A stretch of 36,265 nucleotides of DNA from Actinomycetota bacterium (lineage in GTDB: Bacteria; Actinomycetota; Acidimicrobiia; Spongiisociales; UBA5794): NCBI GenBank assembly GCA_030123765.1, contig JASJXX010000020.1, forward strand, positions 1 through 36,265. Reading direction: 5' to 3'. A program made the translations under genes and the position numbers. This document shows positions 1 through 36,265 of the stretch, piece by piece. Below the pieces are notes generated by a model that did no database searches, had not been told where the DNA came from, and worked only from the letters and a program-made list of their open reading frames with translations. Numbering within the stretch: the stretch's first letter is position 1; each line of letters starts with the position of its first letter.

Positions 1-19
1 GGGAGGGGCAGAGAGACAT

Positions 20-49
20 GTGGTGACGTGACCCGGCCCACGTCGCCAC
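20..49. repeat. Inverted repeat / hairpin upstream of the thioredoxin-like gene
   Basis: Arms 20-30 and 39-49 are complementary over 11 positions, with one G-T pair (positions 24/45), around an 8-base loop. It lies 24 bases before the GTG start at 74. There is no T-run on either side, so an intrinsic terminator for an upstream gene is possible but not typical. An operator for the downstream gene is the alternative. The function is inferred only from symmetry and position. Confidence 0.45.
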
Positions 50-73
50 GGTTGGAGAGTTGAGGAGGTTGGT

Positions 74-451
74 GTGGCGAACCGATACCGAAGGAGAAGG
101 AACGTGACATTGTCTACCGAAGAGTCCGATCGCTCACCGGTGCCGCCGTCGGTGCCGCCCAGGCTCCTCGTGTTCGGTTGCGAAAGTTCGCCGTGCTGCC
201 GGGCGACGCGAGAGAGCATCGAGCGGTTCCGGGAACGTCACACAGGTCACGTCGTCGTGAGGCACATCGACGTCGGGGACAATCCCCAGACGTCGGTAGA
301 CCATAGTGTGCTTACGGTTCCGACCGTGATCCTCGAGATCGCCGGGCGGGAGGTTGCACGGCTCAAGGGCTATGCGTCGGCACGCAGACTCGTCCTGCGG
401 TTCGAGCCGCTGCTGTACGACGACCTCCTGCATCGCATCCGCGGCGCCTAG
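74..451 (+). CDS. Thioredoxin-fold protein with an atypical active site
   Basis: This 125-residue protein has the order of a small thioredoxin/glutaredoxin fold: a hydrophobic strand ending in Cys36, a helix with a basic face, a second strand (VVRHIDV), and the cis-proline segment TVPTV (Pro83). In place of the usual CxxC it carries C-E-S-S-P-C-C (Cys36, 41, 42). Aligning the Pro-Cys with thioredoxin's GPC puts Ser where the nucleophilic Cys belongs. It could be a redox or thiol-carrier protein, but activity is uncertain. GTG 74 follows a perfect AGGAGG at 63-68. A second GTG at 104 follows AAGGAG at 91-96 and would remove the very basic first ten residues, so the start is not settled. The next gene is convergent. 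Confidence 0.7.
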   Translation: MANRYRRRRNVTLSTEESDRSPVPPSVPPRLLVFGCESSPCCRATRESIERFRERHTGHVVVRHIDVGDNPQTSVDHSVLTVPTVILEIAGREVARLKGYASARRLVLRFEPLLYDDLLHRIRGA

Positions 452-542
452 CCCCGATCTTCCGCGGCGTGTCGGGAGAGCGCAGAGGGCGACGTCGCTG
501 AGTTGGACCGAGCGATGCGGAGTCTGAAGGTAGGAACGTCGT

Positions 543-2183
543 CTAGAGCCTCTGGTACGGCTCGCCGAGGGGAGGGCGCACGTCAGGTTCACCCTTCTCC
601 GGCCACATCGAAATTGCCCGCTCGGCCATCGCGGTGATCGTGAGCGCGGGGTTCACGCCGAGGTTCGCTCCGATGGCAGCGCCGTCGATGATGTGCAGCC
701 CCTCATGGCCGAACACCCGGTGGTAGGCGTCGACGACCCCGGTGTCAGCGGTTGCGCCCACCGGCGCCCCACCGAGAAGGTGTGCGGTCGTCGGTGTGTC
801 GAAGAGCACCTCGTTGACAGAGGAGAATCCGACCCCTCCGATCTCGCGTGCAGTGATCCGCGCCGTCTCATTCGCGATCGGGATATAGGTCGGGTTCGGC
901 TCACCCTCGCCCTGGGTGCTTGAGAGCTTCGTCCGAAACCAGCCCTTCTTACGCAGGAGCCGGATGCTGTTGTCCCTCGTCTGCATCACGAGAAGGATCA
1001 TGCCGCGCTCCGACCAGTGCCACACCGAGAGTGACCGGAGGAACAAGATGGGGTGTCTCGTGATGTTCAAGAGGAACCGCATCTGACGCGACCGGCCGTC
1101 GCCACCGTCCGTGAGTAGCGTGCTCAACAGGCCGAGGGCGTTGGACCCCTTGCCGTAGCGCACCGACTCGATGTGGGTGTCAGGAGTCGGGTGGATTGAC
1201 GACGTGATGGCGATGCCCTCGCTGTAATCGACGCCTCTGCGCCTGGCAACGGCCCCGACAATCGCCTCTGAATTCGTGCGCGTCTTATAGCCGATCCGTT
1301 CAGAGAGCTGAGGGAGGCGACCGCGTTCCTGAAGTTCCAGCAGGAGGCGGGTAGAACCGAGCGCACCCGCGGAGAAGATCACATGGTCGGCTCTGTACGT
1401 CGTCGTATTGCGTGAGAACCAGGCGCCCGGTCGGCGTGCCGTGACCAGCCAACCAGATGCCGAGCTTTCAACGTCGATTACTTGCTGGGAGGGGAAGACC
1501 GACGCACCCCCCTGCTCGGCGAAGTAGAGGTAGTTCTTGTCGAGCGTGTTCTTCGCGTTGTGCCTGCATCCCACCATGCAGTTCCCGCATGCGGTGCATC
1601 CCGATCTGGCGGGGCCGTCACCTCCGAAATACGGATCGGCGACCTCGACGCCGGGCTCTCCGAAGAAGACGCCGACATCGGTCGGGTGGAACGTGTCGGC
1701 GACGCCGAGCTTCTCGGCGACGCGCCGCATGACTGCGTCTGCAGGGGTGTCGAGCGGGTTCTCGGTGACACCAAGCATGTGGCGAGCCGCTGCGAAATGC
1801 GGGCGCAGCTCGGCACGCCAATCGGTGATGTCACCCCACTGCTCGTCGGTGTAGAACGGGTCGAGCGGTGCATACAGGGTGTTGGCATAGACGAGGGAGC
1901 CGCCTCCGACGCCGACACCGCTGAGCAGCAGTACGTCAGGCAGGAGCGAGAGTCGCTGAATCCCGTGCATGCCGAGCTTTGGGAACCAGAGAGATCTCCG
2001 AGTGTTCCAGTTCGTCTTAGGGAAGTCTTCGGATCGCCAACGCCTCCCGGCCTCCAACACGGCGACCCGGTAACCCTTCTCGGTGAGGCGCATGGCGCTC
2101 ACGCTCCCACCGAAGCCCGACCCGATGATCACCACATCGAAGATGCGGTCGCTGCCGGCAGCGGAGGAGGTGTGTGATGTCAC
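543..2183 (-). CDS. GMC-family FAD oxidoreductase, cholesterol oxidase (ChoD)-like
   Basis: A flavoprotein of 546 residues. The FAD-binding Rossmann motif GSGFGG lies at residues 21-26, followed by the acidic strand end VLEAG. GVGGGSLVYAN (about 90-101) is the second FAD motif, and the C-terminal block around GANLGVNPALTITAMAERA matches GMC oxidoreductases. The ChoD-like branch is indicated by a four-cysteine cluster, Cys196, 199, 202 and 206 (CxxCxxCxxxC), followed by NAKNTL and NYL. Such enzymes oxidise alcohols, including 3-beta-hydroxysterols in some members, but the substrate cannot be read from sequence. It starts 7 bases after the stop of the upstream SDR gene, so the two are probably co-transcribed. 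No signal peptide is seen, so it is probably cytoplasmic. Confidence 0.85.
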   Translation of the reverse strand: MTSHTSSAAGSDRIFDVVIIGSGFGGSVSAMRLTEKGYRVAVLEAGRRWRSEDFPKTNWNTRRSLWFPKLGMHGIQRLSLLPDVLLLSGVGVGGGSLVYANTLYAPLDPFYTDEQWGDITDWRAELRPHFAAARHMLGVTENPLDTPADAVMRRVAEKLGVADTFHPTDVGVFFGEPGVEVADPYFGGDGPARSGCTACGNCMVGCRHNAKNTLDKNYLYFAEQGGASVFPSQQVIDVESSASGWLVTARRPGAWFSRNTTTYRADHVIFSAGALGSTRLLLELQERGRLPQLSERIGYKTRTNSEAIVGAVARRRGVDYSEGIAITSSIHPTPDTHIESVRYGKGSNALGLLSTLLTDGGDGRSRQMRFLLNITRHPILFLRSLSVWHWSERGMILLVMQTRDNSIRLLRKKGWFRTKLSSTQGEGEPNPTYIPIANETARITAREIGGVGFSSVNEVLFDTPTTAHLLGGAPVGATADTGVVDAYHRVFGHEGLHIIDGAAIGANLGVNPALTITAMAERAISMWPEKGEPDVRPPLGEPYQRL

Positions 2184-2190
2184 GTGCAGG

Positions 2191-2904
2191 TCAGATCAAT
2201 GCTGAGCCCCAGACGGGGACGCCTCCGCCGTTGATGACCGCGGACTCCTCGCTTGCGAGGAAGTTGATCACACGGGCGACCTCCTCTGGCAGCGGCCAAT
2301 TGACGTAGTCCGCGTATGGCAGCGCAGAGCGGGTCGCTTCGGTGTTGATGACCGAGGGGAGTAGCGCGTTGCAGGTGGTGTTCGTATCGAGCAGTTCAGC
2401 GGCTGCCGAGCGTGCGAGAGCGAGCACACCTGCCTTCGCCATGTTGTAGGCAGCCTGTCCGGTGGGGGAGTCCTGGGAGTGCTTGGATCCCATGAGGATG
2501 ATCCGCCCCCACTCCGGTGACATGCGCGGTATGGCAGCCCTGGTGCTGTTCCAAGCAGACTTGAGATTGAGGTCGAGCATCCGTTGGAAGCGCAGATCGT
2601 CGGTCTCAGCAACGTCGCGACCACCAGACCAGCCACCGACGAGGGACGCCATGACGTTGATCGAACCGAAACGGTCGACCGCCTCCGCAAAGAACGTTTC
2701 GGTCGCCTCTGCGTCCGTGACGTCGACCCTGCGGATGATGAGCCGGCTCTCATCGAGATCAAGCCGCTCTTCGAGGGCTGTCGCTTCCTCGGGGAGGAGG
2801 TAGGTCACCGCCACCTTGAAACCTCGATCGAGGAGCTTGGAAGTGAGACAGGATCCGACAGAGCCCGTCCCTCCCGGAATAACCGCAACGTTTGATTCAG
2901 CCAT
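2191..2904 (-). CDS. Short-chain dehydrogenase/reductase (SDR)
   Basis: This 237-residue classical SDR has the nucleotide-binding glycine motif GGTGSVG at 11-17, an acidic DVTD after the third strand (61-64), active-site serine near 140-143 and the YxxxK pair Tyr153/Lys157. The usual NNAG is replaced by MASLVGG near 85-91, which is uncommon. The C-terminus keeps the SDR signature of a late strand followed by a Gly-rich segment (INGGGVPVWG). It is the first gene of a two-gene minus-strand unit with the GMC oxidoreductase, which suggests paired alcohol/ketone redox steps on one substrate; that is inference. ATG 2904 has no Shine-Dalgarno but sits exactly 6 nt downstream of TAGGGT, so a leaderless transcript is predicted. 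Confidence 0.85.
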   Translation of the reverse strand: MAESNVAVIPGGTGSVGSCLTSKLLDRGFKVAVTYLLPEEATALEERLDLDESRLIIRRVDVTDAEATETFFAEAVDRFGSINVMASLVGGWSGGRDVAETDDLRFQRMLDLNLKSAWNSTRAAIPRMSPEWGRIILMGSKHSQDSPTGQAAYNMAKAGVLALARSAAAELLDTNTTCNALLPSVINTEATRSALPYADYVNWPLPEEVARVINFLASEESAVINGGGVPVWGSALI

Positions 2905-2910
2905 GGCTTC

Positions 2911-2916
2911 ACCCTA
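2911..2916 (-). promoter_or_regulatory. Predicted -10 box of a leaderless SDR transcript
   Basis: Read on the minus strand, TAGGGT is followed by 6 bases and then the ATG at 2904. Transcription would therefore start at or within a base of the A of the start codon. No convincing -35 element is visible, and no ribosome-binding site precedes the start. Confidence 0.5.
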
Positions 2917-2947
2917 GCGAGTAATCACTCAACTACGTTCTGCGTGA

Positions 2948-2957
2948 TAACCTTGGG
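2948..2957 (+). promoter_or_regulatory. Predicted promoter / shared TAACCTTGGG element upstream of the ABC ATPase
   Basis: TAACCTTGGG lies 38 bases before ATG 2986. The same ten bases occur 39 bases before the rocA-like start (21188-21197), and both copies are followed within two bases by GCACT or CACT. TAACCT fits a TANNNT -10 box; the rest may be initiation-region sequence or a regulator site. Confidence 0.45.
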
Positions 2958-2985
2958 CGCACTACACGCCGACCATGGAGAGAAT

Positions 2986-4203
2986 ATGGCTTCCATCACG
3001 CTCGAAGACATCGGGAAGATCTACCCGGATGGCACGCGAGCGGTCGGACAATTCGACCTTGAAGTGAAGGACGGTGAATTCCTCGTGCTCGTGGGTCCTT
3101 CCGGCTGCGGAAAGTCGACAGTGCTGCGCATGATCGCCGGACTCGAGGACATCACCGAGGGCAAACTGAGCATCGAAGACCGGGTAGTCAACGATGTTCC
3201 GCCCAAGGACAGGGACATCGCGATGGTGTTCCAGAACTATGCGCTCTACCCCCACATGTCGGTGCGCGACAACATGGCGTTCGGACTCAAGCTGCGCAAG
3301 ATGCCGAAGGACGAGATCAAGCGACGTGTGCAAGAAGCCGCCGAGATCCTCGAGATCACCGAATACCTGGACCGGAAGCCCAAGGCCCTCTCCGGTGGCC
3401 AGCGGCAGCGTGTGGCGATGGGGCGTGCCATCGTGCGCGAGCCCAAGGCGTTCCTCATGGATGAGCCACTCTCGAACCTCGATGCGAAGTTGCGTGTCCA
3501 GATGCGCACCGAGCTGACCAGGTTGCACCAACGTCTCGGCACGACGACCGTGTACGTGACACACGACCAGATCGAAGCGATGACGCTCGGTAACCGCGTT
3601 GCGGTGATGCGGCCCGTGTCGGGGAAGCGCCCCTACAACCTCCAGCAGGTCGCCGAGCCAACCGAGCTCTTCAACCACCCGGTGAACCTCTTCGTCGCTG
3701 GCTTCATCGGCAGCCCTGCCATGAACATGGTGTATGGCGTCCTCAGCAAGGAGGGGGACGAGATGAGGATCTCGTTCGCAGGTCACTCCCTGACTGTTGG
3801 CCAGAGGGCCATCGACGCGCATCCGGGGCTCGAAGATCACATGGGTAGGGAGATCGTGGTCGGTATCCGGCCGAGTGCTTTCGAGGACGCGAGGATCGCG
3901 GACGGGCCACCGGACCGTATCCTGCACGTCACGACAGATGTGAATGAGTTGCTCGGATCCGAGTCCTACGTTCACTTCTTCGTCGACTCGGCTCCGGTCA
4001 TCACGCCTGACATTGAGGAGCTCCTTGCGGACTCCGGTCAGACGGTGGCGTCCCTCGGTGACAGGACCCGCTTCACGGCCCGTATCAGCCCTGACGTCTC
4101 GGTTCCGAACGGATCCGAAGTCGACCTCGTCGTCGACACCGAGAAGCTGCACTTCTTCGATCCGTCGTCAGGTGCCAAGATCGGCGTTGCACTGCGCGGT
4201 TAG
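2986..4203 (+). CDS. Sugar-type ABC transporter ATP-binding protein (MsiK/UgpC/MalK-like)
   Basis: A complete 405-residue ABC ATPase. Walker A GPSGCGKST is at 37-45, the Q-loop Gln at 83 (FQNYALYPHM), the signature LSGGQ at 135-139, Walker B FLMDE at 156-160, the D-loop SNLDAK follows, and the switch His193 is in VTHDQIEAMT. The C-terminal ~160 residues form the OB/TOBE regulatory domain of the CUT1 sugar-importer class. No permease or binding-protein gene of that class is nearby, so it may be a shared ATPase serving several importers, as MsiK does in Streptomyces. An upstream ATG at 2944 would add 14 residues, but homology begins at ATG 2986, which has a GGAGAGA sequence before it. Its stop overlaps the convergent neighbour's stop by 3 bases. 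Confidence 0.9.
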   Translation: MASITLEDIGKIYPDGTRAVGQFDLEVKDGEFLVLVGPSGCGKSTVLRMIAGLEDITEGKLSIEDRVVNDVPPKDRDIAMVFQNYALYPHMSVRDNMAFGLKLRKMPKDEIKRRVQEAAEILEITEYLDRKPKALSGGQRQRVAMGRAIVREPKAFLMDEPLSNLDAKLRVQMRTELTRLHQRLGTTTVYVTHDQIEAMTLGNRVAVMRPVSGKRPYNLQQVAEPTELFNHPVNLFVAGFIGSPAMNMVYGVLSKEGDEMRISFAGHSLTVGQRAIDAHPGLEDHMGREIVVGIRPSAFEDARIADGPPDRILHVTTDVNELLGSESYVHFFVDSAPVITPDIEELLADSGQTVASLGDRTRFTARISPDVSVPNGSEVDLVVDTEKLHFFDPSSGAKIGVALRG

Positions 4204-5309
4204 GACCGCTCGAGCTCGATGCCTACCGAGGCGAGTTCCGGCAGGAGTTCATCTCCTCGCACCGCCTCGTTCATCGTGGAGACCCCCGGACGGTCGACGG
4301 CTCCTCGCTTGATGAGATCAGCGAGGGCTGTTGCAGGGAACGCTGTCGTACGCGCGAGCGCCGTGAAGCCGTCCTGAGCGGTGTCAACGATTTGAAGAGT
4401 CCTGCGCTCGCCGTCCTGGTCCCTCCACACACGGATTAGCACCACGTCGGGGGCACCCCGAGGCAGCGTCCGCTCCAGCGCGTCGAGGAGCACGGTGCGC
4501 GGAGCGACCGATCTCGACGCGAACGTCCGAGGGTCTTCGTCGAATAGCCCCATGGCGAGCAGCGCAGCGAAGATCACGCCGTGACCGGGGTACCTGAGTG
4601 TCTTGTACTCGAGCGTCTTGACGCGTCCCACGTGCAGCATCGCCATGGAGGAGGTCCCTCCCGCGGTCGAGAAGGCCTCGAGAGGCCCCCACCCGTCCCA
4701 TGACACGTCTTCGAATCTGCCCAGCGGGTCAACGGTGGCGTATTCTCCCTGCTCGATCAGCTCGCACGGCTCTGCGTACTCGTTGATAAGGCCCGCCGGG
4801 CTGAAAGCGAGCTGATAGCCGAGGACGCCTGTCGGTTCCCGGGGGAGCGCTCCGACGCGGATCTGGATCGAGTCGATGGGCGCATCACTCGCCGACGCGA
4901 TCAGATCCTCAGCAAGCACGTTCGCGAGTCCCGGCGCCAGACCGCAGTCCGGTACGATCATGACACCCGCTGCGACAGCAGCGTCATGCAGCTCCCTCTG
5001 GGCCGAGACGACCGTCGGATTGCCTCCGAAGTCGAGATAGTGGGTTCCCGCCGAGAGAGCGGCGGCTGCCACTGTCTCGCCGAACCGGTAAGGAATCGCA
5101 GAGACGACGATGTCGTGTCCGTCGAGGGTGGTCGCGAGGGTCTCTGCGTTCACGACATCCAACGTCACGGATCGAGCGCCGTGTTCCCGGGCTACGCGAG
5201 CAGCGGCCGACGCGTCAGCGTCAGCGACGGTTACTTCGTGACCGCGTCTGGTGAGATCCCATGCAGCAGCCGATCCAACGATGCCTGCACCGATAACGAG
5301 TGTGGGCAC
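4200..5309 (-). CDS. Saccharopine dehydrogenase-like NAD(P)-binding oxidoreductase
   Basis: A 369-residue protein with an N-terminal Rossmann motif GAGIVG (7-12), an acidic strand end (VADAD), and the saccharopine-dehydrogenase hallmarks VVSAIPYRFG, the segment THYLDFGG, and PDCGLAPGLANVLAED. This family includes saccharopine reductases and lysine 6-dehydrogenase. The length suits a lysine-6-dehydrogenase-like member, but the substrate is unproven. The GTG start is preceded by GAGGAGG and lies 9 bases after the upstream PIG-L stop, so it is the last gene of the minus-strand string. Downstream of an amino-acid importer, an amino-acid dehydrogenase would make sense; that is inference. Confidence 0.8.
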   Translation of the reverse strand: MPTLVIGAGIVGSAAAWDLTRRGHEVTVADADASAAARVAREHGARSVTLDVVNAETLATTLDGHDIVVSAIPYRFGETVAAAALSAGTHYLDFGGNPTVVSAQRELHDAAVAAGVMIVPDCGLAPGLANVLAEDLIASASDAPIDSIQIRVGALPREPTGVLGYQLAFSPAGLINEYAEPCELIEQGEYATVDPLGRFEDVSWDGWGPLEAFSTAGGTSSMAMLHVGRVKTLEYKTLRYPGHGVIFAALLAMGLFDEDPRTFASRSVAPRTVLLDALERTLPRGAPDVVLIRVWRDQDGERRTLQIVDTAQDGFTALARTTAFPATALADLIKRGAVDRPGVSTMNEAVRGDELLPELASVGIELERS

Positions 5310-5318
5310 TGATCCTCC

Positions 5319-6071
5319 TCAGGGTGTGATTTGCTTGAATATCTCCGCTGGCCCGACACGGAACTGTTGGCCGTTCTCTGTGTGCCATGCGGTGAGCCTG
5401 TCGACGAACGCCACTCGCTGGTCACCACCAGACTCGGCGCCTCCCATCGTTGTCTCACTCTGGGAGGAGTGGCAGAGCAGAGCGTCGACCTTTCGCTCAA
5501 ACCACTCGGGAGTCACCGGTTCGACGTGGTCAGGCTCATCCGCGGACCACAGCAGCACACGCGAAGGCCGATGGGCGGGCAGGCCGAGGTCACGATAGGC
5601 GAGCGGCTCCCTCGCTGAGACGACCGCATCGATCGCGAGGAAGCCGGTCACGCGATGATCCGGGTGCAGCTGGTACCGCTGCCAGGGGTCGTGGGTGAGC
5701 ACGACGTCAGGTCGCGCCCTTCGGATGTGACCGGCGATCCTCCGTCGCAGATCCATCGAGTACTCGAGTTCGCCGTCCACCTGGTCGAGGAAGATGACGG
5801 AGGCAGCTCCCATTATTGCGGCTGCCCTCGCTTGCTCCGCTCTGCGACGAGCCACGAGCTTGTTCTGGTCGATCTCGGGATCCCATGCGCCCTTCGAACC
5901 GTCGGTGACGATCAACATCGTGATCTCGGCGCCGGAGTCAGCCCACCTGGCGAGGGTCGCGCCAGCGCCGAACTCGGCATCGTCCGGATGAGCGCCGATC
6001 GTCAGAACACGCGTCGGCACCTCGAGGGGTGCCTGACTCCCTGCCAACTCGTCGTACACGTCAGTAGCCAT
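5319..6071 (-). CDS. PIG-L family (LmbE-like) N-deacetylase
   Basis: A 250-residue zinc-dependent deacetylase of the PIG-L/LmbE family. The metal site is seen as AHPDD (27-31) and the second motif HPDH (136-139), with the expected FGAGATLA after the first. Family members deacetylate N-acetylglucosaminyl compounds (MshB, BshB) or cleave mycothiol S-conjugates (Mca). This copy differs from the Mca-like protein at 15787: it has an N-terminal extension of about 20 residues and lacks the GYRDSGM segment, so a separate substrate is likely. It starts 9 bases after the CofC-like stop and ends 9 bases before the saccharopine-dehydrogenase-like start, fitting a common transcript. Only a weak GAG precedes ATG 6071. 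Confidence 0.82.
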   Translation of the reverse strand: MATDVYDELAGSQAPLEVPTRVLTIGAHPDDAEFGAGATLARWADSGAEITMLIVTDGSKGAWDPEIDQNKLVARRRAEQARAAAIMGAASVIFLDQVDGELEYSMDLRRRIAGHIRRARPDVVLTHDPWQRYQLHPDHRVTGFLAIDAVVSAREPLAYRDLGLPAHRPSRVLLWSADEPDHVEPVTPEWFERKVDALLCHSSQSETTMGGAESGGDQRVAFVDRLTAWHTENGQQFRVGPAEIFKQITP

Positions 6072-6080
6072 GCGCTCAGG

Positions 6081-6641
6081 CTAGGCGGGCGCCAGCTCGG
6101 GGCAGACAGCGTACTGCGCCGGTGTGTCGATGTCGATCGAGAGCGCAGCGCTGGGGAGAACGGTGGCTGCGGGTGTGCGGGCGAGATGGCGATGGAAGGA
6201 TCCTGGCCCGTACGCGAAGGGGAAGCGACCTGTGGACGCGATCACGTTCGTGCCACCGTCAAGGCTCGGAACCAGGACGGTGTCTGCAGCAGCCGCCTCG
6301 GCGACCCTGCGCAGCGCGGATGCGCTGACGAGAGGCAGATCGGCGTGGAGCACGATCCAGGGAGCATCACCGATGTGTGCCACAGCAGCGGCGCATGCGA
6401 CAGAGAGGCCGCCGCCCGGATCGGGGTACGTCACAAGGCCTCGTCTGTCTGCCCACGCGCGCACATCGGGCGATGCCGACACGATTGACAGGTCCAGTCC
6501 CGCTTCGCGTGACGCGTTCACTGCGCGTGACGCGAGCGAGAGCGAGAGTGCCCTCCTCTGGTCCGGGCGGAGAACACTTGCGAGACGTGACATACCCAGG
6601 AAGTCCCGTAGAGGGAGGATGACCACACGAGCTCGTGTCAC
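6081..6641 (-). CDS. cofC: 2-phospho-L-lactate / phosphoenolpyruvate guanylyltransferase (CofC/FbiD-like)
   Basis: A 186-residue nucleotidyltransferase-fold protein carrying the CofC signatures HADLPL (99-104), DGGTNV (128-133) and YGPGSFHRH (144-152). CofC (FbiD in mycobacteria) activates 2-phospholactate or phosphoenolpyruvate with GTP, the first committed step to the side chain of the deazaflavin cofactor F420. The N-terminal LPLRDF replaces the more usual IPxKxxxxAKxRL, with FLGMSRL in the expected place, so the nucleotide loop is somewhat divergent. The GTG start is preceded by GGAGAAG, which overlaps the end of the VOC gene (3-base gap), so translation is probably coupled. No other F420-synthesis gene (fbiA, fbiB, fbiC) is present here. 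Confidence 0.82.
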   Translation of the reverse strand: MTRARVVILPLRDFLGMSRLASVLRPDQRRALSLSLASRAVNASREAGLDLSIVSASPDVRAWADRRGLVTYPDPGGGLSVACAAAVAHIGDAPWIVLHADLPLVSASALRRVAEAAAADTVLVPSLDGGTNVIASTGRFPFAYGPGSFHRHLARTPAATVLPSAALSIDIDTPAQYAVCPELAPA

Positions 6642-6644
6642 GCG

Positions 6645-7091
6645 CTACTTCTCCGTGAATTCGGCGAACTGGATGAGCACACCGTGGGCGGACGCCGGAT
6701 GGATGAACGCTTCCTTCCAGTCGGGATTCGTGTCGTTGAACCCGACAACGGTGAAGCCGAGCTCCGTGGCGCGTGCCACGGCAGCAGTGATGTCGGCGAC
6801 TTTGAAGGTGAGGTGGTGCAGCCCCTCACCGTTCTGTGCAAGGAATCGGTTGAGGAAGTGGTCAGGGTCTGGTGTCGCTGGGCTGATCATCTCAAGGCGC
6901 CCCTGGCCGGGAAGGTCGAACTGGACCCAGTCGAAGTTGCCCTCGTCGTCGAATCCACCACCCGCGGGGGAGCCGCCCATGAGGGTGACGAGTGTGTGAG
7001 AAGCGTCGATGTCGCGTACAGCGATCGAGAAGTGGTCGAAACGTTCGATGATCTCGCTCAGGCTTCCCAACGCGTGGTCCGGTTGGGTCAT
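6645..7091 (-). CDS. VOC-superfamily protein, methylmalonyl-CoA epimerase-like
   Basis: A 148-residue single-chain glyoxalase/VOC protein with two beta-alpha-beta-beta-beta modules. Metal-ligand positions are visible as FDHFSIAV near the start, LEMISP at the end of module one, GLHHLTFKV at the start of module two, and HPASAHGVLIQFAEF at the C-terminus. The spacing and the HP-S--GVLI segment match methylmalonyl-CoA epimerase, which interconverts (2S)- and (2R)-methylmalonyl-CoA in propionate breakdown. Related VOC dioxygenases or lyases are possible. ATG 7091 overlaps the permease stop by one base (TGATG); a GTG three bases earlier is also possible. Neighbouring transport and F420 genes do not confirm a propionate role. 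Confidence 0.7.
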   Translation of the reverse strand: MTQPDHALGSLSEIIERFDHFSIAVRDIDASHTLVTLMGGSPAGGGFDDEGNFDWVQFDLPGQGRLEMISPATPDPDHFLNRFLAQNGEGLHHLTFKVADITAAVARATELGFTVVGFNDTNPDWKEAFIHPASAHGVLIQFAEFTEK

Positions 7092-7900
7092 CACGGTGTG
7101 GCGATCTTACGTTCGTACCACTGAAGGGCGAGCGAGAGCGAGACGGTGAGCGTCAGGTACATGGCGGAGAGAATCAGGAAACCGGCGAAGAACTGGAACG
7201 TCGACCCGGTCCACAATTTCGACATCTGAGTGATCTCACGCACCGCAAGGATCGAGACGAGCGAGGAATCCTTCAGGAGGGCGATGAGGTCGTTGCCGAG
7301 TGCGGGCAGGACGTTCTTGATCGCCTGAGGCCATACGACGAGACGGAACACCTGTCGCTTGTTCAACCCGAGGGACATGCCAGCCTCAAACTGGCCTCTC
7401 CCCACCGATTCGATGCCTGCACGGAAGACTTCCGCGATGTACGCGGCATAGATGAGCCCGACCGCAACGGTTGCCCGCACAGCCTTGGATGCGATCATCG
7501 ATCGGGGGTCGATGTCGGCGAGGTTGAGAAGCCAGGGCACGATCACCAGACCGAGCATGAAGAGCGTCACGAGCACAGGGATGCCACGCATGACCTCGAT
7601 GTAGTACATCGCGAGGTTCCGCGGGACCGCGCGATGTGACATCCTCGCAAAGGCGACGACCAGGCCGACGATCACCGCGATGACGAAGCCCCCGGTCGTC
7701 ACGGTGAACGTGAGGATGATCCCGTCCTTGATGAAGAGGAAACCGTCCTCCCACGTCTCATCGGTGAGCATCTTGTACACGGGGAACAGGATTGTGAGCA
7801 CGATCCCCACAAGCCACCATGGGAAGTTGCTCCAGTCGTACGAAGTTTTCGCTCCTGGCGGTGTCGGGTCGATGGAGAGGGATGAGTCGATGGCAGTCAC
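7091..7900 (-). CDS. Polar amino-acid ABC transporter permease (HisM/GlnP-like)
   Basis: A 269-residue membrane protein. Hydrophobic segments are visible at about 28-45, 57-82, 105-128, 142-165 and 235-258. The conserved EAA loop that docks the ATPase is AGMSLGLNKRQVFRLVVWPQAIKNVLP, written here only by its range, about residues 177-203. The family is the His/Glu/Gln/Arg/opine permeases, which import polar amino acids. The start GTG 7900 has AAAGGA 5 bases upstream. It follows the binding-protein gene by 96 bases containing a strong hairpin. No matching ATPase gene lies in this cluster. The ATPase at 2986 belongs to a different class, so the energy-coupling partner must be encoded elsewhere. 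Confidence 0.88.
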   Translation of the reverse strand: MTAIDSSLSIDPTPPGAKTSYDWSNFPWWLVGIVLTILFPVYKMLTDETWEDGFLFIKDGIILTFTVTTGGFVIAVIVGLVVAFARMSHRAVPRNLAMYYIEVMRGIPVLVTLFMLGLVIVPWLLNLADIDPRSMIASKAVRATVAVGLIYAAYIAEVFRAGIESVGRGQFEAGMSLGLNKRQVFRLVVWPQAIKNVLPALGNDLIALLKDSSLVSILAVREITQMSKLWTGSTFQFFAGFLILSAMYLTLTVSLSLALQWYERKIATP

Positions 7901-7947
7901 GTGGATCCTTTGTGCGACGTAGCGAGCAATGTAGACGGGTACGCGAA

Positions 7948-7977
7948 GAAGGGTCGGGTCACGAGACCCGACCCTTC
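7948..7977 (-). terminator. Strong intercistronic hairpin between binding-protein and permease genes
   Basis: Perfect 13-bp stem (7948-7960 with 7965-7977) around a 4-base loop, beginning about 20 bases after the binding-protein stop. No T-run follows on the minus strand, so partial termination or 3'-end protection is more likely than full termination. This would give more binding protein than permease, a common arrangement in importer operons. Confidence 0.65.
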
Positions 7978-7996
7978 CCCTCTGTCCGTGGCGTGG

Positions 7997-8767
7997 TTAG
8001 GCGTCGAAGTCGACGAACCACTTCGTGATGAGCGCGTCGAGCGTCCCGTCCTTCTTCATGTCAGCGATCACCTGGTTGACAGGCTCGATCAGATCCGAGT
8101 CGTGCGGGTAGATGAATCCGAGCGGATCGGACTGCAGATCACCGTCGAGATTCTTCATCGCGCCGGCGTACGTGCCCTGATATCCCTGTCCTGCGATGTC
8201 ATCGATAATGACCGCGTCGACATCACCCGAGAGCAGTGCCTGAATGGCGACGGGGAACGAGTCGAAGGCTTCGATCCGCGCTATCCCGACGAGATCCTCA
8301 CCGAGTTCGTAGTTCGTCGTGCCAACCTGTGTGCCCAGGACGTAGTCCCCTGCAATGAACTCGTCAGACGTCGTGAAGCGATCCTCATCGGCACGAACCA
8401 GGAACTTCTGGATCGTCGTCATGTAGGGGTCGGAGAACGCCACAACCGCCTTGCGATCTTCGGTGATCGTGATGCCGTCGGCTGCGGTGTCGTACACGCC
8501 CTGACCGGTCTCCTCGATCACTGCCGGCCATCCAGCCTCAACGAATTCTGCAGTACATCCGATGCGGTTGCAGATCTCGTTCCAGATGTCGTAGTCGAAC
8601 CCGGCTCCCTCACCGGTGGCCTCATCGATAAAGTTGAATGGTCGATACGCGTTCTCAACTCCGACCCTGACGGTTCGTCCGCCAAGGTCGGCAGTGTCAC
8701 CCCCGCACGCGGTCGCTACCAGTGCGACCGCAACGGCGAGAATGAAGATGCGAGACAGTTTCCTCAT
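7997..8767 (-). CDS. Amino-acid ABC transporter substrate-binding lipoprotein
   Basis: This 256-residue lipoprotein begins with [21 protein letters not shown], a signal peptide ending in the lipobox VATAC. After it come the SBP_bac_3 features: [54 protein letters not shown] and [10 protein letters not shown]. It would capture a polar amino acid outside the membrane for the adjacent permease; the ligand cannot be read. ATG 8767 was chosen because GGAGG stands 8 bases upstream; a TTG at 8782 would overlap that site. A consensus-like promoter lies on the minus strand at 8888-8859. The divergent pyruvate kinase gene begins 139 bases away. Confidence 0.92.
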
Positions 8768-8858
8768 GTTTGGATCCTCCAATTTGTGCTACGTCCAAAG
8801 CGCGCCTCTACGCTACTCGCAAGGAGTCGTGGTCGTGTCGCGATCGGCGCGCAATTCG

Positions 8859-8888
8859 AAGTTACAGCGTACAGGCACGGCTTGTCAA
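8859..8888 (-). promoter_or_regulatory. Promoter of the amino-acid transporter operon
   Basis: On the minus strand a perfect TTGACA (8888-8883) is followed after 18 bases by TAACTT (8864-8859). This gives a leader of about 85 bases before ATG 8767. It overlaps the region used by the divergent pyk promoter, so the two may interfere. Confidence 0.6.
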
Positions 8889-8893
8889 TGTCC

Positions 8894-8899
8894 TAAGGT
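8894..8899 (+). promoter_or_regulatory. Predicted -10 box of pyk
   Basis: TAAGGT ends 7 bases before ATG 8907. This predicts a transcript starting at or next to the start codon. GAAGG at 8901-8905 is too close to the start to be a normal ribosome-binding site. Confidence 0.4.
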
Positions 8900-8906
8900 T
8901 GAAGGC

Positions 8907-10343
8907 ATGCACCGCAAGACCAAGATCATCGCGACGCTCGGCCCCGCGACCGACACGCCGGCCAGGGTGGAGAAGCTCATCAAGCGCGGCATGAACGTTG
9001 CGCGGTTCAATTTCAGCCACGGCACGCGGGAGCAGCACGGACGCCTCTTCGCAATCGTTCGTGAGGTCGCTGAGGATCTCTCCATCCCTATCGCGATCAT
9101 GCAGGATATTCAGGGCCCCAAGATTCGTGTAGGGAAGTTCCCGGGCGGGGGTGTTGATCTCGCTGCCGGATCGACGGTCCGGATTCATCCCGGCGTCGGA
9201 CTCGGCGACGCTCACAACATTCACATCGCGTACCTTGAACATGTTCAGATGAGCCCCGGGGGAAAGGTCTTTCTCTCCGACGGGCTCATCGAGCTCAAGG
9301 CGACCGCGGTCGACAGTGACGGCGTCACAGCGACCGTCATCACGGGGGGTGTGCTCCTCGACCACAAAGGAGCATCCTTCCCCGGCGCACGCACGAACAT
9401 TCCCGCGATGACGGAGAAAGACGCCGCAGACCTCGCGTTCGGCGTCGAACTCGGGTTTGATCTCGTGGCGGTCTCCTTCGTGAACTCGGGCAACGACATC
9501 CGCGCGGTGCGCGAGATCGTCGGGGACACACCGATCATCGCCAAGATCGAGACGGCCGTGGGATACATGAACCTCGACGACATTCTCAGCGAAGCCGACG
9601 GGGCGATGGTCGCTCGAGGCGATCTCGGTGTTGAACTGTCTATCGAATCGGTGCCGAGCGCTCAGTACGAGATCCTGCATAAGGCGAACTCGGCAGGGAA
9701 GATCTCGATCACCGCGACAGAGATGCTCGAGTCGATGATCACGAGCCCGCGCCCGACCCGGGCGGAGGTCGCCGACGTCTACCGGTCCGTCCTTGACGGC
9801 TCCGACGCCGTGATGCTCTCAGCCGAGACGGCTGTCGGGGCGTACCCGACTCGTGCGGTCAAGGTGATGTCTTCGATATGCAAGGAGGCCGAACGTTCCT
9901 CGGGCTTCGGTCGAGCTCACGACATCTCCGGGCTCTCGGAGGGTGCCGCGTTCGCGTCCGCAACGGCGGAGGCCTCGGTCGATACGGCCGACCGACTCGG
10001 TCTCAAGACGATCGTCGCGTTCACAGAGAGCGGGACGACAGCGAGGCTGCTCTCGAAGTATCGACCCCATGCAGACGTGTACGCCTTCACCCCCGTCACC
10101 TCCACGTATCGGCGCATGACGATCTATGGAGGTGTCATCCCGATGCTCCTCAACCGCGTCCAGTCGACCGACGAGATGATCGGATCCGCCGAGAGCGAGC
10201 TTCTGCGTCGCGGACTCGTTCAGGAGGGCCAGGGGCTTGTCATGGTTGCCGGGGTGCCCCCGAATCAGCTCTCCTCCACCAATCTGATGAAGCTTCACGT
10301 CGTCGGGTCCGGTGACGTTCTGCACCCAGACGCTGACGCGTGA
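8907..10343 (+). CDS. pyk: Pyruvate kinase
   Basis: A full-length 478-residue pyruvate kinase, converting phosphoenolpyruvate and ADP to pyruvate and ATP in the last step of glycolysis. Visible motifs are the N-terminal KTKIIATLGPAT, NFSHGT (35-40), the nucleotide-site segment MQDIQGPKIRVG, the active-site signature IAKIETAVGYMN with the catalytic Lys and metal-binding Glu (about 212-223), MVARGDLGVE, and SAETAVGAYP. A regular C-terminal domain follows from about residue 345. The reading frame stays open upstream to 8616, but similarity begins at MHRKTKI, so ATG 8907 is chosen. It is divergent from the amino-acid transporter operon, and a small gene follows 57 bases downstream. Confidence 0.95.
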   Translation: MHRKTKIIATLGPATDTPARVEKLIKRGMNVARFNFSHGTREQHGRLFAIVREVAEDLSIPIAIMQDIQGPKIRVGKFPGGGVDLAAGSTVRIHPGVGLGDAHNIHIAYLEHVQMSPGGKVFLSDGLIELKATAVDSDGVTATVITGGVLLDHKGASFPGARTNIPAMTEKDAADLAFGVELGFDLVAVSFVNSGNDIRAVREIVGDTPIIAKIETAVGYMNLDDILSEADGAMVARGDLGVELSIESVPSAQYEILHKANSAGKISITATEMLESMITSPRPTRAEVADVYRSVLDGSDAVMLSAETAVGAYPTRAVKVMSSICKEAERSSGFGRAHDISGLSEGAAFASATAEASVDTADRLGLKTIVAFTESGTTARLLSKYRPHADVYAFTPVTSTYRRMTIYGGVIPMLLNRVQSTDEMIGSAESELLRRGLVQEGQGLVMVAGVPPNQLSSTNLMKLHVVGSGDVLHPDADA

Positions 10344-10400
10344 CGGGGTAGCGGGACACCCGTCTCTACCATCGGTACGTCGAGATTCTGAGGAGGGTCG

Positions 10401-10694
10401 GTGGGTCAACGGATCAAAGTCGAAGCCAGCGTGGTCGTGAACGACTCGATCGTCATCACCACCGATCGTAACCTGACGGTCGCCGACGGCGAGGGATACT
10501 CATCCGCCGACGAGGCCGCAACCGCTACGACCTTCGGAGCGCGGCTGGCGGCTGACCTCTTCGAGTCCGATGATGCGATCACGAGGGTGTATGTAGCGGC
10601 GAATGTTGTAGTGCTTCAGCGTGCCGGGGGTTGGTCCGACGACGCGAACCTGCAGGCGAATAGCGTGATCGAGACGTTCTTCCTGTACTACTAG
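10401..10694 (+). CDS. Small protein with Nfu/NifU N-terminal-like pattern
   Basis: A 97-residue protein starting at GTG 10401 behind GAGGAGG (10391-10397). I see a weak match to the Nfu N-terminal domain: a loop with YSSADEA, then RLAADLFESDDAITRVYVAANVVVLQR, then GGWSD, and a final helix SVIETFFLYY. In Nfu_N proteins this corresponds to FxSxxEAxxSPLAxxLFxIxGVxxVFxxxxFITVxK and a W. The C-terminal CxxC Fe-S scaffold domain of true Nfu is absent, so any role in Fe-S delivery is only a hypothesis. It has no Cys at all. It lies downstream of pyk, perhaps with its own promoter (TACCAT at 10367). Confidence 0.6.
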   Translation: MGQRIKVEASVVVNDSIVITTDRNLTVADGEGYSSADEAATATTFGARLAADLFESDDAITRVYVAANVVVLQRAGGWSDDANLQANSVIETFFLYY

Positions 10695-10721
10695 GAACCT
10701 GCGCTCCTCAGAAGTCGACCC

Positions 10722-12737
10722 TCACGAGCTGTAATCACCGACGGTGAGCCTGATCACGGTCCCCGGCTGCACCCAGTCCCCTGGAGCGATGCTCTGTGTG
10801 AGCACGATGTTGTGCTGGCTCGGGCTGTCGACGAACCCTGGTTCTTTCTGCGCTCGCAGGCCGACGCCTTCAAGCCTGGAGAGCGCTTGCTCCCATGTGA
10901 TTCCCAGGAGAGAACCGAGCTTCACCGGGCAGTCGACCGGCTCACCCGTCACCTCGCACGGGTGGACGAGGTACTGCTCAGAGAGAGGGCGGTACCGGTG
11001 AGTGAGACGCAGATCGATCTCGGTGCTTCCATCGGGGTACGTCACGATCCGGTCGACCTTCACGAAGAAGCCGTCGATACCCGATCGGATCTTCTCTCGC
11101 TGCCCCGGGTCGAGCTCCCCCTCTTCGTCTGCAACGAGTTCCTCCCCGAACTCGATGACGTCCTCCATCTCGTGTGTGTCGTCAGTGCACGTGAGGCCAC
11201 CGTTGTCTCCGTAGATCTTCACAGTGATCGACGTCTCGGTGTAGGCAGTCGCGATCACCAGCGGATGGTCGGTGTTGTTCTTGAACCGCATGTCGGGGTT
11301 AGGCAGGCCGAGTGTTGCCTCGCGTCCCATCGGGTAGCGGCTCAGGTAGAGCGAGTGTGGCTGATGAACGACATCTTCGAGGCAGGAGAAGAAGACCGCG
11401 TTGAAGAGCGTTGTGCTGAACTGGCTCACACCACCCCCGATGTTGGAGGGATGATCGCAGCAGTACGGCATGCCGTCGATGAGCACCGGAGCCGCGATGT
11501 AGCCCTTCGCCTGGGTTCTCTCACCGATGTAGGCATTCAGGGACCACTCGTCGCCTGAGAGCACGATCGCTCCGTTCACGTCGTCGGCCATCGTCTGGAT
11601 GTTCGCGACGCGGGCTTCGTGGCCGGGGTGCTCAGTGGTGAAACCGGCGAGAGGCCCGAGCGTCGTGAACGCCGTGGCGTCCTCGGTGGTGAACGACGGT
11701 TCGGAGCCCACGAGGAGCGGGAAGCTACCGAACCCTGAGCCGAGGGAAGCTTGCTTCATCTCCTCCACCAGCGCGTCGATGTCGAGAAGCGTGCCGTCAC
11801 GTCCAGGGACAATCGTGAAATCGTCAGTGGCGATATCGATATCGAACTTCGCGTCGACAGGAGCGATCTCGTACTCGGCCCTTCTCGGTTCGAGGATCTC
11901 AAGGACGCGTCCGGGGTCGAAAGAGGTGAGGAGTTGCGTGTCGTCCGCGCTCAGTTCGGCCCGGACAGCGGATACGAGGTGTTCCGGCTGAAAGACGACC
12001 CGGAACCCAACATCTGTTGAGATCAACGTGATCGATGCCATGACCATCCGCGTCATCTCCTGGAGGGCCACGTCGATGTCAGCTGCGGTGAGTATCGGCG
12101 TCGACTCGAGTACCTCGAAGGTCACCCCACTCTTGTCGAGCGTGCTCATCTCTGCAACGACGAGTCTCCGGGCCGCAGCGTGGTCGAGAGAGTGCCCGGG
12201 CCGTGGATACTGCGGCACGATCACCCCGTCGATGACGGCGACACCACCGTTGAAGGCCGGGTTTGGGATCGCCTCCCTCTCCCATGACTCGATCTCGTGC
12301 GCGATGGCGTCGGCGTCGAAAGAGAGCGCAAGAGGAACTTCGTGTGGCGTGGAGAACGACGACAACCAGGAACGGAGATTCGCGAGCACTCCTGCGTCGC
12401 GTCGTGCAGCGAACGCAGCGTCGATGGCGGTGCGCACATCGGCCTGGAGCGTGATCGTGAGCGGTGACAGTTTGAACGTCTGGCCGTTCAAGGTGAATAC
12501 CCCGGTACTCGTGCGTAGCCGGTTCTCGTGTGCTTCGACGGCGAGCGTGGCATCCGCCCTGCTCATGCCACCCACAGACACTCCTGCGACGGTGACGTTG
12601 CGTGCTACCTCATCCCCCGATGTGGCACGATCCGCGAAGTAGATCCCGAGCGGGAGCAGCAGGATAGCGAGCGGGACGATGGCGAATATGGCTCTGGGAA
12701 GCTTCATTCTCGTGTTCTGTGCTTTGGCGAGGCTCAC
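10722..12737 (-). CDS. VanW-domain envelope protein with C-terminal PASTA-like domain (copy 1)
   Basis: A 671-residue protein with an N-terminal membrane anchor (about 14-34) and an extracellular remainder. Two repeated alpha/beta modules follow, the type seen before VanW domains and containing WEREAIPNPAF. The VanW domain comes next, with NIGGGVSQFSTT near residues 430-441, HSLYLSRYPMGREATLG and PDMRFKNNT. The last ~65 residues resemble a PASTA domain, which binds peptidoglycan fragments. VanW proteins are linked to vancomycin resistance clusters and cell-wall biology, but the function is unknown. It is a tandem paralogue of the gene at 12798-14873, 60 bases apart on the same strand. GTG 12737 is 4 bases after TAGACT, so ATG 12707 may be the true start. 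Confidence 0.82.
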   Translation of the reverse strand: MSLAKAQNTRMKLPRAIFAIVPLAILLLPLGIYFADRATSGDEVARNVTVAGVSVGGMSRADATLAVEAHENRLRTSTGVFTLNGQTFKLSPLTITLQADVRTAIDAAFAARRDAGVLANLRSWLSSFSTPHEVPLALSFDADAIAHEIESWEREAIPNPAFNGGVAVIDGVIVPQYPRPGHSLDHAAARRLVVAEMSTLDKSGVTFEVLESTPILTAADIDVALQEMTRMVMASITLISTDVGFRVVFQPEHLVSAVRAELSADDTQLLTSFDPGRVLEILEPRRAEYEIAPVDAKFDIDIATDDFTIVPGRDGTLLDIDALVEEMKQASLGSGFGSFPLLVGSEPSFTTEDATAFTTLGPLAGFTTEHPGHEARVANIQTMADDVNGAIVLSGDEWSLNAYIGERTQAKGYIAAPVLIDGMPYCCDHPSNIGGGVSQFSTTLFNAVFFSCLEDVVHQPHSLYLSRYPMGREATLGLPNPDMRFKNNTDHPLVIATAYTETSITVKIYGDNGGLTCTDDTHEMEDVIEFGEELVADEEGELDPGQREKIRSGIDGFFVKVDRIVTYPDGSTEIDLRLTHRYRPLSEQYLVHPCEVTGEPVDCPVKLGSLLGITWEQALSRLEGVGLRAQKEPGFVDSPSQHNIVLTQSIAPGDWVQPGTVIRLTVGDYSS

Positions 12738-12797
12738 ATGCAGTCTAGGAACGGACCCCGGAGATTCGATGCCTATCAGGGCCAGGGAGAGCGTGCG

Positions 12798-14873
12798 CTA
12801 CTCGTCTGGCGTGGTCCCGTCCCAATCCCAGACGAAGATCGTGACGTTCACATCGTCGGGGTCAGCGAGGATGCCCGGACCGGGGCTCGACGACTCGACG
12901 AGGCCGTTGTCGGCTTCGATACTCGTCTCTTTCGGCGCCTCCGTCACGATGAACCCCAGGGACTCCAGCGCGGCTCGTGCGTCGATCGCAGGGAGGCCCG
13001 CGACGGAGGGCAGAACGAGGGGGCATACCCCGTCGCCGCCGACTTTCTCCTCACACGGATGCATCAGAATGATCTGTCGCTCCCCCCGGTAACGCCAGGA
13101 GAAGGACTCTCTGTCGAACTCGACTCCGGCGATGTCGTAAAAGATTCGCGTGGTCCCGATCGTCCAGCCACCGGAGCCCTCGCTCGCGATGAACTCTTCG
13201 CCCGGTAGGACCACACCCTCCTCATCCGCTCGGTAGGTCACCGCGGCGTCTGTGGATCGTGTGCGATACCCGCGCTCCGCGCCGCAGGTGGTCCCACCGT
13301 TGTTCCCGAAGAAGGTGACGGTGATCGTGCGCGGCGTGTAGGACGTCCTGACGATCACGGGAGCTTCGGTATCGTTCTTGAAGACTATGTCGGGGTGCGG
13401 GAATCCGAGAGTTGCCTCTCGACCTTCGGGATACCTGCTGTAGTAGATGCTGTGTGGTGTGTGCGTCACGACCTCAAGGCAGCTGAAAAAGATCGTGTTG
13501 AATATCGTCGTGGCGAACTGGCTCACGCCCCCACCGATGTTGATCGGGTCCTCCGTGCAGGAGAGCTCGCCATTCGCGATGATGCAGTCCGATTTGAAGC
13601 CCTTCTGAGGAGTTCGGCGGCCGACGACCTCGTTGACGGAGAACGTCTCGCCCGGCATCACGATCGAGTCGTCGACCAGGTCAGCCATGAGTTGGATGTT
13701 GTGCACCCGGTTCCGCCCCGGCGTCCATGTGGTGAACTCGGCGAGCTCGTAGAGATCTCCGAAGGCCTCGGCCATCTCGGTGGTGAAGGCAGGCAGAGCG
13801 TCGCTGCCGAGCGGGAGTGTGCCCTCCCCGTCACCGAGAGCGGCGGCCTCGACGGCTGCGGCGACTTCCGCGGCGTCGACGGTGGTGCCATTACGACTGG
13901 GGATGAGCTCGATGGTGTCATTCTCAGGCAGGCCTTCGACGTCCTTCTGCGGCGAGTCCTTGATCCTGAACTGGTCCGGGTAGTCCTCGAAATCGTCGAC
14001 CAACACAATCTTCCAGGCTGCGTCGACAGGGGGGACCTCGAAACTCTCACGCACCGACTCGATGATCCGGGTGATGACAGAGTGGTCAAGTGAGAACCTG
14101 ATCGTCGGATCGTCGCCGTTGACGACCTCCGCCTGGAGGGCACCTGCGAGATCGAACGGATCGACACGCAGTTCGAACTCGTACTCGTCGTTCCTCAGCA
14201 CGACGCCGCGATCGATGATTCTGTTCGCCCTCTGCACGGCGGCGCTTATCTCGGACTCGGTGAGCTTGGGATCGGACTGGACGATGGGGAGTGGGACGAC
14301 CGCACCGCTCTCCGCCTGGAGAGCCGCAAGGAGCAGCGCGGGGGCTGCATCACGATCGATCGCCCTCCCTGAGCGGGGGTACTCGAATTCGACGTTGCGG
14401 TTGACGATCGAGACAGAACCCTCGAAGGCAGGGTTCGGGATCGCCTCGCGTTCCCAGAGAACGAGATGGGATCGCACGACGTCGGCGTCGAGCGATGCCG
14501 CAAGAGGGACATCGATGCCGTTCCTGAAGGCTTTCAGCCAGTCCGCTGCGCCATCCTTGTGAAGGGTGAGCGCTTCGGCAACGGCACTCGAGACGTCGAA
14601 CGTCAGTCCGAGGGCGGACGGGTCGACATCGAAGAGCTGCCCGTTGACTTCGACCTGGGTGATGCGGGCTGTTAGGGCGGCGGCGTATGCCTCAACGGAG
14701 GCGACGGCCTCCTCCTCGGTCTGGCGCGCTACATCGACACCGGAGACGGTGATGTTGCGGGCGACCCTGTCCGATGCACCAACGCTGTCGAGGAGATAGA
14801 TAGAGAGGGGCAGCATCAGGATCAGCGCAGGTATCGCGACGAAGAGCAGAATTCTAGATTTGGAGGTGGCCAT
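12798..14873 (-). CDS. VanW-domain envelope protein with C-terminal PASTA-like domain (copy 2)
   Basis: A 691-residue paralogue of the next gene downstream. It shares the N-terminal anchor (about 8-28), VARNITVSGVDV, LWEREAIPNPAF, the VanW core NIGGGVSQFATT (near 445-456), HSIYYSRYPEGREATLG and PDIVFKNDT. A PASTA-like tail begins at LPSVAGLPAIDARAALESLG. Canonical VanW has GGGVCQ; both copies have Ser in place of Cys. The second alpha/beta module carries an insertion (around DFEDYPDQFRIKDSPQ) missing from copy 1, so the pair has diverged. ATG 14873 has GGGGAAG upstream. TATACT on the minus strand at 14915-14910 is a good -10 box about 37 bases before the start. It likely acts at the outer face of the membrane; the role is unknown. 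Confidence 0.82.
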   Translation of the reverse strand: MATSKSRILLFVAIPALILMLPLSIYLLDSVGASDRVARNITVSGVDVARQTEEEAVASVEAYAAALTARITQVEVNGQLFDVDPSALGLTFDVSSAVAEALTLHKDGAADWLKAFRNGIDVPLAASLDADVVRSHLVLWEREAIPNPAFEGSVSIVNRNVEFEYPRSGRAIDRDAAPALLLAALQAESGAVVPLPIVQSDPKLTESEISAAVQRANRIIDRGVVLRNDEYEFELRVDPFDLAGALQAEVVNGDDPTIRFSLDHSVITRIIESVRESFEVPPVDAAWKIVLVDDFEDYPDQFRIKDSPQKDVEGLPENDTIELIPSRNGTTVDAAEVAAAVEAAALGDGEGTLPLGSDALPAFTTEMAEAFGDLYELAEFTTWTPGRNRVHNIQLMADLVDDSIVMPGETFSVNEVVGRRTPQKGFKSDCIIANGELSCTEDPINIGGGVSQFATTIFNTIFFSCLEVVTHTPHSIYYSRYPEGREATLGFPHPDIVFKNDTEAPVIVRTSYTPRTITVTFFGNNGGTTCGAERGYRTRSTDAAVTYRADEEGVVLPGEEFIASEGSGGWTIGTTRIFYDIAGVEFDRESFSWRYRGERQIILMHPCEEKVGGDGVCPLVLPSVAGLPAIDARAALESLGFIVTEAPKETSIEADNGLVESSSPGPGILADPDDVNVTIFVWDWDGTTPDE

Positions 14874-14909
14874 CGATTCTTCCCCGGAAGTGTCTGTGCG
14901 GCTTCGACG

Positions 14910-14915
14910 AGTATA
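14910..14915 (-). promoter_or_regulatory. Predicted -10 box for the VanW pair
   Basis: TATACT on the minus strand is one base from the consensus and gives a leader of about 30 bases that includes the GGGGAAG ribosome-binding site. No clear -35 box is visible. Confidence 0.45.
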
Positions 14916-14965
14916 TGTCGCGGCACCCGATACGCCTTGCTTTCCTCAACGGACCACATTGCGAA

Positions 14966-14971
14966 TACGAT
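14966..14971 (+). promoter_or_regulatory. Predicted -10 box of a leaderless nuclease transcript
   Basis: TACGAT is followed by 6 bases and ATG 14978. No Shine-Dalgarno is present, so the mRNA is predicted to begin at the start codon. Confidence 0.5.
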
Positions 14972-14977
14972 CGGTGC

Positions 14978-15748
14978 ATGTCACCGTTCAAACCCATAGT
15001 GTCTGCAGAGGAGTTCCCGGTATCTGCGACCCTGTACGTGACCTACCTCAAGTGCCCCCAACAGGCTCTCGCCCGTCTTCAAGGCGTGTACCCGGCACCG
15101 TCGAAGGCTCTCTTACGAGGGAGCCTCGCACACCGAATCTTCGCGAGGCATCTCGTGGAAGGTCCGATCCCCGACGCAGAGTTTGTGCAGGTCTGCAAGG
15201 TGGAGGTAGGGACGCACCTCTCCCGGCAGATGACGAGCCTCGCGCTCAAGGCGTCGGAGTTCAGACAGATCACGGCCGAAGTGACGGAGCTGTACGAGAC
15301 GTTCAAACTGCTCCCCGTAGAAGGTTTCGTCGACGCTGAGGTTGATGTGGGGAGCAGACCCGTGCAAGGAGTCGTGATTCGAGGTCGGGTCGATGCCGTC
15401 TTCCGAGACGAGGACGGCGTACGGATCGCGGATTGGAAGACCGGTGCGTACCTCGACGACGCCGAGGCGCAGCTCGAATTTTACGCAATGGCATGGTGGC
15501 ACACAGAGGGGTCGGTGCCGGCCACACTCGAAGCGGTGTCGCTGAAGACCGGTGAGAAGCGTGTGTCGAAGCCTGGCGATGATGACGTCCAGACGACGGA
15601 ATCCCGGGTCGCGGAGATGATCACCATCCTTCGTGGCGCCATGGATGGGCGTGCTGAGCTGTCACGCAGAGCGGGGCCTCACTGCACCTGGTGCCCGCTC
15701 CTCGAGGAGTGCGACGAAGGAAGAGTCGCTCTCGAGATCCTCGGCTGA
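14978..15748 (+). CDS. PD-(D/E)XK nuclease with Cas4/AddB-like four-cysteine Fe-S site
   Basis: A 256-residue RecB-family nuclease domain standing alone. Catalytic elements in order are RGSLAH (His52), GRVDAVF (Asp139), ADWKTG (Asp152, Lys154) and the QLEFYA motif (Gln165, Tyr169). One Cys before the domain (Cys26, LKCPQQA) and three after it (Cys236, 239, 245; HCTWCPLLEEC) reproduce the [4Fe-4S] clamp of Cas4, AddB and RecB-like exonucleases. It would act on DNA ends. No cas, helicase or recBCD gene is nearby, so the partner is unknown. An in-frame ATG at 14915 exists, but the extra 21 residues look unlike the family. It is divergent from the VanW pair and is followed by mca 38 bases downstream. 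Confidence 0.85.
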   Translation: MSPFKPIVSAEEFPVSATLYVTYLKCPQQALARLQGVYPAPSKALLRGSLAHRIFARHLVEGPIPDAEFVQVCKVEVGTHLSRQMTSLALKASEFRQITAEVTELYETFKLLPVEGFVDAEVDVGSRPVQGVVIRGRVDAVFRDEDGVRIADWKTGAYLDDAEAQLEFYAMAWWHTEGSVPATLEAVSLKTGEKRVSKPGDDDVQTTESRVAEMITILRGAMDGRAELSRRAGPHCTWCPLLEECDEGRVALEILG

Positions 15749-15786
15749 CGTATTCGTGGCGCGCGAGGTGCGCGATACTCGCCACC

Positions 15787-16647
15787 ATGCCCCGGACGAT
15801 CCTCGCAATTCATGCCCACCCCGACGACGAAGCCTCGAAGGGGGCTGCCACGGTCGCCAAGTACGTTGCGCAGGGCGCAAGGGCCGTGCTAGTGACCGCG
15901 ACAGGTGGCGAGGCGGGCGAGATCCTCAATCCTGCAATGGACCGCCCCGAGGTTGCCGAGAACCTTGCCGAGATCCGAGCCGGGGAGCTCAAGAAGGCAG
16001 CGGGCATCATCGGATATGGCGAAGTCATCATGCTGGGATACCGGGATTCCGGGATGCCGAACTCCGAACCGAACGGTCACCCGGACGCATTCTGTCGTCA
16101 ACCTTTCGACGAAGTGCTCGAACGCCTCGTCAGCATCGTCCGGCAGGTACGCCCTGACATCGTGTTCGGCTACGACGACCACGAGTTCTATCCCCACCCC
16201 GACCACCTCCTCATACACGACCTCTCCCTCGCGCTTGTCCGCGCCTCAGCCGACGCGCAACGCTTCCCCGAGTCGGGGGAACCGTGGACGATCCAGAAAC
16301 TGTATGCCCCGATATTCAGCCGGGAGCGCATCTCGGTACTTCACGAGGCGCTGCTTGCCGAGACCGGCGAGTCGCCGTTCGGGCCGTGGCTGGAGCGGCT
16401 TGACGGCTCGCAGGATCTTGCTCGGAAGGTGACCAAAATCGATGTGGCAGGGTTCATCGACCAGGGGAGAGAGGCGCTCCGGGCGCACCGCACCCAGGTC
16501 GACCCCGACGGATTCTGGTTTGCCGTACCCACCGACTTCATCGAGTCGGTGTATCCGTGGGAAGACTTTGAGCTGTTGACGTCTGCCGTGGGCTGGAGTG
16601 AGGGCGAGACGGATCTGTTCGATGGCGTTGCAGAGACCAACGAATAA
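15787..16647 (+). CDS. mca: Mycothiol S-conjugate amidase-like protein (PIG-L family)
   Basis: A 286-residue zinc amidase. The metal site is AHPDDE (10-15) and HPDH (137-140); GYRDSGM (84-90) and the full length match Mca rather than short LmbE proteins. Mca cleaves mycothiol conjugates of toxins to a mercapturic acid and GlcN-inositol, and the related MshB makes GlcN-inositol during mycothiol synthesis. The two are paralogues that are hard to separate by eye; Mca is preferred for the TGGEAGEILNPA segment and the C-terminal W-rich tail. It acts in the cytoplasm. GATACT stands 7 bases before ATG 15787 and no ribosome-binding site is visible, so the mRNA may be leaderless. The upstream nuclease gene is only 38 bases away. 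Confidence 0.8.
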   Translation: MPRTILAIHAHPDDEASKGAATVAKYVAQGARAVLVTATGGEAGEILNPAMDRPEVAENLAEIRAGELKKAAGIIGYGEVIMLGYRDSGMPNSEPNGHPDAFCRQPFDEVLERLVSIVRQVRPDIVFGYDDHEFYPHPDHLLIHDLSLALVRASADAQRFPESGEPWTIQKLYAPIFSRERISVLHEALLAETGESPFGPWLERLDGSQDLARKVTKIDVAGFIDQGREALRAHRTQVDPDGFWFAVPTDFIESVYPWEDFELLTSAVGWSEGETDLFDGVAETNE

Positions 16648-16680
16648 CGCTGGTGCGCGCGACTCTGCTGGAATAGGCTC

Positions 16681-17970
16681 GTGACGAACCTCGCAGGTGA
16701 CTTCAGAGACGCACTTGACCGAATCCCGCGTGTGCTCCTGGGCAAGGACGATCGCCGCGTTCTCACGGATGCCATGACCTCGGCAGAAATCCTGGAGAAC
16801 CTCGACAGTGCCCCGAGATCGGTCGTTGTCGTTGGCTGCACCGGAGTTGGCAAGTCCGCGCTCGTCAACGCGCTCGTCGGCGTCGACGTGTCGGAGGCGG
16901 ATGTGATCAGACCGACGACGACGGGCATCGTCATGGCGGGATCCTCCGGTCCCGCCCCGATCGAGCACGCAACAGAGTACGTCCTTGCCCCCCTGGCTCC
17001 TGAGGGAATCGTCTTCGTCGACACACCTGCGTGGGATCACGACCCCGACGCTGTTCGATCGGCTCTTGCCGTGGCGGATCTGGTTGTTCTCGTCGTCTCC
17101 CCGGCAAGGTATGGCGACGCGTCGACGAGGACACTCCTTGACGCAGTGTCCCATGTGCCCGCGATGATGGTCGTCCTCAACCGGGTGGCCACCCCGACCG
17201 ACGAACGCGACGTTCTTGTTCGCTTGGTGCAGGAGCGGCTCAATGTGGCAGACCTCATCGTCATCAACGAGCACGGTGATATGGGTGGCCTTCTGCCGGC
17301 GACGCTCGCGTATCTTCCCTCCGAGAGTCCGAAGACGCGGAAGGCCGCTGTCGTGCGGGCAGCGGCGTCCCACGCCGGCAATCACCTCGCCTCGGTGGTG
17401 ACCGGCACGGCGCGTGAGATCGGCGGAGTCCGTGACGCCCTGGAAGAGATCGGCATCCCTGGAGTCGCCGACAGGGGACTCACCGTGCTCGAGAGCTGGC
17501 TCGCGACCCATCAGGTGCTGATCGAACATGTCAGGTGCGAGATAGAGACGTTTGACAGAAGAGTCGTTGTCGTAGCCGACAGCGCGGTGGTCGATCGGAT
17601 GAACGCCGAGTTGCCAGAGTGGGACGATCGTCCCCTTCAGTGCCACCTCGACGACTGGTTTCTCTCCGCAGCCGACCGGTTCCGAGGCGCCGCCAGAGTC
17701 CGTTGGCGGCGATCCTCGAGCGAGCGTCTCCTCGGCCAGGTGTCGTGGAAGGTTGGCGTGAACCCGTCGGTGACGATCTCGAAGCGGGCGGCGCGCTTGA
17801 TGGGAGCGAACCTCGACTCTGCGATCGGTAACGTTCACGACCAGCTGGTCACGATCCTCGACGAGGAGCTTCGCTTGAGGCGCGGCGCGTGGCGGGCGCT
17901 GGTAAACGTCTGCGGAGATTTCCAGCCCGGGGAACTCGCTGCCGCGGCCGACGCGATCGGTAGCCGATGA
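16681..17970 (+). CDS. Dynamin-like GTPase, first of a pair, with degenerate G4 motif
   Basis: A 429-residue P-loop GTPase. G1 is GCTGVGKS (52-59), G2 lies in RPTTTG (77-82), and G3 is DTPA (114-117), with Ala where Gly is usual. The G4 position reads NRVA (167-170) instead of (N/T)KxD, losing the Asp that selects guanine. The remaining 230 residues are mostly helical and contain no clear membrane segment. Tandem dynamin-like GTPases are known in actinobacteria (Streptomyces DynA/DynB, mycobacterial IniA/IniC) and act in membrane remodelling; the assignment here is by analogy. It overlaps the second GTPase by ATGA. GTG 16681 has no clear Shine-Dalgarno, and TAGGCT (16674-16679) lies too close for this start to be certain. 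Confidence 0.72.
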   Translation: MTNLAGDFRDALDRIPRVLLGKDDRRVLTDAMTSAEILENLDSAPRSVVVVGCTGVGKSALVNALVGVDVSEADVIRPTTTGIVMAGSSGPAPIEHATEYVLAPLAPEGIVFVDTPAWDHDPDAVRSALAVADLVVLVVSPARYGDASTRTLLDAVSHVPAMMVVLNRVATPTDERDVLVRLVQERLNVADLIVINEHGDMGGLLPATLAYLPSESPKTRKAAVVRAAASHAGNHLASVVTGTAREIGGVRDALEEIGIPGVADRGLTVLESWLATHQVLIEHVRCEIETFDRRVVVVADSAVVDRMNAELPEWDDRPLQCHLDDWFLSAADRFRGAARVRWRRSSSERLLGQVSWKVGVNPSVTISKRAARLMGANLDSAIGNVHDQLVTILDEELRLRRGAWRALVNVCGDFQPGELAAAADAIGSR

Positions 17971-18869
17971 GCAACCTCGGCGCGCTCTGCGACCTGGCCG
18001 ACCTCGCTGTAGTGCGGAGCGAAGAGGCGCTCTCCCACGAATCGCGGGAGCACCTCGCGTCGGTCGCACGAAGGGCGCGGCGGAGACGCGGCTTTCTCGG
18101 CGAGGTGCTCGTGGTTGCCTTCGCGGGAGGGACAGGGACAGGAAAGTCCTCCCTCATCAACGAGATTGTCGGAGAGCCCGTTGCTGCAGTCGGGATTGCA
18201 CGGCCGACGACGACTGAGGCGCTGGCTGTCATTCCCGGTGCGACGATGGCAGGCTTCGATGGCCTCCTCGACGAGCTTGGGGTAGGACGACGTGTCGAAT
18301 CGGACCTGCTCGATTCGTTGATGCTTGTGGATCTCCCGGACTTCGACAGCACACAGGAGGCGAACAGGCGCATCGTTGAGGACGTCCTTCCCCGTGTGGA
18401 CGCGGTTGTGTGGGTGGCTGACCCCGAGAAGTACGCCGACGCCGTGATCCACGTCGATTTCCTCTCAGCCTGGAGCCAGTACGAAGGTCAGTTCATCTTC
18501 GTGCTGAACCAGGTCGACAGACTCGAGGGTGAAGCGGACCGTGTCGTTGCCCATTTCGCAGACCTGCTCACCCGTGACGGCTTCACCACACCTGAAGTTG
18601 TCCAGACGATCGCTCGTGGGCCCGACAAAGACATCTCCCCGCTCAGGAGTGCCCTCGCCGACAGGCTCGACACGAAGCGGACCGTGATAGCGAAGCTTGC
18701 TACGGATCTCAAGATCGCTGCCCAGAACGCCTGGATCGAAGCCGGGTCGTCAGCCCGGTCGGGCATCGGTGACGCTGCACTCCGCGACCGGATCTCCCTT
18801 GCCGCGGCCACATTTGTATCGTTGGGAGTCGCAGCGGCAGATCTGCTGCACCAGATGGCAGAGGAGTGA
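17967..18869 (+). CDS. Dynamin-like GTPase, second of a pair
   Basis: A 300-residue GTPase with intact motifs: G1 GGTGTGKS (54-61), G2 in RPTTTE (79-84), G3 DLPD within VDLPDFDST (121-129) and G4 NQVD (181-184). The stretch VVWVADPEKYADA is typical of actinobacterial dynamin-family proteins. It is much shorter than usual dynamin-like proteins: only about 110 residues follow G4, ending in the moderately hydrophobic helix ISLAAATFVSLGVAAADLL, which might touch membrane. The start ATG overlaps the first GTPase's stop (ATGA), and the MscS gene begins 6 bases after the stop, so all three are probably translated together. It is likely the active partner of the pair, given its intact G4. Confidence 0.75.
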   Translation: MSNLGALCDLADLAVVRSEEALSHESREHLASVARRARRRRGFLGEVLVVAFAGGTGTGKSSLINEIVGEPVAAVGIARPTTTEALAVIPGATMAGFDGLLDELGVGRRVESDLLDSLMLVDLPDFDSTQEANRRIVEDVLPRVDAVVWVADPEKYADAVIHVDFLSAWSQYEGQFIFVLNQVDRLEGEADRVVAHFADLLTRDGFTTPEVVQTIARGPDKDISPLRSALADRLDTKRTVIAKLATDLKIAAQNAWIEAGSSARSGIGDAALRDRISLAAATFVSLGVAAADLLHQMAEE

Positions 18870-18875
18870 CAGGTC

Positions 18876-19745
18876 GTGGATTTAGTTCAAGAGTGGCTGA
18901 GTAGTTTTGCGCAAGAGAGTGGTGGCGAGGTCGTGAGCACCCTCTCGCTGATCCTGGGTGCGTTCGTAGTCCTCTGGTTCTTGAAGCGGGCAGTCCTGCA
19001 ATGGTCGAACACAGTCGACAAGCGGTACATCGACTCCTCCGACCATGAAGATCGTGAGCGCGGCCAGCGAATGATCACGATCACCCGGGTCATCCAAGCA
19101 CTCATCAGGGTCGTCGTCTGGGCAGTCGTCCTGCTCACGGCGATGGGGATCTGGGGTATCCCGATGACGCCTCTGATAGCGATCGGCACGACGATCGGCA
19201 TCGCTGTCGGCTTCGGCGCCCAGGATCTGGTTCGAGACGTCATCAGTGGGTTCTTCATTCTCATTGAAGACCAGTTCGGTATCGGCGACGTCGTCTCGAT
19301 TGCCGGTGTCAGCGGGACGGTAGAAGCGATAAGGCTCAGGACGACGGTGCTCCGTGACCTCAACGGGAACATGCATCACGTTCCCAACGGGCAGATAACG
19401 GTTGCATCGAACAGAACCCCGGACTTCGCGAGGATCGTCGCAGACATAGGCGTCTCGTACGACACCGATGTCGACCACGCGATCGAAGTAATTTTTGATG
19501 AGGCCACGTTGTTGGCCAACGACCCTGAGTGGTCCGACAGTTTCATTCAGGCCCCTGACATGCTTGGCGTCAACGAGCTCGCCGACTCAGCAGTGGTGAT
19601 CAGGGTCCTTGCCACGGTCGTCACCGAGGACCGATGGGCGGTGAAGCGGGAATTCCTGCGGCGCATCAAAAACCGGCTCGACGCTGAAGGAATCGAGATC
19701 CCGTTCAACTACTTGAGCGTCGTCCTTCGGAACGAGTCGGAGTGA
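18876..19745 (+). CDS. Small-conductance mechanosensitive channel (MscS family)
   Basis: A 289-residue MscS-type channel. Three membrane segments are visible: about 20-37, 72-95, and the pore helix TM3 at about 97-127 with the Gly/Ala-rich GTTIGIAVGFGAQDLVRD, followed by the conserved kink and FFILIEDQFGIGDVV of the beta domain. VPNGQI and the alpha/beta C-terminal domain (RIKNRLDAEGIEIPFNY) are typical. MscS channels open under membrane tension and release solutes on hypo-osmotic shock. GTG 18876 follows GAGGAG at 18861-18866. It is the third gene of the unit with two dynamin-like GTPases. Its last 37 bases overlap the end of the convergent lipid kinase gene. Confidence 0.9.
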   Translation: MDLVQEWLSSFAQESGGEVVSTLSLILGAFVVLWFLKRAVLQWSNTVDKRYIDSSDHEDRERGQRMITITRVIQALIRVVVWAVVLLTAMGIWGIPMTPLIAIGTTIGIAVGFGAQDLVRDVISGFFILIEDQFGIGDVVSIAGVSGTVEAIRLRTTVLRDLNGNMHHVPNGQITVASNRTPDFARIVADIGVSYDTDVDHAIEVIFDEATLLANDPEWSDSFIQAPDMLGVNELADSAVVIRVLATVVTEDRWAVKREFLRRIKNRLDAEGIEIPFNYLSVVLRNESE

Positions 19746-20662
19746 TCTGAAGGTCGAAGAACGAGCATTGCATCCTGTACCGGCGCGATCTCAAGATAGC
19801 TCGCGGTTCCGATGATCTCACCATCAGCGTGGAACGGCGTCGCAGGTTCAGCCTCGATGGTGAGTGACTGGTAATTGGTCCACAGTCTGATCCCCGTGGC
19901 ATCTCTGTGCTTCCGGCCGAAGGCTGCCCGGGCGAAGATCTCCGAGGCCCGGGCGATGCCGAGGCTGCCGGCTGCGAGCGTCGCGATTCCGTCCACGTGT
20001 TCGCTCGTGAGGTGGAGGGGGACCCGCCCGAAGTATGTGTAGGGGCGGTGCACCTGGGTCATCGCGATGACACCGTCGAATCGGTCGCCGTTGCATGTCA
20101 GTCGCAGGTGCGGATCGTAGCTCCGCCATGTGGAGACGAGCCGGCCGATGGCTGTCCTGGCATAGTGGATCCCGCCGAAGCGCAACTTCGCGTAAGGGCG
20201 GGACTCAGCGATGGCGATGACGTCTGCGTCGAAACCGATCCCGAGCGAGAACATCGCGTACCGGGTGTTCGGTCCCGTCTCCGTCTCCGCATCGACTCGA
20301 ACCATGCGGGTCGGGTTCGGCAGGAGATCTGCAGACGCGTTCGCCGCAGCGAGCGGCTTTAACGGAATGCCAAAGATCCGCGCGAGGACGTTGGTCGTGC
20401 CCGCAGGGATGAGCCCGAGGGCCGTGTCGGTGCCCACGAGGGCGTTCGCAACGTAGTGGGCAACCCCGTCCCCGCCCATGGCGAACACGACATCGACACC
20501 ACGCTCGGCCGCTCTGGCAGCTTCACGGCTCGTCTCCACGGTGCTCACCGGCCACTCGGTTGTGAGGTCGAAGGTCTTGGAGAGCGATGCGACTACGTTA
20601 CGAAACACTCCGCCGGTGAATTGGGATGCCGACGGGTTCGCAATGAGTACAGCGGAGCGCAT
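19709..20662 (-). CDS. Diacylglycerol kinase-like lipid kinase (YegS/DgkB family)
   Basis: A 317-residue kinase of the diacylglycerol/sphingosine kinase catalytic fold. Seen are IANPSA at the start (7-12), the nucleotide motif GGDGV (63-67), PAGTTNVLAR (86-95, the usual GTGND region) and the C-terminal FHADGEI. Such enzymes phosphorylate diacylglycerol or related lipids at the membrane, returning them to phosphatidate. ATG 20662 has no Shine-Dalgarno but is exactly 6 bases after TACCCT on the minus strand, predicting a leaderless mRNA. The open frame continues to 20725, but the added residues look unrelated. It ends inside the convergent MscS gene, with 37 bases shared. The response-regulator gene lies 63 bases upstream on the same strand. 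Confidence 0.85.
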   Translation of the reverse strand: MRSAVLIANPSASQFTGGVFRNVVASLSKTFDLTTEWPVSTVETSREAARAAERGVDVVFAMGGDGVAHYVANALVGTDTALGLIPAGTTNVLARIFGIPLKPLAAANASADLLPNPTRMVRVDAETETGPNTRYAMFSLGIGFDADVIAIAESRPYAKLRFGGIHYARTAIGRLVSTWRSYDPHLRLTCNGDRFDGVIAMTQVHRPYTYFGRVPLHLTSEHVDGIATLAAGSLGIARASEIFARAAFGRKHRDATGIRLWTNYQSLTIEAEPATPFHADGEIIGTASYLEIAPVQDAMLVLRPSDHSDSFRRTTLK

Positions 20663-20668
20663 GGTGAA

Positions 20669-20674
20669 AGGGTA
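20669..20674 (-). promoter_or_regulatory. Predicted -10 box of a leaderless lipid kinase transcript
   Basis: On the minus strand TACCCT is followed by 6 bases and ATG 20662. There is no ribosome-binding site between them. Confidence 0.5.
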
Positions 20675-20725
20675 ACGACCGCTCCGTGATGAGAACGCTC
20701 CGCATCCAGATGTGGGCCTCTGCAC

Positions 20726-21094
20726 TCAACTTGTCAGGAGTTTCTCCACCTGTATGCGCAGATCGATCGGCCGGAACGGCTTCGTCATGAAGGCGTCTGC
20801 ACCACCTTCTGCTGCACGGTCGGCCATCTCTGGCTGGGCGTGCGCGGTGAGCACGAGAACCTTCATCTCGGCCGTTGCCGGGTTGCTACGGAGCTGGCTG
20901 AGGACCTCCCAGCCGTCGAGCCCCGGAAGACCGATGTCCAGCACGATCACGTCGGGATCGGTCGCATCGGCCTCTTCGAGTCCGGCGATGCCATCGGCAG
21001 CGCTCGTGACTTCCACATCCAGGACGCGTAGACAGACTTCGATAAGCCGTCTGACGGACGGAGAGTCTTCAATGACAAGCACGCGTTGAACCAC
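20726..21094 (-). CDS. Stand-alone response-regulator receiver (CheY-like) protein
   Basis: A 122-residue single receiver domain with no output domain. The acidic pair is Glu9/Asp10, the phosphoacceptor Asp53 (VLDIGLPG), the switch Thr83 (VLTAHA) and the conserved Lys105 (TKPFRP). It would be phosphorylated by a histidine kinase and signal by protein-protein contact. No kinase gene lies in the window, so the partner is unknown. GTG 21094 follows GATGAGG. A predicted leaderless start for the lipid kinase lies just downstream, so that gene may be separately expressed. The adjacency to lipid and mechanosensitive genes may be chance. Confidence 0.88.
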   Translation of the reverse strand: MVQRVLVIEDSPSVRRLIEVCLRVLDVEVTSAADGIAGLEEADATDPDVIVLDIGLPGLDGWEVLSQLRSNPATAEMKVLVLTAHAQPEMADRAAEGGADAFMTKPFRPIDLRIQVEKLLTS

Positions 21095-21187
21095 GAGACC
21101 TCATCGGCGGTATATGAAGACTACTTCAGTGATTTCCTTTCCGGCGGATTCTGCGCGCGGGTTGACGTGTGACCACGTTTCGATGCG

Positions 21188-21197
21188 TAACCTTGGG
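21188..21197 (+). promoter_or_regulatory. Predicted promoter / shared TAACCTTGGG element upstream of rocA
   Basis: TAACCTTGGG lies 39 bases before GTG 21227 and matches the element before the ABC ATPase (2948-2957) in sequence and distance. TTGACG at 21162-21167 could be a -35 box, but the 20-base spacing is long. A short ACGTG-N4-CACGT inverted repeat lies between them. Confidence 0.45.
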
Positions 21198-21226
21198 GCA
21201 CTGAACTCGACCCGCTTGGAGGATCT

Positions 21227-22786
21227 GTGCTTACTCCGTACCGCTCCCTGCCCTATTCCGACTTCAGCGAACCTGCGCCCAGGGAGGCGTACAGAGCTGC
21301 GCTCGCCAAGGTTGCATCCGAATTAGGTGAGCGAGCGCTGCTGGTGATCGGAGGCGAGCATCTCGACACGAAGCGATCCATCGAGTCTGTGAACCCCGCT
21401 AATCCGAGCCAGCGCGTCGGAACCTCGGCGTCCGCGGGGCGCGACGACGCTGCAGCAGCTATCGACGCAGCATGGGATGCGTTCCCTGGATGGGCGTCGC
21501 GCACCGCAGGGGAGCGCGCGGGGATGATTCACCGCGTGGGTGACTTGATCGCAGAGCGCAAGTACGAGTTCGCCGCGTGGCAGACGTATGAGGCAGGCAA
21601 GAATTGGGCGGAGGCCGAAGCCGACGTTGCCGAAGCCGTTGACTTCTGCCGGTACTACGCCCATCAAGCGTTGCAGATGTCCGAACCGATCCCGGTTGAG
21701 CAGCAGATGGGAGAGACGAACGAGTCATGGCTCCAGCCGCTCGGCGCAGGAGTGGTGATCCCGCCGTGGAACTTCCCGCTCGCGATTCTCGTCGGCATGG
21801 TCGTTGGTCCCGTAGCAGCGGGAAACACGGTCGTCCTCAAGCCTGCGTCGAACACGCCGCTCGTCGGATGGGGATTCATCAAGGTCCTCGAGGAGGCCGG
21901 CCTCCCTCCCGGGGTCGTGAATTACCTCCCGGGCTCCGGGGGGACGATCGGCGACGCACTCGTTGACAATCCGCGCACCCGGTTCGTCAATTTCACCGGC
22001 TCCAAGGAGGTGGGGCTCCGTATCGCCGAGCGTGCGGCGAAGGTGCACGACGGGCAGAAGTGGCTCAAACGTTCCTACATGGAGATGGGAGGCAAGGACG
22101 CCCTGATCGTTGATGACACAGCGAATCTCGATGTTGCTGCGAATGACGTCGTACGCTCCGCCTTCGGGTTCCAGGGTCAGAAGTGCTCGGCGTGCAGCAG
22201 GCTGATCGTGTTCGAATCGGTGCATGACGAGCTGCTGGAGAAGATCATTGACATCGCCTCGCGCCTCAGCGTCGGGCCGCCGCGAGAGAACCACCCGATC
22301 GGGCCGGTGATCTCAGAAGCCCAACACCGCTCGATCCTCGCCGAGATCGAATCCGGGATGAACGAGGGCGTGCTCGTGATGGGTGGCAAGGCCATCGAGC
22401 GCGACGGCGGCTACTACATCGAGCCGACGATCTTTGATGGGGTTGCGCCCAACGCGAGGCTCGCCCAGCATGAGATCTTCGGCCCCGTCCTCGCTGTCAT
22501 CACCGTCGAGGACTTCGACGAGGCGATCGAGGTGGCGAATGGCACGGAGTTCGGGTTGACCGGCGGGCTGCACTCCGCGGACGAGTCCCGTCTCGAACGG
22601 GCGAGACGCGACTTCCACGTTGGGAACCTCTACCTGAATAGGAAGATCACCGGTGCACTTGTCGGGATCCAACCCTTCGGCGGCTTCAACATGTCAGGGA
22701 GCAACGCGAAGGCAGGAGGCCCGGACTACCTCCGGCTGTTCATGGAGATGAAGAGCGTGACCCGGCGCATCACGACTGACGACTGA
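21227..22786 (+). CDS. rocA: 1-pyrroline-5-carboxylate dehydrogenase (L-glutamate gamma-semialdehyde dehydrogenase)
   Basis: A 519-residue aldehyde dehydrogenase of the RocA/PruA class, oxidising glutamate-5-semialdehyde (from proline or arginine) to glutamate with NAD+. Seen are the N-terminal YRSLPYSDF and the ALDH motifs VVIPPWNFPLAI, LKPASNTP and FTGSKEVG. The catalytic Glu is in MEMGGKD (about 286) and the nucleophilic Cys in FQGQKCSACSR (about 320); the C-terminus has QPFGGFNMSG. QKCSACSR is typical of P5C dehydrogenases. GTG 21227 follows GGAGG at a good distance. No proline dehydrogenase gene is adjacent, so the upstream enzyme is encoded elsewhere. A strong bidirectional hairpin follows the stop. 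Confidence 0.92.
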   Translation: MLTPYRSLPYSDFSEPAPREAYRAALAKVASELGERALLVIGGEHLDTKRSIESVNPANPSQRVGTSASAGRDDAAAAIDAAWDAFPGWASRTAGERAGMIHRVGDLIAERKYEFAAWQTYEAGKNWAEAEADVAEAVDFCRYYAHQALQMSEPIPVEQQMGETNESWLQPLGAGVVIPPWNFPLAILVGMVVGPVAAGNTVVLKPASNTPLVGWGFIKVLEEAGLPPGVVNYLPGSGGTIGDALVDNPRTRFVNFTGSKEVGLRIAERAAKVHDGQKWLKRSYMEMGGKDALIVDDTANLDVAANDVVRSAFGFQGQKCSACSRLIVFESVHDELLEKIIDIASRLSVGPPRENHPIGPVISEAQHRSILAEIESGMNEGVLVMGGKAIERDGGYYIEPTIFDGVAPNARLAQHEIFGPVLAVITVEDFDEAIEVANGTEFGLTGGLHSADESRLERARRDFHVGNLYLNRKITGALVGIQPFGGFNMSGSNAKAGGPDYLRLFMEMKSVTRRITTDD

Positions 22787-22815
22787 CGCCCGCCCCCTCT
22801 GGGTCGAGGGAGTGT

Positions 22816-22851
22816 CCGTCTCCCCCCGCTGAATGGGAGGGGGGAAGACGG
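22816..22851. terminator. Bidirectional hairpin between convergent rocA and SNase genes
   Basis: Stem of 12 pairs (22816-22827 with 22839-22844 and 22846-22851), one bulged A at 22845, and an 11-base loop. It lies between the two convergent stops with 29 and 12 bases to spare. It is very GC-rich and lacks a T-run, as is common for actinobacterial terminators. Confidence 0.7.
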
Positions 22852-22863
22852 CTGCCGCCGGGG

Positions 22864-23814
22864 TCAGTTCTCGCCGGTGTAGGTGTACCAGATGACTGCG
22901 TTCCCGAGCGTGTCCGACACGATGACCGTGTCCCCCCCGTTCGACCAGACGGCGCCATCGTTGCACCAGTGGATGGCGCTGACCGTCCCACCTGCGCACC
23001 CCGTGATCACTGTCACCGTGTCGCCGGGAGCAAGGACGGTCCCGGAAGGAAAGGTCAACCGGTTGCGAGAGCTCTCATCGCGAAGCACCCACCCGGACAA
23101 CGACACGCGTCCGTAGCCCTCATTCGTGATCGTGACCCACTCGTTCTCGAGGTTGTCGTCGTCGGGGCCAGGAGGGTCGAACTGGATTTCAGAGACTCTG
23201 ATGACGGGTCTGTCCGCGCTCGTTCCTTCGGCGTCGCCACAGACGAAGGTTCCCCACATACCCCGTCCCGATTGGAACGCTGTCGCCTCAAGGGCCTTGA
23301 AGGTGCGCTCGTACGCATGCCCGTTCTGCAACCCGATGGCGTTCCCCTGTGCAACCATCATCGAGTTGATGAATATCGGTCCCTCCGCCGTCTCGAGGAG
23401 GAGGTATCGAAGGAGGCGACCGAACGCGTCGGTGTCCTCCCCTCCTGAGACGAGCACGACATCTTTCCCAGCGATGGCATTCGCCAGCAGGGCCGTTGCG
23501 TCGGGACCCCAACACTCGGACATCTCGGGCGCGTTGATACCGAGGAGACGGACATCGTGCGGGGCCCCGTCGATGCGCATCTTCACGGTGTCTCCGTCTG
23601 TGACAGAGATCACCGAGCCCATGACACGTTCCTCTGGCGGCGGAAGCGTCGGAGGAACGCTCGTCACCCTCGCTACACCGACTGCTGTCGTCGTCGTAGA
23701 CGCCACATCGAAGACTTCGGGCGTCGGGCGCGTGTTGCATCCCCCTGCCACCAGCGCGAGAGCGAGGAGGAGGACGAGGAGACCAACCCCCCTGTGTACG
23801 GCGTGTCGGCGCAT
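22864..23814 (-). CDS. Secreted lipoprotein: thermonuclease (SNase-like) plus lamin-tail domain
   Basis: A 316-residue lipoprotein. The signal peptide ends in the lipobox VAGGC (Cys26), followed by a Thr/Pro-rich linker. The SNase domain (about 65-185) keeps the catalytic-site pattern: DGDT (73-76), Arg89 and Glu97 in RLLGINAPE, and Arg133 in FGRLLRY. The Asp usually found in DTPE is Asn (INAPE). The C-terminal ~115 residues form a lamin-tail (LTD) beta domain: VSEIQFDPPG, ENEWVTITN, LSGWVLRDES, FPSGTVLAPGDTVTV and NDGAVWSNGGDTVIV. It would be a membrane-anchored nuclease for extracellular DNA or RNA. ATG 23814 is exactly 6 bases after TACCGT with no ribosome-binding site. It is divergent from the SDR at 23909. 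Confidence 0.85.
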   Translation of the reverse strand: MRRHAVHRGVGLLVLLLALALVAGGCNTRPTPEVFDVASTTTTAVGVARVTSVPPTLPPPEERVMGSVISVTDGDTVKMRIDGAPHDVRLLGINAPEMSECWGPDATALLANAIAGKDVVLVSGGEDTDAFGRLLRYLLLETAEGPIFINSMMVAQGNAIGLQNGHAYERTFKALEATAFQSGRGMWGTFVCGDAEGTSADRPVIRVSEIQFDPPGPDDDNLENEWVTITNEGYGRVSLSGWVLRDESSRNRLTFPSGTVLAPGDTVTVITGCAGGTVSAIHWCNDGAVWSNGGDTVIVSDTLGNAVIWYTYTGEN

Positions 23815-23820
23815 GACGCA

Positions 23821-23826
23821 ACGGTA
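23821..23826 (-). promoter_or_regulatory. Predicted -10 box of a leaderless SNase transcript
   Basis: On the minus strand TACCGT is followed by 6 bases and ATG 23814. No Shine-Dalgarno is present. Confidence 0.5.
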
Positions 23827-23871
23827 CCCGGCGTTCCGAGGAAGTTGCGCCGACCCAACGCACACCGGCTC

Positions 23872-23877
23872 TAGAGT
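23872..23877 (+). promoter_or_regulatory. Predicted -10 box for the SDR at 23909
   Basis: TAGAGT begins 37 bases before GTG 23909. The next SDR has the same hexamer 36 bases before its ATG. A leader of about 25 bases includes the GGAGG ribosome-binding site. Confidence 0.4.
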
Positions 23878-23908
23878 CCTCATCCCGACAAACTTGGAGG
23901 AACAGCAC

Positions 23909-24673
23909 GTGGCGGATCTCTTCGACCTCACCAGCAAGAACGCCCTCATCACGGGGGGCAACAACGGTATCGGACTCGGAATGGCGGAGGGGCTCGCCGC
24001 CGCAGGCGCGTCCGTCGCGATCTGGGGGCGGAACGCCGAGCGGAACGCCACAGCGCGGGACGTGATCGCCGCGTACGGAGTCGACGCGTACGCATTCGAG
24101 GTTGACGTTGCGTCCGAGGAGGAAGTTGTCGACGCGTTCGCAGCGACCGTCGAGACGCTCGGGCACCTTGACTCGGTCTTCGCAAACGCGGGAGTCGGAG
24201 CCCTCGCCACACCTTTCGGTGCGATGACGACCGACGAGTGGCGTCGGGTCTTCGCCGTCAACATGGAGGGCGTGTTCTGGACCTTCAGGGAAGCTGTCAA
24301 CCACATGCAGCCCAGAGGCGCCGGTTCGCTCGTGGTCACGTCTTCGGTCTCTGCCGACATGGGATTTCCACGGGGGGAGCACTACGCGGCCACGAAAGCG
24401 GGGGTGCGCGCCCTGATCCAGGGACTCGCCGTAGAGTACGGACGGCACGGGATCCGGGCGAACGCGGTGTCACCCGGCTGGGTCGTCACCGGGATGACCG
24501 AGTCCTTCATTGAAGGGGACCAGTTCGAGGCGAACGTGAAACCGAGGATCCCCGCCGGTCGATGGGGGGCCCCGGAGGACTTCGCAGGGATCGCGGTGTA
24601 TCTGGCTTCGGACGCGTCCCGCTGGCATACCGGGGACACCATCACGATCGATGGTGGCTATCTCCAGTTCTGA
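23909..24673 (+). CDS. Short-chain dehydrogenase/reductase (SDR)
   Basis: A 254-residue classical SDR: cofactor motif TGGNNGIG at 15-22, NAG at 93-95, Ser near 146, Tyr159/Lys163 of the YxxxK motif, and the C-terminal DTITIDGGYLQF block that closes most 3-ketoacyl-type reductases. The strand after the glycine motif ends IWGRN, favouring NADPH. GTG 23909 follows TTGGAGGA 9-10 bases upstream. It opens a plus-strand run of lipid-degradation genes, though a separate promoter precedes the next SDR. The substrate is unknown; gluconate- or 3-oxoacyl-type compounds are usual for such proteins. Confidence 0.85.
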   Translation: MADLFDLTSKNALITGGNNGIGLGMAEGLAAAGASVAIWGRNAERNATARDVIAAYGVDAYAFEVDVASEEEVVDAFAATVETLGHLDSVFANAGVGALATPFGAMTTDEWRRVFAVNMEGVFWTFREAVNHMQPRGAGSLVVTSSVSADMGFPRGEHYAATKAGVRALIQGLAVEYGRHGIRANAVSPGWVVTGMTESFIEGDQFEANVKPRIPAGRWGAPEDFAGIAVYLASDASRWHTGDTITIDGGYLQF

Positions 24674-24691
24674 CCGAGGCCTCCAGAAGCC

Positions 24692-24715
24692 ACCGATCGG
24701 AGTCATCGGTAGAGT
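24692..24715 (+). promoter_or_regulatory. Possible operator and -10 box before the SDR/thiolase operon
   Basis: ACCGAT (24692-24697) and ATCGGT (24705-24710) form an inverted repeat with a 7-base spacer. TAGAGT (24710-24715), a possible -10 box 36 bases before ATG 24746, overlaps its right arm. A TetR-type repressor site would look like this, but a six-base arm can arise by chance. Confidence 0.3.
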
Positions 24716-24745
24716 GCCGAACACCGAACGAGCGAGGCAGGACCC

Positions 24746-25660
24746 ATGATCACATTCGATGAACAGGTAGCAATCGTCACAGGTGCAGGGCACGGACTGG
24801 GGAGGTCCCACGCACTCGCGTTGGCCGAACGTGGGGCGCGGGTCGTGGTGAACGACCTGGGTAGCTCGCGAGACGGAACCGGTGCATCCTCAGAGGCGGC
24901 GCGCGTGGTCGTCGCTGAGATCCATGCCAGTGGGGGAGACGCGTTCGCCAACGGCGCAGACGTCACCGATGAAGCCGCGATCGCATCGATGGTTGAGGCG
25001 ACCATCGAGCGCTGGGGCCGCGTCGACATACTCATCAACAACGCCGGCATCCTGCGTGACAAGTCCTTCGCCAAGATGGAGCAGGAAGACTTCGATCTCG
25101 TCGTCAAGGTGCACCTCACGGGCACCGCGATCTGCACGAAGGCAGTCTGGGGCCAGATGCGCGAGCAGAAGTACGGCCGAATCGTGGTCACCACATCTTC
25201 CTCAGGTCTGTACGGGAACTTCGGCCAGGCGAACTATGGAGCGGCGAAGCTTGCCGTGGTCGGGCTGATGAACACTCTGCGCTCAGAGGGGGAGAAGTAC
25301 GGCATCCGCATCAACGCGCTCTCGCCGGTCGCGCACACGCGTATGACCGACGATCTCCTCCCTCCCGAGGCGAAAGTGCTGCTCAAGCCCGAAGAAGTGA
25401 CTCCGGGTGTGTTGTTCCTCGTCTCCCGGGATGCTCCCAACGGTGTGGTTCTCGCAGCGGGTGCAGGCGGATTCGCGTCAGTTCACATCTATGAGACCGA
25501 TGGCATCTGGCTACCGCCGGGGGAGAGGACCCCGGAGAACATCGCTAGCCGTTTCGATGAGATCCTTGACCCTGAAGGTCACCAGGAGTATGCAGGCGGG
25601 AGCGAGCAGTCGATGAAATTCATGCAGAAGGCCATCGCTGGCCTCCAGGAAGAGAACTGA
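24746..25660 (+). CDS. SDR of the multifunctional-enzyme-2 / Hsd4B type (3-hydroxyacyl-CoA dehydrogenase-like)
   Basis: A 304-residue SDR longer than the classical type. TGAGHGLG is at 12-19, [11 protein letters not shown] at 36-46, [11 protein letters not shown] at 98-108, [18 protein letters not shown] near 151-168 (Tyr164, Lys168). The RDKSF after NNAGIL and the extended C-terminus are typical of the dehydrogenase part of peroxisomal MFE-2 and of mycobacterial Hsd4B-like proteins, which oxidise (3R)-hydroxyacyl-CoA or 17-hydroxysteroid intermediates. The thiolase follows after 8 bases. ATG 24746 has GAGGCAGGA upstream. Substrate assignment to steroid or fatty-acyl chains is inference from family and neighbours. 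Confidence 0.82.
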
Positions 25661-25668
25661 GGGAGACC

Positions 25669-26850
25669 ATGAAGGAAGCAGTGATCGTATCGGTGGCGCG
25701 TACACCGATCGGCAAGGCCTATCGAGGGGCGTTCAACAATCTCGAGGCGCCGAGCCTCGCTGCGGTGCCGATTGCAGCGGCAGTGGATCGAGCGGGCATC
25801 GACGTTGCCGAGGTTGATGACGTGATCATGGGATGCGCCATGGCCCAGGGCACGCAGTTCCTCAACATCGGCAGGCTCTCGGCGCTTGCCGCCGGGCTCC
25901 CTACGTCGGTCAGTGGCATGACGATCGACCGACAGTGCTCCTCCGGCATGATGGCGATCGCCACCGCAGCGAAACAGATCATCGTCGACGACATGCAGAT
26001 CGTCGTCGCCGGGGGCGTCGAATCGATCTCCCTTGCCCAGAACGAGCACACGAACACCTTCCGTCTCATCGACCCTGCCCTCGTCGCGATGCATCCCGCT
26101 GCCTACATGCCGATGCTCGGGACGGCCGACGTCGTCGCGGAGAGGTTCGGCATCTCACGCGAAGCGCAGGACGCGTACGGGTACCAATCCCAGATGCGCA
26201 CCGCAGCGGCACAGGAGGCGGCCGCGTTCGACGATGAGATCATCCCGGTCACCGCGACCCAACACGTCACCGACCGTGCAAGCGGCACAACGTCCTCCGT
26301 CGAGGTGACGCTTGCCAGGGATGAGGGGAACCGGCCCGCGACGACCATCGAGGGTCTCGCCGGCTTGCGAACGGTGATCGAGGGTGGCACGATCACGGCC
26401 GGGAACGCAAGCCAGCTCTCGGACGGTGCCGCAGCAACGGTCGTCATGGACGCCCGCGTCGCCCACGAACGAGGACTTGAGCCACTGGGCTACTACCGGG
26501 GGATGGCCGTGGCGGGCGTCGACCCCGACATCATGGGGATTGGCCCCGTGTTCGCCGTCCCGAAATTGCTCGACAAGGCCGGATTGTCCATGGGCGACAT
26601 CGACCTGTGGGAGCTCAACGAAGCATTTGCTGTCCAGGTCCTGTACTGCAGGGACGAACTCGGGATCCCCGACGAGATCCTCAACGTCAACGGCGGGTCG
26701 ATCTCGATCGGCCACCCCTACGGCATGACGGGGGCGCGCATGGTGATGCACACGCTCATCGAAGGGAAGCGCCGCGGCGCGAAATATGTCGTGTCGACGA
26801 TGTGTGTCGGCGGCGGGATGGGTGCGGCAGGCCTGTTCGAGGTCATCTGA
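25669..26850 (+). CDS. Acetyl-CoA C-acyltransferase (thiolase)
   Basis: A 393-residue thiolase with a complete active site: nucleophilic Cys90 in [15 protein letters not shown] in ELNEAFAVQ, His near 349 in [10 protein letters not shown], and the second Cys near 379 in TMCVGGGMG. Degradative thiolases cleave 3-ketoacyl-CoA with CoA to give acetyl-CoA (or propionyl-CoA) and a shorter acyl-CoA; the reverse condensation is possible. The start follows GAGGGAGA, and the gene overlaps the next one by a single base (TGATG). Its place after an Hsd4B-like SDR and before a quinone oxidoreductase, MaoC hydratase and acyl-CoA dehydrogenases supports a degradative role. Confidence 0.92.
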
Positions 26851-27830
26851 TGCGGGCGGTCCTGTGCACCGAGTACGGGTCACACGACAAGCTCGTCCTC
26901 GGTGATCTCCCCGATCCGGTTCCAGGGCCCGGGCAGGTGCTCATCGACGTGCACGCAGCGAGCCTCAACTTCCCTGACCTGCTCGTCATCCACGGGCTTT
27001 ATCAGTACAAGCCTGAGCCGCCGTTCACCCCGGGCGCAGAGGCGGCAGGCGTCGTCGCCGCCGTCGGTGACGGGGTGAATGATTGCTTCGTAGGGCAGCG
27101 AGTGACCTCCTTCGGCGTGATCGGCGCATTCGCGCAGAAGCGTGTCGCGGACCGATCCATGGTGATAGCGATCCCCGATGAGATCAGCTTCGCTACGGCA
27201 GCCGCGATGACGATGGCCTACGGAACGTCGTATCACGCCCTCGTGCAACGAGGCAGCCTCACGAGTGGTGAGACGCTGCTCGTGCTTGGTGCGGCAGGTG
27301 GTGTCGGCTCCGCTGCCATCGAGATCGGAAAGAACCTGGGTGCCACAGTCATCGCAGCCGCGAGCAGCGATGAGAAACTCGCGTTCTGCACATCGCTCGG
27401 AGCTGACCACACGATCAACTACTCCACCGATGATCTCAGGGCACGAGTGAAGGAACTCACGGGCGGCACCGGCGCGGATGTCATCTACGACCCGGTCGGC
27501 GGTGATCTCAGCGAGTCTGCGTTCCGATCGATCGCGTGGGGTGGGAGATATCTCGTCATCGGGTTCGCCTCCGGCGACGTCTTCAAGTTGCCGTTGAATC
27601 TGCCTCTCTTGAAGGGCGCGTCGGCTGTCGGCGTGTTCTGGGGCTCATTCACCGCGCACGAACCGGAGACCGCGGCCGCGAATCTTGTCGAGATCAGCCG
27701 GATGGTCATCAACGGTGCACTCAATCCCGCGATCACGGCGACCTTCCCTCTGGAGAGGGTGACCGCCGCTTACGAGCTCCTGGCGAGTCGCAGGGCGATG
27801 GGGAAGCTCGTGCTGGAGATAAGCGCCTGA
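26850..27830 (+). CDS. NADPH:quinone oxidoreductase-like zinc-independent MDR protein
   Basis: A 326-residue medium-chain reductase. N-terminal GroES-like features are VHAASLNFPDLLVIHGLY and PFTPGAEAAGVV; the cofactor motif GAAGGVGSAA is near 148-157; GADHTINY and VIYDPVGG follow. The structural and catalytic zinc ligands of alcohol dehydrogenases are missing, as in quinone oxidoreductases and enoyl reductases. The family reduces quinones or conjugated carbonyls with NADPH. ATG 26850 shares its first base with the thiolase stop, so translation is probably coupled. The next gene is convergent. The substrate cannot be assigned; within this cluster an enoyl-type substrate is plausible. Confidence 0.87.
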   Translation: MRAVLCTEYGSHDKLVLGDLPDPVPGPGQVLIDVHAASLNFPDLLVIHGLYQYKPEPPFTPGAEAAGVVAAVGDGVNDCFVGQRVTSFGVIGAFAQKRVADRSMVIAIPDEISFATAAAMTMAYGTSYHALVQRGSLTSGETLLVLGAAGGVGSAAIEIGKNLGATVIAAASSDEKLAFCTSLGADHTINYSTDDLRARVKELTGGTGADVIYDPVGGDLSESAFRSIAWGGRYLVIGFASGDVFKLPLNLPLLKGASAVGVFWGSFTAHEPETAAANLVEISRMVINGALNPAITATFPLERVTAAYELLASRRAMGKLVLEISA

Positions 27831-27854
27831 CGGCGGACTCTCTCTCCAGTCGTG

Positions 27855-28640
27855 TCACTCTGCACGGGTCACCTGATCGTTGAGCGACTGCATCCCTGCA
27901 ATCCAGCGGTCGTAGTCCAATGCCTTGTGCTGGAAGTAGTCCCGGACAGCGGGATGGGGGAGAATCAGGAACGTCTCTTCGCGGATACCGGCGATGACAG
28001 AGTCAGCGACGTCATCGACGTCGATAGCGAGCCCCTCGACCCAGTCGCGCATCGCGTCGGTGTGACCGGAGAAGGCGTCAAGCATCGGTGTGGAGACGAA
28101 CATCGGGCAGAGGCACGAGACCCTGATGCCCCGGCTTCCGTAGGTGACCGAGATCCATTCGGCCAGTGCCACCGCGGCGTGTTTCGTCACCGAGTACGGC
28201 GCCGCGCCGATGTTCGTGAGAAGGCCGGCAGCCGAAGCAGTCGTCAGGATGTAGCCCTCACCGCGATCGAGCATTCCCGGCAGGGCGTGGCGTGTGGCGT
28301 AGACGTGCGCCATGACGTTCACGTCCCAGGTGCGCTGCCAATCCTCGTTCGTGGCATCGACGGATCCGCCCGTCGGGATGCCCGCGTTGAGGCAGAGGAC
28401 GTCGATACGTCCATACTCAGCCTCGACCTCTCCGAGCACTTCGACGGTCGCCCCCTCATCGGCCACGTCGAGCGTGAACGCATCGCCGTCGATGCGAGAG
28501 GCGACGGAGCGAGCCGCGCCTCCGTCGATGTCGCAGACGATCACCCTCTCGGCACCCTCCGAAGCGAATCGGCGTGCCATGGCGGCGCCAATGCCGCTCG
28601 CTCCGCCGGTGACGACGACGACGCGTCCTTTGATCTCCAC
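27855..28640 (-). CDS. Short-chain dehydrogenase/reductase (SDR)
   Basis: A 261-residue classical SDR with TGGASGIG at 11-18, CDIDG ending strand two (NAD-type acidic residue), LNAG near 84-87, Ser136 and Tyr149/Lys153. The C-terminal region lacks the usual GGxxxD closing block and instead continues with DVADSVIAGIREETFLILPHP, a form common among actinobacterial SDRs annotated as acyl-CoA or steroid-linked. GTG 28640 has a perfect GAGGAGG 8 bases upstream. It lies on the minus strand, between the plus-strand thiolase/oxidoreductase unit and the MaoC gene, with which it shares a divergent 104-base promoter region. Confidence 0.84.
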   Translation of the reverse strand: MEIKGRVVVVTGGASGIGAAMARRFASEGAERVIVCDIDGGAARSVASRIDGDAFTLDVADEGATVEVLGEVEAEYGRIDVLCLNAGIPTGGSVDATNEDWQRTWDVNVMAHVYATRHALPGMLDRGEGYILTTASAAGLLTNIGAAPYSVTKHAAVALAEWISVTYGSRGIRVSCLCPMFVSTPMLDAFSGHTDAMRDWVEGLAIDVDDVADSVIAGIREETFLILPHPAVRDYFQHKALDYDRWIAGMQSLNDQVTRAE

Positions 28641-28744
28641 AGTCGAACCTCCTCGCTCCGAGCATCATCGCAGGTGGTAGTACGGTAGGGAGCCTTCGAT
28701 GCCCGTCGAGAATTGACAACCGATAGTCGAAAGCTGAGAAACAC

Positions 28745-29212
28745 ATGCCAGTAGTACCTGCCGCAGAGCTCGAGAGTCACATCGGGGAGGAGACCGGACG
28801 TTCGGAGTGGTTCACCATCGACCAGGCGAGGATCAGCCAGTTCGCTGACGCGACATGTGACCAACAGTGGATCCACGTCGATCCCGACGCGGCGGCACAG
28901 GGTCCCTTCGGCACCACAATCGCCCACGGCTTCTTGACCCTTTCGTTGCTGAGCTACCTGTCGTCAGGCTCGATGCTCCTCCCCAGCGGTGCCGTGATGT
29001 ACCTCAACTACGGCAGCGACAAGGTTCGGTTCCTCAATCCTGTGCCCGTCGACGCGAAGATCCGGGCGATCTGCGTCCTCAAGGACATTCGGCAGAAAGC
29101 AGAAGGCCAGATCCTGATCACCATGACGGTGACCGTGGAGATTGAAGGGCAGGAGAAGCCCGCCCTCGTCGCCGAACTGCTCACGCTCGCCATCATGGGT
29201 CCGGCGGAGTGA
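28745..29212 (+). CDS. MaoC-like (R)-specific enoyl-CoA hydratase, single hotdog domain
   Basis: A 155-residue hotdog protein with the hydratase-2 motif: the catalytic Asp39 and His44 in ATCDQQWIHVDPDAA and FGTTIAHGFLTLSLL after it. Typical members hydrate trans-2-enoyl-CoA to (3R)-hydroxyacyl-CoA, matching the (3R)-type dehydrogenase at 24746. It overlaps the acyl-CoA dehydrogenase downstream by 4 bases (GTGA), so both are translated together and the pair performs successive steps: dehydrogenation, then hydration. A TTGACA lies at 28713, but no -10 box fits it well. Only a weak GAGAA precedes ATG 28745. Confidence 0.87.
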   Translation: MPVVPAAELESHIGEETGRSEWFTIDQARISQFADATCDQQWIHVDPDAAAQGPFGTTIAHGFLTLSLLSYLSSGSMLLPSGAVMYLNYGSDKVRFLNPVPVDAKIRAICVLKDIRQKAEGQILITMTVTVEIEGQEKPALVAELLTLAIMGPAE

Positions 29213-30414
29213 GCGAGCCCCGGGACGAAGCAGGCGAGGTCGGCAGAGCGCTCGACACGCTGCTCGGCACCTACCCACCCGGGACGACCGAGCCGAAGGA
29301 ATTCTGGGGCGCCCAGTTCGATGCAGGCTTGGCGTGGGTCGACTTCCCCCCGGGGGAGGGGGGCCTCGGCGTGAGCCCCAGCCTGAATGAACTCGTCTCC
29401 CGGCGCCTCGGCGACGCAGACGCTCCCACGTGGAACAGGACCGCGAACATCCTGGGTATCGGCATGGGAGCCGGCGTACTCGCCGCCCACGGCACCCGCG
29501 AGCAGCGTCGCCGCTGGCTCCGCCCCATGTTCACGATGGAGGAGATCTGGTGCCAGATGTTCTCCGAGCCGGGCGCAGGATCCGACGTCGCGAGTCTTGC
29601 GACAAGAGCGGTGAGGGACGGTGACGAGTGGATCGTCAACGGTCAGAAGACGTGGACGACGCTCGCGCATCTCGCCACCTGGGGGCTGCTCGTCACCCGC
29701 ACCGACCCCGACCAGCCGAAGCACAGGGGTATGACCTACTTCGTTGTGGACATGAGAGCCGAAGGTGTCGACGTCAGGCCCCTCCATCAGATCACCGGTG
29801 AGGCCGAGTTCAACGAGGTCTTCTTCGACGACGTCCGCATCCCGGACGACCAGCGAATCGATGACGTCGGCGCAGGGTGGCGGGTGGTTATGACGACGCT
29901 CATGAATGAACGTGTCGCGATCGGCGGTCGGACAGTCCCGCGAAACAGCGGGATGATTGGTGTTGCCATGGAGACATGGAACGAGTCCGGATCGGGCGAT
30001 GTCGGAACGCGCAGGGAGCTCGCCCGGCTCTGGGGTGAGGTTGAGGCGATGCGCCTCACGACGCTGCGAGCTGCCGAGAACATGCGAACCGGCGTGCCGG
30101 GCCCCGAAGGCGCCACGGCCAAACTCGCGTGGGCCAGCCTCAACAAGGAGGTGACGTCGTTCACCGTATCGATGCTCGGCCTCGAGGGAGCCCTCATCCC
30201 TGAGGGTTACACCCTCGAACCGACAACATACGACACGCGCGAGGTCGAGCGGGTGATGAGCCCCCAACGCGCCTTCCTCCGGGCGAGGGCCAACAGCATT
30301 GAGGGGGGAACGTCGGAGATCATGCGCAACATTCTTGGCGAGCGCGTGCTCGGGCTCCCGGGCGAGCCGCGGGTTGATAAGGATCTGCCATGGAAGGACG
30401 TGCCCCGTGGCTGA
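29209..30414 (+). CDS. Acyl-CoA dehydrogenase, catalytic subunit of a predicted pair
   Basis: A 401-residue FadE-type flavoenzyme. Present are MFSEPGAGSDVAS (acyl-CoA/FAD loop), NGQKTWTT, the central beta domain, and the C-terminal SIEGGTSEIMRNILGERVLG with Glu365 in the position of the catalytic base of medium-chain acyl-CoA dehydrogenase. It removes hydrogen from C2-C3 of an acyl-CoA and passes electrons to ETF. The usual N-terminal helical region is present but short. GTG 29209 overlaps the MaoC stop (GTGA). The next gene, another acyl-CoA dehydrogenase-fold protein, starts within its last codons (8-base overlap), and the two probably form one heteromeric enzyme. Confidence 0.88.
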   Translation: MSEPRDEAGEVGRALDTLLGTYPPGTTEPKEFWGAQFDAGLAWVDFPPGEGGLGVSPSLNELVSRRLGDADAPTWNRTANILGIGMGAGVLAAHGTREQRRRWLRPMFTMEEIWCQMFSEPGAGSDVASLATRAVRDGDEWIVNGQKTWTTLAHLATWGLLVTRTDPDQPKHRGMTYFVVDMRAEGVDVRPLHQITGEAEFNEVFFDDVRIPDDQRIDDVGAGWRVVMTTLMNERVAIGGRTVPRNSGMIGVAMETWNESGSGDVGTRRELARLWGEVEAMRLTTLRAAENMRTGVPGPEGATAKLAWASLNKEVTSFTVSMLGLEGALIPEGYTLEPTTYDTREVERVMSPQRAFLRARANSIEGGTSEIMRNILGERVLGLPGEPRVDKDLPWKDVPRG

Positions 30415-31525
30415 TCGCGTCGTCTCTGCTCGAACGCAGGAACAGGAGATGCTCGCTGACACAGTGCGATCGTTCCTGGAGGCGACCGTCGAAATGGACT
30501 CCGTCCGCGAGGCCTCCCTCGCCCGGGGTGCGATCCACCGCCCCGCGTGGGAGGGGCTTGCAGAGTTGGGAGTCGTGGGACTCCACATCCCTGAGGCGTA
30601 CGGCGGAGCAGGGTACTCGTTCGTGGAGACCGCGATCGTGTTCGAGGAGCTCGGCCGGCGGGTCGTTCCTCTCCCCCTCCTGTCGTGCGTGCTTGCCTCT
30701 GCTGCGATCCTTGCAGCAGGCACGGAGAGCCAGAAGGCCCGGTACCTGCCACCGATCGCGTCAGGTGGGTGTATTGCTTCCCTCGCCGTGTTCGAGAGCG
30801 CTCACGATCTCTCTCCCCTCGCGACCAGAGCGGTACCCGACGGCGACGGCTGGCGGCTCTCAGGCACCAAGCGTTACGTGACGGATGCCTCGCGCGCCGA
30901 GGCCTTCGTCGTCGCGGCGACCACGGGCGACGGGGTCGGGCTCTTCTTCGTACAGGCTGGAGCGGACGGTGTCACGGTCACTCCCACACCGTCGCTCGAC
31001 GCGACGCGCCCACTCGGCGAGGTCGCTCTCGACGGGGCACTCGTCAGCGAAGACGCGTACCTCGGCGGAGCAGCGAACGGCGAAGCCCTCAGGTCGGCTC
31101 TCGACGCAGGTGTCGTCGCCCTTGCACAAGAGCAGGCTGGTGGCGCCCAGCGGTGTCTCGAGATCTCCGTAGAGCACGCCAAGTCCCGGTTCCAGTTTGG
31201 CCGTGCGATCGGCTCCTTCCAGGCTGTCAAGCACATGTGTGCCGACATGCTGGTCGCCGTAGAGCACGCCAAGTCCGCGGCGTGGCATGCAGCACGTACG
31301 CTCGAGGACCCCGAGGAGAGCCCCATTGCGGTCCCGCTCGCAAAGTCTGTCTGCTCAGACGCCTACGTATATGTCGCGGGGGAGATGATCCAGATACTCG
31401 GTGGGCTCGGATTCACGTGGGAGCACGACGCCCACCTGTACTTCAAGCGGGCGAAGTCGAACTCCCTCCTCCTTGGATCCGTCGACTCTCATCGGGATCG
31501 CCTCAGTGACGCAATAGGCATCTGA
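30407..31525 (+). CDS. Acyl-CoA dehydrogenase-fold protein lacking the catalytic Glu (second subunit)
   Basis: A 372-residue acyl-CoA dehydrogenase-fold protein with an ordinary N-terminal domain (GLHIPEAYGGAGYSFVETA), middle domain (LSGTKRYVTDA) and the flavin-binding RFQFGRAIGSFQAVKH and ILGGLGFTWEHDAHLYFKRAK. Where the catalytic Glu should lie it reads SNSLLLGSVDSHRDRL, and the alternative position used by isovaleryl-CoA dehydrogenase (LDxER) reads ALDAGVV, so neither base is present. Mycobacterial FadE pairs for cholesterol side chains are alpha2-beta2 enzymes in which one subunit supplies the base, and this gene fits the non-catalytic partner. GTG 30407 lies inside the previous gene's end (8-base overlap). 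The aceA gene is convergent. Confidence 0.85.
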   Translation: MADRVVSARTQEQEMLADTVRSFLEATVEMDSVREASLARGAIHRPAWEGLAELGVVGLHIPEAYGGAGYSFVETAIVFEELGRRVVPLPLLSCVLASAAILAAGTESQKARYLPPIASGGCIASLAVFESAHDLSPLATRAVPDGDGWRLSGTKRYVTDASRAEAFVVAATTGDGVGLFFVQAGADGVTVTPTPSLDATRPLGEVALDGALVSEDAYLGGAANGEALRSALDAGVVALAQEQAGGAQRCLEISVEHAKSRFQFGRAIGSFQAVKHMCADMLVAVEHAKSAAWHAARTLEDPEESPIAVPLAKSVCSDAYVYVAGEMIQILGGLGFTWEHDAHLYFKRAKSNSLLLGSVDSHRDRLSDAIGI

Positions 31526-31529
31526 CTGC

Positions 31530-31556
31530 CCGCTCCTCACTCAAGACCAGGGGCGG
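31530..31556. terminator. Weak hairpin between convergent FadE-type and aceA genes
   Basis: Arms 31530-31536 and 31550-31556 pair over 7 positions with one G-U, loop of 13 bases. It sits in the 42-base gap between convergent stops. No T-run is present. Confidence 0.3.
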
Positions 31557-31567
31557 CCGGGCGCGAT

Positions 31568-32863
31568 TCAGCTGTCGTAGAACTGGGACTCTTCGGTTGA
31601 CCCTTCAAGGGCGAGTGTCGAGGAGAGACCGCCCGAGATGACCTGGGAGACGTAATCGAAGTAGCCGGCGCCGACTTCCCTCTGGTGACGGGTCGCCGTG
31701 TATCCGCTGGCCTCCATCGCAAATTCGGACTCCTGCAACTCGACGTAGGCCTCCATGCCTCGATCGATGTAGCCGGATGCGAGATCGAACATCGCTGCGT
31801 TGAGGGCGTGGAAGCCCGCGAGGGTGATGAACTGGAAGCGGTAACCCATCGCGCCGAGCTCCTTCTGGAACGACGCGATCGCAGCGTCGTCGAGGTGACG
31901 CTTCCAGTTGAACGACGGTGAGCAGTTGTACGCAAGCATCTTGCCCGGGTACTCGGCGTGGATCGCCTCGGCGAAGCGAGCGGCCTCCTCGAGGTCAGGC
32001 GTCGACGTCTCACACCAGACGAGGTCGGCGTACGGCGCGTATGCGAGGCCGCGGCTTATCGCGGATTCCATTCCGTTTCTCACGCCGTAGAAGCCCTCCG
32101 CGGTCCGTTCCTCGGTCACGAACTGACGGTCGCGTTCGTCCACATCGGTTGTGAGGAGGGAAGCTCCGAGCGAGTCGGTCCTTGCGACAATGACTGTCGG
32201 GACACCCATGACGTCCGCGGCGAGGCGCGCGGCCGTCAGGACCCGGATGTGCTGGCTCGTGGGGACGAGCACCTTGCCGCCCATGTGCCCACACTTCTTC
32301 TCCGATGAGAGCTGATCTTCGAGGTGCACCGCAGCAGCACCGGCGCGGATGAAGCTCTTCGTGAGCTCGAAGACGTTGAGTGTTCCACCGAAGCCGGACT
32401 CTGCATCGGCGATGATCGGCACCATCCACTCCTTCGAGCCGTCACCTTCCGACCACTCGATCTCGTCTGCTCGCTGGAGTGCGCTATTGATGCGCTGCAC
32501 GAGGGCGGGTGCCGAGTTCGCCGGATAGAGCGACTGGTCCGGGTAGATCTCTCCTGCGAGGTTCGCATCTGCTGCAACCTGCCAGCCAGAAAGGTAGATC
32601 GCCTGGAGCCCGGCCCTCACCATCTGCACCGCCTGGCCCCCGCTCATCGCGCCGAGCGCGTTGACGTAATCCTGGGAGTTGAGTGTCTCCCAGAGCTTCT
32701 CCGCCATCAGGGAAGCGATCGTGTGATCCTCGAGGAAGGATCCCTGGAGGCGCACGACATCCGAGGCGGTGTAACCACGCTCGACTCCGTTCCACCGTGG
32801 GTTGGTCTCCCACTCACTCTGGATCTTCTCGGCTCGCTGTGCAATGGCGCTCTCGTTCGTCAT
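31568..32863 (-). CDS. aceA: Isocitrate lyase
   Basis: A full-length 431-residue isocitrate lyase. The signature is KKCGHMGGK with the catalytic Cys near 191; other family blocks are [29 protein letters not shown] (given here by its range, about 70-98), [29 protein letters not shown] and [13 protein letters not shown]. The enzyme splits isocitrate to glyoxylate and succinate, bypassing the CO2-losing steps of the TCA cycle during growth on acetate or fatty acids. ATG 32863 follows GGAG; a further upstream start would overlap aceB. Malate synthase precedes it by 28 bases, so the two form an operon. Confidence 0.96.
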
Positions 32864-32891
32864 GTCTGCTCCATTCGTTGGGAGAGGTTCG

Positions 32892-34481
<1,590 letters not shown>

Positions 34482-34513
34482 AAGGTTCCTTTCGTGTATC
34501 GTGTAAGGAAACG

Positions 34514-34596
34514 ACATACTTTGCGTTTTTGCAAACTCATGCGAAGATAAGAACACACATACTTTCGTATAACAAAGATCAAGCAGGTATTTGCAT
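34514..34596. promoter_or_regulatory. RamB-type operator region between aceBA and the regulator
   Basis: The region holds a perfect TTTGCAAA palindrome (34528-34535). A second TTTGC lies 8 bases upstream at 34520-34524, the direct repeat ACATACTTT occurs at 34514-34522 and 34557-34565 (43 bases apart, about four helix turns), and TTTGCA (34590-34595) runs into the regulator's start codon. TATAAC at 34568-34573 could be the regulator's -10 box. From memory, the Corynebacterium RamB site contains TTTGCAAA, so autoregulation and control of aceB are inferred. Confidence 0.6.
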
Positions 34597-36043
34597 GGCG
34601 ATAATTGACCCGCTCGTGTTCGGGCAGAGGGTTCGGCACTACCGCAAAGCAGCAAAGATGACTCTCGACGCCCTCGGAGTGAAGGTCTCCAAGCCGGCAC
34701 CGTTCCTCTCCCTGCTCGAGAACGGGAAGAAGGAACCCAAGCTCGGACTCATCAACGACCTCTCTATCGCGCTTGGTGTGGACGTCTCGGACCTCCTCTC
34801 CGTGACGGCGCCGTCGAGGAGAGCAGAGATGGAGGTCGCGATTGAGCGTGCCCAGCGCGACCAGGCGTACCGTGATCTCGGGTTGCCGTATCTCAAGGCG
34901 TCCGCACGGCTCCCCGACGCGGCGCTTGAGCACATCGTCCGACTCTACGAAGAGCTTCGGGGCCGCGATGCGGCTGCACCATTCACCCGCGACGAGGCCA
35001 GGGCGGCCAACGCGCAGCTTCGGGCTGAGATGACGGAGCGCGGTAACTACTTTGGGGAGATCGAGTCGATCGCCGCGGACGCGGTGCGAACGATCGGCTA
35101 CGAAGGCCAGGGAGCGATGTCGAAGGGAGACCTCAATGCCCTTGCCAAGCACTTCGGGTTCAAGGTGATCCGCACGTCTGATCTGCCGGCGTCCGTGCGC
35201 TCAGTGACCGACATGAGGAATGGGAGGATCTTTGTACACGGCCGGGACAGCTTCGATTCCAAGCTGCTGCGCTCCGTGATCCTCCAGACGCTCGGCCACT
35301 TCGCTCTCGGGCATCCCGATGCCAAGGACTTCGCCGAATTCCTCAGACAGCGAGTCGAAGCGAACTACTTCGCAGGCGCCGTCCTCCTGCCCGAGTCCGC
35401 GGCGGTGCCCTACCTCAGAGAAGCGAAGGCGGAGCGGAATCTCTCCATCGAGGACTTCAAGGACAGGTTCTTCGCGTCGTACGAGATGGCGGGCCACCGG
35501 TTCACCAACCTTGCGACCGAGCACCTGGACCTGCGTACCCACTTCGTCAGGTCCGATGAACAGGGCATCATCTGGAAGGCGTACGCGAACAACGGTGTGC
35601 CCTTCCCCAAGAACTCGGCTGGAGCGATCGAGGGGCAGAGGCTCTGCAGAGAGTGGGGAACCCGTCAAGCGTTCACCTCAGAGGCCAAGTACACGATCCA
35701 CTACCAGTACACCGATACCAGCGCGGGCACGTTCTGGTGTGCGACGTTCGTTGAGACGAAGAGCGAGCCGGCGTCCGCCATCACGGTGGGAGCCCGATTC
35801 GAGGATGCGAAGTGGTTCCGTGGCTGGAACACGGATCGACGTTCGGCCTCCCAATGCCCTGACGGTGACTGCTGTCGCACGGTGTCTGACGCGATGGCTG
35901 AGCGCTGGAACGGGAACTCCTGGCCCTCGGTGCGCCCGAATTCGCACGTTCTCGCGGCGATGCCCGTTGAGACGGTCCCTGGAGTCGACATGGTCGAGAT
36001 ATACGAATTTCTCACGCGGCAGGACGACGCGGCGTTCCAGTAG
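34595..36043 (+). CDS. ramB: RamB/ScfR-family transcriptional regulator (XRE HTH, degenerate IrrE-like domain, DUF2083)
   Basis: A 482-residue regulator. An XRE helix-turn-helix spans about 8-62 ([41 protein letters not shown]). A central IrrE/ImmA-like domain (about 170-300) has [10 protein letters not shown] near 231-240 where metallopeptidases have HExxH; the first His and the Glu are lost, so peptidase activity is not expected. The C-terminal DUF2083-type domain contains CREWG, FWCATF and CPDGDCC (about 421-427). In Corynebacterium, RamB represses aceA/aceB and other acetate genes; relatives such as mycobacterial PrpR sense short-chain acyl-CoA. ATG 34595 has only a weak CAGG upstream. 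Position divergent from aceBA supports the assignment. Confidence 0.88.
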
Positions 36044-36049
36044 CGACGG

Positions 36050-36055
36050 TACGCT
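36050..36055 (+). promoter_or_regulatory. Predicted -10 box of a leaderless lipoprotein transcript
   Basis: TACGCT is followed by 6 bases and ATG 36062. It lies only 6 bases after the ramB stop. No ribosome-binding site is present. Confidence 0.45.
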
Positions 36056-36061
36056 GCCTCG

Positions 36062-36265
36062 ATGCGGCGACCACCCACCGTGACTCTCCTGGGGATAGGA
36101 GTCGCGCTGGCCATCTCCGGATGCATGCAGAGCGTTAGCGAACCGACCACGACACGTGCACCCGCTCCTCTGACACCGACCACCATCGGCGTCGCCGCTC
36201 CCTCTGCTCCGTCGCTCCCTCCGCCACCCCCGCCGAGCACGACGGTCCCGAGCACGACGGTCCCG
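36062..36265 (+). CDS. Lipoprotein with Pro/Thr-rich linker, truncated by the window edge
   Basis: The first 68 residues of a gene that continues past the window. MRRPPTVTLLGIGVALAISGC is a lipoprotein signal with lipobox AISGC (Cys21). After it comes a disordered linker rich in Pro, Thr, Ser and Ala, with a run of six prolines and two STTVP units. This is the usual design for an actinobacterial cell-envelope lipoprotein whose folded domain lies further on, so the function cannot be told. It probably has its own leaderless transcript rather than being read from the regulator. Confidence 0.7.
   Translation, partial: MRRPPTVTLLGIGVALAISGCMQSVSEPTTTRAPAPLTPTTIGVAAPSAPSLPPPPPPSTTVPSTTVP
36233..36262 (+). 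repeat. 15-bp tandem repeat in the lipoprotein linker
   Basis: CCGAGCACGACGGTC occurs twice in tandem, encoding PSTTV-type units, and a third copy may begin at 36263. In-frame repeats like this can change in number by slippage. Confidence 0.8.

Follow-up and report, generated by a model that had tools for sequence, protein, structure and literature searches.

Bacterial dynamin-like proteins work as operon-encoded pairs that tether membranes (PMC6104087). In Streptomyces, the dynamin-like proteins DynA and DynB are found at sporulation septa, where they stabilise division rings (PMC8748795), the mycobacterial IniA causes membrane fission (PMC6715688), and DynA of Bacillus subtilis guards membranes against antibiotics and phage-induced lysis (PMC8844932). 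An operon made up of a dynamin-like pair and a mechanosensitive channel had no published counterpart in the open-access literature that was searched, and the statement of an earlier, sequence-only reading of this DNA that no system of this composition has been described therefore stands within that literature.

Organisation of the locus

The window, which is the whole stretch of DNA that was analysed, is 36,265 nucleotides long and lies on contig C49 of a 2.2 Mb genome that is 98.6% complete; its named relatives are MAGs from Acidimicrobiia (Actinomycetota). Two GTPase genes, here named GT1 and GT2, and a gene for an MscS-family channel lie head to tail and in the same direction in the following setting:

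14999..15748, + strand: PDDEXK nuclease-superfamily gene, 5' of the PIG-L gene, a conserved neighbour
15787..16647, + strand: PIG-L deacetylase gene, 33 nt upstream of GT1
16681..17970, + strand: GT1, GTG start, 429 aa; dynamin-like GTPase with P-loop GCTGVGKS and degenerate G4 LNRVA
17967..17970, + strand: 4 nt ATGA stop/start overlap of GT1 and GT2
17967..18869, + strand: GT2, ATG start, 300 aa; dynamin-like GTPase with P-loop GGTGTGKS, G3 DLPDFDS and G4 LNQVD
18862..18867, + strand: ribosome-binding site GAGGAG for MscS, within the final GT2 codons
18876..19745, + strand: MscS-family mechanosensitive channel of the GTPase-linked clade, GTG start 6 nt past the GT2 stop, 289 aa
19709..20725, - strand: DAGK_cat (diacylglycerol kinase catalytic domain) gene, Pfam DAGK_cat 6e-19

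When checked on the sequence, the gene coordinates, the ATGA overlap and the 6 nt gap given earlier were right, and the lipid kinase gene said to converge on the end of the unit is the DAGK_cat gene at 19709-20725 (-), which overlaps MscS by 37 nt at the 3' ends. This gene is a conserved neighbour of the GT1-GT2 pair whether MscS is present or absent. As the PIG-L and PDDEXK genes are co-directional with small gaps, the transcription unit may be longer than GT1-GT2-MscS, with PIG-L possibly forming the first part of the operon. The wider locus, which includes pyruvate kinase, VanW-domain and DAGK genes, is a vertically inherited core locus with no defence-island features. PADLOC returned a weak match to LeoA (E 1e-6 to 5e-8) that covers the GTPase domain only, a LeoBC match of E 0.009 and no match for MscS; full-length LeoA and LeoBC were not found. 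As the entire locus, DAGK included, is syntenic by descent, adjacency alone is weak evidence of a link between GT2 and MscS.

An asymmetric pair of dynamin-like GTPases

GT2 matched the Pfam Dynamin_N model (7e-10), the only model that GT1 matched above the Pfam cut-off was the general GTPase model MMR_HSR1 (5e-8), and a sequence search of the PDB with the GTPases returned only chance-level matches. Both proteins were modelled with AlphaFold2 (GT2, pLDDT 88.6 and pTM 0.86; GT1, pLDDT 89.1 and pTM 0.69) and the models were compared with known structures using Foldseek. The closest match to GT2 was mini-mitofusin 5yew (TM-score up to 0.62), and Fzo1 and Cj-DLP1/2 were also matched. For GT1, the best match was mycobacterial IniA 6j72, followed by the cyanobacterial BDLP, at low TM-scores of approximately 0.3, as would be expected if the helical part of the predicted structure is arranged otherwise. 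As the models are confident and the best matches are to mitofusin, IniA, Cj-DLP and BDLP, GT1 and GT2 both belong by predicted fold, a GTPase domain and a helical neck, to the dynamin superfamily, which supports the dynamin-like identity first proposed for them.

GT1 contains the GTPase domain and long helices that resemble a neck or trunk, together with a basic/aromatic stretch. GT2 in the window ends after the neck helices, and the C-terminal region of approximately 230 residues that carries transmembrane segments in longer relatives is missing; in families f4, f5 and f6, GT2 is 520-550 aa and has two hydrophobic segments. Segments of the window GTPases that hydropathy had marked as transmembrane are probably core beta strands and not membrane helices, judging from the AlphaFold2 models and the relatives.

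The two GTPases differ in their motifs. The P-loop, the RPTT switch and N-x-x-D are all present in GT2 across the order and the phylum. In 83 GT2 sequences of the order and in 74 of other Actinomycetota, the P-loop lysine was never seen to be replaced, and every common G4 motif has the form N-x-x-D. The earlier description of the GT2 motifs as intact holds for the P-loop (GGTGTGKS) and G4 (NQVD) but not for G3, which is DLPD rather than DxxG throughout the family. In GT1, the P-loop and RPTT were found and the G4 aspartate is absent, as it is from the common GT1 motifs (LNRLP, LNRVA etc.) anywhere in the order. The altered G4 that had been noted in GT1 (LNRVA) is thus borne out, and as a trait of the whole order it is not local decay. 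The P-loop lysine of GT1 has been lost approximately four separate times (in G121/G545/G546, in G574/G575, in G026 and in G524). As the GT1 motifs are degenerate and those of GT2 invariant, GT2 is likely, judging from these motifs, to be the GTPase and GT1 a structural or regulatory partner. A catalytic GT2 beside a degenerate GT1 is an argument for a regulatory or structural role of one partner in pairs of this kind.

GT1-GT2 is an ordinary and widespread actinobacterial pair of the DynA/B type. In a sample of 396 genomes from the whole phylum, 92 had a GT2 match, and the tandem arrangement of actinobacterial type that had been read from the ATGA overlap recurs as two adjacent dynamin-like genes at approximately 67/80 named loci, with a GT1-GT2 gap of -4 in many relatives. 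The genes that accompany the pair vary. Outside the order, GT2 is commonly followed by genes for single-strand binding protein (SSB) and EttA, and an IF-2B-like isomerase gene lies beside the pair in families f2, f4 and f5. The product of the latter (cluster 14), downstream of GT2, had been a candidate MscS by its size and is an IF-2B/ribose-bisphosphate-isomerase-like protein. The arrangement GT1-GT2-MscS-IF2B occurs in genomes of families f5 and f6, so the MscS and IF2B genes may both have been present in the ancestor of the order, with lineages keeping one or the other.

An MscS channel found with the GTPase pair

The channel is an authentic member of its family, as had been proposed. All three Pfam domains (MS_channel_1st, 2nd and 3rd) scored above the cut-off, with values of 3e-19 for the beta domain, 3e-14 for the C-terminal domain and 1e-5 for TM2/3, and the GFGAQ region of TM3 is conserved. 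No other MscS was found in the window genome at E<=1e-6, and no MscL was found there.

The link was surveyed in 138 genomes of one order of Acidimicrobiia. MscS was directly downstream of GT2 in 51/138 genomes, from families f1, f3, f5 and f6, and as this recurs in 51 genomes of the order we conclude that the GT1-GT2-MscS arrangement is not due to chance. Full-length MscS of the linked type, defined by a score of >320 bits against the linked profile (all remaining MscS scored <260 bits), was present in 49/138 genomes, and in 46 of them it followed GT2 directly within one contig. The three exceptions are two genomes in which the locus is cut by contig ends (G579 and G507) and one with an insertion between GT2 and MscS (G515). 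Five further copies that are shortened or cut by a contig end (G602, G595, G605, G589 and G564) are also directly downstream, accounting for the total of 51, and G607 has a copy of the linked type at a contig end. In none of the 138 genomes was a full-length MscS of the linked clade seen at a locus unrelated to the pair. Linked MscS form a single clade (SH-aLRT 99, stem branch 0.59) that has specific residues on the cytoplasmic part of the channel (V176, E209, W219, R253, L261 and R267). Copies that are truncated and lack the C-terminal domain, in G589 and G595, are still beside the pair.

No MscS gene was beside the pair among those examined outside the order, and the closest MscS found there (in G172, G238, G411, G398, G153 and others) have no adjoining GTPase pair. 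A fragment of MscS near GT2 in Cellulomonadaceae (L100) was rejected as a link, as it is encoded on the other strand and does not adjoin GT2. The sequence-only reading had called for a survey of this gene order across the phylum and had named, as the finding that would count against a joint function, a channel gene that adjoins the GTPases only in this genome or in near relatives while the pair is accompanied by other genes elsewhere. The answer is divided: the link reaches four families but is confined to one order, and elsewhere the pair is commonly found with SSB/EttA.

Mapped on the GT2 tree, the presence of MscS changes seven times, and this is best read as a single gain followed by about six losses in which the pair was retained. 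As about six lineages have dropped MscS with the pair retained, the pair does not need the channel. In genus g26 (six species), the pair has been deleted and a shortened MscS is left alone in place. Family f7 has no linked MscS, and GT2 is also absent apart from one divergent copy.

At the 48 GT2-MscS junctions measured, a plausible MscS start lies between approximately -14 and +49 nt from the GT2 stop, and a 4 nt ATGA/GTGA overlap is on offer at 12 of these. The junctions are therefore tight enough across the order for the translational coupling that had been claimed, and translation of the genes may well be coupled. In G583, GT2 and MscS form one in-frame ORF of 711 aa, seen in this single MAG. 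The fusion is suggestive, and a one-base indel near the junction could have made it.

Stand-alone MscS, which score 180-260 bits, occupy their own part of the tree and were treated as one ortholog group. Both types of MscS were found in only 3 of the 138 genomes; 52 had only the linked type, 60 only the stand-alone type and 23 neither. Without correction for kinship, this mutual exclusion is strong (Fisher 5e-16, and 6e-14 when only genomes with a completeness of at least 90% are counted). The tree yields just five independent contrasts, of which on average 4.2 run in opposite directions and none run in the same direction, and this is too few for significance alone. The simplest reading is that the two are interchangeable valves that have been reciprocally lost. 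As the linked MscS is near-exclusive with the stand-alone ortholog, it is probably an ordinary working valve, and the exclusion points to one that needs no GTPase. This weakens the case for a machine specialised in repair. The exclusion also provides a natural experiment for judging what is gained by the link to the GTPases.

A mirror-tree signal between GT2 and MscS was not specific. With pyruvate kinase as the control, the distance correlations were 0.41 for GT2-MscS, 0.40 for DAGK-MscS and 0.64 for DAGK-GT2, and DAGK thus correlates as well or better. A general role for MscS as a replacement membrane anchor for GTPases without transmembrane segments was rejected, as the loss of these segments and the presence of MscS do not track: in f2 such GTPases occur without MscS, and in f6, G539 and G592/G593 a GT2 with transmembrane segments occurs with MscS.

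Possible roles of the linked channel and comparison with known systems

We favour, at a probability of about 50%, a reading in which the DynA/B-type GTPase operon of actinobacteria has been extended in this one order by a dedicated MscS, and in which the action of the pair and the release of tension are coordinated. Functional coupling of the pair and the channel is plausible, and the membrane repair or curvature sensing suggested earlier would be hypothetical forms of it. On the inner membrane, GT1 and GT2 would build a heterotypic scaffold in which GTP is hydrolysed by GT2 and most of the trunk is provided by GT1, and MscS would be the working tension valve of the cell. Made in step with the GTPases, the channel could release tension where and when the membrane is bent or resealed, for example at the septum or in a stressed envelope. 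The pair would keep its published dynamin-like role, and coupled synthesis of MscS would add tension release at the same sites. For the dynamin-like pairs of Actinomycetota, a lineage that has kept such a channel coupled to the pair in four families provides a testable link between remodelling and tension.

The main rival reading, which we hold more tentatively, is that a housekeeping osmotic valve landed once behind a stable and well-expressed pair and is co-transcribed with it with no functional link. The near-perfect exclusion with the stand-alone ortholog, the general synteny of the locus, in which DAGK is retained as well, and the non-specific mirror-tree signal are all in keeping with such a passenger. 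As the pair lies elsewhere beside unrelated genes for SSB, EttA and IF-2B-like proteins, genes in its operon need not share its function. However, no full-length copy has relocated in the 51 linked genomes from four families, tight overlaps have been kept and one ORF has been fused, and genomes without the pair have lost MscS or retain it in truncated form.

A stronger form of the coordinated reading, in which the pair is bound to its own MscS as a GTP-regulated tension-release machine, with membrane bending or resealing mechanically coupled to the opening or placement of the channel and the GT2-MscS fusion as its single-chain form, is unlikely. Direct mechanical control, in which GT2 is anchored by MscS or gates it through a GTP-driven change to make a GTP-controlled channel, appears more doubtful again. 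The window GT2, a GTPase domain and neck without trunk or transmembrane segments, would suit it, as would the fused ORF in G583 and the cytoplasmic residues that set the linked MscS clade apart, but transmembrane loss does not track MscS (f2 versus f6, G539 and G592/G593) and C-terminally truncated channels persist beside the pair in G589 and G595. An envelope-stress or anti-phage module, in which MscS would relieve tension upon perforation of the membrane, is brought to mind by the protection that B. subtilis DynA gives against antibiotics and phage-induced lysis (PMC8844932) and by the weak LeoA match, but is very improbable for a vertically inherited core locus that has no defence-island features and whose LeoA match is limited to the GTPase domain.

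Returning to the coordinated operon that we prefer, one of the closest described counterparts of its GTPase part is the likewise dynamin-like pair DynA/DynB of Streptomyces, where one pair (two matches) is normal in the large genomes taken as Streptomyces (family f54). From this pair count and the literature, which names two dynamin-like proteins in Streptomyces, DynA/DynB are probably orthologous to GT1-GT2. The Streptomyces proteins are longer, however, and their pair precedes SSB/EttA-type genes, not MscS, whereas the window GT2 lacks the trunk and transmembrane segments. Cj-DLP1/DLP2 of Campylobacter jejuni (5owv/5oxf) are also an operon-encoded heterotypic pair and match GT1 and GT2 in fold. 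They are known as a 2:2 tetramer structure of full-length partners with trunks, while the window pair is known from predicted models, and instead of a channel their operon encodes an HcpA-like beta-lactamase (PMC6104087). Mycobacterial IniA/IniC (6j72) are a dynamin-like pair in one operon; IniA is the best structural match to GT1 and binds the membrane via a basic loop rather than a transmembrane segment. They are remote in sequence, however, and no channel is encoded in the iniBAC operon. Mini-mitofusin (the MFN1 GTPase and first helix bundle, 5yew) has exactly the domain set of GT2, with which it shares 15% identity; the second bundle and transmembrane anchor of natural MFN1 are missing from the window GT2. 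The window MscS shares all three Pfam domains with the small-conductance channel MscS but belongs to a separate clade found only beside the GTPase pair, in which some copies, unlike standard MscS, lack the C-terminal domain. The locus thus represents a variant, confined to one lineage, of a type of operon that is already known.

Genes flanking the locus

The neighbourhood of the GT1-GT2-MscS operon includes the following genes, the first two entries being from the window.

10722-12707 and 12798-14873, minus strand: two tandem VanW/PASTA-domain proteins, adjoining the unit
22867-23814, minus strand: staphylococcal-nuclease plus lamin-tail domain protein, kept near the locus
L060:5485-6783 and relatives: cluster 17 protein gene

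The VanW/PASTA domains were assigned from an ortholog, L034:2105-4087. The window carries two such proteins in tandem; most other families have one. The cluster 17 gene, which is divergent to GT1, encodes a conserved protein of approximately 420 aa that returned no Pfam or NCBIfam matches; it was found in families f2, f3, f4, f6, f8 and part of f1.

Shortened and possibly fused forms of MscS

Three genera of family f3 contain linked MscS copies of just 171-174 aa (L189, L190, L193 and L194), ending in the beta domain and lacking the C-terminal domain. In genus g26 (L195, L196 and L197; six species), the GTPase pair has been deleted from the locus and a shortened MscS, comprising only the TM and beta domain, is retained, flanked by VanW-domain and MFS genes. 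A single 711-aa open frame spans GT2 and MscS in genome G583 (L171:8962-11097), and may be a fusion or the product of a one-base indel.

Other dynamin-like pairs and the slot after GT2

Families f3 and f8 include second dynamin-like pairs, longer and TM-bearing, at other loci (L043, L045 and L051). In families f2, f4, f5 and f6, a further gene sits immediately downstream of GT2 or, alternatively, comes after MscS.

L061:11942-12766 and relatives: IF-2B/ribose-1,5-bisphosphate-isomerase-like gene

In many Actinomycetota, the dynamin-like pair with SSB and EttA downstream is a conserved neighbourhood, exemplified by L071, L080 and L117 (Janibacter, Kribbia and Nocardioidaceae).
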